Assembly: GCF_020833685.1 (NCBI RefSeq)
Contig: NZ_JACKZY010000003.1
Location: 1 to 64,000, forward strand
DNA from: Nitratireductor sp. B36
GTDB lineage: Bacteria; Pseudomonadota; Alphaproteobacteria; Rhizobiales; Rhizobiaceae
Direction: 5' to 3'
DNA: 64,000 bases
The notes under the pieces are model-generated. The model made no database searches. It was not told where the DNA came from and saw only the letters and a list, made by a program, of their open reading frames with translations. The number at the start of each line of letters is the position of its first letter. The first letter of the stretch is position 1. Positions 1 to 64,000 of this stretch are shown piece by piece. The translations under genes and the position numbers were made by a program.

Positions 1-350
1 GATTTCTCCAACAAGGCCGAACCTCAGCGCCGCCAGCGGCGTGCCGCCCTCGTTGGTGAGGCGTATATAGGCCGGACCCAGTTCCACTGTCAACGACGAA
101 TTTGCAAGTTTTGTGAATTTCTTTGCTGACCCCGGAGCTCACGCCCCTCATATGGCGCCAAGGTATTGATTTATAAGCCTTATAGGCTTTCATTCACAGG
201 CCCGATTCCCCTCGAAAGCCTTTGTTTTCTGGGGTTTTCCAGAGCATGCCGGCAAAATTTCTTCAGTTCCCGTGAGGGTGGGCCCGCGCGGTCGCCCACG
301 GCTCCCCGATACCCGGCTGAAACACCTTTTGGCCACGCCCAAAACCGGCT
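1..350. other. window edge, no assignable gene
   Basis: I cannot assign a gene here. One forward frame is open from base 1 to a TGA near 127, and one reverse frame is open toward the edge through about base 110, encoding a stretch like ELGPAYIRLTNEGG. Either could be the end of a gene lying outside the window. Bases 130-350 show no convincing ORF, tRNA or terminator and are mostly the downstream region of the sigma factor gene. Confidence 0.3.
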
Positions 351-1583
351 TTATTCGAGCTCGGCCAGCCGCCTTTCCAGAAATCGACGCTCTGCCGACT
401 GGCGCGCAAGGGCCAGTGCGCGACGGTAGGCATTCTTCGCCTCGACGTCCCGTCCCAGACGGCACAGCATATCGGCGCGGGCTGCATGGGCCAGGTGATA
501 GGCATCGAGACCACCGTCAGCCATCGCAGCTTCAATGGCGGCAAGTCCTGTCTCCGGCCCATCGCGCATGCTGATCGCAGCGGCCCGGTTGAGTGCCACG
601 ACGGGAGATGGATCAACCAGTGCCAGTATATCGTAGAGCGAGACGACCTGGCGCCAATCGGTGGTTTCGGTACTGGCTGCCGCAGCATGTTCGCCGGCAA
701 TGGCCGCTTGCAAAAGATAGGGGCCGAGCCGCCCGGCCTCGAGCGCCCGGTCGATCAGCGCCCGCGCCTCGTCACTCATGGCACGATCCCAGCGCGAACG
801 GTCCTGCTCTTCCAGGAGAATGATGTCTCCCGCCGGATCGACCCGGCTTTCGCGTCGTGCTTCATGAAGAAGCATGAGAGCGAGAAGACCCTTCACCTCG
901 GGGTCGTCCATAAGCCCGGCCACCAGCCGGCCCAGCCTGATTGCTTCCGCTGAGAGGTCTGCGCGCGTCAGCTCCGTCCCGGATGTGGCCGCATAGCCTT
1001 CATTGAAGATGAGATAGATCACGCGCAGGACGCTCTCGATCCGCGCGGGCAGTTGGTCCGGTGGCGGGATCTCGAAGGGTATGGCCTCGTCACGGAGTTT
1101 CGCCTTGGCGCGGACGATCCGCTGCGCGATCGTCGGGGCGCGGGTGAGATACGCACGCGCAATCTCCTCGGTCGTCAGCCCACCGACCTCCCGCAATGTG
1201 AGCGCAACGCGGGCATCCGCTGGAAGATCCGGGTGGCAGCAGGTGAAGATCAGCCGCAATTCATCGTCGCGGATGTGCTCGGGAATGGCCGGCTCCGATG
1301 CGGGGTCGGCGAGCAGCGCCAGCTGCGGCAGGGCGTTTGCAAGCCGCGCCTGTCGCCGCCAGCGATCCACGGTCTTGAAACGGGCGGTGGAAACCAGCCA
1401 GGAATAAGGATTGGCTGGCACACCCTCGCCTGGCCATCTCTTCGCCGCGGCGGCAAAGGCCTCGTGGAGCGCCTCTTCCGCCGCGTCGAAGCTGCCGAGC
1501 AGGCGAATGAGCGTGGCAAGCACGCGCCGCTTCTCATTGCGGTAAGCCGCTTCGAGAGCGGCGCGTGCCTCCACCTCGGTCAC
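351..1583 (-). CDS. ECF-type RNA polymerase sigma factor, ECF42-like, with C-terminal helical-repeat extension
   Basis: This is an extracytoplasmic-function sigma factor that would direct RNA polymerase to a small set of promoters. Region 2 lies in about residues 10-90 and region 4 in about 115-165 (LTLREVGGLTTEEIARAYL). A long C-terminal extension follows, with the PSPVVALNRAAA signature and TPR-like helices typical of the ECF42/DUF6596 group. At 410 aa it is about twice the length of a minimal ECF factor, as expected for that group. No anti-sigma factor is adjacent. It starts at GTG, overlapping the stop of the DGPF gene by 4 bases, so the two are translationally coupled. In ECF42 systems the DGPF gene is usually the direct target. 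Confidence 0.9.
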   Translation of the reverse strand: MTEVEARAALEAAYRNEKRRVLATLIRLLGSFDAAEEALHEAFAAAAKRWPGEGVPANPYSWLVSTARFKTVDRWRRQARLANALPQLALLADPASEPAIPEHIRDDELRLIFTCCHPDLPADARVALTLREVGGLTTEEIARAYLTRAPTIAQRIVRAKAKLRDEAIPFEIPPPDQLPARIESVLRVIYLIFNEGYAATSGTELTRADLSAEAIRLGRLVAGLMDDPEVKGLLALMLLHEARRESRVDPAGDIILLEEQDRSRWDRAMSDEARALIDRALEAGRLGPYLLQAAIAGEHAAAASTETTDWRQVVSLYDILALVDPSPVVALNRAAAISMRDGPETGLAAIEAAMADGGLDAYHLAHAARADMLCRLGRDVEAKNAYRRALALARQSAERRFLERRLAELE

Positions 1584-1945
1584 AGCTGCGGCGGCGGGCT
1601 CGAGAAGTCCACGAGCGGGCGGACTTCGATGGAACCGATCTTCGCCAGCGGATGGCCGCTGATAGCGCGCACGGCGTCGTTGAGGTCCCGCGCCTCCACG
1701 AGCACGATGCCGCCAAGCATGTCCCGCGTTTCCATGAAGGGGCCGTCCACTGCAGACATCTTGCCGTCACGAATCTGAACGGTCATGGCCGTCTCGGGCA
1801 GTTCCAGCGCCTCGCCCATGACAAAATGGCCCGTTTCCTTCAGCTTCTCGTCATAGCCGGCGCATTGGCCCAGTGCTGCATTCGCTTCCGGGCTTCCGCC
1901 GAAAAGCACCTTCGGATCGTAATAGATAAGGCAGGCATAGCGCAT
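1580..1945 (-). CDS. YciI-like DGPF-domain protein
   Basis: This 121-aa protein carries the DGPFMETRDMLGG signature that names the DGPF branch of the YciI-related superfamily, a small ferredoxin-like fold of unknown biochemical role. Members are almost always paired with ECF42 sigma factors, and this one is the first gene of such a pair. ATG at 1945 is preceded by AAGGAGAGACACC, a good ribosome binding site. The family is certain. No reaction can be stated. Confidence 0.9.
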   Translation of the reverse strand: MRYACLIYYDPKVLFGGSPEANAALGQCAGYDEKLKETGHFVMGEALELPETAMTVQIRDGKMSAVDGPFMETRDMLGGIVLVEARDLNDAVRAISGHPLAKIGSIEVRPLVDFSSPPPQL

Positions 1946-1981
1946 GGTGTCTCTCCTTGATGAGCGCTTCGAACGCCCATG

Positions 1982-2008
1982 GTCGTTCTCGTACGACCGG
2001 ATTCGACA
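1982..2008 (-). promoter_or_regulatory. candidate ECF42 promoter of the DGPF-sigma pair
   Basis: Read on the minus strand there is TGTCGA (2008-2003), a 17-base spacer and then CGAC (1985-1982), about 37 bases before the DGPF start codon. As I recall it, ECF42 target promoters carry TGTCGA at -35 and a short CGA-type -10 element. The match suggests autoregulation, but the -10 part is weak evidence. Confidence 0.45.
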
Positions 2009-2047
2009 CCACCATGCGAAATTTTTTGCGCCCTGTCGAAACGAACC

Positions 2048-3322
2048 TCAATCCATCAGGCTTGGCAGTCCGGTTGCCAGAATGGGGAACGCGCAGACCA
2101 GGATGAGCACTGCAAATGGCGGGATGAGCCAGGGCAGGATCGCCTTGGCCAGCCGGTGGTAGGGCACATTGCCCACCTGCGCCACCACGAACAGCGCCAT
2201 GCCCATGGGCGGGGTGAGGATCGAGATCATCAGGTTCAGCACCACGATGATGCCGAAATGGATCGGGTCGATGCCATAGCCCATTGCCACCGGCACGAGG
2301 ATCGGCACCACGATCAGCAGGATCACCAGCGATTCGATGAAGCAGCCGAGCAGGAAGATCATCAGATTGACGGCGATCAAAAAGCTGAGCGGCCCATCGG
2401 TCAGCGTCAGAAAAAGCTGTGTGATCTGCTGCGGCGCCTGCTCGCGCGCGAGGATGAAGCCAAGGAGCCCCACGCCTGCGACGATCGTGGCGATGGAGGC
2501 GGAGGTGGTTGTTGTCTCATAAATCGCATCCCACAACCGCTTCAGGGTCAGTTCGCGGTAGAAGACAAGATCGATCAGGATGGCATAGAGCACGGTCACC
2601 GCCGCCGCTTCCGTGGGCGAGAACAGACCGCTGAAAATGCCGCCAACGATGACAAAAGGCGTGGCGAGCGCCGGGAACGACTTGACGAACAGCACGCCGA
2701 CATTGCCCACGCCCTGCCATGCGTCACGCGGATAGTTGCGCTGTCTGGCCAGCACATAGACCATGACCATGAGCGAGGCCGCGCACAGGACGCCGGGCAC
2801 GATGCCGCCCAGAAACAGCCGCCCGATGGAGGTGTTCGACACCACGCCATAGAGCACCATGGTGATGGACGGCGGCACCAGTGGGCCGATCATAGACGAG
2901 GCGGCAGTGACGGCGCCGGAGAAATCGTCGTCATAACCGGCCTCGCGCATGGATTCGATTTCCATCTTGCCGAGCCCACCCGCATCGGCAAGGGCCGAGC
3001 CGGACATGCCGGAGAAGAAGAGCGAGGCGAGCACGTTGACATGGCCGAGCCCACCCGTGATGTGCCCCACCAGCGCGCGTGCGAAGCCGAAGAGGTGGCG
3101 GGTGATGCCTGCCGAATTGAGGATCGCCGCCGCGAGGATGAAGAGCGGGACGGCGAGCAGCGGGAAGCTGTTCAGCCCATCCACCATGCGCTGCATGGCG
3201 AAGGAAATGCCCATGCCCGAATAATAGAAATAGCCCATCGAGACGAAGATCATGGCCACGCCGATGGGCACACCCACCAGCACCATGACGAGCCAGGCAG
3301 CACCGATCGTTGCAAGGATCAT
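2048..3322 (-). CDS. siaM: TRAP transporter large permease, sialic acid type (SiaM)
   Basis: This 424-aa DctM-family membrane protein is almost entirely hydrophobic, with about a dozen predicted spans. It is the ion-coupled channel subunit of a tripartite ATP-independent transporter. It carries family motifs such as GxGKMEIESM near residue 120 and PPSITMVLYGVVS near 150. The ATG overlaps the stop of the small-permease gene by 4 bases. The substrate is assigned from the binding protein two genes upstream, which closely resembles SiaP. In Haemophilus the two permeases are fused; here they are separate. Confidence 0.85.
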   Translation of the reverse strand: MILATIGAAWLVMVLVGVPIGVAMIFVSMGYFYYSGMGISFAMQRMVDGLNSFPLLAVPLFILAAAILNSAGITRHLFGFARALVGHITGGLGHVNVLASLFFSGMSGSALADAGGLGKMEIESMREAGYDDDFSGAVTAASSMIGPLVPPSITMVLYGVVSNTSIGRLFLGGIVPGVLCAASLMVMVYVLARQRNYPRDAWQGVGNVGVLFVKSFPALATPFVIVGGIFSGLFSPTEAAAVTVLYAILIDLVFYRELTLKRLWDAIYETTTTSASIATIVAGVGLLGFILAREQAPQQITQLFLTLTDGPLSFLIAVNLMIFLLGCFIESLVILLIVVPILVPVAMGYGIDPIHFGIIVVLNLMISILTPPMGMALFVVAQVGNVPYHRLAKAILPWLIPPFAVLILVCAFPILATGLPSLMD

Positions 3323-3798
3323 TGGTGGACCTCCCCGGCATCCCCGCCGCGCACCAGCATGGCAAGCCGCCGCGCAATCCGATGCAGAATGAGGACCGAG
3401 GCCACCAGCCCAGATGCATAGAGAACCGCATCGCTCATGGGCAGTGTCACCGCTTCATTGTTCCAGGTCCGCAGAACGGTCTTGTAGGAGATCCAGACGA
3501 GGTGGGCGACGATCGCCAGATAGACCACGTCAATCAGGATAAAGAGCAGGCGGCGCCAGGAGAGTGGCAGGGCGTCCGCGATAAAGCCCATGCGCAGCTG
3601 GCCGTTCTGGCGCTCCACCTCGGCGATGCCGATGAAGGCCATCCACACCCAGAGCCAGCGCGCCGCTTCCTCGGTCCAGACCGGCCCGGTGAAAAGCGGT
3701 GTGCGGCCAAAGATCTGGATCAGAAGCACGCCAAACAGAATGATGAAGAGAATGGAAGCGACACAGCCTTCGAGGCTGTATCTGCGCAGAAACGACAT
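3319..3798 (-). CDS. siaQ: TRAP transporter small permease, sialic acid type (SiaQ)
   Basis: This 159-aa DctQ-family subunit has four predicted membrane spans and the usual WLWVWMAFIGIAEVER stretch after the second. It would form the membrane complex with the large permease that receives sialic acid from SiaP. It sits between siaP and siaM in the same orientation, with a 4-base overlap into siaM, so all three are cotranscribed. Confidence 0.85.
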   Translation of the reverse strand: MSFLRRYSLEGCVASILFIILFGVLLIQIFGRTPLFTGPVWTEEAARWLWVWMAFIGIAEVERQNGQLRMGFIADALPLSWRRLLFILIDVVYLAIVAHLVWISYKTVLRTWNNEAVTLPMSDAVLYASGLVASVLILHRIARRLAMLVRGGDAGEVHQ

Positions 3799-3854
3799 GC
3801 GATGACCCCAGCTATCGAGGGAAGGGTGGCGGGGCCGGCGCCCCGCCCCATGTT

Positions 3855-4817
3855 TCAGTCGCCGATCACTTCGGCAATCGACCCTTCGCCGAACTCGGCT
3901 TCGAGTTCGTCATAATAGGGCTTCATGGCGGCGCGGAAGGGCTCGAGATCCGGCTCGGTAATGGTCAGGCCGCGCTCCTTGAAGGTTTCCAGCAAGTCCT
4001 TTTCGGCCTTGAAGGTCAGTTCGTCGGAGACGTCGCCACCGGCCTCGACAGCCGTCTGCACCCATTCCTTCTCCTGATCGGACAGGCCATCCCAGACCGA
4101 TTTGGAGATCTGCACCGCCGAGGACGCCACAAAGTGATTGGTGAGCGCAATGTGGCTCTGCACCTCGTAGAACTTCATCGCCTCGATGGTCGGAAGCGGG
4201 TTTTCTTCGGCATCCACCTGGTTGGTCTGAAGTGCGAGATAGACCTCCTGGAACGCCACCGGCGCCGGCGTCGCGCCCACATTCTCGGCATAGGCGATGA
4301 GGAACGGCACGTTCGGCGTGCGCATGCGCAGGCCCTTCATGTCGTCCATGGATTCGATCGCCTTGTTCGAGGTGGTCTGGCGTGTGCCGTAGTACCAGGT
4401 GTCGAGCAGCTCTATGCCCTGAGCTTCAAACTTCTCGTCCATCTTCTGGCCCCAGGGCCCGGCGACGATCTTTTGCAGATGATCGAAATCGCGCACAACA
4501 TAGGGCGCGCCGATCAGCTTCAGCTCGGGGATGACATAGCTCATGTCCGGATAGCCGGTCATGACCATGTCGAGCTCGCCGGCCTGCACCTGCGCCACCA
4601 TGGCCTTGAAGTCGCCCAGCTGCGAGGACGGGAAGATTTTCACCGTCATTTCGCCGCCCGAAATCTCGGCAAGTTTTTCCTGAAACGCCTGCGCGCCGCG
4701 GTAGACATTCGACACCTCGTTGTCCTGCATGCCGAAGGTCAGTTCCTTCGCCTGCAGTGCAGCGGAGCTGAGGGCGAGCGCTGCCGCGCCGAGCATCAGT
4801 TTCGAAATCAGTTTCAT
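3855..4817 (-). CDS. siaP: TRAP transporter sialic acid-binding protein (SiaP)
   Basis: This is a periplasmic solute receptor of 320 aa with a signal peptide of about 23 residues ending near LQA. From memory the match to Haemophilus SiaP is strong through the ligand site: GTRQTTSN, DMKGLRMRTPN, AFQEVYLALQTN and QKFYEVQ-like MKFYEVQ. The two arginines in GTR and RMRTPN correspond to those contacting the sialate carboxylate in SiaP. The cleft motif VDAEENPL also matches. Together with nanA across the divergent promoter, this makes N-acetylneuraminate the likely ligand. Confidence 0.85.
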   Translation of the reverse strand: MKLISKLMLGAAALALSSAALQAKELTFGMQDNEVSNVYRGAQAFQEKLAEISGGEMTVKIFPSSQLGDFKAMVAQVQAGELDMVMTGYPDMSYVIPELKLIGAPYVVRDFDHLQKIVAGPWGQKMDEKFEAQGIELLDTWYYGTRQTTSNKAIESMDDMKGLRMRTPNVPFLIAYAENVGATPAPVAFQEVYLALQTNQVDAEENPLPTIEAMKFYEVQSHIALTNHFVASSAVQISKSVWDGLSDQEKEWVQTAVEAGGDVSDELTFKAEKDLLETFKERGLTITEPDLEPFRAAMKPYYDELEAEFGEGSIAEVIGD

Positions 4818-4862
4818 GCAATCCTCCCTTGGAATGTTGAACAGGCTTCCCGGCCTGCCAAG

Positions 4863-5594
4863 TCAGTCAGTTTTGTCTTCTTCTTTCTGGAAGTAGTCGG
4901 AGACCTTCCGCGGGCTTTTCAGCCGCGCGCGATAGGAGCGCGCCAGATGTCGGTCCATGACATCCGTCGCGGTGATCATGTCGCCATCGATGATGGCCTG
5001 ATAGATCGCCCGATGCTCCTCATAGGCGACCGTGTCGTGCTTGGCCGGGTCATCCGTCGGCGGTCGTTGCGCAAGCATGGCGCTGACGAACATGTCGTGC
5101 AGGCTGAGAATCACCGGATTACCCACCACCGAGACCAGCACACGGTGAAAAGCGCTGTCCGTTCGGGCAAAATCGCTCGTGCCTATAGCCTCGAAATTCT
5201 CCTCCAGCGCTGCCCGTAACTTGGCGATCTGCACATTGTCGGCGCGTTTGGTGGCTTCGCGGGCTGCACCGGCCTCGATGAACTGGCGCATCTGCTCCAG
5301 ATGTGCGCCGCTTTCCGCATCGCCAAAAATGTCGCGGATGTGATCGCCGGCCAGTTGCAGCACGGTTTGCAGGGAAGGGCGCGCCACACGTGGACGACGG
5401 CCCGCACCTGCCTCCGCATAACCGCGCGCCTGCATCTGCTGCAGCGCTGCACGCACCGTGGGGCGAGAAGCGGAGAAGCGCTCACAGAGCTCCCGTTCGG
5501 TCGGCAAAAACGTCCCGGTTTCCAGAAGGCCCTCGCGCGCTTCCTCGATCAACGCTTCGGCGATCTCGTCGGAGACGCGCCGCGTTTCGACCAT
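4863..5594 (-). CDS. GntR/FadR-family regulator of the sialic acid genes
   Basis: This 243-aa protein has an N-terminal winged helix (RPTVRAALQQMQARGY is the recognition helix region) and a C-terminal all-helical FCD ligand domain. E. coli NanR, which senses sialic acid, belongs to the same subfamily. I chose ATG at 5594 because the upstream in-frame extension is low-complexity and runs across the intergenic operator. The gene leads the operon into siaP-siaQ-siaM and diverges from nanA. It is expected to bind the 15-bp palindrome at 5686-5700 and to be relieved by sialic acid or a breakdown product. Confidence 0.8.
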   Translation of the reverse strand: MVETRRVSDEIAEALIEEAREGLLETGTFLPTERELCERFSASRPTVRAALQQMQARGYAEAGAGRRPRVARPSLQTVLQLAGDHIRDIFGDAESGAHLEQMRQFIEAGAAREATKRADNVQIAKLRAALEENFEAIGTSDFARTDSAFHRVLVSVVGNPVILSLHDMFVSAMLAQRPPTDDPAKHDTVAYEEHRAIYQAIIDGDMITATDVMDRHLARSYRARLKSPRKVSDYFQKEEDKTD

Positions 5595-5685
5595 GTCTTC
5601 CGGTTGGGCAGCGGACACGTTTCTCAACTCCCATATAGCCCTGCCTCCCTCACTGAACGGCAGACCTGCTTGTCCAAACTCATTT

Positions 5686-5700
5686 TTTGGTATTACCAAA
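5686..5700. promoter_or_regulatory. perfect GntR/FadR-type operator palindrome
   Basis: TTTGGTATTACCAAA is an exact inverted repeat of 7 bases around one central base. It fits the TnGTnnnACnA pattern of FadR-subfamily operators. It lies about 92 bases upstream of the GntR start and 113 upstream of nanA, in the only divergent promoter region of the cluster. Confidence 0.7.
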
Positions 5701-5812
5701 CATAATTCTTGTCAAACAAAAATCCCCTTCTATGCTGATGCAGCCTGCCAAAGGGACGATTCCACGGCAGACAGGACAAGAACGCCGCTTCCAGAATGCA
5801 AGGAACAGCCGC

Positions 5813-6709
5813 ATGACCAATTCGTTGGCGGGCATGTATGCCGCCCTCCTCACCGGCCTCAGCGATACGGGCGATTTCGATCCCGGACGCCAGAAGGCGA
5901 TCGATGCCTATGTGCTTGGGCAGGGGCTCGACGGGCTATATGTGGGCGGCAGCAGCGGCGAATCGGGTCTTCTGGGCGTTGATGAACTTCTGGCGCAGCA
6001 GGCGATCGTCGCCGAAGATGCGCAAGGCTCCGCCGCAACGCTGATTGCTCATGTGGGCGTTCCCAATCTTCGCGATTCGATCCGGCTCGCACAGAATGCG
6101 CAGAAGCTTGGGTATCACGGTCTTTCGGCCCTGCCGCCGCATTCCTACCCTTTTTCGGATCGTGAGATCTTCGCCTATTACGAAGCGCTGTCAGCCGCCA
6201 CCGACCTGCCTCTCATTGTGTATGAAGTACCGGTTCGCACGGAACGCCCCTTCAGTCTTGACCTGCTCGGCCGCATTCTCACCCTCCCCGGCGTCGGTGG
6301 CATCAAGTTCACCTCGATGGACCTCTTCAAGTTCGCCACACTGCGGCGGCGGTTTCCCGAGAAGACGTTTTTCTTCGGTTTCGACGAAGTCTATCTCTCA
6401 GGCGCGGTGATGGGCGCGCATGGTGGCATAGGAACCACCTACAATCTGCTTGGCAGGCTCTATGCCGCGCTTAACGAGGCGGTGAAGAAAGGTTCGCTGG
6501 AGCGCGCCCAGGAACTGCAGACGATCTCGCAGCGCTTCGTGGAAACCCTGATGGAAACCGGCGTGCTGCCGGGGATGAAGGCCGCACTCCGCCTGCGCGG
6601 GGTCGACTGTGGCCCAACGCGCCTGCCGCTGGCCCCGCTGGCTGACGATTGCGAAGCGCGCATGAGTGCCATTCTGGCCGATCCGGAAATCGCCGCTTGG
6701 GTGGGCTGA
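5813..6709 (+). CDS. nanA: N-acetylneuraminate lyase
   Basis: This class I aldolase of the DHDPS/NAL family, 298 aa, would split sialic acid into N-acetylmannosamine and pyruvate. With the start at 5813 the catalytic residues fall at the same numbers as in E. coli NanA: Lys165 (GIKFTS) for the Schiff base, Tyr137 (VYEVP), Ser47-Ser48 in GGSSGE, Asp191-Glu192 (GFDEVY) and Thr208 in GGIGTTYN. The GFDE and GIGTTYN motifs favour sialate over dihydrodipicolinate synthesis. No nanE or nanK is nearby, so the rest of the pathway must lie elsewhere. The upstream in-frame extension is rejected as noncoding. Confidence 0.87.
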   Translation: MTNSLAGMYAALLTGLSDTGDFDPGRQKAIDAYVLGQGLDGLYVGGSSGESGLLGVDELLAQQAIVAEDAQGSAATLIAHVGVPNLRDSIRLAQNAQKLGYHGLSALPPHSYPFSDREIFAYYEALSAATDLPLIVYEVPVRTERPFSLDLLGRILTLPGVGGIKFTSMDLFKFATLRRRFPEKTFFFGFDEVYLSGAVMGAHGGIGTTYNLLGRLYAALNEAVKKGSLERAQELQTISQRFVETLMETGVLPGMKAALRLRGVDCGPTRLPLAPLADDCEARMSAILADPEIAAWVG

Positions 6710-6789
6710 TTTTCGCTCTCTCCGCGCCTTGCCGTTTCCAGCCCGACGGTTAGAACAATCGGCACTGTTTTCGGAGAGGCGGGAGTATC

Positions 6790-7227
6790 ATGATCGTGAC
6801 AATCGAAATCACCGATACACCGGATGAGGCGGCGCTCGAACGGGTGGAAACCGAACTCGCCGCATTCAACGACGCCGATGTCGGCCCTTCGGAAAAGGCC
6901 ACACTTGCCATCCTCGTGCGCGATGAACGCGGTGCGGTGGTCGCCGGCATTTCCGGCTACACCGCATGGGGCTGGCTCTACGTTCAGAAACTGTGGGTGG
7001 ATGAAAGCCTGCGTGGGCAGGGCATGGCCGGGCGCATGCTGACTGCGGCGGAAGAAGAGGCAGAGCGACGCGGCTGCCATGGTGCCTACATCGACACATT
7101 CAATCCTGGCGCGGAAAAGGCCTATACGCGCCAGGGCTATAAAGAGTTCGGCCGGATGGATGACTTTCCGAAAGGTCGAAGCCGCATCTTCCTCCAGAAG
7201 CGGCTTGGCCCAGCGGCCAGCGATTAG
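6790..7227 (+). CDS. GNAT-family N-acetyltransferase
   Basis: This 145-aa single-domain acetyltransferase has the acetyl-CoA binding motif A signature (VDESLRGQGMAGRML, with RGQGMA as the pyrophosphate loop) near residues 75-90 and motif B around YIDTFNPGAEKAYTRQGY. It follows nanA by 80 bases on the same strand and may be read through from it. GNAT proteins are too varied for the substrate to be named. ATG at 6790 is preceded by GGCGGGAG. Confidence 0.85.
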   Translation: MIVTIEITDTPDEAALERVETELAAFNDADVGPSEKATLAILVRDERGAVVAGISGYTAWGWLYVQKLWVDESLRGQGMAGRMLTAAEEEAERRGCHGAYIDTFNPGAEKAYTRQGYKEFGRMDDFPKGRSRIFLQKRLGPAASD

Positions 7228-7276
7228 AGCATCGGACCGAAAAGTGGAATCCGGTTTTCGGATCGTTCCGATGCTC
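7227..7276. repeat. rhizobial-type palindromic repeat
   Basis: GAGCATCGGA at 7227-7236 is exactly inverted at 7267-7276, with an inner CCGAAAA / TTTTCGG pair, giving a cruciform-like unit of 50 bases. I recognise the motif from many intergenic regions of Rhizobiales genomes. It begins within the last base of the acetyltransferase stop and lies between convergent genes. Confidence 0.75.
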
Positions 7277-7284
7277 CTTCAATA

Positions 7285-7331
7285 GTTTAGATCGTCCTTT
7301 GTGCGTCCGGATGGACGCACGGCGATCTAAC
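7285..7331. terminator. hairpin between convergent genes
   Basis: An inner stem GTGCGTCC / GGACGCAC (7301-7308 and 7313-7320) is flanked by TTAGATCG / CGATCTAA. The whole structure reaches into the anmK stop codon. There is no long T run, so it may be a bidirectional transcription barrier or part of the adjacent repeat rather than a classical terminator. Confidence 0.45.
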
Positions 7332-8454
7332 GGGCGATCTTTCCGCCGCGCAGCGGCTCGGGCGCGCCCGTCGTCGTCGGGAAGCTGATCGGCATATCGC
7401 GCAGCACGCGCGCCGCCAGAAAGGCAAAGCACTCGGCCTCGATGGCGTCGCCACGCCAGCCCACCGTTTCGGCGGGGGCTGCTTCCACCCCGGCGCGTTC
7501 CCCCAGCATCTTCATGATGGTCGGGTTGTGCCGGCCACCGCCGCACACAAGAAGCCGCTTGGGCCGAACCGGCAGAAGATCGAGCGCCTTGCCGACAGCG
7601 GATGCGGTGAAGGCCGTCAGCGTCGCCGCACCCGTCTTGGCGTCAAGCCCATCCGCCATGGACGCGCCGAAGTCGAAACGGTCGAGCGATTTCGGATAGG
7701 GCGCGGTAAGATAGGGATGCTTCAAAAGCTCCGCCAGCCGCGCCTCGTCCACCGTGCCGGAAGCGGCAAGCGCGCCGTTACGGTCCATCTCGCCAAGCCC
7801 GTGTGCCTTGACGAAATCGTTGATCGGCGCGTTTGCCGGGCCGGTGTCGAACGCGATCACCCGGTCCGCACCATCCCACCAGGTCACATTGGCCACGCCA
7901 CCCAGATTGAGCACCGCTGTCTCGCCGCTCGTATCCACATCCCTGAGAAGCGCCGCATGATAGGCTGCCGAAAGCGGCGCGCCCTGCCCGCCGGCGCGCA
8001 TGTCCGCCGAGCGGAAATCATAGACCACCGGACAGCCCAGAATGGAATGCATGAGCGCGCCGTCGCCAAGCTGCCGCGTCTCGCCGAGCCGCCCTTGCTG
8101 CGGCGCACGGTGCAGAACCGTCTGCCCATGAAAGCCGACCGCGCCGATGTCGGCCATGGTCAGTCCATGGCTTTCCACCAGCGCACGCACAGCCTCTGAC
8201 TGCGCGCGCGTCAAAACCTCTTCCGCCTCGGCGAAGGTCGCCGGTTCATCGCCCTTGAAATTCCAGGCCCGCGCCTGCTGCAGCGTTTCTTCCAGAAGGT
8301 CGCGCGTCGATTGCGGATAGGGCGCCAACGTGTAGGCGCCGAACGCTTCGATGCGCTCGCCATCCGTTTTCAGAAGCGCCACGTCGATGTTTCCGTCGAG
8401 TACGGTGCCGGTCATCAGGCCGACGGCCCAGATCGGTTCGAATCCCTCAGCCAT
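7327..8454 (-). CDS. anmK: 1,6-anhydro-N-acetylmuramic acid kinase
   Basis: AnmK opens the 1,6-anhydro bond of anhydro-MurNAc and phosphorylates it to MurNAc-6-P with ATP, a cytosolic step in cell-wall recycling. The protein is 375 aa (E. coli 369). Family motifs are [13 protein letters not shown] at about residues 12-24, [10 protein letters not shown] near 100 and [12 protein letters not shown] near 175. ATG at 8454 is chosen; the longer frame upstream is the tail of the neighbouring gene. It is the last gene of the operon that begins with murQ, whose product acts on the MurNAc-6-P formed here. Confidence 0.92.
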
Positions 8455-8462
8455 GTGCGCTC

Positions 8463-9482
8463 CTATCCTGCGTTCATGCAATCGCCGACCGCCTGTCGCA
8501 GCGTGGCGATGCCGCTGTCGAAATGCCGGGTCGGATGTATGCGATTGGTGAGAAGAGTCCACGCAAGGCCATTGTCGAAATCGACCCACAGCCCTGTTCC
8601 CGTGAAACCCGTATGGCCGATCGTGCCGGCGCTGGCCAGCGCCCCGCCGGGCCAGTTTTCATATGGCCGTTCCCAGCCATGGGTGCGTTTTTCCGAAAGC
8701 GGCGTGCGCATCAGCGCCACCGTCTCATCACCTACCGTGTCACCCGCAAAAAGCCATGCCGCGAAATCGAGCACCGCATCCGCCGTTCCGAACAGGCCTG
8801 CATGTCCCGCACCCTCAAGCGCTGAACAATTGTCGTCATGCACCTCGCCGCACAGCACCCGGTGCCGCCATGTGCAATCCTCGGTCGCCGCCGTCTTTTC
8901 CGGATCGGCGGCAAAGGCGAAGCCCGGCCCCGGATCGAATTCCCGCAACCTTTTGCCCGCAAGCCGCTCCAGCGCGAAGCCGAGCAGAATGAAATTGATG
9001 TCGGAATAGACCGGCGGGCCTTTTTCCCAACGCCGCTGGAGAATGAAGGCCCGCAAAAGCTCCGCATCGCGGCCATAGGTGTAGATCGGCTCCACCGCCG
9101 GAAACGGCGTCTGGTGGCCGAGGCACTGGCGAAACGTCACCTGCCGTTCCCATGCATTCGGATCATACTGGCGCAGATCCGGCAGGAGCGTCGTGAGCGG
9201 CGCATCGAGATCGATCACGCCCTCTTTCGCCAGTTCGAGAATGCGCGTGGTGGTGAAGATCACCTTGGTCAGCGATGCGAGGTCGAACCAGGTGTCGGTG
9301 CGCATTTCACGCTCATGCGGCACGCGCTGCGCAAAGCCGGTGGCGCGCACCATGCGCCCGCCATCCCGGTCGATCACACCAAGCACCCCGCCGGGAAAGC
9401 GCCCCGCCTCCGCCGAAGCCTTCAGCAGGTCAAAGGCGCGCTCGAAGCGCGGCGCAAATCCGGGCGTGTCCGTCATGCTCAT
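8463..9482 (-). CDS. serine hydrolase, class C beta-lactamase fold, possibly a muropeptide amidase
   Basis: This 339-aa member of the beta-lactamase/PBP superfamily has SxxK as S70-L-T-K73, a YSD triad at 159-161 in place of Y-x-N, and a late HTG near residue 300. No signal peptide is visible, so it should be cytosolic and is unlikely to confer drug resistance. It lies 8 bases upstream of anmK and overlaps the ABC ATPase stop. Bacillus subtilis AmiE, a MurNAc-L-alanine amidase in the murQRP operon, belongs to the same superfamily. By analogy this enzyme may strip peptides from imported muropeptides. The fold is secure; the substrate is inferred. Confidence 0.8.
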
Positions 9483-11224
9483 GCCTCCGCCCGCGCCATG
9501 TGGTCGGGACCAAAACTCTGCCAGTTGGCCGGCTCCGGCTCAAAGCCCAGCGGCCGCACCAGCGAGGGCACCTGCCGCGTGTCCACCTCGAAGGTCTCCT
9601 TGCGCCGGTCGACGCTCGGCACCGCGGAGATCAGCCGTTTCGTATAGGCGTGTTTCGGATCGGAAAGGACCGATGCCGCATCGCCGATCTCGACGATCTG
9701 CCCCGCATAGACCACCGCGATGCGGTGCGCGATGCGCTCCACCACCGCCATGTCGTGCGAGACGAAGAGATAGGCAAGGCCGAACTCGCGCTGCAGGTCC
9801 ACCAAGAGTTCCAGCACCTTGGCCTGAACCGAAACATCGAGCGCCGAGACGGCCTCGTCCAGCACCACGACAGACGGGTTCAGCATCAGCGCGCGGGCGA
9901 TGCACAGGCGCTGCCGCTGGCCCCCGGAAAACTCGTGCGGATAGCGCTGCAGCGCATTCTCCGGCAGACCCACCCGGTCGAGCAGCATGCGCATGCGCGC
10001 ATGCGTTTCACCATTCAGCTCGCCACCGGCGGCCATCACCGGCTCGGCCAGAATGCTGTCCACCCGAAGCCGCGGATTGAGCGAGGCATAGGGGTTCTGG
10101 AACACCATCTGCACCGGCTTGCCGCTCTGCCGCGCCGCGCCATTCGTGTTGGCGGAGAAGGTGCCGCGCGTCGGCTCGACCAGCCCCAGAATGGCGCGCG
10201 CCGTGGTCGATTTGCCCGAGCCGCTTTCGCCCACAATGCCCAGCGTCTCGCCCGGCATCAGGTCGAAATCGACCCCGTCCACCGCATGAACCGCACCGGT
10301 CTGCCGGCGCAGGAGACCACCGGTCACCGGAAAGCGAACCGTCAGCCCTTCGACTTTAAGCGCCGGCGCAGCACTTGGCGCGTCGGCCCGGCGATAGTCG
10401 GTGCGCGTGGCGCGCCCGGCCTCGAAATGCGGCACGGCACTTAACAGATGCTTCGTATAAGGATGCTGCGGCGCATCGAGCACCGCGTCGAGCGGTCCCT
10501 GCTCCACCGCCTCGCCATTCTGCATCACCATCACCTTGTCGGCGATGCCGGCGACCAGCCCGATGTCATGGGTGATGAAGATCATGCCCATGCCGGTCTC
10601 GCGCTTGAGCTCGGCGAGCAGCGCCATGATCTGCGCCTGCACCGTCACGTCGAGCGCCGTGGTGGGCTCGTCCGCAATCAGAAGACGCGGATTGCACGAA
10701 AGGGCAGTGGCAATCATCACGCGCTGAAGCATGCCGCCGGAAAGCTGGTGCGGACAGTATTTCAGCCGCCGCGCGGCATCGGGAATGCGCACCCGGTCGA
10801 GCGCATCCTTCGCCGCTTCCCGCGCCTGCTTTCCGGTAAGACCACGATGAAGACGGAACGATTCCTCGATCTGCTCGCCAATGGTCAGGACCGGGTTGAG
10901 CGAGGTCATCGGCTCCTGAAAGATCATGCCGATCTCGCCGCCGCGGATCTTCGTCAGCTCCTGCTCGCCAGCTGCTGCCAGATCGAGCGTGCTGCCGTTC
11001 TCGCGGGTGAATTGAATGGAACCATCGAGAATGCGCCCACCACCGAAATCCACCAGCCGGTTGACCGAAAGCGCGGTGACGGATTTGCCCGAGCCGCTTT
11101 CGCCGACAATGGCCAGCGTCTCGCCGGCTGCGAGATCGAAGCTCACGCCATGGACGATTTCATTGTCTTCGGGCTTGCGGCCGAAACCGACGCGCAGGTT
11201 TGAAACGGACAGAAGCTGCGTCAT
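9479..11224 (-). CDS. ABC transporter ATPase with two fused nucleotide-binding domains (peptide/nickel type)
   Basis: This 581-aa protein fuses the DppD-like and DppF-like ATPases. The N-terminal half has Walker A GESGSGKS and signature LSGGMLQR; the C-terminal half has a second GESGSGKS and FSGGQRQR, each followed by a Walker B aspartate (LLIADEPTT and VVVLDEAVS). ATG at 11224 overlaps the permease stop, and the longer frame upstream is permease sequence out of frame. It energises the two permeases encoded just upstream. Because murQ, anmK and a muropeptide-hydrolase candidate share the operon, the cargo may be cell-wall fragments. Confidence 0.9.
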
Positions 11225-12060
11225 GCGACCGACCTCCGCGTTCTGGGATCGAGAATGTCGCGCAGCGCATCCCCCAGAAGGTTGAAGCCAAGAATGCCGA
11301 TCATGATCGCAATGCCCGGGAAGATCAGGAGCCAGGGCGCCATCTCCATCAGATTGCGGCTGTCGGCGAGCATCAGGCCGAGCGACGAGGCCGGCGGCTG
11401 CGTGCCGAGACCGAGAAAGCTCAGGCCCGCCTCCGTCAGAAGGCCCCATGCGAGCGCCAGCGTCACCTGCACCGTCAGCGGCGCAACGAGGTTCAGCATC
11501 AGATGGCGTGTCAGAATGTAGTTGCGGCTCGAACCGAAAGTGCGCGCGGCGTCCACGAAGTCGCGCGTCTTCAGAGAGAGCGCCGGCCCGCGCACCACGC
11601 GGGTGAAGATGGGCGTGTAGACGATGGCGATGGCCATCACACTGGTCCAGGTGCCCGGCCCCACAATTGCGATGATGAGCAGCGCCAGAAGGATCGCCGG
11701 AAAGGCCAGAAGCACATCCATGAAACGCATGATCGTGCCATCCCACCAGCCGCCGAACCATGCGGCCGCAAGACCGAGCACGATGCCCGCGACGGCGGCC
11801 AGCGCCACAGAAGCGAAAGCGACGATGAAGGACTGGCTGATGCCCAGCATCAACCGGCTCGCCACATCGCGGCCAAACAGATCCGTGCCCATCCAGTAGG
11901 TCGCGTCGGGCGCGTGCAGGCGGTCGACGCGGAACTGCATCAGCGGGTCATGCGGCGTGATGCCGAGAAGCCCGAGAATGGCGATGATGATGTAAAGGCC
12001 AACGATGGCGCCGCCGATGCGGCCGCTCGAATGGCTGAAAATGGCGCGCAGCAACTGCAT
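11221..12060 (-). CDS. ABC transporter permease, DppC/OppC type
   Basis: This inner-membrane permease of about 279 aa has six predicted spans and the EAA loop (DAARTFGSSRNYILTRHLML) that docks the ATPase. The periplasmic loop WMGTDLFGRDVASRLM is a hallmark of this family. Translation may begin at GTG 12063 or ATG 12060; both overlap the upstream permease stop, so coupling is tight either way. It partners the DppB-like gene and the double ATPase. Confidence 0.88.
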   Translation of the reverse strand: MQLLRAIFSHSSGRIGGAIVGLYIIIAILGLLGITPHDPLMQFRVDRLHAPDATYWMGTDLFGRDVASRLMLGISQSFIVAFASVALAAVAGIVLGLAAAWFGGWWDGTIMRFMDVLLAFPAILLALLIIAIVGPGTWTSVMAIAIVYTPIFTRVVRGPALSLKTRDFVDAARTFGSSRNYILTRHLMLNLVAPLTVQVTLALAWGLLTEAGLSFLGLGTQPPASSLGLMLADSRNLMEMAPWLLIFPGIAIMIGILGFNLLGDALRDILDPRTRRSVA

Positions 12061-13019
12061 CACTTGGCCCCCAGCCGAATGCGCGGGTCGAGCATCGCAT
12101 AGGCGAGATCGACCAGAAGATTCACGATCATGAAGTTGAGCGCGATGAACAGGACCGAGCCCTGCACCAGCGCGTAGTCACGCTGGAGAATGGCGTCGAG
12201 CACCATTCGCCCGAGGCCCGGCAACGCAAAAATCTGCTCCACGATCACAGTGCCGCCCAGGAGATAGCCGAACTCGACGCCGCTCAGCGTCACCACCGGG
12301 ATGAGCGCGTTGGGCAGCGCGTGTCGCCAGATCACCTTGCGCGCCGGCACACCCTTGGCGCGCGCGGTGCGGATGTAATCGTCGCTCAGAATGTCGAGCA
12401 TGGCCGAGCGCGAAATGCGCGTCACGGCAGCGGCGAAGGCAAAGCCGAGCGTTAGCGCCGGCAGGATCATCTGCCCCAGATTGCGCAGCGGATTTTCAAG
12501 GAAGGGCGTGAACTCGCCCATGGCCGGCAGCACCCCGAAGCCCACCGACAGCACATAGATCGCCAGAAGCGCGAACACGAAATTCGGCGTCGACTGGCCG
12601 ATCATCGCGAAGATGCGCACGGCGAGATCGGAAGGCTTTTCATTGCGAGTGGCGGCAAATATGCCCGCCGGCAGGCCGATGGCGAGTGCGATGACCATGG
12701 AGAGGAGCGCCAGTTCCAGCGTCAGCGGAAAGCGCTCGAGGATCACGTCGAGCACCGGCTTGCCGAAGGTCACGGACACACCGAGATCGCCCTGAACCGC
12801 ACCCGCAAGCCAGCGCCAATATTGGGTGAACCAGCCCTGATCGATGCCGAAATAGGCTTCAAGTGCCGCGCGCTGGTCGGGCGTCAGAAGCCCGGCCTCT
12901 GTTCCCAGCATGGCGGTGATGGCGTCGCCCGGCACCAGCCGGATCGAAACAAAGACGAGGACAGACACCCCGAGCATGACCAATGGAAAAGTCATCAGCC
13001 TTCGGGCCAGGTAATTCAT
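12060..13019 (-). CDS. ABC transporter permease, DppB/OppB type
   Basis: This 319-aa permease starts at ATG 13019 (MNYLARRLMTFPLVML), which places the first membrane span directly at the N-terminus as is usual. The family motif RLVPGDAITAMLG follows, and the EAA loop is DYIRTARAKGVPARKVIWRH. It is cotranscribed with the substrate-binding gene upstream after a 167-base gap that carries a repeat. Confidence 0.88.
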   Translation of the reverse strand: MNYLARRLMTFPLVMLGVSVLVFVSIRLVPGDAITAMLGTEAGLLTPDQRAALEAYFGIDQGWFTQYWRWLAGAVQGDLGVSVTFGKPVLDVILERFPLTLELALLSMVIALAIGLPAGIFAATRNEKPSDLAVRIFAMIGQSTPNFVFALLAIYVLSVGFGVLPAMGEFTPFLENPLRNLGQMILPALTLGFAFAAAVTRISRSAMLDILSDDYIRTARAKGVPARKVIWRHALPNALIPVVTLSGVEFGYLLGGTVIVEQIFALPGLGRMVLDAILQRDYALVQGSVLFIALNFMIVNLLVDLAYAMLDPRIRLGAK

Positions 13020-13085
13020 GAAGCTTTCACTCCGTGTCCTTCTTGCTGCAATCGTCTTGTGCCGTGGGGTTGAGGGCCGCCGCAT

Positions 13086-13112
13086 CCCTCATGGTGAGCT
13101 TGTCGAACCACG
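13086..13112. repeat. dispersed 27-bp repeat, single copy
   Basis: The sequence starting CCCTCATGGTGAGCTTGTCG is found here and again twice, inverted against itself, at 38114-38215. It is followed by a short GAACCACGCACCAC simple repeat. It sits inside the operon between the binding-protein gene and the first permease gene, where a hairpin or RNA-processing site could set the higher level of binding protein. Confidence 0.7.
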
Positions 13113-13186
13113 AACCACGCACCACGCACCACGAGGGCGCCGGGAGCAAACGGGGCCACGCTTCCAAGCGCAGCCCCACATCACAA

Positions 13187-14710
13187 TCACTCGCCCACGC
13201 TCACCTCGGTCAGGCCAAACAGCGTGCCGGTCGGGGAAGGCACAAAGCCTTTCACGTTCTTCTGCTGCGCGGTGTAGGTGTAGCCCGTGTAGAGCCAGAT
13301 CCACGGCGACACCTCGGCAAGATGCGTCTCGAATTTCGCGAAGATCTCTTTGCGCTTGTCGAAGTCGGTCTCCACGCGGCCTTCCTGCATCAGGCTGTCG
13401 AGCGTGTCGTCGATATAATTGGCGACATGCTGGAGATTGCCGTCCTTGGTCCAGTAGCGGTTGTACATGGAATAGGGGTCGGCGCGGCCACCGTTCAACG
13501 CCACCGCCATGTCGAAATCACCCTTCAGCCAGGTGTCCACATAAACGTTGAGCTCCATCATCTTGATGTCGAGCTTGATGCCGATCTCGGCAAGCTGCGA
13601 CTGGATGACCTGCGCCTCGGCCGCGGCTGTGGGCGGCTCGCCCGTGGCGGCGATCACCGTTGCGGAGAAGCCATCTTCATAGCCGGCATCGGCCATGAGC
13701 TGCTTGGCCTTTTCCACGTCGCGCTCATAGCAGAACAGCGCGCCCGGATCAGAGCGGTAGGCCGGCATGGTCAGCGGACCGGTCACCGCACCCTCGCCCA
13801 GAAGCGCGGTGTCGAGCACGTCCTGGCGGTCGATGGCGCAGGAGATCGCCTGACGCACGGCCAGTTCCGTCATCGGCTCGCGCGACGGGTTCAGCTGCAG
13901 CACGTGATAGGCCAGCACCGGCGTGCGGCTCAGTTCCAGGCTTGCCTCGTTCGGCACCAGCGTGGCCACGAGCGGATCGTTGATCAGGGCGAAATCCACC
14001 TGCTTGGTGCGCAGCGCCGCCAGAATGGCGGTCTCGTCCGGCAGAACGGAAATGTTGATGCCGTCCACCTTCACCTCGCCGCCGGCCCAGTCCGGATTGG
14101 CGCTCAGAACCTCTTTCTGGTTCGGCTCCCAGCTGTCCAGCTTGAACGGGCCGGAGCCGATCGCCTTCGTGCCGATCGTGCCGGCCTCGATTTCGCTCGC
14201 CGGAACGACTGCCGCGTTGATACTCGTCATCGCCGTCAGCATCGGAACGTCCGGCTGCGACAGGTTGAAGACAACGGTCGTCTCGTCCGGCGTGTCGATG
14301 CTCTCGATGGAGGTGAAGTTGGCGCGTGCGGCTGCACCCGTGGCCTCATCCAGAACGCGCTCGAATGATGCCTTCACATCCGCTGGCGTCACCTTTTCGC
14401 CGTTCTGGAATTTTGCATCAGCATCAAGCTTGAAGGTCAACGTCTTGCCATCCTCGGAGAACTCCCAGGATTCGGCAATGGCAGGAATGATCTCCAGATC
14501 GGCATTGAGACGCACCAGCGGCTCATAGACCAGCTCCAGAAGACGCAGCGAGGAAAACGCCGTCTGCTTGTGCGGGTCTAGGCCGGTCGCATCCTGCGAC
14601 CAGGCCATGCGCAGCGTCTCCGCCGATGCGGGCACCGCCGCCGTGGCCGCGCCAAGCGCGGCTGCAAATGCCACCGAGGTGGCGAACTTCTTCATCAAAG
14701 ACTGTCCCAT
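13187..14710 (-). CDS. ABC transporter solute-binding protein, family 5 (candidate muropeptide receptor)
   Basis: This periplasmic receptor of the DppA/OppA family, 507 aa, has a signal peptide of about 30 residues ending in ASA. Family signatures are AESWEFSEDGKTLTFKL near residue 80 and VRQAISCAIDRQ near 290. ATG 14710 follows GGGAGAAGATC; an internal ATG five codons later is a weaker alternative. Family 5 receptors bind peptides, nickel, opines, sugars or muropeptides. Placement between murQ and the permease genes makes MurNAc-peptides or anhydro-MurNAc the best guess. Confidence 0.87.
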   Translation of the reverse strand: MGQSLMKKFATSVAFAAALGAATAAVPASAETLRMAWSQDATGLDPHKQTAFSSLRLLELVYEPLVRLNADLEIIPAIAESWEFSEDGKTLTFKLDADAKFQNGEKVTPADVKASFERVLDEATGAAARANFTSIESIDTPDETTVVFNLSQPDVPMLTAMTSINAAVVPASEIEAGTIGTKAIGSGPFKLDSWEPNQKEVLSANPDWAGGEVKVDGINISVLPDETAILAALRTKQVDFALINDPLVATLVPNEASLELSRTPVLAYHVLQLNPSREPMTELAVRQAISCAIDRQDVLDTALLGEGAVTGPLTMPAYRSDPGALFCYERDVEKAKQLMADAGYEDGFSATVIAATGEPPTAAAEAQVIQSQLAEIGIKLDIKMMELNVYVDTWLKGDFDMAVALNGGRADPYSMYNRYWTKDGNLQHVANYIDDTLDSLMQEGRVETDFDKRKEIFAKFETHLAEVSPWIWLYTGYTYTAQQKNVKGFVPSPTGTLFGLTEVSVGE

Positions 14711-14777
14711 GATCTTCTCCCTCCGAGAGCGTTTGATGCCTGCAACCGCTCAATGAACGGTCGCATAAATGGCTGCT

Positions 14778-15716
14778 TCACCTGTTTGCAGCTTGCTGCT
14801 GCCTTTCGTTTATTGCCTTGCGCAAGAACCCGCCAGCCCTTGCAAGGGCGGCGCGCGCTTCCGCAACATCCATATCCGTCAGCGCGATGAAGATGGCGAG
14901 CTTCACATCATGGCCGCTGCGTTGAAGCAGCGTCTCGGCCTCATCGGCAGAACACCCCGTCGCTTCCATGACGATGCGCGAGGCGCGCGCCATGAGCTTC
15001 TGGTTGCTGATGTTAACGTCCACCATCAGGTTCTGATAGATTTTGCCCATGCGGATCATGCTCGCCGTGGAGAGCATGTTGAGGATGAGCTTCTGCGCCG
15101 TGCCCGATTTCATTCGCGTCGAGCCGGTCAGGATTTCCGGCCCCACCACGGGCGCGATGGCGATGTCGGCAATGGCCCCGATGGCCGAATCCGGATTGCA
15201 GGATAGCGAAACGGTCGTCGCGCCAATCTCTTTGGCGTAATTCAGCCCGCCGATCACATAGGGCGTGCGGCCGCTCACAGCGATACCAACCACGACATCC
15301 TTGGCCGTCAGACCGCGCTCTTCCAGCGCCTGCCGGCCCTGTGCCGGGTCATCTTCGGCCCCTTCCACGGCATGCCTCAGCGCGTGGTCACCGCCGGCGA
15401 TCACGCCGGTCACCATGTCTTCGGGCACGCTGAAAGTGGGCGGGCATTCGGAAGCGTCGAGCACACCGAGCCGTCCACTCGTGCCCGCGCCCATATAGAT
15501 CAGCCGTCCACCATTCTGAAACGCCTCGACAATCCGGTCGACCGCCTCGGCGATCTGCGGGATCACCTTTTCGACAGCCAGCGGTACGTCCCGGTCGGCG
15601 GCGTTGATGAGTTTCAGGATTTCGGTCGTCGGCTGCAGATCGATCTGCATCGTGTCCGGGTTGCGGCCCTCCGATACAAGCTTTTCAAGCTCCGACATCA
15701 GCGTCTGCGCGTTCAT
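14778..15716 (-). CDS. murQ: N-acetylmuramic acid 6-phosphate etherase
   Basis: MurQ cleaves the lactyl ether of MurNAc-6-P to give GlcNAc-6-P and D-lactate. The 312-aa SIS-domain protein has [20 protein letters not shown], whose glutamate (about residue 90) is the catalytic acid, and the signature [21 protein letters not shown] 15716 is preferred over GTG 15722 because GGAG sits five bases upstream of it. It is the first gene of the operon running to anmK, and a MurR-like operator lies about 110 bases upstream. Confidence 0.93.
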
Positions 15717-15823
15717 GGACACTCCGAAATAACCACACTGCCTCTGGCGGGACCCGCATCCCGCGGTGCCTGACGCCTTACGGAAGTGTTAAAATTGATA
15801 ATTCCAAGAGTCAATTCCAATCA

Positions 15824-15838
15824 AGAATAATATATTCC
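15824..15838. promoter_or_regulatory. candidate MurR/RpiR operator upstream of murQ
   Basis: AGAATAATATATTCC matches the site at 35849-35863 in 14 of 15 positions. It is an AT-rich near-palindrome in an otherwise GC-rich genome. A second AATTCC-containing stretch (15801-15819) lies beside it. It sits about 110 bases upstream of murQ and downstream of pgi, so murQ is the only plausible target. Confidence 0.65.
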
Positions 15839-15926
15839 ACTTCGGAGAAGCCGCCACCGTGCGGGCACGTGCCGCGCCCACCAAATTGCGATCAGGGTTG
15901 GAGTTGAAGACGACGGGGTGGGTCTC

Positions 15927-17567
15927 TCAGCCCTTGCGGAGCTCCATCACCCGGTTCACCATGCCCGCCGTCGCTGCATCACGGCTATCGGCGCCCGCCT
16001 TGCCTTCCACCACAGGCAGAAGCTCGGTCGCCAGTTCCTTGCCGAGCTCCACGCCCCATTGATCGAAGGCATTGATGCCGAAGAGCTGCGCTTCCACGAA
16101 AACCCGATGCTCGTAAAGCGCGATCAGGCGGCCAAGCGCAAACGGGTCTAGCTTGCGATAGAGAAGCGTGAGCGAGGGTCTGTTGCCGGTGAACACACGA
16201 TGCGGCGCAAGGCGCTTCGCCTCGGCTTCGGGCACGCCCTTCTCCAGAAGCTGCGTCTCGGCTTCTTCCAGCGTGCGCCCTTTCATCAGCGCTTCCGCCT
16301 GCGCCAGGCAATTGGCGACGAGCAGATCGTGGTGGTGCCCCAGCCCAGCCTCATGTCCTTCCGCCGCCAGCATGAATTCGACGGGGATGATGTCGGTGCC
16401 CTGATGCAATAGCTGGAAGAATGCGTGTTGCCCGTTCGTGCCCGGCTCGCCCCAGACCAGCGGGCCCGTGGGCGTGATCACCGGCGAACCGTCAAGCTGC
16501 ACGCCTTTGCCGTTCGATTCCATGTCGAGTTGCTGCAGATAGGCGGGCAACCGCTCCAGCCTCTGATCGTAGGGAATGATGGCCCGGGCCGGATAGTCGC
16601 ACACGACGCGATGCCAATAGCCAATCAGGCCGAGCATCACCGGCAAATTCTCTCTCAGCGGCGCAGATTTGAAGTGCCGGTCCATGGCCTCCGCGCCCGC
16701 GAGCAGCCGGCGGAAATCGTCAGCGCCGATGGCGATCATGATCGGCAGGCCGATGGCAGACCAGAGCGAATAGCGCCCGCCGACCCAGTCCCAGAAACCG
16801 AACACGCGCTTTTCGTCGATGCCGAAATCCGCAACCTTGTCGAGCGCGGTGGAGACGGCTGCAAAGTGATCGCCCGTGGCCGACTGGCCAAGCTTTGCCG
16901 CGGTCCACTTCTGCGCGGTGCGCGCATTGGTCATCGTCTCGATGGTGGTGAAGGTTTTCGATGCGATGATGAAGAGCGTGGTCTCGGGATCGAGCCCGGC
17001 CAGTGTGTCGGCGATATGCGCGCCATCCACATTGGACACATAATGAAGGCGCGGGCCGTCACGATAGGGCGAGAGCGCCCGTGTCACCATCACCGGGCCG
17101 AGATCGGAACCGCCAATGCCGATATTCACCACATCGGTGAAGGCCTTTCCGGTCGCACCGCGAATCGTGCCGCGACGCACGCCATCGGCGAACGCATCCA
17201 TCGCCTCCAGCACCTCACGCACCTCGGGCATGACATCGTAGCCGTCATTCTCGATGGCCCCGCCAGAAAGCGCCCGCAGAGCGGTGTGCAGCACGGCGCG
17301 GTCTTCGGTGACATTGATGCGCTTGCCGGCAAACATGTCGTCACGTGCTCTCTCCAGCGCGGCCACTTCGGCCAAGCCGATCAGCAGGCTGATTGCGGTC
17401 TCGTCCACCGCCGTGCGCGAAAAATCGAGTGTCAGATCATCCAGTGAAAGCGAGAAACGTTTGAACCGCTCGGGATCTGAAGCAAAGGCGTCTCGCATGT
17501 CCATGGGATCGGTTTTTGCGCGATGCTCGCGAAGGGCAGCGAGTGCATTCTGAAAATCCGTGTCCAT
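15927..17567 (-). CDS. pgi: glucose-6-phosphate isomerase
   Basis: This cytosolic glycolytic isomerase interconverts glucose-6-P and fructose-6-P. At 546 aa it is close to the E. coli length (549). Signatures include [11 protein letters not shown] near residue 145, [13 protein letters not shown] near 265 and the catalytic-site segment [15 protein letters not shown] near 380. ATG 17567 follows GCAGGAGGTTCTCC. It ends about 210 bases before murQ and diverges from a MocR regulator. Confidence 0.95.
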
Positions 17568-17679
17568 GGAGAACCTCCTGCGAAAAGAAACGGTGTTCTT
17601 TTAGCAAACAAAACGAGGCGAAACAGGGGTTTGCTGGCATTCATCAATTTTCTTGTTGGAACAATCAATTGTACCAGGG

Positions 17680-17707
17680 TTGACATGCATTGACCCAAGG
17701 GTAGGCT
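17680..17707 (+). promoter_or_regulatory. possible MocR promoter/operator
   Basis: TTGACATGCATTGACCC contains TTGAC twice with a period of 10 bases. The first copy could serve as a -35 box, with TAGGCT at 17702-17707 as a weak -10, about 24 bases before the start codon. MocR-type regulators often bind direct repeats over their own promoters. The call is tentative. Confidence 0.35.
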
Positions 17708-17730
17708 CCCCCGCCGGAGAGGAAAGCCAA

Positions 17731-19224
17731 ATGCCAGCCAGAAATGATACCGCCCTGTGGACGGGCCTGTTCAAGATTTCCCCCGAATCGGGACAGACCC
17801 TTCAGGCTCAGATTCGTCAGGCCATCGTGTCGGCCATTCTCGACCGCCAGATCGCGCCTTCCATGCCGCTTCCGTCTTGCCGCATTCTCGCGGAAAAACT
17901 CGGCGTCGCGCGTGGGACGGTGGTGCTCGCCTTTCAGCAGCTCGTTGATCAGGGGTTTCTGATTGCCCGCGAACGCCGCGGTCATTTCGTCAATCCCGAA
18001 GTGCTGGCCGCACCTCCGCGCCCGCCCCGCAAGCAGGATCACGTCAACGGTGTGAACTGGAACAGCCGGTTTCAGGTTCTGGCGAGCGAAATGCCGGAAC
18101 CGCGCAAGAACGAAGACTGGATGAAGGCTTCCTACCCCTTCGTCTACGGCCAGTTCGACCCCTCGCTCTTCCCGACCGCCGAGTGGCGCGAGTGCAACCG
18201 CATGGCGCTGGCCGTTCTGGAAATCCGCAACTGGGCGGCAGACATGGTCGATCGTGACGACCCGCTGCTCGTCGAGCAGATCCAGGCGCGGCTTCTGCCC
18301 CGGCGCGGCATCTTCGCCAATCCCGATGAGATCCTCGTCACGCTCGGTTCGCAGCACGCGCTCTACATGCTCGCCACGCTCCTCATGGCCCGTGGCAAAA
18401 AAGTCGCGGTGGAAAACCCCGGCTATCCGGATGCACGTTCCATCTTCCAGCTTGCTGGCGCGCAGATCGCTCCCGTTCCCGTTGACCGGCAGGGCATCGA
18501 TGTCGCGCAGATCCCCGCCGACGCCGATTTCGTCTTTGCCACGCCCAGCCATCACTGCCCGACCATGGTGCCGCTCAGCCAGGCGCGGCGCGAGGCGCTG
18601 CTGGAAGCAGCAGAGCGCAATGACTGGATCGTCATCGAGGATGATTACGACAGCCAGCTCGCCGACGAGCGCCCGCAGGCCGCTCTCAAGGGGCTCGACC
18701 GCAATGGCCGCGTGGTGCATCTGGGCTCCATGTCCAAAACGCTCGCGCCCGGCCTGCGCATGGGCTACATCGTGGCGCCGGCGGACCTGATTGCCGAGCT
18801 GCGCGCGCTGCGCCGGTTCATGCTGCGGCATCCGCCGGCCAACAACCAGCGCGCCGTGGCCCTGTTCCTGTCGCTCGGCCATCACGATACGCTGGTGCGG
18901 CGCATCTCCTCAGCCTTCGAGGAGCGGCGCGAGAAGCTTTATCAAGCCGTTGGCGAGATCCTGCCCGACTGGAAGGCCGCCGACATTCGCGGCGGCACGT
19001 CGCTCTGGCTCGAAGGCCCGCCCGGTCTCGATTCGGCGGTGCTTGCAAAATCAGCGGCTCGCCGCAGCGTGCTGATCGAGCCTGGCGCGCGCTTCTTCCT
19101 CGGACGCACCCAGCCAACGCCCTTCATGCGGCTTGGCATCTCGTCCATCGCGGCGCAGCAGATCGAGCCCGGCATCCGCGAGCTTGCAGCAGCGGCCTCC
19201 GAGTATCGGCGCGTGGCGGCATAA
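17731..19224 (+). CDS. MocR-family regulator (GntR helix-turn-helix fused to aminotransferase domain)
   Basis: Of 497 aa, about 80 N-terminal residues form a GntR winged helix (PSCRILAEKLGVARGTVVLAFQQL). The rest is a fold-type I aminotransferase-like domain with the PLP lysine in GSMSKTLAPGLRMGY. Members include PdxR, GabR and TauR, which sense PLP with an amine ligand. ATG 17731 has GGAGAGGAAAGCC upstream; the earlier in-frame ATG lacks such a site. Neighbours are pgi (divergent) and chrA (convergent), neither a typical target, so the effector is unknown. Confidence 0.88.
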   Translation: MPARNDTALWTGLFKISPESGQTLQAQIRQAIVSAILDRQIAPSMPLPSCRILAEKLGVARGTVVLAFQQLVDQGFLIARERRGHFVNPEVLAAPPRPPRKQDHVNGVNWNSRFQVLASEMPEPRKNEDWMKASYPFVYGQFDPSLFPTAEWRECNRMALAVLEIRNWAADMVDRDDPLLVEQIQARLLPRRGIFANPDEILVTLGSQHALYMLATLLMARGKKVAVENPGYPDARSIFQLAGAQIAPVPVDRQGIDVAQIPADADFVFATPSHHCPTMVPLSQARREALLEAAERNDWIVIEDDYDSQLADERPQAALKGLDRNGRVVHLGSMSKTLAPGLRMGYIVAPADLIAELRALRRFMLRHPPANNQRAVALFLSLGHHDTLVRRISSAFEERREKLYQAVGEILPDWKAADIRGGTSLWLEGPPGLDSAVLAKSAARRSVLIEPGARFFLGRTQPTPFMRLGISSIAAQQIEPGIRELAAAASEYRRVAA

Positions 19225-19236
19225 AGGCAGACAGCG

Positions 19237-20445
19237 TCAAAACGCAGCCAGCCCCACGCCCGATACCGCACAAAGCGCCACCACCACCCATGGTGGCGCC
19301 TTCCATATGCTGAGCAGGATGAAGCCGACCGCCGCCACGGCAAAGTCAGCCGGCGCAAGAATGGCGGTCGTCCAAAGCGGATCATAAAGGGCTGCCCCCA
19401 GAATGCCGACCACGGCGGCATTTGTGCCCATCATAGCAGCCCGGGCGGCATCGAATTGCCGGAACCGGTCCCAGAAAGGCGCGACGCCCAGCAACAGAAG
19501 AAACCCCGGCAGGAAAACCGCGAACAGTGCAATCGCAGCGCCCGCCAGTCCGTTCGGCGCGGGCTCCAGAACCGCACCCAGATAGGTCGCGAAGGTGAAA
19601 AGCGGGCCGGGCACGGCCTGTGCCGCGCCATAGCCTGCCAGAAACGCGTCGCGCGTCACCCAGCCGGGCTCGACCACCCCCGCTTCAAGGAGCGGCAGCA
19701 CAACATGCCCGCCACCAAACACCAGCGCGCCGGCACGGTAGAACGTGTCGAACACGGAGAGCCCCTGCGCCATGGGCGCGACAAGCGGCAGGCCGAGGAG
19801 CAGAATTGCAAAGAGGATCAGGCAGGTAATACCGGCGCGTTTCGACAGGCCGAACGCGACGACTGCCCCATCGCCGCCTGCCTTTCCGCGACAGAGCAAC
19901 CAGCCAAGCAGCGCACCGATCGCGATGGCACCGATCTGCGCAAACGCGCTTGCTGAGACCGTAACGAGCACAAGCGCGGCAAGGGCAATGCCCGCGCGCT
20001 CGCGATCCGGGCATAGCGAGCGGGCCATGCCCCAGACCGCCTGCGCCACCACCGCTACGGCCACGATCTTCAGCCCATGCAGCAACCCCTGACCGAGCGG
20101 ATTGTCGAGTGCGGAAGCAAACAACGCAAAAGCGAAGAGCAGAAACGCGGATGGCAGTGTAAACGCCGTCCATGCCGCCGCCGCACCCAGCGGCCCCGCG
20201 CGCATATAGCCCAGCGCGAAACCCACCTGACTGCTTGCCGGACCCGGCAAAAACTGGCAGAGCGCCACGAGGTCGGCATAGGCCTTTTCATCGAGCCATC
20301 TGCGCCGCAGGACGAGGGCGTCGCGAAAATAACCAAGATGCGCGATCGGGCCACCGAAGGAGGTCAGGCCCAGCCTAAGAAATGCGCCGAAGACCTCCGC
20401 GGGTGTCCCCGACCTCTTTTCATCTTGCGTTCCGCTCCCCGTCAT
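19237..20445 (-). CDS. chrA: chromate transporter, ChrA (CHR) family
   Basis: This inner-membrane protein of 402 aa, with about ten predicted spans, consists of two homologous halves as in long-chain CHR proteins. Diagnostic motifs are SFGGPIAHLGYF near residue 29 and CQFLPGPASSQVGF near 64, with the repeat counterpart FGGGHVVLPLLE in the second half. ChrA exports chromate using the proton gradient. The start at ATG 20445 avoids an unlikely N-terminal extension. No chrB regulator is adjacent, and coxG diverges from it. Confidence 0.88.
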   Translation of the reverse strand: MTGSGTQDEKRSGTPAEVFGAFLRLGLTSFGGPIAHLGYFRDALVLRRRWLDEKAYADLVALCQFLPGPASSQVGFALGYMRAGPLGAAAAWTAFTLPSAFLLFAFALFASALDNPLGQGLLHGLKIVAVAVVAQAVWGMARSLCPDRERAGIALAALVLVTVSASAFAQIGAIAIGALLGWLLCRGKAGGDGAVVAFGLSKRAGITCLILFAILLLGLPLVAPMAQGLSVFDTFYRAGALVFGGGHVVLPLLEAGVVEPGWVTRDAFLAGYGAAQAVPGPLFTFATYLGAVLEPAPNGLAGAAIALFAVFLPGFLLLLGVAPFWDRFRQFDAARAAMMGTNAAVVGILGAALYDPLWTTAILAPADFAVAAVGFILLSIWKAPPWVVVALCAVSGVGLAAF

Positions 20446-20591
20446 TGCCCGCCTCACCCCGAAACCGATTCGTGTCGAATAAATGCGACACATGTCACGC
20501 ACAAGACAACCATGCTGGCCGCCACACGGATGGACAAGACGCCTTGGCTGGGTTAGCCAGATGGCAGACACCGTCTCAGGAGGAACGTGCC

Positions 20592-21068
20592 ATGGCCATG
20601 GTCATCGAAGGTGAGGAACGCATCGAAGCGCCGGTGGAAACGGTCTGGCAGGCGCTGAACGATCCCGAGGTCCTGAAGGACTGCATTCCCGGTTGTCAGG
20701 AGCTGAACAAGACGTCCGACACCGAGTTCGAGGCTGTCGTTACCTTGAAGATCGGCCCCATCAAGGCGAAGTTCAACGGTGCGGTGGAGCTTACCAATCT
20801 CAATCCGCCGCACTCCTACACGATCACTGGCGAAGGCAAGGGCGGCGTGGCCGGCTTTGCCAAGGGCGGGGCAGATGTTTCGTTAAAGGAAGACGGTCCC
20901 GATGCCACGATCTTGAGCTATAGCGCCAAGGCAGATGTCGGCGGCAAGATGGCCCAACTGGGCAGCCGCCTCATCCAGTCCACGTCGAAGAAGCTGGCTG
21001 GCCAGTTCTTCTCCGATTTCAACGCCCGCGTGACCGGCGGCGATGCCGAGGAAGCCGCAGCCTCCTGA
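20592..21068 (+). CDS. coxG: CoxG-like SRPBCC-domain protein
   Basis: This 158-aa helix-grip (START-like) protein carries signatures VIEGEERIEAPVETVWQAL, CIPGCQELN and GKGGVAGFAKGGADV, typical of the CO dehydrogenase subunit G family. CoxG-type proteins assist maturation or membrane attachment of molybdenum hydroxylases. No coxLMS genes are present in this window, so here it is a stand-alone copy. ATG 20592 follows AGGAGGAACGTGCC, an excellent ribosome binding site. The gene is convergent with the enoyl-CoA isomerase, ending 1 base from it. Confidence 0.83.
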   Translation: MAMVIEGEERIEAPVETVWQALNDPEVLKDCIPGCQELNKTSDTEFEAVVTLKIGPIKAKFNGAVELTNLNPPHSYTITGEGKGGVAGFAKGGADVSLKEDGPDATILSYSAKADVGGKMAQLGSRLIQSTSKKLAGQFFSDFNARVTGGDAEEAAAS

Positions 21069-21069
21069 C

Positions 21070-21867
21070 CTACCCCTTGAAGACGGGCTTACGCTTTTCG
21101 AGAAATGCCGAGACCCCCTCGCGGTAATCGTCCGAGCGGCCGGCCTCGCGCTGCAACTCGCGTTCCAGTTCAAGCTGCGCATCGAGCGAGCTTCCGGGTG
21201 CGGCGTGGATCGCCTTCTTGATCAAGCCATAGGCGTGGGTCGGGCCACCGGCAAGCTTCTCCACCAGCGCCTCCGCCTCGCTCATCAGGGCGTCGTCCTC
21301 GACCGCACGCCAGATCAGTCCCCAGTTTGCAGCATCCTCCGCCGAGAGCGGCTCGCCCGTCAGCGCAAGGGCCTTGGCGCGCGGCTCTCCCAGAATGCGC
21401 GTCAGAAACCAGGTGCCCCCCGAATCGGGCACCAGCGCGATCTTCGCAAAGGCCTGAATGAATTTTGCGGATTTGGCGGCCAAGACGATGTCACAGGCCA
21501 GGGCAATGTTGGCGCCAGCGCCGGCAGCCACGCCATTCACCGCGCAGACAATAGGCTTGTTCATGCCGCGAAGCTTGCGCACCAGCGGATTATAGAAGTT
21601 TTCGATTGTATAGCCGAGGTCAGGTTTTTCCTCGAGCTTCGCCGGGTCGCGATCCCCCAGGTCCTGCCCGGCGCAGAAGCCTCGCCCCGCACCGGTCAAA
21701 AGCACGGCGCGGCATGTTTCGTCTGCAGAACAGGCTTCCAGTGCTTCGCGCAATGCCGTGTGCTGCTCTTCGTTGAAGGAGTTCAACTTTTCCGGCCGAT
21801 TGAGCGTGATGCGGTGCCATCCATCGTGGCGTTCGTGAAGCACGGTCTGCGAGGTCGCGGCGCTCAT
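21070..21867 (-). CDS. enoyl-CoA hydratase/isomerase, PaaG-like
   Basis: This 265-aa crotonase-fold enzyme has the oxyanion-hole segments GAGRGFCAGQDL (about residues 60-71) and NGVAAGAGANIALACD (about 112-127). PDSGGTWFLTRILG follows, whose aspartate is the catalytic acid of PaaG, the phenylacetate-pathway epoxide isomerase. The usual hydratase glutamate pair is missing, which supports isomerase chemistry. No other paa genes are in the window, so the physiological substrate is uncertain. ATG 21867 is used. Confidence 0.85.
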   Translation of the reverse strand: MSAATSQTVLHERHDGWHRITLNRPEKLNSFNEEQHTALREALEACSADETCRAVLLTGAGRGFCAGQDLGDRDPAKLEEKPDLGYTIENFYNPLVRKLRGMNKPIVCAVNGVAAGAGANIALACDIVLAAKSAKFIQAFAKIALVPDSGGTWFLTRILGEPRAKALALTGEPLSAEDAANWGLIWRAVEDDALMSEAEALVEKLAGGPTHAYGLIKKAIHAAPGSSLDAQLELERELQREAGRSDDYREGVSAFLEKRKPVFKG

Positions 21868-21937
21868 GGAAATCCCCTTTGATTGAATGCAGCGCTTTTT
21901 ACACGCGCCGCACCATCAATCAATTGCCGCAACCATT

Positions 21938-23098
21938 TTATTCGAAAACGATGGCCGGCGCCTCGTCCGCCGCGTTCTGCATTGCAGCTTCCAGATGGGT
22001 CCGCACCTTTTCAGCAATCTTCCTGTAAACCTTGGCCTGTACTCCGTCCGGGTTGGACGCAACGACCGGGGTCCCGGCATCCGAGGTCTCGCGAACATCC
22101 ATGGTCAACGGCACCTCGCCAAGGAAGGGCACACCCAGCCGCTCCGCCTCCGCCTTCGCGCCACCATGGCCGAAAATGTCATAGCGCCTGCCCGTGTCGG
22201 GGGCCACGAAATAGCTCATGTTCTCGACAATGCCGAGCAGTGGCACATCCACCCGCTTGAACATGTTGAGCCCCTTGCGTGCGTCGATCAAGGCCAGATC
22301 CTGCGGTGTGGAAACGATCACCGCACCGGCCAGCGGCACCTGCTGCGCCATGGTGAGCTGCGCGTCTCCCGTGCCGGGTGGCATGTCGACCACGAGCACG
22401 TCGAGTTCGCCCCAGGCAACATCCCGCAGCATCTGGCGAAGGGCCGAGACGACCATCGGCCCGCGCCAGATCATCGGCGTCTCTTCCTCCACGAGGAAAC
22501 CCATGGACATGACCTTCACGCCGAACGCCTCCATTGGCTTCAGCGTTTTGCCATCGGCGGTTTCCGGCTTGCCCTTCAACCCCAGAAGGCGCGGCATGGA
22601 AGGTCCGTAAATGTCCGCGTCGAGAATGCCGATCTTCAGCCCCAGCGCCTTCAGTCCCAGAGCCAGATTGACCGCCGTTGTCGACTTGCCGACGCCACCC
22701 TTGCCGCTCGCCACAGCTATGATCGCCTTGATTCCCGGCACATCCTGCTTGGCCGGTTGCTGGCCGGCCTGAGCGGCAGGTCCGCCCGGCGCGGGACGTT
22801 GCGGAGCAGGCTTCGGGCGTGGCGGCAGTGTGGTGCCCATGCCGCCGCCCGCTTTTTCCGCCGTCAGCGCGACCATCGCGCCCTTGACGCCTGGAAGCGA
22901 TTTCACCGCGTTCTCCGCCGCCTGACGCAAAGGTTCCAGTTCCTGCGCGCGTTTTGCCGGAACCGTGATCGAGAAGAAAACCTTGCCGTCTGCGATAAAG
23001 ATCTCGGAAACCAGCCCCCGCGAAACAATATCGCCTTCCAGGTCCGGCCCCTTCACGGACCGCAAGCGGTCGATGACGGTCTGTCTGTCGAGAGTCAT
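21938..23098 (-). CDS. apbC: Mrp/ApbC-family iron-sulfur carrier ATPase
   Basis: This P-loop ATPase of about 386 aa is thought to bind and deliver Fe-S clusters. An N-terminal MIP18/DUF59 domain (1-90) is followed by an Ala/Pro/Gln-rich linker and a deviant Walker A GKGGVGKST. The cluster-ligating CxxC that usually follows VENMSYF is absent: the sequence reads VENMSYFVAPDTGRRYDIFG. I recall the same change in other Rhizobiales, so it is probably a lineage trait. ATG 23098 is preferred to GTG 23104. Confidence 0.9.
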   Translation of the reverse strand: MTLDRQTVIDRLRSVKGPDLEGDIVSRGLVSEIFIADGKVFFSITVPAKRAQELEPLRQAAENAVKSLPGVKGAMVALTAEKAGGGMGTTLPPRPKPAPQRPAPGGPAAQAGQQPAKQDVPGIKAIIAVASGKGGVGKSTTAVNLALGLKALGLKIGILDADIYGPSMPRLLGLKGKPETADGKTLKPMEAFGVKVMSMGFLVEEETPMIWRGPMVVSALRQMLRDVAWGELDVLVVDMPPGTGDAQLTMAQQVPLAGAVIVSTPQDLALIDARKGLNMFKRVDVPLLGIVENMSYFVAPDTGRRYDIFGHGGAKAEAERLGVPFLGEVPLTMDVRETSDAGTPVVASNPDGVQAKVYRKIAEKVRTHLEAAMQNAADEAPAIVFE

Positions 23099-23227
23099 GT
23101 GCACGTGCCTTTGCGTTTTCCTTCAGATAATGCAGATGAGCGCGCGGGCCAAGAGAGGCAAAATGGCCACCCGTCATTGCGTGTCTTGCACGTTGCCGGT
23201 CGCGCATCAGCGATGTAGCGTCACGCC

Positions 23228-24127
23228 ATGATCGACAAGCTGGAATTTTTCATCGCGCTCGCCAGGGAGCAGCATTTCGGGCGGGCTGCCGCCGAGCTCG
23301 GCATCACGCAGCCCACCCTCTCTGCCGCCATCAAGCAGCTTGAGGACCAGCTTGGTGTTATGCTGGTCCAGCGCGGCTCACGCTTTCAGGGCCTGACGCC
23401 GGAAGGCCAGCGCGTGCTGGAATGGGCGCGGCGCATCGTTGGCGACACACGCACCATGCGTGCCGAGATGAAGGCCGCGCGGCGCGGTCTTGCCGGCCAT
23501 GTGCGCATCGCTGCCATTCCCACGGCGCTTGCCATGCTGCCCGAGCTCACCACGCCCTTTCGTGAAAAACACCCGGATGTCACCTTCTCCATCATCTCAC
23601 GCACCTCGCTGGAAGTACTCTCGCTTCTGGAGAATTTCGAGATCGATATCGGCATCACCTATCTCGACAATGAGCCGCTCGGTCACGTGGCCTCCGTGCC
23701 GCTTTATTCCGAGCGCTATCAGCTCATCACCGCCGCCACAAACCGTCTCGCAGACCGCGATACGGTGACATGGAAGGAGGTGGCCGAACTGCCGCTCTGC
23801 CTTCTCACGCCCGACATGCAGAACCGGCGCATCATCAACAAGCATCTGGAAGAGGTGGGCGCGACAGCGCACCCCACGCTCGAATCCAATTCGATGATCG
23901 TGCTCTTCTCCCATATCCGCACCGGCAAATGGGCCTCCATCATGCCGCTTAATCTGGCCGAGGTCCTTGGCTTTGCCGAGCCGATCCGCGCCATCCCCAT
24001 CGTCGAGCCGGATGCCAGCCATCTCGTCGGGCTGGTGGCGGTCAAGCGCGAGCCACACACCCCGCTTGTCTCCGCATTGCTATACGAAGCAAGGCAGCTC
24101 GCCGAACGCTACGATCTGCAACGATAG
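23228..24127 (+). CDS. LysR-family regulator upstream of the formate dehydrogenase genes
   Basis: This 299-aa protein has an N-terminal winged helix (FGRAAAELGITQPTLSAAIKQLE) and a periplasmic-binding-protein-like effector domain. It is transcribed in the same direction as fdsGBA, 94 bases ahead of fdsG, an arrangement common for the formate dehydrogenase activator in rhizobia. Its own start is 124 bases from the divergent apbC start. Formate or a one-carbon signal is a reasonable effector guess. Confidence 0.85.
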   Translation: MIDKLEFFIALAREQHFGRAAAELGITQPTLSAAIKQLEDQLGVMLVQRGSRFQGLTPEGQRVLEWARRIVGDTRTMRAEMKAARRGLAGHVRIAAIPTALAMLPELTTPFREKHPDVTFSIISRTSLEVLSLLENFEIDIGITYLDNEPLGHVASVPLYSERYQLITAATNRLADRDTVTWKEVAELPLCLLTPDMQNRRIINKHLEEVGATAHPTLESNSMIVLFSHIRTGKWASIMPLNLAEVLGFAEPIRAIPIVEPDASHLVGLVAVKREPHTPLVSALLYEARQLAERYDLQR

Positions 24128-24140
24128 ATTTTTTCTATCG
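24122..24140 (+). promoter_or_regulatory. inverted repeat over the LysR stop codon, upstream of fdsG
   Basis: CGATAGA-TTTTT-TCTATCG includes the TAG stop of the LysR gene. As DNA it is an ATAG-N7-CTAT palindrome of the sort bound by LysR proteins; as RNA it would be a weak hairpin. An AT-rich stretch with ATGCTATATT follows (24151-24160) and may contain the fds promoter -10 box. Confidence 0.4.
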
Positions 24141-24221
24141 TATGACGAATATGCTATATTGATCCTTCGTGGAGGATTTGTTCCCCTTCAGAACGAGCAT
24201 CGTTAGGGAGGGCGCTGCGAG

Positions 24222-24695
24222 ATGCAGCAAGCACGTACCGAAATTGCGTCCGCCGTCGAGCCGATCATCGATCGGTGGAAAGACGAAGAGGGCCCGTTAT
24301 TACCCATTCTCAATGGGATTCAGCGGGAACTCGGTCATGTGCCGCGCGAGAGTCTCCCCATTATCGCCGAAGCGCTCAATCTTTCACGGGCCGAAGTCTA
24401 TGGCGTTGTCTCGTTCTATCACGACTACCGCGAAAAGCCGGCTGGCCGTCATGTGCTGAAGCTTTGCCGGGCCGAAGCCTGCCAGTCCATGGGCGGCGAT
24501 GCGGTGGCCGAGAAGCTGCAGAATCTGCTCGGCATCAAGTTTCATGAAACCTCTGCCGATGGCGCGGTGACGCTGGAGCCGGTCTATTGCCTTGGCCTTT
24601 GCGCCTGCGCCCCATCCGCCATGCTGGATGGCGAGGTGATTGGCCGCATCGATGATGCGCGGGCCGAGGAGATCGCTGCGGAGGTGCGGGCATGA
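24222..24695 (+). CDS. fdsG: NAD-dependent formate dehydrogenase, gamma subunit
   Basis: This 157-aa NuoE-like thioredoxin-fold subunit carries a [2Fe-2S] cluster. Its four cysteines appear in CRAEACQSMGG and CLGLCACAP. It passes electrons from FdsA toward the FMN site in FdsB. The start codon is preceded by GGGAGGGCGCTGCGAG. The stop overlaps the fdsB start by 4 bases. Confidence 0.93.
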   Translation: MQQARTEIASAVEPIIDRWKDEEGPLLPILNGIQRELGHVPRESLPIIAEALNLSRAEVYGVVSFYHDYREKPAGRHVLKLCRAEACQSMGGDAVAEKLQNLLGIKFHETSADGAVTLEPVYCLGLCACAPSAMLDGEVIGRIDDARAEEIAAEVRA

Positions 24696-26248
24696 GCGTG
24701 AAGATCTACATTCCGCGCGATGCCGGTGCGCTGGCGCTGGGCGCCGAAAAGGTCGCTGCCGCCGCGCGTGAGGAAATCGAAAAACGCGGTCTGGACGCGA
24801 AGATCGTCCGCAACGGCTCGCGCGGCATGTTTTGGCTCGAACCAATGGTCGAAGTGGAAACCGCCGAGGGCCGCGTGGCCTATGGGCCGGTGAAGCCCGG
24901 CTACGTGGCAGGCCTGTTCGATGCCGGCCTGATCGAAGGCGGCGCACACGACCTCCGCCTCGGCAAGCCCGAGGAAATCCCTTTCCTTGCCAAGCAAACC
25001 CGATTGACCTTCGCGCGCTGCGGCATCATCGATCCAGTCTCGCTTGAAGATTATGAGGCGCATGGTGGTCTTCGCGGCCTGCGCAACGCGCTGGCAAAAA
25101 CTCCGCTCGGCATCGTCGAGGAAGTCACCGAATCCGGCCTGCGTGGCCGTGGCGGCGCGGGCTTCCCGACCGGCATCAAGTGGAAGACGGTGCACGACAC
25201 CGAGGCCACGCAGAAATACATCGTCTGCAACGCCGACGAAGGCGATTCGGGCACCTTCTCCGATCGCATGATCATGGAAGGCGATCCCTTCGTGCTCATC
25301 GAGGGTATGGTGATTGCCGGCATCGCCGTGGGCGCGACCAAAGGCTATGTCTATCTGCGCTCGGAATATCCCAATGTGCACAAGATACTGAACGAGGCCA
25401 TCGACGCCGCCCGCGCTGCCGGCATACTCGGCAAGAGCGTGCTCGGCTCGAAATACGCCTTCGACATGGAAGTGCGCGTGGGTGCCGGTGCTTATGTCTG
25501 CGGTGAGGAAACGGCGCTGCTCGACAGTCTGGAAGGCAAGCGCGGTCAGGTCCGCGCCAAGCCGCCGCTGCCGGCCCATGAGGGTCTGTTCGGCAAACCG
25601 ACCGTCATCAACAATGTGATCTCGCTCGCCTCCGTGCCGATCATTCTCGACAAGGGCGGTGCCTATTACCGCGATTTCGGCATGGGCCGTTCGCGCGGCA
25701 CTATTCCGATCCAGATCACCGGCAATGTGAAGCATGGCGGGCTGTTCGAGACTGCCTTCGGCGTTACCCTCGGCGAGCTGGTGGACGATATCGGCGGCGG
25801 CACCGCCACGGGTCGCCCCGTGCGCGCCGTGCAGGTGGGTGGTCCGCTCGGCGCTTACTGGCCGCGCGACCTGTTCGACACGCCCTTCGACTACGAGGCG
25901 TTCGCCGCCAAGGATGGTCTCATTGGTCATGCCGGCATTGTGGTCTTCGACGACACGGTTGATCTCTTGAAGCAGGCACGCTTCGCCATGGAGTTCTGCG
26001 CCGTGGAAAGCTGCGGCAAGTGCACACCCTGCCGCATCGGCTCGACGCGCGGCGTCGAGGTGCTCGACCGGCTGAAGCAGGGCATCGCGCCCGAAGAGCA
26101 GATCGAGACCGTGACCGATCTCTGCAACACGATGAAGTTCGGATCGCTGTGCGCGCTGGGCGGCTTCACGCCCTACCCTGTCATGAGCGCGCTGACCCAT
26201 TTCCCGGAAGATTTCCGCCCCGCGCCCGTGCGCGAAGCGGCGGAGTAG
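24692..26248 (+). CDS. fdsB: NAD-dependent formate dehydrogenase, beta subunit (diaphorase)
   Basis: This 518-aa NuoF-like subunit has an N-terminal thioredoxin-like part, the NADH/FMN region GRGGAGFPTGIKW and ADEGDSGTFSDR, a SLBB segment, and a C-terminal [4Fe-4S] motif ESCGKCTPCRIGSTRG. It transfers electrons from formate oxidation to NAD+. The order G-B-A is the standard one for soluble Mo-dependent formate dehydrogenases of alpha- and betaproteobacteria. Confidence 0.94.
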   Translation: MSVKIYIPRDAGALALGAEKVAAAAREEIEKRGLDAKIVRNGSRGMFWLEPMVEVETAEGRVAYGPVKPGYVAGLFDAGLIEGGAHDLRLGKPEEIPFLAKQTRLTFARCGIIDPVSLEDYEAHGGLRGLRNALAKTPLGIVEEVTESGLRGRGGAGFPTGIKWKTVHDTEATQKYIVCNADEGDSGTFSDRMIMEGDPFVLIEGMVIAGIAVGATKGYVYLRSEYPNVHKILNEAIDAARAAGILGKSVLGSKYAFDMEVRVGAGAYVCGEETALLDSLEGKRGQVRAKPPLPAHEGLFGKPTVINNVISLASVPIILDKGGAYYRDFGMGRSRGTIPIQITGNVKHGGLFETAFGVTLGELVDDIGGGTATGRPVRAVQVGGPLGAYWPRDLFDTPFDYEAFAAKDGLIGHAGIVVFDDTVDLLKQARFAMEFCAVESCGKCTPCRIGSTRGVEVLDRLKQGIAPEEQIETVTDLCNTMKFGSLCALGGFTPYPVMSALTHFPEDFRPAPVREAAE

Positions 26249-26257
26249 GAGGACACC

Positions 26258-29146
26258 ATGTGTGGAACCGACAAGCGTTTCGTAGAAGAAATCGACTACG
26301 GCACCCCCGCTGTCCGCTCTGAGAAGACCGTGACCCTGACCATCGACGGCCAGTCTGTCACCGTTCCGGAAGGCACGTCGATCATGCGCGCCGCGCGCGA
26401 GGCCGGCATCGCCGTGCCGAAGCTCTGCGCCAACGACATGGTGAAAAGCTTCGGCTCCTGCCGCCTCTGCCTGGTTGAGATCGAGGGCAAGGGCGGCACG
26501 CCGGCTTCCTGCACCACGCCGGCCATGGACGGCATTTCCGTCAACACCCAGACCGACCGCCTCAACACCATCCGCCGCGGCGTGATGGAACTCTACATGT
26601 CCGACCATCCGGAAGACTGCGCGGCCTGCGCCGCAGGCGACTGCGAGATGGCGAATATGGCCGAGAGCGTCGGCCTGAAGCAGAATCGCTATGGCGATGA
26701 CGGCGCAAACCACCTTGCGCCCTCGCCCATCGGTGAGCATGGAGTGAACTTCAAGGAACTGGACGTTTCCAACCCCTATTTCGCTTACGATCCGGCGAAG
26801 TGCATCGTCTGCTCGCTGTGCGTTCGCGCCTGTGAGGAACAGCAGGGCACCTTTGCGCTCACCGTGGAAGGACGTGGCTTTGAAAGCCGCATCACCGCCG
26901 GCATGGACGAGCCCTTCCTGCAGTCGGAATGCGTGTCCTGCGGCGCCTGCGTGCAGGCTTGCCCCACCGGCGCGCTTCAGGAAAAATCCATCATCGAGAT
27001 GGGCATGCCCGATCACTCCGCCGTCACCACCTGCGCCTATTGCGGTGTCGGCTGCTCGTTCAAGGCCGAGATGAAGGGCGAGGAAGTCGTCCGCATGGTG
27101 CCCTACAAGGATGGCAAGGCCAATCGCGGCCATTCCTGCGTGAAGGGCCGCTTCGCCTATGGCTACGCCACCCACAAGGACCGCATCCTCAATCCGATGA
27201 TCCGCGAGAAGATCACCGACCCGTGGCGCGAAGTCTCGTGGGAAGAGGTCTATGCCCATATCGGCACCGAGATCGGCCGCATCCAGAAGAAGTATGGCCG
27301 GGGATCGGTCGGTGGCATCACCTCGTCGCGCTGCACCAATGAAGAGACCTATCTCGTGCAGAAACTGGTGCGTCAGGTCTTCGGCAACAACAATGTCGAC
27401 ACCTGCGCCCGCGTCTGCCACTCGCCCACGGGCTATGGCCTGAAGACCACGTTCGGCACCTCCGCCGGCACGCAGGATTTCGATTCGGTCGAACATTCCG
27501 ATGTGGTTCTGGTGATCGGCGCAAACCCGACCGACGGGCATCCCGTGTTCGCCTCTCGGCTGAAAAAGCGCCTGCGCGAAGGCGCGAAGCTGATCGTCCT
27601 CGACCCACGCCGCATCGACCTCGTGCGCACGCCCCATGTGGAGGCAAGCTATCACCTGCCGCTTCGCCCCGGCACCAATGTTGCCGTGCTGACTGCCCTT
27701 GCCCATGTGATCGTTTCCGAAGGTCTGTTTGATGAACCCTTCATCCGCGAGCGCTGCGACTGGGACGAGTTCCAGGACTGGGCGAGCTTCGTGCTCCAGC
27801 CGGAAAACAGCCCCGAGGCCATCGAAAAGATGTCCGGCGTTTCGGCCGAGCTGATCCGCGGTGCTGCACGCCTCTACGCAACGGGCGGTAACGGCGCGAT
27901 CTATTACGGCCTCGGCGTCACCGAGCACAGCCAGGGCTCCACCACCGTCATGGCCATCGCAAACCTTGCCATGGCCACTGGCAATATCGGCCGGCCGGGC
28001 GTGGGCGTGAACCCGCTGCGCGGCCAGAACAACGTGCAAGGCTCCTGCGACATGGGCTCGTTCCCGCACGAGATGCCGGGCTACCGCCACATCTCCGAGG
28101 ATGCGACCCGTGCGATCTATGAGAGCTTGTGGGGCGTGAAGCTCGACAATGAGCCGGGCCTGCGCATTCCCAACATGCTCGACGCCGCTGTCGATGGCTC
28201 CTTCAAGGCGCTTTACGTGCAGGGCGAGGACATTCTCCAGTCCGATCCCAACACGCATCATGTGGCCGCCGGTCTGGAAGCGATGGAATGCGTCATCGTT
28301 CACGATCTCTTCCTGAACGAGACCGCCAACTACGCTCATGTGTTCCTGCCGGGCTCGACCTTCCTTGAGAAGGACGGCACCTTCACCAATGCCGAACGCC
28401 GCATAAACCGCGTTCGCAAGGTGATGGAGCCCAAAAACGGCTATGCCGACTGGGAGGTCACGCAGGAGATGGCCCGCGCGCTGGGCCAGAACTGGAACTA
28501 CACGCATCCTTCCGAGATCATGGCCGAAATTGCGGCCACCACGCCAAGCTTTGCCGGCGTGACCTACGAGCTTCTGGAAAAGGAAGGCTCGGTGCAATGG
28601 CCGTGCAACGAAAAGGCTCCCACCGGCACACCCGTCATGCATATGGACGGCTTTGTGCGCGGCAAGGGCAAGTTCGTGCGCACCGCCTATGTGGCCACCG
28701 ACGAAAAGGTCGGTCCGCGGTTCCCGCTGCTGCTCACCACCGGGCGCATCCTCTCGCAATACAATGTCGGTGCACAGACCCGCCGCACGGAGAATGTCGT
28801 CTGGCACGACGAGGATCTGCTTGAGATCCATCCCTTCGACGCCGAGACACGCGGCATCCGCGAGGGTGATTGGGTGAAGCTCAAGAGCCGCTCCGGCGAG
28901 ACCAGCCTGCGCGCCACCATCACAGAGCGCGTTGCACCGGGCGTCGTCTACACCACCTTCCACCACCCGGCCACGCAAGCCAATGTGGTGACAACCGAAT
29001 ATTCCGACTGGGCCACCAACTGCCCCGAATACAAGGTCACGGCGGTGCAGGTCTCACCCTCCAACGGCCCGACCGAGTGGCAGGAAGACTACGAAGAACA
29101 CGCCCGCCAGAGCCGCCGCATCGTGCATGTGGAGGCAGCGGAGTAG
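26258..29146 (+). CDS. fdsA: NAD-dependent formate dehydrogenase, catalytic alpha subunit
   Basis: This 962-aa molybdenum bis-MGD enzyme oxidises formate to CO2. The N-terminal 2Fe-2S domain has CANDMVKSFGSCRLC; next come the HxxxCxxC site HPEDCAAC, two 4Fe-4S motifs (CIVCSLCVRAC and CVSCGACVQACP), then the Mo domain cluster CAYCGVGC. The active-site segment DTCARVCHSP has cysteine, not selenocysteine, as Mo ligand, with the conserved His next to it. AGGAGG lies seven bases before ATG 26258. The cofactor protein FdhD and small subunit FdsD follow after a 258-base repeat-bearing gap. Confidence 0.95.
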   Translation: MCGTDKRFVEEIDYGTPAVRSEKTVTLTIDGQSVTVPEGTSIMRAAREAGIAVPKLCANDMVKSFGSCRLCLVEIEGKGGTPASCTTPAMDGISVNTQTDRLNTIRRGVMELYMSDHPEDCAACAAGDCEMANMAESVGLKQNRYGDDGANHLAPSPIGEHGVNFKELDVSNPYFAYDPAKCIVCSLCVRACEEQQGTFALTVEGRGFESRITAGMDEPFLQSECVSCGACVQACPTGALQEKSIIEMGMPDHSAVTTCAYCGVGCSFKAEMKGEEVVRMVPYKDGKANRGHSCVKGRFAYGYATHKDRILNPMIREKITDPWREVSWEEVYAHIGTEIGRIQKKYGRGSVGGITSSRCTNEETYLVQKLVRQVFGNNNVDTCARVCHSPTGYGLKTTFGTSAGTQDFDSVEHSDVVLVIGANPTDGHPVFASRLKKRLREGAKLIVLDPRRIDLVRTPHVEASYHLPLRPGTNVAVLTALAHVIVSEGLFDEPFIRERCDWDEFQDWASFVLQPENSPEAIEKMSGVSAELIRGAARLYATGGNGAIYYGLGVTEHSQGSTTVMAIANLAMATGNIGRPGVGVNPLRGQNNVQGSCDMGSFPHEMPGYRHISEDATRAIYESLWGVKLDNEPGLRIPNMLDAAVDGSFKALYVQGEDILQSDPNTHHVAAGLEAMECVIVHDLFLNETANYAHVFLPGSTFLEKDGTFTNAERRINRVRKVMEPKNGYADWEVTQEMARALGQNWNYTHPSEIMAEIAATTPSFAGVTYELLEKEGSVQWPCNEKAPTGTPVMHMDGFVRGKGKFVRTAYVATDEKVGPRFPLLLTTGRILSQYNVGAQTRRTENVVWHDEDLLEIHPFDAETRGIREGDWVKLKSRSGETSLRATITERVAPGVVYTTFHHPATQANVVTTEYSDWATNCPEYKVTAVQVSPSNGPTEWQEDYEEHARQSRRIVHVEAAE

Positions 29147-29198
29147 GGTGATGTTTGCTGGCGGTGGTGTGATCAGGGATGCGCCAACCTATCGGCCC

Positions 29199-29345
29199 CC
29201 TTCTCCCCGTGTGCGGGGAGAAGGTGAGGATGAGGGGCGAGCGCCACCCGTTGATGAGATCGCCGCTTCGAAATGTGATCGTCAGACGTTGACGCTCGCC
29301 CCTCAACCCCCTGCCGGGACCTTCTCCCCGCCCACGGGGAGAAGG
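29199..29345. repeat. large inverted repeat within the fds operon
   Basis: CCTTCTCCCCGTG-type palindromes at 29199-29224 and 29320-29345 each form a hairpin with a GGGGAGAAGG arm. GAGGGGCGAGCG (29233-29244) and CGCTCGCCCCTC (29292-29303) pair further in. The unit resembles intergenic palindromic elements of rhizobia. It lies between fdsA and fdhD on an otherwise continuous operon and could attenuate or stabilise the transcript. Confidence 0.75.
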
Positions 29346-29404
29346 GCGCCTTCGTCTCGGCTGTCGCCCAATCTCCGGTCAGGCGCCGAAGGGGCCATCC
29401 GGTC

Positions 29405-30229
29405 ATGACTAACCCTCCCGCCACAGCCCGCGTTTCAAGAACGGCCCGCCGCACCGGCGGAACGAAGGTCACCCCGCGCACCGTTCCCGAGGAGACGCCC
29501 ATCGCGCTTTCCTATGGCGGCACCACCCATGCGGTTATGATGGCAACACCTGCCGACCTTGAAGACTTCGCCCTCGGTTTCAGCGTCACGGAAGGGATCG
29601 TTTCCAGCGCCGAAGAGATCGACTCCATCACCGTGCAGGAACTCGGGCCGGGCATCGACCTGCAGATCCGGCTGCACGACACCGCCAACACGCGCTTCGA
29701 GGCGCGGCGCAGGCGGCTTGCCGGTCCGGTCGGTTGTGGCCTTTGCGGGATCGAGAGCATCGAAGAGGCGATGCGCTCCGTGCCGGAAACAGCCTCGGAG
29801 CAGCGTTTTACGGCTGCCGGGATCACCGGTGCTGTCGGCGAGCTTTATGAATTTCAGGAACTCCACAAGGCCACCGGCGCTGTCCATGCAGCCGGCTTCT
29901 ATATCCCCGGCAAGGGCATTGTTGCCGCGCGGGAAGACGTCGGTCGGCACAACGCGCTCGACAAGCTGGCTGGCGCGCTGGTGAAGGCTGGCATTGATTG
30001 CAGCACAGGCGCGGTGATCGTCACCTCGCGCGTCTCGGTCGAGATGGTGCAGAAAACTGCCGCCATCGGCGCGCCGCTCATTGCCGCCGTTTCAGCGCCC
30101 ACAGCCCTTGCCATCCGTACGGCGGAAACCGCCGGCATGACCCTCGTCGCCCTCGTGCGCGGTGAGGAGTTCGACATTTTCACCCATCCCGAACGCGTGA
30201 GTATTGGAGCGGCCAGACATGTCGCATGA
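29405..30229 (+). CDS. fdhD: formate dehydrogenase accessory sulfurtransferase FdhD
   Basis: FdhD transfers sulfur from a cysteine desulfurase to the bis-MGD cofactor, which activates formate dehydrogenase. The 274-aa protein has the essential CGLCG motif (VGCGLCGIES, about residues 112-116) and the GREDVGRHNALDK-like AREDVGRHNALDK segment. Its position between fdsA and fdsD is standard. The stop overlaps the fdsD start. Confidence 0.93.
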   Translation: MTNPPATARVSRTARRTGGTKVTPRTVPEETPIALSYGGTTHAVMMATPADLEDFALGFSVTEGIVSSAEEIDSITVQELGPGIDLQIRLHDTANTRFEARRRRLAGPVGCGLCGIESIEEAMRSVPETASEQRFTAAGITGAVGELYEFQELHKATGAVHAAGFYIPGKGIVAAREDVGRHNALDKLAGALVKAGIDCSTGAVIVTSRVSVEMVQKTAAIGAPLIAAVSAPTALAIRTAETAGMTLVALVRGEEFDIFTHPERVSIGAARHVA

Positions 30230-30464
30230 GGAAAAGTTCAAATCCGGCGACGAGCATCTCGTCTACATGGCCAACCAGATCGCGACGTTCTTTACCTCGC
30301 AACCTGAAGCGGAACGGGTGGCGGGTGTCGCCGATCACATCAACAAGTTCTGGGAGCCGCGCATGCGTGGCCGCCTGTTCGAGATCATCGAGATGGGTGG
30401 TGACGGGCTTTCCCCGCTCGTTCTGGAAGCATCGCAAGCGATCAATCGGCCCAAGGCCGCCTGA
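30219..30464 (+). CDS. fdsD: formate dehydrogenase delta subunit
   Basis: This small soluble protein of 81 aa belongs to the FdsD family. It is recognised by the MANQIATFF and KFWEPRMRGRL segments and by being last in the fds operon. In Rhodobacter capsulatus the homologue helps cofactor insertion and stability. ATG 30219 (MSHEEKF) lies inside the end of fdhD; an earlier in-frame ATG is possible. It ends 2 bases before the convergent pyrC stop. Confidence 0.9.
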   Translation: MSHEEKFKSGDEHLVYMANQIATFFTSQPEAERVAGVADHINKFWEPRMRGRLFEIIEMGGDGLSPLVLEASQAINRPKAA

Positions 30465-30466
30465 TG

Positions 30467-31519
30467 TCAGCCGACCGGCTGGTTCTCTACCGCCCAATGC
30501 AACGGGAACATGGGATCAAACACGGTGATCGTACCGTCTGAGCTGTAGACGGATTTGGGGAACTCCACCGGCTCATCACGGCGCACCAGTGTGATCGTGT
30601 CTTCATTGGCAGGCAGACCGTAATAGGCAGGGCCGTTGAGGGAGGCGAAGGCCTCCAGCCTGTCCAGCGCGCCCTCTTCCTCGAACACATGCGCCAGGCA
30701 GGACATGGTGTTGATGGACGTGAAAATGCCGGCACAACCGCAGGCCGATTCCTTGGCCGGGTCGAGATGCGGTGCCGAATCGGTGCCGAGGAAAAAGCGG
30801 CTGTCGCCCGATGTCGCCGCCTTGCGCAGCGCCAGCCGGTGCTCCTCGCGCTTGGCGACGGGCAGGCAGTAGTAGTGTGGGCGAATGCCGCCAGCCAGAA
30901 TGGCGTTGCGGTTGATGATCAGATGATGCGTGGTGAGTGAGGCGGCGAGGTTCTTCTTCGCACTTTGAACATAGTCGACCCCGTTTTTCGTGGTCACATG
31001 CTCCATGATCACCTTCAGCTCGGGCAGACGCTCACGCAGCGGATTAAGAACCCGCTCTATGAAGACGGCCTCGCGGTCGAAAATGTCGATGGAGGCGTCC
31101 GTCACCTCGCCATGCACGCACAGCGGCAGGCCAATCTCGGCCATGCGCTCCAGCACCGGCTGCACCTTCATGAGATCGCGCACGCCGCTCTGGGAATTGG
31201 TCGTCGCACCTGCCGGATAGAGCTTCACCGCGGTGATGTGCCCGTCGCGGTGGCCGGCGGCGACGTCATCCGCATCCGTCTGCTCGGTCAGGTAAAGCGT
31301 CATAAGCGGCGTGAAATCATGCCCCTCGGGCTTTGCCGCCATGATGCGGTCGCGGTAGGCGAGCGCGTCCTTCACCGTCACCACCGGCGGCACCAGATTG
31401 GGCATGATGATCGCGCGGGCGAAATCGGCGGAAGAATGCGGCAGCACCGCCTCCAGAACCGCGCCATCGCGCAGATGCAGATGCCAGTCGTCGGGGCGGC
31501 GGATGGTCAGGGTTTTCAC
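30467..31519 (-). CDS. pyrC: dihydroorotase, PyrC type
   Basis: This cytosolic zinc enzyme closes N-carbamoyl-aspartate to dihydroorotate in pyrimidine synthesis. The HLHLRDG motif supplies two metal-binding histidines, and [11 protein letters not shown] contains the lysine that is carbamylated. I chose GTG 31519, which has GGAG about ten bases upstream and gives 350 aa, matching E. coli PyrC (348). The longer frame to 31603 adds an unconserved leader. No other pyr genes are nearby. Confidence 0.9.
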
Positions 31520-31663
31520 GGAACGTCTACTCCGGAGAGGGGAAAAATCGGTGCGCACGATCTGCGCTTCCCTTTCCTTCGCCCATGCCGCCATGGATTT
31601 CAAGGGTGTGTCAAAGAGACGGGCGCCGGGCCGCGCCGGGGAGGAGGCCGGCGCGGCGCTGCC

Positions 31664-33154
31664 TCACGCCACCTGATAATCAGGCGCGGAGCGCAGATAG
31701 CGTGCATAGGCATCGGCATCCGGAGGCGAGAGATTTTCCGCCAGCGGGTTGCGGCGTTTCACGCGCGCGCCCATGTCGTCGATCAACTCGTCGAAATGCT
31801 TGAAGTGATAGGGCGCCACGCACAGGCCGCCATAGATCTTCGCGGCCGGTCGCTCGTTGCGACGCCAGTGGAGCATCATGTCCATGTTGGCGCGCATTTC
31901 CTCCAGGGTCGGTTGCTTCGCCAGTTTTCCGTCCGCGTAGCGCACCAGCCATTCGGCGGCGAGGTCGGCACACAAAACGGTGCAGAACGACGAGTTGAAA
32001 CCGACAAAGCCGAGATCGGGAATGTCCGGATTGGCAATCAGGCGATAGAGCCGGTACTGCCCGTCCGGCTCCACCAGCTTTTCGCGGTATTCCGCCGGCA
32101 GGTAGGGAACACCGAGCTTCCAGCCAACGGCGAGGATCGCCATGTCAGATTTGATCAGCTCGCCCCCGGTCAACCTGATCGCGCCGGGTTCATAGCTCGC
32201 GAAGGTACCCTGCACGGCCTTGATGCGCCCTTCTGCCACCATCTCGAAAAAGCCTGGCGTGGCGATGGGAACCGAGCAGTTCACGCCTCCCTCGATGGGC
32301 TCTTTCGGCTTCAGCCCGGTCTTGTTGAGCTTGAGCTGTACGGTCAGAAGCGCTTCCAGCGCGCGCCAGTGGGCCCATATGAAGGGGCGGGCAACGGCAT
32401 GATTGAAGCGGGCGAAGCCGCTCCTGCTCCAGCCTGGAAACATCTTCTCCTGCGCGCGGATATAGAGGATGCGCTTGAAGTTGATCAGCCCGCCGACGAA
32501 GTAGGGAATGCGCCAGACCGATTCCAGATAGACGATGGTGACGGAGCGAGCACCCGATTTCACCGCGCTCACGGCAATGTCGGTCGCCGATTTCGAGAAA
32601 CCGAGGACCGTGACGTTCCTGCCCTTCACCATGGCCGGATCGGTGTATTCGGAAGAGTGGATTACCGTGCCGCCTTCTGCCTCGAACTCCTCCTGGCCAG
32701 GATGGGTGAGAATGTTCTTCTCACTGAACTGGCCGGTGCAGACGGCGACAAAATCGAAGGTTTCGCTGGTTTTCTCGCCATTCGCCGTTTCGAGATCGAG
32801 CTCCCAGCCGGGTTTGCCATCGTCGCGCCGGCGCATGGCAGAAACGGAGGTGTTGAAGCGGATCAGCGGGCGCAGACCGTGGTCGTCTGCATAGTCCGAC
32901 AGGTAGGAGAAGACCTGCGGGCCCTTCGGCCATTCGGGAAAATCCTTCGGCATCGCCTTGTCGGTGTACCGATAGAGATCCTTGGGGCTCTGCGTCTGTA
33001 CATCCGGGTAGGAGCGTGAGGGCTCCCAGACTCCGCCCAGTTCGTGGCTGCGTTCAAGAACGGTCACCCGGTGGCCACGCTTCTTGAAGGAGCGGGCGGC
33101 GGCAAGACCGCTGACGCCGGCGCCGATCACGCAGACATGCTTTCGTTTTGTCAT
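31664..33154 (-). CDS. flavin-containing monooxygenase
   Basis: This FAD/NADPH oxygenase of 496 aa has an N-terminal FAD-binding GAGVSGLAAARSF and a second dinucleotide-like motif VTVLGFSKSATDIA. The FMO/Baeyer-Villiger fingerprint is degenerate (the region reads VIHSSEYTDP), so the class is uncertain. ATG 33154 is favoured by GGGAGG upstream. It follows a cupin gene on the same strand, 145 bases away, and both diverge from an AraC activator. That suggests an inducible pathway for an unidentified organic substrate. Confidence 0.82.
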   Translation of the reverse strand: MTKRKHVCVIGAGVSGLAAARSFKKRGHRVTVLERSHELGGVWEPSRSYPDVQTQSPKDLYRYTDKAMPKDFPEWPKGPQVFSYLSDYADDHGLRPLIRFNTSVSAMRRRDDGKPGWELDLETANGEKTSETFDFVAVCTGQFSEKNILTHPGQEEFEAEGGTVIHSSEYTDPAMVKGRNVTVLGFSKSATDIAVSAVKSGARSVTIVYLESVWRIPYFVGGLINFKRILYIRAQEKMFPGWSRSGFARFNHAVARPFIWAHWRALEALLTVQLKLNKTGLKPKEPIEGGVNCSVPIATPGFFEMVAEGRIKAVQGTFASYEPGAIRLTGGELIKSDMAILAVGWKLGVPYLPAEYREKLVEPDGQYRLYRLIANPDIPDLGFVGFNSSFCTVLCADLAAEWLVRYADGKLAKQPTLEEMRANMDMMLHWRRNERPAAKIYGGLCVAPYHFKHFDELIDDMGARVKRRNPLAENLSPPDADAYARYLRSAPDYQVA

Positions 33155-33299
33155 GACGTTGTTCCTCCCGTCCGGCAAATTCTGGACGCGCGCCTCCCCG
33201 CGCCGCGTGTTGCCACGTCGCCAAAGGTCCCTTGCCGGCCTTGATTGTTATCGGGTCTGTGGGCCGGCTCCCCTGAGGACCCGGCCGAAGCGCCTGGCG

Positions 33300-33752
33300 C
33301 TAGTCGTTTGCTTCCGGCGGCAGGAAATCCACTTCGTGAAGGGCCGAAACCTTCACCACCTCTTCCGGGTCGGTCATGTTGTGTAGCGTCTCGAACAGCG
33401 CTTCGAGCTTGCGGGCCGGCGAAACCCAGAAGAGCGCGCGCGCCGGCTTGTCGGACTTGTTGAAATAGCCATGCGGAACGCCGCGCGGCATGCGTACCAG
33501 ATCGCCCGCCTTCGCCTTCATCCACTTGCCGTCGAGCTTCAGATCCAGCTCGCCTTCCTGCACCAGAATGAACTCTTCCTGCGTGGGATGAACATGAACC
33601 GGCACGAACTGGCCCGGGTCGCTGTTGGTTTCAAAGGCAAAGGTGGAATCGCATGTGGCCTTGGGAAAATAGACCTGGCCGAGAATGTTCCATTCCTTGC
33701 CGGCATAGCCCTCGCCGTTTGCGGTGACGCCTTTTTCGAGTTCTTTTTCCAT
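33300..33752 (-). CDS. cupin-domain protein
   Basis: This 150-aa single-domain cupin has motif 1 HVHPTQEEFILVQEGE, with two histidines and a glutamate as metal ligands, and motif 2 PRGVPHGYF with the last histidine. Such proteins range from dioxygenases to isomerases and ligand sensors. ATG 33752 has GGGAGGAAACTC upstream. It is the first gene after the divergent AraC promoter and leads into the flavin monooxygenase gene. I cannot name its substrate. Confidence 0.82.
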   Translation of the reverse strand: MEKELEKGVTANGEGYAGKEWNILGQVYFPKATCDSTFAFETNSDPGQFVPVHVHPTQEEFILVQEGELDLKLDGKWMKAKAGDLVRMPRGVPHGYFNKSDKPARALFWVSPARKLEALFETLHNMTDPEEVVKVSALHEVDFLPPEAND

Positions 33753-33804
33753 GAGTTTCCTCCCTTTTTCACGGAGTTTCATGGTGCCTGGAAGCGCTCC
33801 GGGA

Positions 33805-33892
33805 AAATATCCGGAAACTGAACCAAATATCCGAAAAGCGAAAAAAACAGTCCGGTTTTGGCGAGAAACCAGGACAAATCTTGGAGAAACCA
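33805..33892. promoter_or_regulatory. two pairs of direct repeats between cupin and araC-type gene
   Basis: AAATATCCG occurs at 33805 and 33825 (20-base period, each followed by GAAA or AAAA), and GAGAAACCA at 33863 and 33884 (21-base period). Tandem sites two helical turns apart are how AraC-family proteins usually bind. One pair lies nearer the cupin promoter and the other nearer the regulator's own start, so they may serve activation and autoregulation respectively. Confidence 0.55.
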
Positions 33893-33914
33893 AAACAGCT
33901 GCTAAACTCCGGGA

Positions 33915-34907
33915 ATGGTGATCGCCCGGGAGGAGTGGGGCGACCGCCCGTTGTCCAGCCACGCCCTTTTTCAAACGGACGATCTGGACTGTGCACGGGA
34001 GAAGGTTGCCCGGAAATTCTGCAACCACCGGCTGGAAGTGGTCGGTGGCGGACGGTTTCGCGCGGTGCAAAACCACCAGCCGGGCCTCCTCGTTTCTCTC
34101 AACTATATCAGCTACGGCGCCGATGTTCTGATCGACCCCGGCGCGCTCGAAACCTTCTATCTCATACAGATTCCCATTTCCGGCTGCGCGACGATCAAAC
34201 ACAACCGGAAGGAATTCCTGAGTGATGGCGACAGGGCGGCGCTGCTCAATGCCGACCGCGAAACCTCCATGCGCTGGTGGGCCGGGTGCGAGCAGGTTCT
34301 GGTGCAGATCCCCAAAGCCTCGTTCATGGGTTTCGCCGAGCAGCTCTGCGAGCGCCCGCTGCCGGGACCTGTGGTGTTCGATCCGGTGATCGATTTCACC
34401 CGGCCGGAACTTGCTTCATGGCGCAATCTGGTCAATGCGATGTTCCGCGCCGCCAACAAGCCCGAAAAGCAAGTGCTGAACCTTTGCGCCGCGTTCCACG
34501 AGCAGCGCATTCTCGAGGCGCTCCTGAGACTCCAGCCGCACAATCTCTCCGCTTTCTTTGACACAAGGCAGGAGGCCGCACCACGGCAGGTGAAGCGGGC
34601 CGACGCGTTCATCAGGGAGAATGCGCACCGCCCGATCACCCTGACCGACATCGCGGCGGCATCGGGTGTCGGCGTGCGGGCGCTGCAGCTTGCCTACAAG
34701 CGCACGCACGGTCTTTCGCCCATGCACGCGCTGACCCTTGAGCGTCTGCGCCGCGTGCGGTTCGATCTGGAAGATGCCCAAGGGGAAATTTCGGTAACGG
34801 AAACGGCGCTGCGCTGGGGCTTCAGCCATCTCGGGCGCTTTGCCGCCGACTACCGCAAGACCTTCGGTGAGCGCCCCAGCGAGACCGCCCGCAAAGCCAC
34901 CTACTGA
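33915..34907 (+). CDS. AraC-family transcriptional regulator
   Basis: This 330-aa protein has an N-terminal AraC-binding-like sensor domain (to about residue 200) and two helix-turn-helix motifs at the C-terminus: ITLTDIAAASGVGVRALQLAY and ISVTETALRWGFSHLGRFAADY. The PSE-x-x-R-like end FGERPSETARK is typical. It is divergent from the cupin-monooxygenase pair, which it presumably activates when the oxygenase substrate is present. Confidence 0.88.
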   Translation: MVIAREEWGDRPLSSHALFQTDDLDCAREKVARKFCNHRLEVVGGGRFRAVQNHQPGLLVSLNYISYGADVLIDPGALETFYLIQIPISGCATIKHNRKEFLSDGDRAALLNADRETSMRWWAGCEQVLVQIPKASFMGFAEQLCERPLPGPVVFDPVIDFTRPELASWRNLVNAMFRAANKPEKQVLNLCAAFHEQRILEALLRLQPHNLSAFFDTRQEAAPRQVKRADAFIRENAHRPITLTDIAAASGVGVRALQLAYKRTHGLSPMHALTLERLRRVRFDLEDAQGEISVTETALRWGFSHLGRFAADYRKTFGERPSETARKATY

Positions 34908-34911
34908 TCTT

Positions 34912-35772
34912 CTATTTTGCCGCCGGCATCTTCAATGCGGACACCGACGCTTCGCTGTTGTGGACATAGTCATTGGCATCCGGCTGCCGCTGCAGGATGA
35001 GGATGAACAGGAAGTCCATCAAAGTGAGCTGCGCGTCGCGCGACGTGATGGCGGAGGAGCGCACCCGTTCCTCGTCGGCCACCGTGTGCAGGCGAATATC
35101 GGCAACGCGCATCAGCGGATTCTGCTGCAAGCCGGTAACGGAGATGACGGTCGCGCCGCGCGCCTTTGCCAGCTCGGCAATGCGCACCGTCTCGATGCTG
35201 GTCCCGGAATAAGAGAGAGCAAAGAGCACATCCTCTTCGCCCAAAGAGGAGACATTGGCCATCTGCACGTGACTGTCACTGTCATGCAGTGCGTTGCGCC
35301 CGAGCTTCTGCAGTTTGTAGGAGAAATCGCGCGCCACCAGCGAGGATGCGCCGACACCGGCAATGTGGATGCGGCGCGCGGCATCCAATGACTCAAGCGC
35401 TCGCGCTATCTCCGGCTCGTGATTGGCGGCGATGGTCTGCTGCATGGAGAGAAGCTTGCTTGAGATCAGCTTTTGCGAAATGGTGGCGTGGCTATCGCCG
35501 ATCTCGATGGTGGAGTGGATCATGCCCGGCGGCACTTGCCATTCCTGCGCCTTGGCCTTGCTGACTGCCAGCTTCAGATCCTGATAGCCCGAGAAGCCGA
35601 GTTTCTGGCTGAACTTCACCACGCTCGACTGGCTACGGCCTGTCTCTTCCGCCAGAGCGGCAGAGGAGAGCCTGAGCACACGATCGGGATAGTCGACGAT
35701 GAACTGGCCGATCTGCCGGTCGGCCGGAGCCATAGTCTCAAGCTGCGCGTCGATGATCTTCAGGACAGACAT
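34912..35772 (-). CDS. MurR/RpiR-family regulator
   Basis: This 286-aa regulator has an N-terminal RpiR helix-turn-helix (RVLRLSSAALAEETGRSQSSVVKF) and a C-terminal SIS domain (about 125-260) that binds phosphosugars. MurR of E. coli has this architecture, represses murQP and responds to MurNAc-6-P. It is divergent from murA-nagK, and a near-palindrome in the gap is repeated upstream of murQ. A role as sensor of cell-wall amino-sugar phosphates is therefore likely. Other RpiR regulators sense hexose phosphates, so the effector is not proven. Confidence 0.85.
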   Translation of the reverse strand: MSVLKIIDAQLETMAPADRQIGQFIVDYPDRVLRLSSAALAEETGRSQSSVVKFSQKLGFSGYQDLKLAVSKAKAQEWQVPPGMIHSTIEIGDSHATISQKLISSKLLSMQQTIAANHEPEIARALESLDAARRIHIAGVGASSLVARDFSYKLQKLGRNALHDSDSHVQMANVSSLGEEDVLFALSYSGTSIETVRIAELAKARGATVISVTGLQQNPLMRVADIRLHTVADEERVRSSAITSRDAQLTLMDFLFILILQRQPDANDYVHNSEASVSALKMPAAK

Positions 35773-35848
35773 GGCTTCCTTTCGGGGAACGGGATAGCGA
35801 AACTAAATGAGTTTCGCCGCCAGGGGAATCCCGCAGGAATTAAAGGCT

Positions 35849-35863
35849 GGAATAATATATTCC
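35849..35863. promoter_or_regulatory. candidate MurR/RpiR operator between murR-like gene and murA
   Basis: GGAATAATATATTCC has 6-base inverted ends (GGAATA / TATTCC). It lies 77 bases before the regulator start and 74 before murA, in the centre of the divergent promoter. The same sequence less one base is found at 15824-15838 before murQ. Confidence 0.65.
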
Positions 35864-35936
35864 CAAGAGGGCTTGATCAAAGGAATTCACCAATAGAGAC
35901 TGCGCTCCGACAATCGGTGTTTCCGGAACCACCATC

Positions 35937-37193
35937 ATGGACAGACTGAGAATAACAGGGGGCCAGCCGCTTCAGGGCGCCGTCACCATTGCCGGGGCAA
36001 AGAATGCCGCGCTGCCGCAGATTGCCGCCGCACTCTTGAGCCCGCATCCGCTTGAACTGTCGAACCTGCCGCTGGTCTCCGATGTGGAAAACATGCTTCA
36101 GGTCGCCGAGCTTTACGGGGCGTCGGTAACGCGCAACGCCCACACGGCGGAGATCGACGCCAGCGCGATGGTTTCATGCGAAGTCTCCTATGAAACGGTG
36201 CGGCGGATGCGGGCCACGGTCCTGTTTCTCGGGCCATTGCTTGCGCGGTTTGGCGAGGCGCGGGTCTCATTGCCCGGCGGATGCGCGATTGGAGCACGGC
36301 CGGTAGACATGCACCTGAAAGCGCTCGAAATGCTGGGCGCAGACATCGGCATTGAAGGCGGGCTGATCGTCGCCCGCGCAACCGATGGACTCAAAGGCAC
36401 ACGGGTGATCCTGAGTTCGCCTTCGGTGGGCGCGACGGAGACGGCCATGATGGCGGCCACTGCAGCGCACGGCGAGACCGAAATCCTGAATGCGGCGCGC
36501 GAACCGGAAGTGGCGGACCTCGCCGCCTGCCTCAACGCCATGGGCGCGAAGATCGAGGGAGCTGGAACGCATCGCATCATCATCGAGGGCGGCACCGACT
36601 GGAAGGCTGCTGCGCATCACGTCATCCCCGACCGCATCGAGGCCGGCACCTATGCGGTGGCTGCGGCCATCACCGGCGGGGCGCTGGAACTGGTGAACGC
36701 GCGGATGGAAAACCTCGCCGCCGTGATCCAGGCGCTGGAGGTGATGGGCGTGAATGTGTGGCCGAGCGACCGGGGCCTGGTGGTTTCGAGAAGCGGCACC
36801 CTGCGCACGACCGACCTCACCACAGAACCCTATCCGGGCTTTCCGACAGACCTTCAGGCACAGTTCATGGCGCTCGCCTGCTGCGCCGACGGAACATCGC
36901 TCATCCGCGAGACGATTTTCGAGAACCGGTTCATGCATGTGCCGGAACTGGCGCGACTCGGCGCCGACATCACCCTACAGGGCACGACTGCCGTGGTCCG
37001 GGGTGGCAAGCCGCTCAAGGGCGCGCAGGTGATGGCAACGGATCTGCGCGCCTCGGTCTGCCTTGTGCTTGCAGCGCTTGCCGCGAAAGGCGAAACCATT
37101 ATCAACCGCGTCTACCACATCGACCGCGGCTATGAGCAGCTCGACCGAAAACTGGCGCAATGCGGCGCGGCAATCGAACGGTTGCGGAAATGA
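35937..37193 (+). CDS. murA: UDP-N-acetylglucosamine 1-carboxyvinyltransferase (MurA)
   Basis: MurA transfers enolpyruvate from PEP to UDP-GlcNAc, the committed step of peptidoglycan synthesis and the target of fosfomycin. The 418-aa protein keeps the catalytic features: Lys-Asn in GAKNAALPQ (residues 22-23), the active cysteine in [10 protein letters not shown] (about 115), the aspartate in FPTDLQAQF and the arginine in HIDRGYEQ. Cysteine rather than aspartate at the loop predicts fosfomycin sensitivity. It shares an operon with nagK and a promoter with a MurR-like regulator, which is unusual for a housekeeping murA. It may be a second copy. Confidence 0.92.
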
Positions 37194-38083
37194 GCGACGG
37201 GGAGAGCCATTTTTATCTCGGCGTCGATGGTGGTGGCACGGGCTGCCGGGCCCGCATCGAGGATGCAGCAGGCGCCGTGCTCGGTCAGGGCCTTTCTGGC
37301 CCGGCCACCACGAGGCTCGGCGTTGAGGCCGCATGGGCCTCGGTCCGGCGCGCAGTGGACGCCGCAATCGAGGAAGCGGGCTTTGGCGAGGCAGAGATCG
37401 CCCGCATTCATGCCGGGATCGGCCTTGCCGGCATGCGCCGCAAGGGTGCCGTCGAGGCGTTTCAGGCGCTATCGCACCCCTTCGCCAGCATCGTCTTTGC
37501 CAGCGACAGCGACACGGCGTGTCTCGGCGCGCATTCTGGCCTCGATGGCGCCATCGCCATTGCCGGAACAGGTTCGGTGGGGCTTGGTCTGGTGGAAGGC
37601 AGGCATTTGCGCATCGGCGGTTACGGCTTTCCCATTTCCGATGAGGGAAGCGGCGCGGATATCGGCCTCAATGCCGTGCGTGCCGCACTGCAGGGCCATG
37701 ACGGACGCATTCCGCAAAGCGCGCTTCTGACCGAAGTGATGCGCCGCTTCGACGATGACCCGGCAGAAGTGGTGGCCTGGATGGACCGGGCAAGCGCAAC
37801 CGACTATGCCACCTTCGCGCCCATGGTGCTGCGCCATGCCGACCAGGGCGATGCCGCAGCACGGCGCATCGTACAGGACGCGGCTGCGCAGATCGACATG
37901 CTGGTGCGCACGCTGTTCGATCAGGGTGCGCCGCGGGTGACGCTTCTGGGGGGACTTTCAGGCCCGCTGGAACCCTGGCTCTCGCCCGATGTGCGCCGCC
38001 GCCTGAAACCCGCCGACGGCGATGCCGTGGACGGCGCGATCATCCTCGCGCGCCGGGCGGTGGAGGGGCGGGTGGCACCTTAA
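37190..38083 (+). CDS. nagK: N-acetylglucosamine kinase, BadF/BcrA ATPase family
   Basis: This 297-aa protein of the ASKHA fold has phosphate-1 loop GVDGGGTGCRARI, a central GTGSVGLGL segment and SDEGSGADIG, the signature of GlcNAc kinases of this family. It would make GlcNAc-6-P from GlcNAc and ATP, feeding the same pool as MurQ. ATG 37190 overlaps the murA stop (ATGA), so the two genes are coupled. Glucosamine kinase is an alternative substrate assignment. Confidence 0.82.
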   Translation: MSDGESHFYLGVDGGGTGCRARIEDAAGAVLGQGLSGPATTRLGVEAAWASVRRAVDAAIEEAGFGEAEIARIHAGIGLAGMRRKGAVEAFQALSHPFASIVFASDSDTACLGAHSGLDGAIAIAGTGSVGLGLVEGRHLRIGGYGFPISDEGSGADIGLNAVRAALQGHDGRIPQSALLTEVMRRFDDDPAEVVAWMDRASATDYATFAPMVLRHADQGDAAARRIVQDAAAQIDMLVRTLFDQGAPRVTLLGGLSGPLEPWLSPDVRRRLKPADGDAVDGAIILARRAVEGRVAP

Positions 38084-38113
38084 ATGAATGGGACAACCGC
38101 GTTGCATCAACGC

Positions 38114-38215
38114 TGTGCGTGGTTCGACAAGCTCACCATGAGGAATGGAATGGCTGGCACGACGGGTTGTGCAATCAAAGCCCTCCCTCATGGTGAGCTT
38201 GTCGAACCACGCACA
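38114..38215. repeat. 30-bp perfect inverted repeat
   Basis: A 30-base arm at 38114-38143 is exactly complementary to 38186-38215, separated by 42 bases. The arm contains GGTTCGACAAGCTCACCATG. The same element occurs once at 13086-13112. It lies between the convergent nagK and fadD genes and could act as a transcription barrier. Its origin as a miniature mobile or REP-like element is an inference. Confidence 0.8.
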
Positions 38216-38235
38216 ACGCCAGAGCCACGAAAATG

Positions 38236-38288
38236 AAGGCCCGCGCAACCTTAAAGGTCAATTCAAACCGGGCGCGGGCCTTTCCGTT
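38236..38288. terminator. terminator hairpin downstream of fadD
   Basis: AAGGCCCGCGC (38236-38246) pairs with GCGCGGGCCTT (38272-38282), with a 25-base loop. On the plus strand TTTCCGTTT follows; on the minus strand CATTTTCG follows. It sits 6 bases beyond the fadD stop and could serve both convergent genes. Confidence 0.55.
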
Positions 38289-40184
38289 TCAGCGCAATTC
38301 CTTGCGCAGGATCTTGCCGACATTGGATTTCGGCAGTTCGTCGCGGAACTCGACATATTTCGGGCGCTTGTAGCCGGTGAGGTTCTCCTTGCAGAACTTC
38401 TTGAGGTCCTCTTCCGTCAGGTTCGCGTCCTTGCGGACCACGAAGAGCTTCGGCACCTCGCCGGAATGCTCGTCCTCGACGCCGACAATCGCTGCTTCCA
38501 GAACACCCGGGTGATTGGCGATCACGTCTTCCACCTCGTTGGGGAAGACCTTGAAGCCGGAGACGACGATCATGTCCTTCTTGCGGTCGACGATCGTGAC
38601 CTGGCCGGTCTCATCCATCGTGCCCATGTCGCCGGAACGGAAAAAGCCGTCCTCGGTCATGACCTTGGCGGTTTCGTCCGGCCGGTTCCAGTAGCCCGCC
38701 ATCACCTGCGGGCCACGAATGCAGATCTCGCCGACCTTGCCAAAGGGCAGGTTCTTGCCCTTGTCGTCACGGATGACGACGTCGGTGGACGAAATCGGAT
38801 AGCCGATCGTGCCGGTGAACTCCTTCGCCGCAAAGCTGTTCACCGTGGCCACGGGCGAGGTTTCCGAGAGACCATAGCCCTGCGAGATCACGCAGCCAGT
38901 GAGCTTCTGCCAGCGCTCGGCGACCGCACGCTGCACCGCCATGCCGCCACCGAAGGTGACAAGCAGGCTCTTGAAGGGAAGCTTGCAGAAGTCCTCATTG
39001 TTCAAGAGCGCATTGAACAGCGTGTTGAGCCCCGGGAAAATGTGGAAGTCGTATTTCTGCAGCTCCTTCACGAAGGCAGGAATGTCGCGCGGATTGGGGA
39101 TCAGCACATTGTTGCCACCGAGCTTCATGCCCATCAGCGCGTTCACCGTTAGCGCGTAGATGTGATAGAGCGGCAGGGCGCAGATCAACACCGGCGCTTC
39201 CGGCTTCGGCTTTCCGATATAGGCGCTGCGGAACCAGAGTTCGTTCTGGATGACATTGGCCAGAACGTTGCTGTGCGTGAGCGTCGCCCCCTTGGAAACG
39301 CCGGTCGTGCCGCCCGTATATTGCAGAAAGGCATTGTCGGATAGCGCGATCTCCACCGGCCTGAAGCCCTTGGAGGCACCCTTCTTGACCGCCTCCCTGA
39401 AGGACACATGCCCCGGCAGGGACCAGGCTGGCACCATTTTCTTCACGCGCCGTACGACGAAATTGACGATGTGGCCCTTGAGTCCCAGAAGCTCGCCCAT
39501 CGAGGCAACGACCACGTGTTTGACCGAGGTCTTCGACATGATGGCTTCCAGCGTGTGGGCGAAATTTTCCAGTATGACGATGGCTTCCGCGCCCGCATCA
39601 TTGAGCTGGTGTTCCAGCTCGCGCGGCGTGTAGAGCGGATTGACATTGACCACCACATAGCCGGCCCGCAAAACCGCCATCATGGCGACGGGATACTGCA
39701 GGACATTGGGCATCATCAGGGCAACGCGCGCGCCGCGCTCAAGCCCGAGCGACTGCAGATAGCCTGCGAAGTGCCGCGACATCTCCTCAAGGTCGCTGTA
39801 GCTCAGTGACTTGCCCATGCATGTGAAGGCAGGGCGATCACCGAAGCTCTTGCAGGCATCCACCAGCAATTCGCCAAGCGAATTGTTGGGAAAATCCCCC
39901 ATCTCGGCGGGAATGCCCTTGGGGTAATGCTCCACCCAGGGCCGGGCGATCCCGGACTTGCGGGATCCCGACGCCTTTTTCGGCGCAGTCTTGCGGGGAG
40001 ACGCCGCCGGCTTCGCCGCTGCTTTGGGTGCTGACTTCTTTGATGAACCGGCTGCCGATTTCGGGGCCGTTCTTTTTGCCGTAGATGCCGCCTTCTTGGC
40101 TGACGTCTTGCTGCCCGATCCGCCCTTCACGGTGCGCGCCGCTTTCTCTTCACCCTTGGCGGGCGTCTTTGCGCTTTTTGCCAA
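38289..40184 (-). CDS. fadD: long-chain fatty acid-CoA ligase with lysine/alanine-rich N-terminal tail
   Basis: This ATP-dependent acyl-CoA synthetase has the adenylate motif YTGGTTGVSKGATLTH, the GYGLSETSP loop and the C-terminal RSGDMG and RKKDMIVVSGFKVFP signatures. Before the enzyme domain (starting near IARPWVEHYPKG) lies a tail of about 77 residues made almost wholly of Lys, Ala, Ser, Pro and Thr, like histone H1. I prefer TTG 40184, preceded by GGGAGGAG. An ATG at 40250 would put a likely operator inside the coding region. FadD activates imported fatty acids for beta-oxidation at the membrane. Confidence 0.85.
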   Translation of the reverse strand: MAKSAKTPAKGEEKAARTVKGGSGSKTSAKKAASTAKRTAPKSAAGSSKKSAPKAAAKPAASPRKTAPKKASGSRKSGIARPWVEHYPKGIPAEMGDFPNNSLGELLVDACKSFGDRPAFTCMGKSLSYSDLEEMSRHFAGYLQSLGLERGARVALMMPNVLQYPVAMMAVLRAGYVVVNVNPLYTPRELEHQLNDAGAEAIVILENFAHTLEAIMSKTSVKHVVVASMGELLGLKGHIVNFVVRRVKKMVPAWSLPGHVSFREAVKKGASKGFRPVEIALSDNAFLQYTGGTTGVSKGATLTHSNVLANVIQNELWFRSAYIGKPKPEAPVLICALPLYHIYALTVNALMGMKLGGNNVLIPNPRDIPAFVKELQKYDFHIFPGLNTLFNALLNNEDFCKLPFKSLLVTFGGGMAVQRAVAERWQKLTGCVISQGYGLSETSPVATVNSFAAKEFTGTIGYPISSTDVVIRDDKGKNLPFGKVGEICIRGPQVMAGYWNRPDETAKVMTEDGFFRSGDMGTMDETGQVTIVDRKKDMIVVSGFKVFPNEVEDVIANHPGVLEAAIVGVEDEHSGEVPKLFVVRKDANLTEEDLKKFCKENLTGYKRPKYVEFRDELPKSNVGKILRKELR

Positions 40185-40210
40185 CTGCTCCTCCCAGAAA
40201 GAAAAACCAG

Positions 40211-40235
40211 TTATAACGTTTACGTTCACGTAATA
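40211..40235. promoter_or_regulatory. candidate LiuR-type operator upstream of fadD
   Basis: The stretch TAACGTTTACGTTCACGTAA contains ACGT-spaced repeats that resemble the TTTACGTTTACGTAA-like sites of MerR-family LiuR regulators of acid degradation in proteobacteria, as I recall them. It lies 27 bases before the preferred TTG start. Identification is by resemblance only. Confidence 0.45.
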
Positions 40236-40393
40236 CCAGACGCAACACAAACCGTCATTCGACGTTTGGGCAGGCGCACGGCATCATGACAATCTCCCCC
40301 TCCAAAAGGTGAGTGTAGGGCTTGAGCCCCAACCTTCACAAGTGTGTTTACGCACCGGGACCGTATCATTTCAGGCAGGCAGCGTTGCAGGAT

Positions 40394-40945
40394 CTACTGG
40401 CCGTAGCCTTCGTGTTCTTCCAGAAAGGCACGTTCCTCCGGCCCGCTCTCCCGGCCAAGCACACGGTTGCGATGCGGAAAACGGCCAAAGCGGGCAATGA
40501 TATCCCGGTGTTCGATCGCGTATTTCAGAGATTCTTCCTGCCCCAGCGATTTGAACAGCATGACAGCACGCTCCTGGTCGGCAAGCACTTCCGAGTGCAT
40601 ATAGGGCATATAAAGGAACTGCCGTTCGGGAACGCTCATCCCTTCATCCAGCCCCTTCTCAATCGCCTGGCCGGCCACACTCAGCGCAAGCTCATCCGAA
40701 GCGAACGCGCCTGGCTGCCGACGATAGATGTTGCGCGGAAACTGATCGAGCACGATGACCGCGGCTAGAGCCGCTTTCGGCTCACTAAACACTTCCGGCG
40801 GGAGCTCACGCACCAAACGCTCGTGCAGCGCCCCGAAACGGTCGCGGATCAGCGTGTCCGTTTTCTCGCTCACGGTGAACCAGTCCTTCGGGGTCAGGGT
40901 TTCAAACCAGAACTCCAGTACCTCGCTATGCCATGTGCCGCTCAT
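40394..40945 (-). CDS. DUF924-family protein
   Basis: This 183-aa all-helical protein of the DUF924 family has typical motifs EVLEFWFE at the start, AAVIVLDQFPRNIYR near residue 70 and RQFLYMPYMHSE near 105. Predicted structures are TPR-like, and no biochemical role is established. It stands alone upstream of fadD with about 140 bases between, and is divergent from dppA. Confidence 0.85.
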   Translation of the reverse strand: MSGTWHSEVLEFWFETLTPKDWFTVSEKTDTLIRDRFGALHERLVRELPPEVFSEPKAALAAVIVLDQFPRNIYRRQPGAFASDELALSVAGQAIEKGLDEGMSVPERQFLYMPYMHSEVLADQERAVMLFKSLGQEESLKYAIEHRDIIARFGRFPHRNRVLGRESGPEERAFLEEHEGYGQ

Positions 40946-41174
40946 ACGCTTTTCTCCTCGAAACTATGACCTTTGATGCTGATATGGTTCCCCCATCAAT
41001 GACAGTACAAGAGCGCGCGTGGTGCTTTATTGCATTAATCGGATCAAATTCGACAAATAATTGCATTTGCGGCGGCAAAGTGATCGAGGGTGTTCCCTCT
41101 CAATTCGATCTTTGCTTATATGCCAGCTTCCAGGGCTTCGGGAGTAAGCCCATGCGAGAATCAGGGAGACCTCA

Positions 41175-42770
41175 ATGAAAAGCAAATTGACCTTTGCGGC
41201 TGCTCTGCTGGCCGCTACGGTGCTGAGCGGCGCGGCGGGCGCGAAGACGCTTGTCTACTGCTCGGAAGGAAGCCCAGAAGGCTTTGACCCGGCGCTCTAC
41301 ACCGCTGGCACCACGTTCGACGCATCGTCGAAGCCGGTCTACAACCGCCTCGTCCAGTTCGAGCCGGGCACCACCAAGACCGTGCCGGGCCTGGCGGAGA
41401 GCTGGGAGATTTCCGACGACGGTCTCGAGGTCACCTTCAAGCTGCGTCAGGGTGTCAAGTTCCACACGACCGACTTCTTCACGCCGAGCCGCGACTTCAA
41501 CGCTGATGACGTGCTGTTCTCCTTCAACCGTCAGCTTCAGGAAGACCATCCCTACCACGCCTATGTGGAAGGCGCTTCGTGGGAGTATTTCAATGGCATG
41601 TCCATGCCGGACCTCGTGAAGTCCATCGAGAAGGTTGATGATTACACGGTGAAGTTCGTGCTGAACCGTCCGGAAGCGCCGTTCATCGCCAACCTGGCCA
41701 TGGATTTTGCTTCCATCTTCTCGAAGGAATATGCCGACAAGCTCGCTGAATCCGGCAATCTTTCGGACCTCAACCAGAAGCCGGTCGGCACCGGCCCCTT
41801 CCAGTTCGTGGCCTACCAGCCTGATGCCGTGATCCGCTACAAGGCGCATCCGGACTACTGGAACGGCAAGCAGCCGATCGACGATCTGGTGTTCGCCATC
41901 ACCACCGAGGCCTCCGTGCGCCAGCAGAAGCTGATCGCCGGCGAGTGCCACATCACGCCTTACCCGAACCCCGCCGACATCGAGAGCCTGAAGGCGAACG
42001 ATGCGCTGAAGGTTGACGAGCAGGAAGGCCTGAATGTCGGTTATCTCGCTTACAACACCAAGGTTGCGCCCTTCGACAATGCGAAGGTCCGCAAGGCGCT
42101 GAACATGGCGATCAACAAGGAAGCCATTCTCGACGCCGTGTTCCAGGGTGCCGGTCAGGCCGCCAAGAACCCGATCCCGCCGACAATGTGGTCGTATAAC
42201 GACGCGGTGGAAGACGATGCCTACGATCCGGAAGCAGCCAAGAAGATGCTCGAGGAAGAGGGCGTTTCGGACCTTTCCATGAAGGTCTGGGCGATGCCCG
42301 TGCAGCGTCCCTACAACCCGAATGCGCGCCGCATGGCCGAGCTGATCCAGGAGGATTTCTCCAAGGTCGGCGTCAATGTCGAGATCGTCTCCTATGAATG
42401 GGGTGAGTATCTCGAGCGCTCCAAGGCGGAAGACCGCGATGGCGCGGTGCTGCTCGGCTGGACCGGTGACAATGGCGATCCGGACAACTTCCTCGCCGTT
42501 CTGCTCGGCTGCGACGGTGTCGGCGGCTCCAACCGTGCCCAGTGGTGCAACGAAGAGTTCGACGGCCTGATCCAGAAGGCCAAGACGCTTTCCTCGCAGG
42601 AAGAGCGCGCCAAGCTCTATGAAGAGGCTCAGGTCGTCTTCAAGCGTGAAGCCCCGTGGGCAACCATCGCTCACTCGGTCGTCCACATGCCGATGCGCAA
42701 GGAAGTGACCGGCTATAAGATGGACCCGCTCGGCGGCCACGCCTTTGAAGGCGTCGACATCGCCGAATAG
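41175..42770 (+). CDS. dppA: dipeptide ABC transporter, periplasmic binding protein
   Basis: This 531-aa family-5 solute receptor has a signal peptide ending near AGA-KTLVYCSEG. Strong DppA features are SPEGFDPALYTAGTTFDASS, the VYNRLVQFEPG segment and VGTGPFQFVAYQPD. It delivers dipeptides, and in some bacteria heme or ALA, to DppBC. It is first in a complete dppABCDF operon, preceded by AGGGAGACCTCA. The 229 bases upstream are AT-rich and hold the promoter, but no operator is evident. Confidence 0.92.
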   Translation: MKSKLTFAAALLAATVLSGAAGAKTLVYCSEGSPEGFDPALYTAGTTFDASSKPVYNRLVQFEPGTTKTVPGLAESWEISDDGLEVTFKLRQGVKFHTTDFFTPSRDFNADDVLFSFNRQLQEDHPYHAYVEGASWEYFNGMSMPDLVKSIEKVDDYTVKFVLNRPEAPFIANLAMDFASIFSKEYADKLAESGNLSDLNQKPVGTGPFQFVAYQPDAVIRYKAHPDYWNGKQPIDDLVFAITTEASVRQQKLIAGECHITPYPNPADIESLKANDALKVDEQEGLNVGYLAYNTKVAPFDNAKVRKALNMAINKEAILDAVFQGAGQAAKNPIPPTMWSYNDAVEDDAYDPEAAKKMLEEEGVSDLSMKVWAMPVQRPYNPNARRMAELIQEDFSKVGVNVEIVSYEWGEYLERSKAEDRDGAVLLGWTGDNGDPDNFLAVLLGCDGVGGSNRAQWCNEEFDGLIQKAKTLSSQEERAKLYEEAQVVFKREAPWATIAHSVVHMPMRKEVTGYKMDPLGGHAFEGVDIAE

Positions 42771-42791
42771 GCCCCTTCACCAGAAACAGGA

Positions 42792-42819
42792 ACCGGCGGC
42801 AGCGCGAGCTGTCGCCGGT
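42792..42819 (+). promoter_or_regulatory. intercistronic hairpin between dppA and dppB
   Basis: ACCGGCGGCAG (42792-42802) folds with CTGTCGCCGGT (42809-42819) around a short loop, with one G-T wobble. Such structures after a binding-protein gene often protect its mRNA from 3' decay and lower expression of the permease genes. It has no strong T run. Confidence 0.55.
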
Positions 42820-42829
42820 CGTGTATTAG

Positions 42830-43834
42830 ATGCTCCGTTTCTTTCTCTCCAGGCTGGCGCTGCTGATCCCCACCTTCATCGGGGTGTCCATCGTCGCCTT
42901 TTCCTTCATTCGCCTCCTGCCCGGCGATCCGATCATGCTTCTAGCCGGCGAGCGCGGCATGAGCGAGGAGCGCTACCAGCAGCTCCAGGCGCTCTATGGC
43001 TTCGACCAGCCGCTGTTCGTCCAGTATTTCAACTACATGACGGATCTTCTGCAGGGTGATTTCGGCACATCCATCGTCACCAAACGGCCGGTGCTTCAGG
43101 AATTCCTGACGCTGTTCCCGGCAACGATCGAGCTCTCGCTCTGCGCGATCATCGTGGCAGTTGCCATTGGTGTTCCGCTTGGCGTCATCGCCGCTGTCCG
43201 GCGCGGTTCGTGGCTCGACCAGACGGTGATGGGTGCTGCCCTTGTCGGCTATTCCATGCCGATCTTCTGGTGGGGCCTGCTTCTGATCATCTTCTTCTCC
43301 GGCATTCTGGGCTGGACACCGGTTTCAGGCCGCATCTCGCTGCTTTATTTCTTCCCGCCCGTCACCGGTTTCATGCTGATTGACAGCCTTCTGTCGGGAC
43401 AGGCGGGCGCGTTCAAATCGGCGCTGTCGCATCTCATCCTGCCGACCATCGTGCTGGCCACAATCCCGCTTGCGGTGATCGCCCGCCAGACGCGCTCGGC
43501 CATGCTTGAGGTGCTGGGCGAGGATTATGTGCGCACGGCGCGCTCCAAGGGCCTGCCGCCGCGCCGGGTGATCGGCCTGCATGCGCTGCGCAACGCGCTC
43601 ATCCCCGTGGTGACCACGATCGGTCTCCAGGTGGGCGTGCTTCTGGCCGGCGCGATCCTCACCGAGACGATCTTCTCCTGGCCGGGCATCGGCAAGTGGA
43701 TGGTCGATAGCGTTTTCAAGCGCGATTATGCCGTGGTGCAGGGTGGGCTTCTGCTCATTGCCGCCATCATCATGATCGTGAACCTGATCGTGGACGTTCT
43801 CTACGGTCTGATCAATCCGAGAATCAGGCACTGA
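42830..43834 (+). CDS. dppB: dipeptide ABC transporter permease DppB
   Basis: This 334-aa membrane permease with six predicted spans has the start MLRFFLSRLALLIPTFIGVS and the RLLPGDPIMLL motif, both typical of DppB. The EAA loop is DYVRTARSKGLPPRRVIGLH. It pairs with DppC, encoded 2 bases downstream. Confidence 0.93.
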   Translation: MLRFFLSRLALLIPTFIGVSIVAFSFIRLLPGDPIMLLAGERGMSEERYQQLQALYGFDQPLFVQYFNYMTDLLQGDFGTSIVTKRPVLQEFLTLFPATIELSLCAIIVAVAIGVPLGVIAAVRRGSWLDQTVMGAALVGYSMPIFWWGLLLIIFFSGILGWTPVSGRISLLYFFPPVTGFMLIDSLLSGQAGAFKSALSHLILPTIVLATIPLAVIARQTRSAMLEVLGEDYVRTARSKGLPPRRVIGLHALRNALIPVVTTIGLQVGVLLAGAILTETIFSWPGIGKWMVDSVFKRDYAVVQGGLLLIAAIIMIVNLIVDVLYGLINPRIRH

Positions 43835-43836
43835 CC

Positions 43837-44772
43837 ATGAGCTCGACAAACACAAAAGATCCGAATGCCGCCGTCGGTCTCGAAGGCGGCACGGTCATCG
43901 CGGTCACGCGGCGCGCCCGCCTTGCGGAATTCTGGTACTATTTCAGCCAGAACCGCGGCGCCGTGATCGGCCTCTACGTTTTCCTCGCAATCGTGGTCAT
44001 CGCGCTTCTGGCGCCCGTGATTGCACCGCACAGCCCCAGTTTGCAGAATCGCGGTTTCTTCCTTCTGCCTCCGGCATGGCAGGAAGGCGGGAACTGGTCG
44101 TTCGTCCTCGGCACCGATGCTGTGGGCCGCGACGTGCTCTCACGCCTGATCTATGGCGCGCGCTTCTCGCTCTTCATCGGCGTGGTGGTGGTCTCGGTCG
44201 CCGTCTCCGTGGGCATTCTGATCGGCTTGATAGCCGGCTATTTCCGCGGCGCGGTCGACACGGTCATCATGCGCGTGATGGACATCATCCTCGCCTTCCC
44301 GTCACTGCTTCTGGCGCTGGTTCTGGTCGCCATTCTGGGGCCGGGCCTCGTCAACGCGATGATCGCCATCGCGCTCGTGCAGCAGCCGCACTATGTGCGC
44401 CTGACGCGCGCGGCGGTGATGTCGGAGAAAGGGCGCGACTATGTGACGGCGGCACGCGTTGCCGGCGCGAGCAATATAAGGCTGATGTTCAAGACCATCC
44501 TGCCGAACTGCACCGCACCGTTGATCGTGCAGGCGGCGCTCTCCTTCTCGACCGCGATCCTCGATGCCGCCGCGCTGGGCTTCCTCGGCATGGGTGCACA
44601 ACCGCCCACACCCGAATGGGGCACGATGCTGGCCGAAGCGCGCGAGTTCATCCTGCGTGCGTGGTGGGTCGTCACCTTCCCCGGTCTTGCCATCCTGATC
44701 ACTGTTCTCGCCATCAACCTGATGGGCGACGGTCTTCGCGATGCGCTCGATCCCAAGCTGAAGAGGTCGTGA
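43837..44772 (+). CDS. dppC: dipeptide ABC transporter permease DppC
   Basis: This 311-aa permease has a cytosolic N-terminal tail of about 40 residues, then six predicted spans. LGTDAVGRDVLSRLIYGAR after the first span and the EAA loop DYVTAARVAGASNIRLMF identify DppC. The gene is separated from dppB and dppD by one or two bases, so translation is coupled. Confidence 0.93.
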   Translation: MSSTNTKDPNAAVGLEGGTVIAVTRRARLAEFWYYFSQNRGAVIGLYVFLAIVVIALLAPVIAPHSPSLQNRGFFLLPPAWQEGGNWSFVLGTDAVGRDVLSRLIYGARFSLFIGVVVVSVAVSVGILIGLIAGYFRGAVDTVIMRVMDIILAFPSLLLALVLVAILGPGLVNAMIAIALVQQPHYVRLTRAAVMSEKGRDYVTAARVAGASNIRLMFKTILPNCTAPLIVQAALSFSTAILDAAALGFLGMGAQPPTPEWGTMLAEAREFILRAWWVVTFPGLAILITVLAINLMGDGLRDALDPKLKRS

Positions 44773-44773
44773 C

Positions 44774-45634
44774 ATGAGTGATGCTCTTCTCGACATCCGC
44801 AATCTGAGCGTCGAATTCGAGACGGCGGGCGGCACCCTGCGCGCGGTGGATGGCGTTTCGCTGTCCGTCGAGGCGCGCGAGGTGCTCGCCATTGTCGGCG
44901 AATCGGGCTCCGGAAAATCGGTTTCCATGCTGGCGGTGATGGGGCTTCTGCCCTGGACCGCCAAGGTCACGGCGGACGCCATGAACTTCCAGGGCAGGGA
45001 CATCCTCAACCTGTCGCCATCCGAACGGCGCAAGATCGTCGGCAAGGACATTGCCATGATCTTCCAGGAGCCGATTGCCAGCCTCAACCCGTGCTTCACG
45101 GTCGGCTTCCAGATCGACGAAACACTGAAGATGCACACCGATCTTTCGGCCCGCCAGCGGCGTGACCGGACGGTGGAGCTCTTCGAGGCGGTGGGCCTGC
45201 CCAATGCGGCGGACCGGGTGAATGCCTACCCGCATCAGATGTCGGGTGGCCAATGCCAGCGTGTGATGATCGCCATGGCGATTGCCTGCAATCCCAAGCT
45301 CCTGATCGCCGACGAACCGACCACCGCGCTCGACGTGACGATCCAGAAGCAGATTCTCGATCTTCTGGTGTCTATCCAGGCCGAGAAAAACATGGGCATG
45401 ATCATGATCACCCATGACATGGGCGTGGTAGCGGAAACAGCTGATCGCGTGATCGTGCAGTACAAGGGCAGGAAGATGGAGGAGGCCGATGTGCTCTCCC
45501 TCTTTGAAAAGCCCCAGCACCCCTATACCAAGGCGCTGCTTTCGGCCCTGCCGGAGAATGCGACGGGCGACCGCCTGCCGACCGTCTCCGACTTCGTGTT
45601 CGATGAAGCGCCACAGACGGGAGCCCGCCCATGA
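44774..45634 (+). CDS. dppD: dipeptide ABC transporter ATPase DppD
   Basis: This 286-aa ATPase has Walker [12 protein letters not shown] signature MSGGQCQR (a Cys replaces the usual Gln at the third position after SGG) and Walker [10 protein letters not shown]. The C-terminal [13 protein letters not shown] segment is the oligopeptide-family extension. It overlaps dppF by 4 bases and forms a heterodimer with it. Confidence 0.93.
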
Positions 45635-46458
45635 GCGAGATCGTCCTGGAAACGCGCGGCATCACCCGCGACTATCACATCGGCGGCGGCCTTTTCGGCA
45701 AGGGCCGCATCATCAATGCTCTGAAAGGCATCGACCTGAAGGTCGAGAAGGGCAAGACGCTCGCCATTGTCGGCGAATCGGGCTGCGGGAAATCCACGCT
45801 TGCCCGCATCATGACGATGATCGATGCCCCCACCTCCGGCGAGCTGCTGATCGACGGCAAGCCGGTGGAGATCGGCAAGAAGGGTGTGGATTCGGAAATG
45901 CGCCGCAAGGTGCAGATCGTCTTCCAGAACCCCTATGGCTCGCTGAACCCGCGCCAGAAGATCGGCGATGTGCTGATGGAACCGCTCATCATCAATGAAA
46001 AGGTTCCCGTGAAGGAGCGGCGCGAACGCGCCATGGAAATGCTTTTGAAGGTCGGGCTGCAGGCCGAGCACTTCAATCGCTATCCGCACATGTTCTCGGG
46101 CGGCCAGCGCCAGCGCATCGCCATCGCGCGCGCGCTGATGCTAAGACCGCGCCTGCTGGTGCTGGACGAGCCGGTCTCGGCGCTCGACCTTTCGGTGCAG
46201 GCGCAGGTGCTGAACCTTCTGGCGGATCTGCAGGAAGAGTTCGGCCTCACCTATGTCTTCATCAGCCACGACCTCTCGGTGGTGCGCTATATCGCCGACG
46301 AGGTAATGGTGATGTATTTCGGTGAGGCGGTGGAATACGGCACCCGCGATGCGGTGTTCACCAACCCGCAGCACGAATATACGCGCACGCTCTTCGCTGC
46401 CACGCCGCGCGCCGATGTGGAGAGCATCCGGAAGAGGCTGGCGGAGAAGGCAGCCTAG
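45631..46458 (+). CDS. dppF: dipeptide ABC transporter ATPase DppF
   Basis: This 275-aa partner ATPase has Walker A GESGCGKS, signature FSGGQRQR and Walker B LLVLDEPVSALD. It is the last gene of the dpp operon. A pair of long tandem repeats follows 55 bases later and may mark the transcript end. Confidence 0.93.
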   Translation: MSEIVLETRGITRDYHIGGGLFGKGRIINALKGIDLKVEKGKTLAIVGESGCGKSTLARIMTMIDAPTSGELLIDGKPVEIGKKGVDSEMRRKVQIVFQNPYGSLNPRQKIGDVLMEPLIINEKVPVKERRERAMEMLLKVGLQAEHFNRYPHMFSGGQRQRIAIARALMLRPRLLVLDEPVSALDLSVQAQVLNLLADLQEEFGLTYVFISHDLSVVRYIADEVMVMYFGEAVEYGTRDAVFTNPQHEYTRTLFAATPRADVESIRKRLAEKAA

Positions 46459-46513
46459 ACCATCCAACTGGTGGCATGAGCGCGCAACCCTGAAAGCCTT
46501 GCGAAAGCGTCAA

Positions 46514-46670
46514 CCCGGAAGCCGAAGGGCGATCCGGGACCCCTTGGAAGACTGTCATGGAGCGCAGCTCGGATGCGCTTCGGGCGCGTGTTGGGCCATT
46601 GGCTCCTTCTGTGGAGATCGGCCGTGCCTCTCAATGGGTCCCGGCTCGCGCTACGCTTGGCCGGGATGAC
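46514..46670. repeat. 157-bp repeat, first copy
   Basis: The unit begins CCCGGAAGCCGAAGGGCGAT and ends GGCCGGGATGAC. The ends are inverted to each other (CCCGG...CCGGG), with the inner part GGCTCCTTCTGTGGAGATC forming another small stem. The second copy starts 186 bases later. There is no ORF of interest inside it. It lies between dppF and the LysR gene. Confidence 0.8.
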
Positions 46671-46699
46671 GAAGGCGGATAGATGCACCAACCCGTCAT

Positions 46700-46855
46700 C
46701 CCGGAAGCCGCAGGCTGTCCGGGACCAATTGGAAGATTGTCATGGAGCGCGGCCCGGTTCTGCTTCGGGCGCGGGTTGGGCCATTGGCTCCTTCTGTGGA
46801 GATCCGCCACGCCTCTCAATGGGTCCCGGCTCGCGCTCCGCTCGGCCGGGATGAC
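46700..46855. repeat. 157-bp repeat, second copy
   Basis: This copy is close to the unit at 46514-46670 by eye, with scattered substitutions and a one-base length change; GTCATCCCGGAAGCCG at its left is inverted as CGGCCGGGATGAC at its right. Similar GTCATCCCGG-ended elements are common between genes in alphaproteobacteria. It looks like a tandem duplication of a dispersed palindromic element rather than a CRISPR. Confidence 0.8.
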
Positions 46856-46887
46856 GATTGCGCTACCTCACAATCCCTCGCGTTCCA

Positions 46888-47808
46888 TCACCCTTCCTTG
46901 GGCAGCGCGTAGCCTGCCTCTTCCGCCCAGCGCACATGTTCGGCCGCCTTCTCCAGCAGCCATGCGCGCATGGCCATTGCCGAAGGGCTGACCGGGCCAC
47001 GTGAGACGGAGGACAGGTAATAACTGTTGCGCCCGGTGACTGACGGTCCGCAGGGGCGCACCAGCCGACCGTCGCGCAGCATGGCAGCCGCCGAGACATC
47101 GTCGCCCAGCGCCACGCCAAGCCCGCGCGCAGCCGCCTCCAGACAAAGCTGCGTGCGGTGAAAAATGAGATGCCCCGATGCGGCGCTGAGGCTCGTGCCC
47201 TGCCGCCGCAAAAGCTCGTCCCATGTGTTCACCCCGCGATCATAGATCAGCTTGTTGGCGATGAGCCCGTGCGTGCGCACATGGTCGGCGCGATCGGGCG
47301 CGCAGACGGGAAAAATGGTGAAGTCCAAAAAGGGTTCGCGCGTATACCCCGGCACATCCAGCCGCCCCCAGGTAATCGCCAGATCCGTGTCGGGCGCAAT
47401 GGTGCGGGGCGGCTCGGGATAGGAGCGCAGTTCGAGCTCTATGCCCAGATCCTCCAGCACCTGATCGGTCAGAAGCGGCATGAGCCAAAGCGCCGCCAGA
47501 TCAGAATCCGACTCCAGCACCACCCGCCCTTTGGCGTGGCGCGTGGCGCGCGTGCCCGTGTCCAGCGAAATCAGCATCAATGCATCGGCGACGATCTCCG
47601 CATAGCGCGCGCCCCCCGGGGTGAGCGCCACCTGCCGGTGCCGCCGCTCAAAAAGCGGCATCCCAAGCTCGGCTTCCAGGTTCTTGATGTATCGACTGAC
47701 AGATGCATGCGTCACGCCCAGCTCCTTCGCAGCGCGCGAAAAACTCTGGTGGCGCGCCGCCGCATCGAAGGCCCTGACTGCATTGAGATTGGGCAGGCGG
47801 TGTCTCAT
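46888..47808 (-). CDS. LysR-family regulator, GcvA-like
   Basis: This 306-aa protein has the GcvA-type start LPNLNAVRAFDAAARHQSFSRAAKELGVTHASVSRYIKNLE, here only outlined by the helix-turn-helix residues AAKELGVTHASVSRYIK, and a type 2 periplasmic-binding fold. ATG 47808 is the natural start; the longer frame adds an unconserved leader. The first gene divergent from it is the 59-aa ORF at 47971. The cluster beyond (usp, TRAP) points toward it and so is not an obvious target. Confidence 0.86.
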   Translation of the reverse strand: MRHRLPNLNAVRAFDAAARHQSFSRAAKELGVTHASVSRYIKNLEAELGMPLFERRHRQVALTPGGARYAEIVADALMLISLDTGTRATRHAKGRVVLESDSDLAALWLMPLLTDQVLEDLGIELELRSYPEPPRTIAPDTDLAITWGRLDVPGYTREPFLDFTIFPVCAPDRADHVRTHGLIANKLIYDRGVNTWDELLRRQGTSLSAASGHLIFHRTQLCLEAAARGLGVALGDDVSAAAMLRDGRLVRPCGPSVTGRNSYYLSSVSRGPVSPSAMAMRAWLLEKAAEHVRWAEEAGYALPKEG

Positions 47809-47970
47809 CGCTTTAGCGTAACATAAACGCACACAACGGGAAGAATAATTTCTATTGTGTAAACCGGCCAAAGAGACCAAATAGGAATCGTAGCGATGGG
47901 TTGACCAGCCGAGGCTGGCGGCACAGCGCTTCAGACTCTCTACATTGCCAACCCTCTCAAGGAGGTTCTG

Positions 47971-48150
47971 ATGTCACACTACACAGTGGGCGTTGGTTCC
48001 AGCCCTGAATTGCAGCGCTATGCGCGGCAGGCGAACAAGGCCCGTTCCACGGCGCTGAAGTACGCTATGTCCGCTCTCGGCACACGTCTCGGGCATATCT
48101 GGCGCAGGCCGACAGGTACGCCGCCAATCGGTGGAGCTGACCCGGTTTGA
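47971..48150 (+). CDS. small protein of unknown function, 59 aa
   Basis: The ORF begins MSHYTVGVGSSPELQRYARQ and ends GGADPV. It is preceded by AAGGAGGTTCTG, the best ribosome binding site seen in this window at ideal spacing. It is followed 46 bases later by a terminator hairpin, so it looks like a complete monocistronic gene. The middle is basic and helix-prone (ANKARSTALKYAMSALGTRL). I recognise no family. It is divergent from a GcvA-type LysR gene, with about 160 bases of AT-richer sequence between, which could be a regulated promoter. Confidence 0.6.
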   Translation: MSHYTVGVGSSPELQRYARQANKARSTALKYAMSALGTRLGHIWRRPTGTPPIGGADPV

Positions 48151-48195
48151 GACCGCCTGGAAAGAGCGCCTTTACGCTTCAGGAACCCAAAGATT

Positions 48196-48230
48196 AAGGG
48201 CCGGACCCGACAGCGGATCCGGCCCTTTTT
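48196..48230 (+). terminator. rho-independent terminator
   Basis: GGGCCGGACCC / GGATCCGGCCC form an 11-bp stem with one mismatch and a short loop, followed by TTTTT. It ends the 59-aa ORF transcript and may also stop the convergent transcript from the usp gene, whose stop is 22 bases away. Confidence 0.8.
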
Positions 48231-48251
48231 GCATCTGCAGTCTTGTTTCGA

Positions 48252-48689
48252 TCACACCACCATCACAGGGCAATTGGCGAGGCTCGTGACCTTGTGGGAC
48301 ACGCTCCCCAGAAGATAGCCCTCCAGGTCGCCCAGCCCGCGGCTGCCAAGCACAATCAGGTCCACCTCCCGCTCTTTGCCAAACTTCACGATGGTGCGTG
48401 CCGGTTGGCCGCTTTTCACGAAGGCGCGCGGGCTTTCAGCTCCCATCTCCAACGCCGCTTTCTTGGCGGCGTCAGCAATCTCCTTGGCATGCTCACGCAT
48501 GACATCATCAATGTTCTGCGGTTCATCTGGGCGCACCATGGACATGGATGCCTCCAGCAGGCTGTGATGACGAAAGACCGTGAGCGTCATCAATTCTGCG
48601 CCAGTGGCCTTCTGCATATCGACGCCCATCTTCAGCGCCTTCACCGAGTTTTCCGAACCATCGACCGGGACAAGAATCCGCTTGAACAT
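48252..48689 (-). CDS. teaD: universal stress protein, TeaD-like
   Basis: This 145-aa UspA-fold protein has the ATP-binding motif G-x2-G-x9-G-S (GSRGLGDLEGYLLGSVS). It is the last gene of a TRAP operon in the order binding protein, small permease, large permease, usp. In Halomonas elongata this order is teaABCD, where ATP-binding TeaD lowers the activity of the ectoine transporter. By analogy this protein should bind the permease or tune it in response to ATP. Confidence 0.8.
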   Translation of the reverse strand: MFKRILVPVDGSENSVKALKMGVDMQKATGAELMTLTVFRHHSLLEASMSMVRPDEPQNIDDVMREHAKEIADAAKKAALEMGAESPRAFVKSGQPARTIVKFGKEREVDLIVLGSRGLGDLEGYLLGSVSHKVTSLANCPVMVV

Positions 48690-48699
48690 CAGGTCTCTC

Positions 48700-49983
48700 C
48701 TAATCGAATGCCAGGCTGGGCAGGAACAGGGCGATCTGCGGAATGAAGATCAGCGCAGCCGACACACCCAGCAGAATGAGAGTGAAGGGCGGAATTCCCC
48801 GTATCACATCCATGTAGGGTCGCTTGAAGATGGCGATCGCGGTGAAGATGTCACACCCGAAGGGTGGCGTGGCTGAGCCGATGGCTACCTGCAGCGTGAT
48901 GATCGTGCCAACGAGAACCTTGTCGAGGCCGACCGAATCCACCACCGGCGCGAAGATCGGCACCAGAACGAGAATGACCACGATCGGATCGACAAACATG
49001 CACCCGACGAAGAAGGCGATCGAGATGACGGCGAGCACCATTTTCGGGCCCATTTCATCAATACCGATGGCGCCAAGAATCTGCTGCGGGATCTGCGCAA
49101 AGGAGATCACCCAGGAGAAGGCCGTGCCGGCAGCGACAAGAATGAACACCACGGCGGTGATGAGGCCGGTGGATTTGGAGATCTTGTAGATGTCGGACAG
49201 ACTGAGCGAACGGAAAATCACCAATTCCAGGAACAAGGCGTAAGCTACGCAGATGGCCGCAGCCTCGGTAGGGCTGACAAAGCCGCCATAAATGCCGCCA
49301 ACGATGATGACCGGGAAGAACAGTGGCCAAATGGCCGCGCGCACCGCAGCCACACGCTCCGACCAAGGTGCCTTGGGCTCTGTCGGTACCCCCTTCACGA
49401 TGGCATAGACGATGCAATAGGCGGAGAAGAGAACCAGCAGCAAAAGCCCGGGGCCGATGCCGGCGATGAAGAGCTCGGCGATCGAGGTCTTGGAGACGAC
49501 GCCATAGATGATCATGCCGATGGAGGGGGGGATCAGGAAGGCGATGTCACTGGCATTGATAATGAGCGCCAGCACGAAGGAATCGTTATAGCCGGCCTTC
49601 AGCATGCGTGGGCGCAACGGCGAGCCGACGGCAACCACCGTTGCCTGCGTCGAGCCGGAGACGGCACCAAAAAGCGTGCACGCCGTGGCAGTCGAGACTG
49701 CCAGGCCGCCCTTGATGTGGCCGATGAACTTCATGACCATGTCGATCAGCCGGTCCGCCGACTGGCCGCGCGTCATGATGTCGGCGGCGAGGATGAACAT
49801 GGGCACCGCGATGAGTGAGGCCGGGCGAATGCCCGCCAGCATCTGCTGCACCATAAAGTCCATACGGTCGAAGCCGCCGAAAAGACCGTAAAAGCCATAG
49901 GTCGCGCCTAGAATGAGCGGGATCATCATCGGGAAGCCGAACAAGAGCAACACGATCATGATGGTGGAGATTTTGAGTGTCAT
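48700..49983 (-). CDS. teaC: TRAP transporter large permease, TeaC-like
   Basis: This 427-aa DctM-family subunit has about a dozen predicted spans. It shows family motifs such as SGSTQATVVAVGSPLRP near residue 110 and PPSIGMIIYGVVSKTS near 150. It is the sodium-coupled channel for compatible solutes if the TeaA assignment of the binding protein is right. It lies 10 bases upstream of the usp gene. Confidence 0.82.
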   Translation of the reverse strand: MTLKISTIMIVLLLFGFPMMIPLILGATYGFYGLFGGFDRMDFMVQQMLAGIRPASLIAVPMFILAADIMTRGQSADRLIDMVMKFIGHIKGGLAVSTATACTLFGAVSGSTQATVVAVGSPLRPRMLKAGYNDSFVLALIINASDIAFLIPPSIGMIIYGVVSKTSIAELFIAGIGPGLLLLVLFSAYCIVYAIVKGVPTEPKAPWSERVAAVRAAIWPLFFPVIIVGGIYGGFVSPTEAAAICVAYALFLELVIFRSLSLSDIYKISKSTGLITAVVFILVAAGTAFSWVISFAQIPQQILGAIGIDEMGPKMVLAVISIAFFVGCMFVDPIVVILVLVPIFAPVVDSVGLDKVLVGTIITLQVAIGSATPPFGCDIFTAIAIFKRPYMDVIRGIPPFTLILLGVSAALIFIPQIALFLPSLAFD

Positions 49984-49997
49984 GGTCGTGGCCCCGC

Positions 49998-50588
49998 TCA
50001 GATCTCGATTTCGTCTTCTTCATATCCCTCCAGCACATGGGTGGAGAGATAGATGTCCTTCTGGACGACATTCTTCAGCGCGGTGAGCGCATATTGCACA
50101 CCGGTGATGAAGAAGCCGACCGGGACCCAGAGATAGATCCAGTAGACGGGGATCTGCATGGCCGGAAGCACGCGGCCGGACTTGGCCACCTTGCCGATAT
50201 AGCCGATGGCGAAATAGCACAGCGCAAACATGGTGAGCGCGGTGATCACCGTGATGATGATCATCAAGACCTTGCGGGTCTTGCCGGGCAGCGCATCGTA
50301 GAGCGCCGACATGCGGATGTGGCGGCCATGACGCGCGGCATAGCCGATGCCGGCAAAGGTGATGAGAATGATGAGGATGCGGTTGAGCTCCTCGGAAAAG
50401 AAGATCGTGCTGCCGATTGCGCGGCTGACCACATTGGCGATCGTGTTGACCGCCATGAGCATCACGCCGAGCGCGAGCATCACGGATTCTATGCGGCTGA
50501 TGGCATTGTCGAATATGCCTATGACGCCGGGCAGTGTGGATTCGTAGTGTTCGCTGTGCGGGTCAGATTTGTCGTCTTCACTGCCCAT
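49998..50588 (-). CDS. teaB: TRAP transporter small permease, TeaB-like
   Basis: This DctQ-family subunit of about 196 aa has four predicted spans and an acidic N-terminal cytosolic tail. ATG 50588 is placed six bases after AGGGGA and is preferred over ATG 50594 and TTG 50603. The C-terminal DEIEI-type acidic end is longer than in most DctQ proteins. Confidence 0.8.
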
Positions 50589-50671
50589 CTTCATTCCCCT
50601 CAATGAGATGACGGAACCCCGCGACCGGGAATGGCCGCAGGGTCCTGCTTATTGTTGCTCAAGGCAGCGGC

Positions 50672-51691
50672 TTATTGCGTGGCCGCCTTCAGGTCTTCCT
50701 TCATCTGGTCAAGAATCTTCTTGCCGCTGTCACCCGTCATCTCGATGAACTTGGCCTCCACCTGAGCTGCGGCTTCCTTGAAGGGAGCGCGCTGCTCTTC
50801 AGTGAGATCGCTGATCGTCATCTCGGGCTTGGCTTCCTTGATCTTGGCAAGCGACTCTTCGCTGAGACCCTTCTGATACTCGAGAATATGCTCGAACGCC
50901 GCATCGGAGGCATCCTGGATCACCTTCTTGTCCTCATCGCTCAGGCCGTCATAAAATTCCTTGTTGGCCATCACGGCGGTGGTGAAGTTGTTGTGGCCGG
51001 TGAGCGTGATGGCGCCTGTCACCTCATACATCTTCGTGGACTCGACCCAGAACAGCGGGTTTTCCTGGCCCTGGATGATGTTGGTCTGGAGACCGCCATA
51101 GACCTCACCCCAGGGAAGCGGCGTCGGCGTCGCGCCGAATGCCTTGTAGCTTTCCACCAGAAGCGGGTTGGTCATGACGCGGAATTTCACCTCGTTGAGG
51201 TCTTCAGGTGATTCCACCGGCTCCTTGGTGTTCATCACCACTTCGCCCTCGGGGAACATCTTCAGAAGTTCGAGGCCCTGTTCCGCATAAAGCTCCGGGA
51301 ACATCTCGTTGATGGCCTTCGAATTGCGGAAGAAGTCTCCGAGATCTTCCGACTTCGCCGGAAGCAGATAAGGAACGAAGAAAACCTGCGCCTCGGGGAT
51401 CAGCGCACCGGTGAAGCCCGGAGACTGGTCGACGAACTGGAGGATGCCGGCCTGGGCCTGCTCCATGATGTCGGCGGATTCGCCCAGCGTACCGAACGGG
51501 AAGAGCTGGATTTCGTGATCCGAATTGGCCTCAACTTCTTCCTTGAACTTCTGAGCGTAAACGCCCTGAACGTCCGTCATCGCTTCTTCAAAAGCGTATT
51601 TCCAGGTTTCCGCCTGAGCTGCAACGGCGCCTGCAAGCACGATCGCGGTGCTGGCAAGGCCTGCCATTAAGCGGGTTTTGATGGAACGCAT
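50672..51691 (-). CDS. teaA: TRAP transporter ectoine-type binding protein, TeaA-like
   Basis: This 339-aa periplasmic receptor has a signal peptide of about 28 residues (ending AQA). From memory the match with Halomonas TeaA is extensive: LGESADIMEQAQAGILQFV, SPGFTGALIP, SKAINEMFPELYAEQGLELL, MTNPLLVESYKAFGATPTP and WGEVYGGLQTN. Ectoine and hydroxyectoine are therefore the best substrate guess, used for osmoprotection or as carbon and nitrogen sources. GAGGAGAAC precedes ATG 51691. Confidence 0.83.
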   Translation of the reverse strand: MRSIKTRLMAGLASTAIVLAGAVAAQAETWKYAFEEAMTDVQGVYAQKFKEEVEANSDHEIQLFPFGTLGESADIMEQAQAGILQFVDQSPGFTGALIPEAQVFFVPYLLPAKSEDLGDFFRNSKAINEMFPELYAEQGLELLKMFPEGEVVMNTKEPVESPEDLNEVKFRVMTNPLLVESYKAFGATPTPLPWGEVYGGLQTNIIQGQENPLFWVESTKMYEVTGAITLTGHNNFTTAVMANKEFYDGLSDEDKKVIQDASDAAFEHILEYQKGLSEESLAKIKEAKPEMTISDLTEEQRAPFKEAAAQVEAKFIEMTGDSGKKILDQMKEDLKAATQ

Positions 51692-52233
51692 TCTGTTCTC
51701 CTCTGGTCATTTAACAAACTGGTCAGGCAAAAATATAATCAAGCCCCGCGCCGCCCATGCGGCTCGGGCAGACGGTCTCAAATGAGCGTCGTCAGCTGGC
51801 CGGGAACCAGCCAGGCACAGTCGCGATACCGCGTAAGCGTGCTTTTGCCGGGAACTTGCGACGCCGCTTCTTGCTGCGTCCGAGAAGCAAAGGGAATGAA
51901 AGGGCACTAGCCAGATCCGGGGCGATCACCGCCCTCAGCCGACACAACGAACGCAAACGACCACACCGCGCCGGTGTGGCCCCATCGTTCAGGCCAATCA
52001 TTTGGAGTGCGTTCAAACGCCCCTCCTTGCTCCCATTCGTCTTACGACCCGGCCAGCGTGAAACAGACGCGCAGCAGAGTCAATCGATTGTTAAATCGAT
52101 TGTTTCCTTAGTGAGAACGAGCAGCTCCGAACAAAGTTCCACAAAATGTGAAACCTTTTGCTTTCTGAGGCGAAGACACGTGAACGACAGGGCGAATGAT
52201 CCCCCTTTTTCCCAGGGCGGTCCACTTCAAATA
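51692..52233. other. 542-base gap between opp and tea operons
   Basis: No convincing gene is present. Because both flanking operons run leftward, it should hold the opp terminator and the teaA promoter. Two forward frames are open but show no ribosome binding site or recognisable sequence. The only structure I can see is the direct repeat at 52082-52104. The long untranslated space before an osmolyte transporter gene would suit complex regulation. Confidence 0.5.
52082..52104. promoter_or_regulatory. perfect tandem 11-bp direct repeat
   Basis: AATCGATTGTT occurs twice, at 52082-52092 and 52094-52104, with a 12-base period. Each copy contains the palindrome AATCGATT. It is about 390 bases upstream of teaA and 130 beyond the opp operon stop. 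It could be an operator. Confidence 0.4.
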
Positions 52234-53874
52234 CTAGACGCGGGCTGCGGCCTGCCTGTTCAAAACTTCCCGGAGATTGAAAGCTGCTTCCATCAAATCT
52301 TTGGTGTAGTCGCTCTGTGGATTGTCGAAGACTTCGCTGGTGAGGCCCTCTTCCACGACCTGTCCCGACCGCATCACGATCGCATAGTCGGACAGCGCCT
52401 TTACCACTGCCAGATCGTGGCTGATGAAGATGAAGGAGAGGTTGTGGCTTTCCTGAATGCGCCTGAGCAGTGTGATGATCTGCTTCTGCACCGAACGATC
52501 GAGAGCCGAGGTGGGCTCGTCGAGCACGATGATGGTGGGCTTCAGGATCACCGCGCGGGCAATGGCGATGCGCTGGCGCTGTCCGCCCGAAAATTCGTGC
52601 GGAAAGCGGTTGCGCATGGATGGATCGAGCCCGACCTCCTCGAGTGCCTGAGTGGCCCGCCTATCGCGCTCGCGTGCTGACAGGCCCGGCTCATGCACCA
52701 AAAGCCCCTCAGTGATGATCTCTCCGACTGTCATGCGTGGACTGAGCGATCCGTAGGGATCCTGAAAGACCATCTGCAGATTGCGTCGATATGGGCGCAT
52801 GGCCGCTCGGTCGAAGCCTTGAATGGGGGTGCCCTGGTAGACAACCCGCCCCTCGGAAGGCAGCAATTGCAACAGCGCGCGACCCAGCGTTGATTTGCCG
52901 GATCCGGATTCGCCCACAATGCCGATTGTCTGCCCGGCACGCAGAGTCAGCCCTACATTTTGAACTGCCTTGAGCTCGTAGCCCGGCCCTGAAAGGAACC
53001 CGCCCTTGATGGTGAAGGTCACGCACATATCCCTGGCATCGAGCAGGACAGGCTGATCATTGCCCACCGGTGGCTTGTGGCCCTCCGGCTCGGCCGCCAG
53101 GAGCATTTTCGTGTAGTCTTTTTGCGGGCGCTGGAAGATGTCCTCCGTAGAACCCGTTTCGACCACCAGCCCTTTCTGCATCACATAGACCCGGTCGGCG
53201 AAGGCTTCGACAATGCCAAGATCATGGGTGATGAAAAGGATGGCCATGCCGAGCTTCTTTTGAAGCTCCGCCAAAAGACCGAGGATCTCGGCCTGGATCG
53301 TCACATCCAACGCCGTCGTTGGCTCATCGGCGATCAGCAGGTCCGGATCGTTGGCGAGCGCCATGGCGATCATGACACGCTGGCGCTGACCACCCGAAAG
53401 CTCGTGCGGATAGGATTTCAGCCGCCGTTCGGGTTCGGGAATGTGAACGAGTTTCAACAGCTCCAGCGCGCGCTTGCGCGCCTGCGAGGCGGAAAGCCCG
53501 CCATGCACGCGGATCGGCTCACAGATCTGCCGTTCGATCGTGTAGAGCGGATCGAGCGAGGTCATCGGCTCCTGGAAAATCATCGTGACCTTGGCGCCGC
53601 GGATCTTGTTGAGTTTCGCGCGCGGCAGACCGATGAGCTCCTGTCCGCGATAAGTCACGGAACCGGAGACGGAGCCATTGGTGGCCAGAAGCCCCATGGC
53701 GGCCATCATGATCTGGCTCTTGCCGGATCCCGATTCACCCACCACGGCGACCGTTTCGCCGGCGTTCACATGCATGTCCACGCCACGCACCGCCTCGACC
53801 GCACCGTCCGGCGTGTCGAAGGTGACGCGAATGTCGCGGATATCGAAGATGCGTTCTTCGTTCTGCTTCATCAT
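52234..53874 (-). CDS. oligopeptide ABC transporter ATPase with two fused domains
   Basis: This 546-aa fused OppD-OppF type ATPase has two Walker A motifs (GESGSGKS), signatures LSGGQRQR and FSGGQRQR, and Walker [10 protein letters not shown] and IIVLDEPTS. It starts just after the permease stop at ATG 53874 (or 53871). It serves the OppB/OppC pair upstream in the same operon. The fusion parallels the ATPase at 9479-11224 but is a separate paralogue. Confidence 0.9.
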
Positions 53875-53875
53875 G

Positions 53876-55018
53876 TCAGCGGTCCTTCGGATCGAGCGCG
53901 TCGCGCAGGCCATCGCCGAGGAAGTTGAGCGCGAAGAGAAGCGCGGTGAGTGCCAGCGACGGGTAGAGCAGCATATAGGCCGCGCCGCGCATGTTGCGTG
54001 CGCCCTCCGAGATCAGCACACCCAGGCTGGTGAGCGGCTCCTGCACACCAAGGCCGAGGAAGGAGAGGAAACTCTCCAGAAGAATGACTTTGGGCACGAG
54101 CAGCGTCATGTAGATGATCACGGGCCCGAGTGTGTTGGGGATGATGTGGCGCTTGAGTATACCGCCTGAGCTGACGCCAAGCGCCTCCGCCGCCTGAACG
54201 AATTCACGCCGTCTCAGCGCTATTGTCTGCCCCCGCACGATGCGCGCCATGTCCAGCCATTCCACGGCACCAACCGCGATAAACATCAGGACCACGTTTC
54301 GCCCGAAGAACACCACGAGCAGAATGGCAAAAAAGGTGAAGGGAAGCGAGTACAGGATGTCGACGATGCGCATCATGATGTTGTCGATGCGTCCGCCAAG
54401 GAACCCGGCCGTAGCGCCATAGATCACGCCGATCAGCAACGCCACGCCCGTGGCGAGAGCCCCGATCATTAGCGATATGCGGATCGAGATCAGCACGCGT
54501 GCGAACAGGTCGCGCCCGTTGGCATCCGTCCCGAATATGAATCGCAGACGCTGAACATCAGCCTCCATCACGATCGATTTCTTGTCATCTGCCTGCTCGA
54601 CAATCCTCGCGTTGGAGAACAGGTCCGAACGGTCAAGATACCGCGTTACGCGCGGGTCGATCTCCCGGCGCGATGTCGCCTCGATGCGCACCGTATTTCC
54701 ATCAAGCTCGATGGCGCCTGTTTCCAGCCGCGCCCGCGACAGCGCGGCTTCGGCCAGGGGCACGATCTCCGACTGACGCGGGTATGCTTCCAGGCTGGCC
54801 GGGACTTTCACGAAGTCCGAATAAACGCGCGCATAGGGATGCGGCGCCAGCATCGGACCAAAAATGCCGGCGAAGACGAACAGGATCAGAATGAACAGGC
54901 TGGCCATGGCGGCGCGATTTCTGCGCAACCGCATGAAAGCCGTTTCCCAGGCCGAGCGGCTCTTGGTTGTCGGCAGCTCGCCCTCGGGCGGCATTTGGCC
55001 GGTGGCGATGTCAGTCAT
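53876..55018 (-). CDS. oppC: oligopeptide ABC transporter permease, OppC type, with large periplasmic insert
   Basis: This 380-aa permease is about 80 residues longer than usual. Between the first span and the conserved FIFGTDANGRDLFARVL loop there is an insert of about 115 residues rich in Arg, Glu and Asp that must lie in the periplasm. The EAA loop is EFVQAAEALGVSSGGILKRH. ATG 55018 overlaps the OppB stop by 8 bases. Confidence 0.88.
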   Translation of the reverse strand: MTDIATGQMPPEGELPTTKSRSAWETAFMRLRRNRAAMASLFILILFVFAGIFGPMLAPHPYARVYSDFVKVPASLEAYPRQSEIVPLAEAALSRARLETGAIELDGNTVRIEATSRREIDPRVTRYLDRSDLFSNARIVEQADDKKSIVMEADVQRLRFIFGTDANGRDLFARVLISIRISLMIGALATGVALLIGVIYGATAGFLGGRIDNIMMRIVDILYSLPFTFFAILLVVFFGRNVVLMFIAVGAVEWLDMARIVRGQTIALRRREFVQAAEALGVSSGGILKRHIIPNTLGPVIIYMTLLVPKVILLESFLSFLGLGVQEPLTSLGVLISEGARNMRGAAYMLLYPSLALTALLFALNFLGDGLRDALDPKDR

Positions 55019-55928
55019 AACGCACTCTCGGATCCAGCGCCGCATAGAGAAGGTCGACGATCAGATTGAAGACCACCACGAAGACGGCGATGATGATGAC
55101 AGTGCCCATAACCAGCGTGTAATCGCGGTTAAGCGCACCTTGAACGAAATAGCGGCCGATGCCCGGCAGGCCGAAAATGGTTTCCACCACCACGGAACCT
55201 GTCAGCAGTGCCGCCGCTGCAGGCCCCAGATAGGAGATCACCGGCAGGCAGGCCGCCCGTAACGCATGCACAATGACGATCATGCGCTGCGGCAGGCCGT
55301 AGGCGCGCGCGGTGCGCACATGGTCGGAACGCAGCGCCTCGATCATGGAGCCTCGTATCAGGCGGGCGATGATCGCCACCTGTGGCAGGGCCAACGTGAT
55401 GACGGGCAGCACCATGGATTCAGGGCTGTTCCAGCCGCCGGCCGGCAGCAGGCTCAGCCACACACCGAAGATCAGAGACAGAAGCGGGGCGACCACAAAG
55501 TTCGGCACGGTAATGCCGAAAGTGGCAACCGCAATCACCGAATAATCGACCCAGGAGTTCTGGCGTAATGCGGCGATGGTGCCGAGCACGCTGCCGATCA
55601 GCAGCGCGACAAGCAGTGCCATACCACCGAGCTGAATCGACACCGGCAGGCCATTGCCAAGCAATTGCTGAACGGAGAAATCGCGATAGATGAAACTCGG
55701 CCCCAGATCGCCACGGGCAAGGTTGCCGAGATAGTAAAGGTACTGTTCCCAGACAGGCTTATCGAGATGGAAAACACGGTTCAGGTTTTCCAGCACCTTC
55801 GCTTCCAGCGTGCGCTCGCGGTCGAAGGGACCACCCGGCGCCACCCGCATCAGGAAGAAGGCGAAGGTTATGATCAGGAACAGGGTTGGAATTGCGCCGA
55901 GGAGACGGCGCACGGCATATCCGAGCAT
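55011..55928 (-). CDS. oppB: oligopeptide ABC transporter permease, OppB type
   Basis: This 305-aa membrane protein with six predicted spans begins MLGYAVRRLLGAIPTLFLI and has RVAPGGPFD, the OppB version of the family motif. The EAA loop reads HVRTARAYGLPQRMIVIVH. ATG 55928 is preferred over TTG 55937. It follows the receptor gene by about 70 bases. Confidence 0.9.
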   Translation of the reverse strand: MLGYAVRRLLGAIPTLFLIITFAFFLMRVAPGGPFDRERTLEAKVLENLNRVFHLDKPVWEQYLYYLGNLARGDLGPSFIYRDFSVQQLLGNGLPVSIQLGGMALLVALLIGSVLGTIAALRQNSWVDYSVIAVATFGITVPNFVVAPLLSLIFGVWLSLLPAGGWNSPESMVLPVITLALPQVAIIARLIRGSMIEALRSDHVRTARAYGLPQRMIVIVHALRAACLPVISYLGPAAAALLTGSVVVETIFGLPGIGRYFVQGALNRDYTLVMGTVIIIAVFVVVFNLIVDLLYAALDPRVRYD

Positions 55929-56001
55929 CGTTACCAACTCTCATGCTGGTTCGATGCCGCCCGACCCTGAAAGGGACGGGCGGAAAAATCGAACGCTGTT
56001 G

Positions 56002-57588
56002 TTACTCGCTGATGCTCATGAAGCGTGTCCCATGAACATTCTGGATGTTGTCTTCCCAGCCCTTGAGCTTGGGCGACACCAGAGAAAGGGACGAATAGAA
56101 GAGAAGCGGGATATAGGGCATGTCTGCCATGAACGTCGCTTCGGCTTCACGCAGGATCTCGGCACGCTTGACCAGATCGGTCTCGGCTGCAGCCTTGTCC
56201 ATCAGTGCGTCATAGTCCGGGTTCTCATACTGGGCGTAGTTGAAGCCGGTGTTGTCGCTCTCGACCAGGAACAGGAAGTTCTGCGGGTCGGAATAGTCGC
56301 CGATCCAGCCGGCGCGCGCCACGTCGAAGTCTTTCTGATCACGCAAGTTTGCGTAATGTGCGGACAAATCGCGGACGTTGAATTCGACATTGACGCCAAG
56401 TGGCTTCCACATGTCGGCGATCGCGGTCGCCGTGTTCTTGTGGTTTTCGGAGTTGTTGTAGGCCAGTTCGATCGTCAGCGGATTGTCGGGGCCGTAACCA
56501 GCTTCCTTCATCAGCTCGATGGCCTTGTCTTCGCGGTCGAGCGGCGACATGTCGGCCCACTCTGCCTGCGCACCACCGCCTTCATAATTGCCGATGCCGG
56601 GCGGAACCAGCGAATAGGCAGGCAGCATGGAGCCAGCCCAGATTTCATCGCCAAGGAACTCGCGATCGATGGCCATGGCAAGCGCCTGGCGCACCTTCGA
56701 ATCGGCCATGGCCTCGCGCTTCATGTTGAGCGCGTAGTAATAGGTGCCGAGATAGGGTGTGATCCGGACCTGATCGCCAAGACGCTCCTTGAGCGACTTG
56801 ATCTGCTCGGTCGGCAGGTCGGAACAGCTGTGGACTTCACCCGCCTCGAAACGACGCACACAAGTGGCGCGGTCTTCGATCGGCAAATACTCGATCCGGT
56901 CGATCTGCACACTGTCGGCGTCATGGAAGTTCTCGTTCTTCTCCATGACGATCTTGTCACCCGGCTGGAAGGAGACAAGCTTGTAAGCGCCGTTGGTCAC
57001 GATGTTTTCCGGCGCCACGAAATCGGTTCCGTGCGCTTCAACTGCCTTGGGGTTGACCGGCAAGCCCGTCTGGTGGGTCAGGAGTTCGAGGAAATAGGGG
57101 GTTGGCTGCTCCAGCGTGATCTCGAGCGTCCGCTCGTCCACTGCCTTGACGCCCAACTGATCGGGCTCCATCTCGCCCTTGTTGATCGCCTCTGCATTCT
57201 TGATCGGGTAGAGAATGTTGGCATATTTCGCGCCGGTGTCCGGCATCATGATGCGGCGGAGCGAGAAGACGAAATCCCCGGCCACGACCGGGTCACCATT
57301 TGACCATTTGGCATCGTCGCGCAGCTTGAATGTGTAGACACTGCCGTCATCCGAAACCGTCCATTCCTCGGCCACCCCGGGAATGATCTTGGCGCTTGCG
57401 TCATAAACGACGAGCCCCTCATAGAGGTCACGCAGAAGATGTGCCTCGACAACCGTCGACGTTTTGTGCTGATCCAGCGTTTCCGGATCGCCGTCATTGC
57501 CGCGCACATAAGTGACGGCGGATGCCGCCATTGCAGAAGAAAGCAGAATCGTACCCGCGAGCAGCGGTCGCATCAGGGATTTCAACAT
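56002..57588 (-). CDS. oppA: oligopeptide ABC transporter, periplasmic binding protein
   Basis: This 528-aa OppA-type receptor has a signal peptide ending near ASA-VTYVRGNDGDP. Typical segments are GDPETLDQHKTSTVVEAHLLRD, here in the region of residues 30-50, IVTNGAYKLVSFQPGDKIV and the late GWIGDYSDPQNFL. The upstream in-frame extension (to 57996) is noncoding, since ATG 57588 begins a classic signal sequence. It is first in a four-gene operon with oppB, oppC and the double ATPase. Confidence 0.9.
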   Translation of the reverse strand: MLKSLMRPLLAGTILLSSAMAASAVTYVRGNDGDPETLDQHKTSTVVEAHLLRDLYEGLVVYDASAKIIPGVAEEWTVSDDGSVYTFKLRDDAKWSNGDPVVAGDFVFSLRRIMMPDTGAKYANILYPIKNAEAINKGEMEPDQLGVKAVDERTLEITLEQPTPYFLELLTHQTGLPVNPKAVEAHGTDFVAPENIVTNGAYKLVSFQPGDKIVMEKNENFHDADSVQIDRIEYLPIEDRATCVRRFEAGEVHSCSDLPTEQIKSLKERLGDQVRITPYLGTYYYALNMKREAMADSKVRQALAMAIDREFLGDEIWAGSMLPAYSLVPPGIGNYEGGGAQAEWADMSPLDREDKAIELMKEAGYGPDNPLTIELAYNNSENHKNTATAIADMWKPLGVNVEFNVRDLSAHYANLRDQKDFDVARAGWIGDYSDPQNFLFLVESDNTGFNYAQYENPDYDALMDKAAAETDLVKRAEILREAEATFMADMPYIPLLFYSSLSLVSPKLKGWEDNIQNVHGTRFMSISE

Positions 57589-57979
57589 TTTCCCGCACTC
57601 CCATTTTCTTGCTTGCTTGTCATCCAACCAAAGGATGAAAGAGGCGGCATTTGGCAACGAAATTCCGTATACGTCAAACGCTTTTGGGCACCTTTCCCTC
57701 AGGTTGCAAGAAATGCGCAAGAATCCCCGCGAGGATGCACTGTCCATAGAAACAAAATTACCTAAACTCCAATGCAAACGACACCGAACACCCCCGGATT
57801 CCCTTGCTCGAAATGGTCTCGGTGTCTCTGCATAAATGCGCCCCTTACCTTTTCTGCCGTTGGGTCTCACCCATGCGAAGGAAAGCAGATCGCCTGCCGG
57901 TTTCCTCCCTGTTCCGTTGACGGAAATGGCAGCGCAAATCATTATCAAGACCAACATAGGCCAGCCTGCGTGAAATCTC
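57589..57979. other. 391-base divergent promoter region, oppA and crp-type gene
   Basis: No gene is supported here. It separates the divergent oppA and Crp/Fnr genes and should contain both promoters. I see an AT-richer part around 57640-57720 that could hold the oppA promoter, but no clear operator, including no good TTGAT-N4-ATCAA Fnr box. Confidence 0.4.
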
Positions 57980-58675
57980 TTGGACAGCACGGACACGCCG
58001 CAGATTGCAGAAGCGCGCCCCTCGACGAGGGAGACGGTCAGCCTGTGCCCTGCTCATTTCGATGCCCTGTTCAGCCAGTGCCGGCCCGAACGCTACAAGG
58101 CGGGCGACTATCTCTTCATGCATGAGGATCCGGCCGATCGGATCTACGGCGTTCTTTCGGGCACGGTGGAGATCTCCAGCTATTCCATCAGCGGTCGGAA
58201 ACTGGTTGCCAATATTGAGCTTTCACGCAGTCTCATCGGCGAAATCGGGGCCCTTGACGGAGGTGTCAGAACCGCAAGCGCCATCTGCCTGACCGACTGC
58301 GCGCTGGTGTCGCTGAGCCGCGCGCAACTGATGCGGAAGCTGGCGGAAGATGCCTCCTTGTCGCTGGCGATGATCGAGCTCCTGTGCGCGCGATTGCGAT
58401 GGATCAGCAATGAGCGCAATGACCAGGCGCTGCTGAAGGTGGAGGCGCGGCTTGCCAAGCGCCTCCTGCTTCTCGATGACAGGATTGCCGGAGCTGGCGG
58501 TTGGATCGGGATTTCCCAATCCGAGCTTGCCGCCTTCCTCGGCGCAACCCGCGAATCTGTCAACAAGATGCTCAACACATGGCGCAGCGAGAACCTGATC
58601 GCGATCAGGCGTGGCGCCATAAGACTGATCTCCAGGACGGGTCTGCAGGAAATCGTCCACCTGGAGGACGACTGA
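57980..58675 (+). CDS. Crp/Fnr-family transcriptional regulator
   Basis: This protein of up to 231 aa has an N-terminal cyclic-nucleotide-binding beta-roll (DYLFMHEDPADRIYGVLSGTVEI; GEIGALDGGVRTASA is the phosphate-binding-cassette region) and a C-terminal winged helix (ISQSELAAFLGATRESVNKMLNTW). No N-terminal Fnr cysteines are seen, so it is unlikely to be an oxygen sensor. A stop lies 9 bases upstream of the TTG at 57980 and the next Met is at residue 47, so a TTG start is probable. It converges on the P450-peroxidase gene, ending on the adjacent base. Confidence 0.83.
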   Translation: MDSTDTPQIAEARPSTRETVSLCPAHFDALFSQCRPERYKAGDYLFMHEDPADRIYGVLSGTVEISSYSISGRKLVANIELSRSLIGEIGALDGGVRTASAICLTDCALVSLSRAQLMRKLAEDASLSLAMIELLCARLRWISNERNDQALLKVEARLAKRLLLLDDRIAGAGGWIGISQSELAAFLGATRESVNKMLNTWRSENLIAIRRGAIRLISRTGLQEIVHLEDD

Positions 58676-61600
58676 TCACAAGCGAGACAGAAGGTAGCGC
58701 AGGCTCGAGCGGCTGGGCATGAAGAAATAGCCGCCGCCGCGCGTTGTCACGAAGCTTGGCAAATCACGCAGAATCAGCCGCCCTTCATCTGTCGGGATGG
58801 AGAAACTGCCCTTCCCCTCATTGGCGCCGATGGTCGGATCCTTCTCGTCCGTCAGCCCCTGAAAGAAGGATGACGACACCCAGCTTTGCTGCATGAATTC
58901 GTATTGCCGCTCGATATCGGCATTGAGGCACATGAAAAGCAGGCCCGCTTCCTGACCGTCTTTATAGGTTCGGCCACAACGCAGGATGCGATGGCGGTTG
59001 TTGATCCTGAGCTGGGTTTCGGGATCGTCACCCAGCGAGTCTCTCGGGTTCGAACGGCGCACATGAGAGCCCAGCGGACAATAGAGCCCCTGCGGGTCCT
59101 CTGCGGCGAAGGTGAAATCATTGTCCGGCTCGCGATCCGAGCGGCCATTTGGATTGCGCACCAGCGAGGTTCCGTCCTGCCAGCGCCCGACCATCTTGGC
59201 TGCGATCCATTTCGATTCGATCGTGGCATTGCCTGTCTCGGTGCGCACCATCTCGGCAGCATGCCGGCAATAGGTGTTAAAGGTCGAGACATGCTGCTCG
59301 AGCTGACGGATCACCATGAAACTGCCATTGCGCCCGAAGTCACGCATGGTTGCCTTCTTGCCAAAGAGCGGCGCTTCTGCTCCCGTTTCCAGCACCGGAA
59401 GTATGCCTTTGCTGTCTTCGGCCTCGGTTATGGTTGGGGAGGACGGATAGAAATTGTTTTCATCCCGATAGCCAAGCACGAATTCGCCGGGGGCGATGAG
59501 GTGCATGGATGAGGTGTTCCCATTTGCACGCGGCGTGCCCCGCACAATGGGCTGCGATATGCCGTCGGCAAAACCGAAATGCTCGACGGCATGCCTGCCC
59601 TCTCTCCTGATCTCGAGCGGTAGCTGCGCAACGCGCCGCACGCCGGCTTTGTCCGTTGCATGCAGCAGGGACTGGATGTCCGCGTCCAGTGTTTCATAGC
59701 TGCGCGCATAGCAGATGACAGCCACATCGACCGGCTTCTCCTGCGAGCCCCAGGCCCAGCGCTCCGGCGCGCTCTTGCCGATATCGTCGAGAACGCGGCT
59801 GCGCGCCTCAGTCGCCATGCCCTGTCGAAAGGCCGCCGGAAATCCGTCCAGACGATCATCGCCCGGACGCTCCCCCAGGCCCAGCCGTCTCAGCCCACCC
59901 GGCCCAAGAAGGGTGATCATGGCCCGCTCGGGCGGAAGCTGATTGCCGAAACTGGTGCGTTCCAGCAAAAACGCCAACCACTCCCGCCGCGCAGCACGCG
60001 ACAGGTCCGCCGGGATATGGAAAGCGATCATTTCCGCCTTTGCGAGCGGGCCAAGGGGGCCGAAGAAGATCGACTGAATCTCCTCCGTTTCAAGCATATC
60101 GCGCGGGCGCGGTTGCGAACCGAAGAGGCGGAGCCAGTCGCGCGCTTCGCTTTCGGTTTCCGCTTTCGCTATCCCATCGCGGATCAGCGAATTGATGCGG
60201 ATGCGGCTGGTGGTGAGGCCGGGATAGGCCGCATACCAAAAGAGCGTCGGCACCTGCTGCGCCCGTGCCCAGCGCTTGAACCGGTCGCCATCGGTCGCCC
60301 CGTCGAAAAACAGCATGCGCGTTTTTGGAAAGCCTGCCGTATTGCTCCAGACCCCTGTCAGACCGGCATGGGCCTTGGTGATGAAATCCTCCAGATAACT
60401 CTCCCAGCTGCCGCCATAATTGCTCAGGAAGACAAGCTGTTTCGTCCCGGGCAGGAGCACCCAGCGGGCGAAGTGGATCGTGTTGATGTCGGCGAGGTAT
60501 CCGGGCCGAAACACCTGCCGCGCCATGATCGAGATCAGGTAGAAGGAGAGCCGGAGCGAAAGACGCCTCAGCCAGCCTCCCTTCAGCGTCGACACGGCCG
60601 TCAGGTGATTTTGCGCCAGGTGGTTCTCGCGCTTTGCGATCTCTTCCAGTAGCGCCAGGTCCGCGTTCCTGTCGCTCGGAACATCACGTTTTTCAAGGTG
60701 CCGCAGATAGAGGGTCAGAAGCCCGCCGATGAAAGCAAGCAGCATTGTGACACCGATCAGGGTGAGCACGATGGAGGTGCCGACGATCAGCAGATTGCGA
60801 AAGAAGCCGGGTGCGTATCCGAACACCAGCGAATAGGTGATGGCGAGGCAGATGAGGAGCGTGACGGTGACCGTCACCAGAACCTTCGGCGCTCGCAATG
60901 TTCGCTTCACCGCGCTGGCAACACTGCCTGCTGGTTTTTCCAGAAGCGTTTCGGCGGGCTCAAATGCCCAGTCGAAGCGCCCTTCGCTCGTGAGCTTCTG
61001 CCTTACCCGATCAAGAATTGCACCGGCCTCGGCCCCCTTGGGCGCCGCTGCGATTTCCCCACGCGCGGCCTCTTCAAGTTCCGCTTCCGCCCGAATGCGA
61101 CGGACAGAGTGGCCGGGGGTCCCCGAGAATACGAGGCCGGCATCGCTGCCGAAAGTCGGAGAGATATCCAGTGCGCTCTCACGGATCAGCACGCCGGCAG
61201 GCCGGTGTTCGGTCGTTCCGCATGCCATGGCAAGGAGATCGCGCAACACGGGTTCGGTGGCGCTCACAAAGGCATCCACGACATCGCCTTTCGTGCCGTC
61301 GCCCGACAGTTCAATAACCAGATGGCCGGCGCTGCTCGCCGCCTCATCGCCCTGCCCGTCGATAACGGCGATGCTGGCGAAGTGAATTACGCCGCTTTCG
61401 TCCAGCGCGCGCTTCATCGCCTCTCCCGCCGGATTGCCGAGCGCGTCGACCTTCGCGCGCAAGGCATCCATCGGGGTATCCCTGGCGCAGGGGATCACCG
61501 CCGTTACCATGGCGTGTTCGACCGTCCTTGAAAGCGGGGCGGGATCAAAGCAGACCGTCAGACTTTCCGGATAGGCGCCGAGGCGTCTCAAGCGCCCATC

Positions 61601-62839
61601 TTTGCCGTCGGCGCGATGCAATCCGGGCTTTGAGAACAATGCACGAAAGCACTCGGCAATCTGAATCCGGGCTATCGCCGCACCGATGCATTGGTGAATA
61701 CCGTGACCGAAGACCATGTAGTCCCGCGCGGGCCGCTCCATGTCGAAGCGCTCCGGTTCACGCACCGCCGCAGGATCGAACATGGCCGAGAGTGTCGCCG
61801 GCATCACGGTTGTGCCCGCTTTTATCTTCCGTTCCCGGCGTGTCCCTTTGGCGATCACCGCATCGCGCGCCGTGTAGCGGAACGGGCCGACCCAGATAGG
61901 CTTGAAGCGCATCGCCTCGAGGAGGGCGCGTTCGAGACGCGCATTGTCGCCGGCTGCAATTGCCTCTTCCACTGCCCGGCGCGCCTCGGGCTTGGAAAGC
62001 ACGACATCCAGGCAATTGCCACTCGCCAGGAGATTGGTGGGCGTAAAGCCGGCAATCATGCCCAGCATGATCGCGTGGACCTCGCCGAGGCTGATTTGCG
62101 GGTCTTCCGCATCGAGCATCGCGACCAACCGCCCAAGCGGTGTGGCGCCTGCCACGGCGCCCTCACGCACCGCCATGATCGACAGATCGATGACCTGTCG
62201 TACGCGGTCAGCGGCCACCACGGCCAGTTCCCTTGTCACCGGATCAGCGCCGGGATCGGCGAAAAACAATCCGCTCAAAGCGTTGGCCCAATTGGAAAAG
62301 GCCTCTTCATCGTCAACGAGAATGCCAAAATAATCGCGGCAGATGCGGACGGGAACCACACGCAGCAGCCCGGCGACCGCATCGAAACGCGGGGCAGCGC
62401 GTTGCATGATGGCCGAAGCGTGCCGTGCCGCCATAGGGCGTACGACCTCTTCGACCTCGTCCACCGGAAAGGCCGACAGCACGGCCGATTTCATGCGCCG
62501 GTATTCCGGACCGTCCTGCATGCCGAGAATGAAGTTGGTTCCCCCCGCGATCTCCGCCATTTCGAGACCATAGGGAGTTTGGAACACGTCCTGACGCTCG
62601 AGAATTTCGCGCACATCCTCGCTGCGCGTAACGAGAACGAGACTCCCAAACTTCAGAATCGGATGAAACCGTCGTAACAGACCGAGCGCCCAGCGGGGGT
62701 TCTCAAGAAGGCGGCTGGTGAGCCTGGCGCGCCAACCCTTCGCACGGATCCGCTTGATGTCGAATGGCGGCATGTCGGCTACAGGCCCCTGAGCGCGTTG
62801 CGCCTCGCGCACACCATCGAAATACTTAGTCGTCGCCAT
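58676..62839 (-). CDS. cytochrome P450 - membrane segment - DyP-type peroxidase fusion
   Basis: The frame encodes 1387 aa with no break. Residues 1-435 are a bacterial-type P450: ExxR (E308-R311) and heme-thiolate loop FGHGIHQCIG with Cys384. The I-helix reads AGFTPT (263-268), lacking the usual acid and threonine. Residues 440-540 hold a module with IHFASIAVIDG. Two membrane spans lie near 650-673 and 681-711. A related module (IHFARWVLLPG, LVFLSNYGGSWESYL) spans about 787-845. Residues 920-1385 match DyP peroxidases: GFADG with distal Asp1092, proximal heme ligand His1259 in CPLGSHVRRSNPR, and the HRILRCG arginine. ATG 62839 follows GGGGAG. Two hemes on one membrane-bound chain are predicted. 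Confidence 0.87.
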   Translation of the reverse strand: MATTKYFDGVREAQRAQGPVADMPPFDIKRIRAKGWRARLTSRLLENPRWALGLLRRFHPILKFGSLVLVTRSEDVREILERQDVFQTPYGLEMAEIAGGTNFILGMQDGPEYRRMKSAVLSAFPVDEVEEVVRPMAARHASAIMQRAAPRFDAVAGLLRVVPVRICRDYFGILVDDEEAFSNWANALSGLFFADPGADPVTRELAVVAADRVRQVIDLSIMAVREGAVAGATPLGRLVAMLDAEDPQISLGEVHAIMLGMIAGFTPTNLLASGNCLDVVLSKPEARRAVEEAIAAGDNARLERALLEAMRFKPIWVGPFRYTARDAVIAKGTRRERKIKAGTTVMPATLSAMFDPAAVREPERFDMERPARDYMVFGHGIHQCIGAAIARIQIAECFRALFSKPGLHRADGKDGRLRRLGAYPESLTVCFDPAPLSRTVEHAMVTAVIPCARDTPMDALRAKVDALGNPAGEAMKRALDESGVIHFASIAVIDGQGDEAASSAGHLVIELSGDGTKGDVVDAFVSATEPVLRDLLAMACGTTEHRPAGVLIRESALDISPTFGSDAGLVFSGTPGHSVRRIRAEAELEEAARGEIAAAPKGAEAGAILDRVRQKLTSEGRFDWAFEPAETLLEKPAGSVASAVKRTLRAPKVLVTVTVTLLICLAITYSLVFGYAPGFFRNLLIVGTSIVLTLIGVTMLLAFIGGLLTLYLRHLEKRDVPSDRNADLALLEEIAKRENHLAQNHLTAVSTLKGGWLRRLSLRLSFYLISIMARQVFRPGYLADINTIHFARWVLLPGTKQLVFLSNYGGSWESYLEDFITKAHAGLTGVWSNTAGFPKTRMLFFDGATDGDRFKRWARAQQVPTLFWYAAYPGLTTSRIRINSLIRDGIAKAETESEARDWLRLFGSQPRPRDMLETEEIQSIFFGPLGPLAKAEMIAFHIPADLSRAARREWLAFLLERTSFGNQLPPERAMITLLGPGGLRRLGLGERPGDDRLDGFPAAFRQGMATEARSRVLDDIGKSAPERWAWGSQEKPVDVAVICYARSYETLDADIQSLLHATDKAGVRRVAQLPLEIRREGRHAVEHFGFADGISQPIVRGTPRANGNTSSMHLIAPGEFVLGYRDENNFYPSSPTITEAEDSKGILPVLETGAEAPLFGKKATMRDFGRNGSFMVIRQLEQHVSTFNTYCRHAAEMVRTETGNATIESKWIAAKMVGRWQDGTSLVRNPNGRSDREPDNDFTFAAEDPQGLYCPLGSHVRRSNPRDSLGDDPETQLRINNRHRILRCGRTYKDGQEAGLLFMCLNADIERQYEFMQQSWVSSSFFQGLTDEKDPTIGANEGKGSFSIPTDEGRLILRDLPSFVTTRGGGYFFMPSRSSLRYLLSRL

Positions 62840-62899
62840 TGCGCTCCCCTCGGACAGCAAAAGCCTACGCGTGAAAGGGTGGGCCGTGTGTGAAGCAGT

Positions 62900-64000
62900 T
62901 CACGCAGGGCCAGCTTCGATCGCGCCTCCGTTCTGATCAGCCAGACTGAAGTTGCTGATGAGAAAAGCGGTCGCAGATTTCTCCGCGAAGGGGATCCATG
63001 CGACGCGATCAAGTGAGAAATCGGGATGATAGGCGTGGAAGAGCGCTTTCTCGCGTCGTGCCTCTTCCACCCGATTGCTGCGCATCAGCGCCCCTATCTT
63101 AAGAAACCGCGCGTAAAAATAGCGCGGCGAGAGACCAAGTGAGGCCTCGGCCGCGGCAATGGCGTCATCCCATTGCTCCTCAAAACAACAGGCGGCGGCG
63201 AGTTCTCCGAGATTATGGAAACCGTAAATGTCGAACGGACTGAGCTGTCGTGCCGTTTTGAAGAGGGGGATAGCCTTACGTGCCTCCCCCAAAAGCAGAT
63301 AGGCGCTGCCCATCGCCGAATGCGCAAAGGCGAAACTGGGGTTGATCTGCAGTGCTTCATGCAGGTGCTCGATTGCCGCTTTCGGCTGTCCACGCATGAT
63401 CGCGACCGCGCCAAGATGCGCGTGAGGGCGTGCGTCCTGGCTGTCCATCAAGAGCGATCTGCGGGAGAAATCCGTCACCTTATCGAGATCATCGCCGGCT
63501 CCAGAGCGTAACCAGCCCCGCCAGAAATACCACCATGCCAGTTCGTTGAGTACGGCGCTGGAGTTGGGAGCCTTTCGACTCGCTTCGCCAAGACAGTCAA
63601 GGGCCAGCGCTGTGTCTTCGCGTGAGCGACGCTGCATGTGCCAGCGCGCGCGTCGCACAAGCTGCCACGTTTCGAGGCTTTCCCAAGGAACCTGAAAGGT
63701 GCGCGCCTGCTCCACCCTCTCAACCTCCTTTTCCAACATCGAAACGATTTGGCCGCCGATCTCATCGTTGATCAGTGAAACCTCGTCGAGCGGTCGGCGG
63801 AAGCCGCGCGACCAGACCAGTCTTTCGTTCGCTGCGTCGGTTAACGTTATGACGAGATCGAAATAGCCGCTCGCGCGTGCGAGCCTGCCATCGACAAGAT
63901 AGCGCGCGCCAAGCGCACTTCCGGTCTTGCGCGCACCCAGTGTCTTGTCTCTGAATTGAAAGCTCGACTCCCGCGCGATCACCGGCAGCCAGCGTGTGCT
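62900..64000 (-). CDS. TolB-like/TPR-domain protein, 3' part only (possible adenylate cyclase)
   Basis: The frame is open through the right edge, so the N-terminus is missing. The visible 366 residues begin with the TolB/FlgO-like domain common in these proteins (WLPVIARESSFQFR, LGARYLVDGRLARASGYFDL, ANERLVWSRGFRRPLDE). TPR repeats follow, with ALQINPSFAFAHSAMGSAYL the clearest. In rhizobia this arrangement is typical of class III adenylate cyclases and of CadC-like regulators, whose catalytic or DNA-binding domain would lie beyond base 64000. It is 60 bases upstream of the P450-peroxidase gene on the same strand. Confidence 0.8.
   Translation of the reverse strand, partial: STRWLPVIARESSFQFRDKTLGARKTGSALGARYLVDGRLARASGYFDLVITLTDAANERLVWSRGFRRPLDEVSLINDEIGGQIVSMLEKEVERVEQARTFQVPWESLETWQLVRRARWHMQRRSREDTALALDCLGEASRKAPNSSAVLNELAWWYFWRGWLRSGAGDDLDKVTDFSRRSLLMDSQDARPHAHLGAVAIMRGQPKAAIEHLHEALQINPSFAFAHSAMGSAYLLLGEARKAIPLFKTARQLSPFDIYGFHNLGELAAACCFEEQWDDAIAAAEASLGLSPRYFYARFLKIGALMRSNRVEEARREKALFHAYHPDFSLDRVAWIPFAEKSATAFLISNFSLADQNGGAIEAGPA

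Follow-up and report, generated by a model that had tools for sequence, protein, structure and literature searches.

In Nitratireductor sp. B36, a single gene encodes a chain of 1387 residues that combines a cytochrome P450 domain and a DyP peroxidase domain. The domain order is P450, X1, a two-span membrane hairpin, X2, and DyP, and the frame is unbroken. The fusion represents one version of a wider module, which consists of a P450 or a catalase-related protein, X proteins, and a DyP. Two large heme families, studied separately so far, are joined in this one conserved bacterial module. Our main reading, with a probability of about 0.42, is that the protein is a membrane two-heme enzyme that performs peroxide chemistry on a lipid-class substrate, like fungal Ppo and coral AOS-LOX, yet as a member of neither group. 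We infer its substrate, its heme content, and the division of labour between its domains.

Architecture of the fusion protein

The gene occupies 58676–62839 on the minus strand of the window, which is the whole stretch of 64,000 nucleotides analysed here. It has 1387 codons and a stop codon, with the ATG at 62839 and an in-frame TTG at 62860. The first-pass annotation had proposed a single uninterrupted P450-DyP frame and had named a sequencing error joining two genes as the finding that would overturn it. The frame was borne out, and independent assemblies contradict such an error; the fused form is a single full-length ORF in 77/80 loci from named genomes. dN/dS ranges from 0.046 to 0.15 across all domains with its minimum in X2, which indicates that every domain is under purifying selection. 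Both results speak against an assembly artefact or a chance joining of two genes, for which no support was found apart from a draft relative (L030/G004) with a broken frame, and the probability of this explanation is negligible. The domain search proposed in the annotation returned a Pfam p450 match and identified the DyP domain too. The linker of about 480 residues with two membrane spans does contain the hairpin, but it consists of two X domains that had been overlooked. The analysis supports the bacterial P450-DyP single chain of the annotation, with two probable heme sites and a predicted membrane anchor.

The P450 domain covers residues 1–432 (61544–62839, minus strand, as are all features of the fusion) and is recognized by Pfam p450, by a structure model, and by fold matches. 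It has the P450 fold, the heme-ligand Cys loop, and the ExxR motif. The heme Cys and ExxR are kept in 79/79 rows of the fusion alignment; the codon of the ligand, Cys384, lies at 61688–61690, and the count refers to rows with a letter there. The DyP domain covers residues 913–1387 (58679–60103) and is supported by domain search, profile, and fold matches. Its score against TIGR01413 is below the curated cut-off of that model. The DyP fold is present together with the distal Asp1092 of the GFADG motif (59564–59566), which is the Asp of GxxDG, the proximal His1259 (59063–59065), and the distal Arg1287 (58979–58981), each found in 80/80 rows. The residues predicted for catalysis thus do not vary in either heme domain.

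X1 (residues 440–640, 60920–61522) and X2 (residues 738–905, 60125–60628) flank the hairpin. Domain X has no Pfam match. X1 matches the X family profile with 97.2% probability (E 4.6e-11), and X2 was recognized by profile comparison and has the lowest dN/dS in the protein. The kinship of X1 and X2 is based on the wider X profile A4, in which X2 of the window and small X proteins are included but X1 is not; a direct comparison of fusion-only profiles was not significant (2.1% probability, E 0.023). The predicted strand/helix order of X can be read as ferredoxin-like. Profile comparison of X with either DyP half gave nothing significant, and the rows of the fold search cover the DyP part alone. 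X2 alone had no sequence match in the PDB at E≤1. The best of five matches between A4 and the PDB was the oligogalacturonate lyase 3pe7 (0.0067 over 34 positions), which was judged to be a chance match. This brings to light a domain family, X, that has no Pfam match and is under the strongest constraint in the protein.

The hairpin (residues ~647–715, 60695–60901) is predicted from hydropathy and from long helices in the structure model. Both of its ends are flanked by basic residues, and the protein has no other hydrophobic segment. On these grounds, both heme domains are probably cytoplasmic and located beside the inner membrane.

The P450 I-helix and oxygen activation

In P450s, an acidic residue of the I-helix is used in normal O2 activation. 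The I-helix motif of the fusion is AGFTPT (residues 263–268, 62036–62053), which has no acidic residue in either register. The canonical pair of I-helix acid and Thr is incomplete, since the acid is missing at 266 and 267 in 78/78 rows with a letter. The acid is also missing in 27/28 DyP-associated P450s, in contrast to its presence in 10/10 generic P450s. The exception is L156, which keeps the acid (GAVDTT). In the tree, the DyP-associated P450s form one clade separate from the 10 generic P450s (100/100). Two MAFFT modes align Pro267 to the acid position and Thr268 to the threonine position, while HMMER pairwise alignments are shifted by one residue. The MAFFT register is favoured because L156 reads GAVDTT. 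A CYP152-like reading of the I-helix as Arg-Pro-Thr was dropped in view of these alignments. In this comparison, only the loss of the acid is safe. The GxxxT threonine (Thr268) may be retained, and O2 activation by the P450 may therefore still occur.

This bears on a reading in which the protein combines an ordinary monooxygenase with a peroxidase to carry out a single step in the biosynthesis or breakdown of a compound other than a lipid. The P450 would then run on O2 with unlinked redox partners. In favour of this, Thr268 could be the usual I-helix threonine, and the nearest folds among the matches listed are ordinary bacterial P450s. However, the acid is missing in 14/14 fused or split forms aligned, and no ferredoxin-like neighbour recurs. 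The latter was seen in a crude motif scan of ORFs shorter than 160 aa at 80 loci, in which nine matches were judged spurious, and among the families listed for ten fusion loci. We consider this reading quite unlikely.

The wider module and its gene neighbourhood

The upstream gene (62900–64000, minus strand) encodes a class III nucleotide cyclase with TPRs (Guanylate_cyc 1.4e-7, TPR); it is 636 aa long and runs beyond the end of the window. A Crp-family regulator with cNMP_binding and HTH_Crp_2 domains is encoded convergently at 57980–58675 on the plus strand. These neighbours, X1 and X2, and the wider module with its catalase-related swap for the P450 were absent from the first-pass annotation. 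A cyclase-TPR homologue precedes the fusion gene on the same strand in 72/75 loci, and a Crp-family gene is convergent to it in 73/78 loci. Pfam analysis of 80 of 94 neighbouring ORFs at ten fusion loci found only TPR, cyclase, Crp/cNMP-binding, LuxR, and one transporter family in at least three loci, among the families listed (25 of 90). The TPR regulator is limited to the fused form, at 11/11 fused versus 0/45 non-fused loci.

Such synteny and the restriction of the TPR regulator to the fused form would suit a heme-based sensor, in which the two hemes detect O2, NO, or peroxide and signal to the adjoining cyclase and Crp protein. However, complete sets of catalytic residues are invariant, enzyme genes commonly have regulators alongside, and several fused lineages have a TPR regulator without a cyclase match (L022, L023, L185, and L165). 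A sensor role is highly improbable. Expression of the fusion is probably under the control of the adjoining cyclase and Crp-type genes.

The same parts occur elsewhere as adjacent P450, X, and DyP genes or as a DyP-P450 chain. The arrangements include one chain (P450-X-X-DyP), two genes, X/DyP/P450 operons, and a DyP-P450 chain in the reverse order. Because the same P450 clade accompanies the same X-DyP core, whether in separate genes or in a reverse-order fusion, a functional link between the two heme domains is supported indirectly. At 56 loci, the partner was a P450 in 29, a catalase-related protein in 10, both in none, and neither in 17. After removal of fusions and of loci found by the full-length query, a P450 adjoins 13/40 loci. 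None of 11 control DyP loci had a P450 beside it; these DyPs were found with Dyp_perox_C at E≤1e-10 and represent a different DyP class, as 2/11 match the wide DyP profile, and five of the stretches are shorter than 10 kb. L207 was scored as "neither", although its X gene is followed by a gene of the Catalase family (PF00199, 6e-23). The part C-terminal of the DyP in L157 matches the P450 profile, and this locus has no X match. The corresponding part in L160 has no Pfam match, and a Cys-loop-like stretch was seen there by eye. The recurring parts point to a shared oxidation chemistry, which the partner swap makes testable. The physiological roles of DyP peroxidases are largely unsettled, and the module gives these enzymes a concrete genetic setting.

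The profile of the catalase-related partner best matches 3e4w, followed by ordinary catalases and the coral allene oxide synthase 1u5u. Ordinary catalases fit it better than the coral enzyme, and the usual His is missing in 3/9 aligned partners (L162, L169, and L197); for these two reasons, plain peroxide removal is possible. Both P450 and DyP hemes react with peroxide. The module may accordingly serve peroxide defence, clearing H2O2 or lipid hydroperoxides at the membrane. The DyP would be the main peroxidase, the P450 or the catalase-related protein would remove excess peroxide, and the cyclase and Crp genes would provide stress control. This agrees with the catalase-related alternative partner, the signalling neighbours, and the reactivity of both hemes. 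However, a P450 would be an unusual enzyme for disposing of peroxide, and such a role needs neither X nor the membrane hairpin. The operons of two lineages, neither of them fused, also argue against it; one contains patatin and FadL genes, and the other an LCAT-like lipase gene. Peroxide defence is, on balance, somewhat unlikely.

The first-pass annotation had suggested membrane lipids as possible substrates. The lipid genes of the two non-fused lineages are suggestive of this, but none recurs at the ten fusion loci; lipase, patatin, and FadL are not among the families listed (25 of 90) for their 80 neighbours. Our confidence in a two-heme enzyme with a lipid substrate was lowered from 0.45 to 0.42 because no lipid gene was seen among these listed families. 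In a Pfam analysis of 42 of 43 operon neighbours at non-fused loci (L166:10774-13977 was left out), each family was seen in three at most.

In the preferred two-heme reading, the P450 and DyP hemes would act one after the other on one hydrophobic, lipid-class substrate. The DyP heme, with H2O2 or O2, would convert this substrate to a radical or hydroperoxide. The P450, lacking the acid for normal O2 activation, would consume or rearrange the peroxide made by the DyP. X1 and X2 would lie close to the membrane and hold either the substrate or both heme domains. P450 and catalase-related folds are both hydroperoxide-rearranging classes in plants, fungi, and corals. A bolder and unlikely extension is that the module is a bacterial third route to making and rearranging hydroperoxides in one machine. 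Here, the DyP would oxygenate a membrane lipid, a P450 or catalase-related heme protein would rearrange the product, X would be a new membrane-proximal substrate or scaffold family, and the second heme would have been swapped several times.

Comparison with known systems

No P450-DyP fusion is described in the titles or abstract openings found in the open-licence literature, including that on DyP gene neighbourhoods, which agrees with the earlier statement that no characterised example is known. The words "P450", "fusion", "fused", and "transmembrane" are absent from the main text of the DyP review PMC8197335, as judged by a term search. Class V (C/D) DyPs resemble the DyP of the fusion in fold and catalytic residues, and the nearest solved chain is the Deinococcus DyP 8re2. 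Unlike them, the DyP of the fusion shares its chain with X, a membrane hairpin, and a P450. The same review (PMC8197335) describes the oxidation of beta-carotene by class V DyPs, which for some of them reportedly proceeds without H2O2.

Altered acid/alcohol residues in the I-helix, as in the P450 of the window, are described for CYP152 peroxygenases (PMC10988616) and for the CYP74 hydroperoxide enzymes, in which GxxxT is changed to GxxxI/A/V (PMC1540422). The CYP74 change from Thr to Ile, Ala, or Val is not seen in the window P450, whose GxxPT motif has Thr268 (or Pro267) at this position. CYP152 enzymes, which oxidise fatty acids with peroxide, have an Arg near the heme and no acid-alcohol pair; in OleT this is Arg245, whereas the GxxPT motif has no Arg. 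Neither the best 50 fold matches nor the best 60 sequence-aligned rows listed for the P450 include a chain named as CYP152.

Fungal Ppo/linoleate diol synthases (CYP6001-CYP6005) and oomycete CYP5619 carry a heme oxygenase/peroxidase domain together with a P450 in one chain (PMC5919972; PMC9579011). Their peroxidase is animal-type (COX-like), whereas the window protein has a DyP, which is an unrelated fold, in addition to two X domains and a hairpin. The contrast drawn in the first-pass annotation holds, as no animal-type heme peroxidase domain was matched by Pfam at E≤1 in the window protein. In coral AOS-LOX and HPL-LOX, a domain that makes a peroxide is linked to a second heme domain, which rearranges the product (PMC5617202). 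Neither a lipoxygenase nor a catalase-related domain was matched in the window protein (Pfam, E≤1), and it has a P450 where corals have the catalase-related domain. The catalase-related partner of the wider module belongs to the same wide superfamily as this coral domain.

One reading frame, found sporadically

The 1387-residue fusion protein (58676-62839, minus strand) consists of a P450, a first copy of domain X (X1, residues 440-640), a two-span membrane hairpin, a second copy (X2, 738-905) and a DyP-family peroxidase. The first-pass annotation had read P450 and DyP as a single frame, with a joining error as the alternative. A scan of named genomes confirmed 424 loci, and among the best 80 of these the order P450-X1-X2-DyP occupied one ORF in 78 by script and was full-length in 77 after L030 was subtracted; the frame is thus not an assembly artefact. 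In L030:2-3540, from a Nitratireductor aquibiodomus draft, the P450 start is missing and the P450 part is broken near the contig end, which may be a draft error. Among 60 related genomes searched, seven encode the complete protein in a single uninterrupted frame; it is present in pieces in G004, and one stop inside it leaves two adjacent genes in G050. Relative to three same-genus copies, dN/dS was 0.046-0.15 across all domains, with the minimum in X2.

Mesorhizobium is named in 56 of the best 80 record titles, and Nitratireductor, Chelativorans, Aquamicrobium, Pseudaminobacter, Aquibium, Zhengella and more in others. The protein is present in 5/10 genomes of the window's genus, its own included. 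Eight plasmid records, from Pararhizobium, Novosphingobium and Sulfitobacter, cover at least 80% of it. The DyP part of the Sulfitobacter fusion (L023:7959-12860) contains long additional insertions, and the protein measures 1633 aa from its first start codon. X2-DyP matches (E<=1e-15, plain DyPs counted in) occur in 11/385 genomes of the class and 28/398 of the phylum, and X matches (E<=1e-8) in 4/274 genomes of another class. The distribution of the P450/X/DyP module is sporadic.

Domain X, the hairpin and neighbouring regulators

Small proteins of ~160-240 residues adjoining DyP genes match X2 and one another. A profile built from 17 small proteins and five X2 segments, one of them the window's (22 sequences in all), matched X1 with a probability of 97.2% (E 4.6e-11), and by sequence X is a domain family. 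None of the small X proteins submitted matched Pfam, and a sequence search gave no credible PDB relative. The order b-a-b-b-a-b, predicted by model for both X1 and X2, can be read as resembling ferredoxin-like folds. Hydropathy places the two spans at residues ~647-715; since basic residues flank them on both sides, both hairpin ends are suggested to be cytoplasmic.

Neighbours were compared in 79 loci (78 fused, L030 included, and the split L105). A homologue of the window's regulator, a class III nucleotide cyclase-TPR protein, lies upstream on the same strand within 300 nt in 72 of the 75 loci with at least 2.5 kb upstream. The TPR part may account for this homology; a cyclase domain as such was detected in the window protein and in eight members among neighbours of ten loci. 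A convergent Crp-family gene lies downstream in 73 of the 78 loci with at least 1.5 kb there. In the 56-locus set described below, the regulator homologue accompanied 11/11 fused versus 0/45 non-fused loci, and the Crp homologue 5/11 versus 3/45. By eye, a LuxR-like gene (L208:7904-8683, just past the window end) runs divergently from the cyclase-TPR gene; matches to LuxR-type (GerE) proteins occurred in 4/80 neighbours of ten fusion loci.

A module with exchangeable partners

Fifty-six loci were compared, one per place (L201 duplicates the L164 place and was left out), and 53 had an X match, all except L157, L177 and L181. Counting partners inside the DyP gene or within 4 kb of it, 29 loci had a P450, 10 a catalase-related gene or fused domain, 17 neither and none both. 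Under independence, and with kinship ignored, the probability of zero overlap is 2.4e-4; it is 0.010 when fusions and loci found with the full-length query are removed and 40 loci remain (13 P450, 10 catalase-related, 17 neither). Near 11 control DyP loci of a different DyP class (Dyp_perox_C, E<=1e-10; 10 of 115 class genomes; five stretches shorter than 10 kb), X, P450 and catalase-related genes were absent.

Gene orders vary. The one-chain form also occurs in L198, which belongs to a different class of the same phylum. A P450 gene accompanies an X1-X2-DyP gene in L183 and adjoins it in L105 (Bradyrhizobium elkanii); X1-X2, DyP and P450 follow one another in L024, L155 and L166; a small X protein and a further X accompany DyP and P450 in L161, L179 and L180; and DyP-P450 forms a single chain in L159, with a divergent version in L157. 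L160:6926-10534 encodes an X-DyP chain with ~460 further residues that lack a Pfam match at 1e-4 and in which a Cys-loop-like stretch close to the end hints at a highly diverged P450. On Rhizobium leguminosarum and R. sophoriradicis plasmids (L025:380-13111, L205:2269-9804), X1-X2-DyP stands without P450, near DNA/RNA non-specific endonuclease, Exo_endo_phos and heparin-lyase-like genes. One cyanobacterial and one proteobacterial X-DyP locus share a conserved ~340 aa gene lacking a Pfam match (L027:9356-10396, L174:8210-9217), and a RoxA-like cytochrome c gene (L168:4385-5779) adjoins another X-DyP pair.

Set against 10 generic P450s, those associated with DyP fall into a single group (support 100/100), within which the 12 fused P450s group together (99/94); L172, L159 and L015 have long branches. 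On the DyP tree (55 rows, all loci except L152), the catalase label requires at least five changes and all labels combined 12; partners have therefore been repeatedly swapped or lost.

Heme chemistry and known fusions

In the 80-row alignment (gapped rows not in denominators), P450 Cys384, Glu308 and Arg311 are invariant (79/79), as are Gly264, Phe265, Pro267 and Thr268 (78/78) and DyP Asp1092, His1259 and Arg1287 (80/80). The acidic I-helix residue is absent in 27/28 DyP-associated P450s (Pro 25, Ala 1, Gly 1) versus present as Glu or Asp in 10/10 generic P450s taken from related genomes; the register varies by aligner, and fused forms lack the acid at either place. The best match of the catalase-related proteins is 3e4w (5e-10); ordinary catalases (from 4e-7) come next, followed by coral AOS-LOX 1u5u (2.7e-6). 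In Rhodococcus koreensis (L206), X and DyP are accompanied by a gene that carries the annotation 'catalase family protein'. The clusters L167 and L170, from two genomes of one genus, closely resemble each other, and their operon reads X, X, DyP, patatin, P450, FadL-type protein; in L156 the gene after the P450 encodes an LCAT-like lipase, and in L162 a GMC oxidoreductase and an alpha/beta hydrolase lie upstream. For an alkene-cleaving DyP, one paper proposes a GMC oxidase as H2O2 source (PMC7181223).

Three features, namely the lack of the I-helix acid, the exchange of the P450 for catalase-related proteins and the presence of lipases and FadL in certain operons, make peroxide chemistry on lipids the tentatively favoured reading for the module. 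Lipase, patatin and FadL families are absent among those listed for neighbours of ten fusion loci, which counts against a general lipid role. The fusion serves as a natural Rosetta stone for the module, which would make sense if both heme domains share a substrate or intermediate. CYP74 P450s (PMC1540422), Ppo P450s (PMC5919972) and coral AOS/HPL catalase-related proteins (PMC5617202) are known in oxylipin or hydroperoxide chemistry, and carotenoids are substrates of class V DyPs, some of which are reported to need no H2O2 (PMC8197335).

Automatic annotation calls the fusion proteins 'cytochrome P450' or 'Dyp-type peroxidase domain-containing protein'. The earlier statement that no characterised P450-DyP example is known agrees with the titles and abstract openings of the open-licence papers listed, which gave no description of such a fusion; a compound-name query was also without match. 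Two-heme P450 fusions are a known kind, of which the P450-DyP chain would be a variant.
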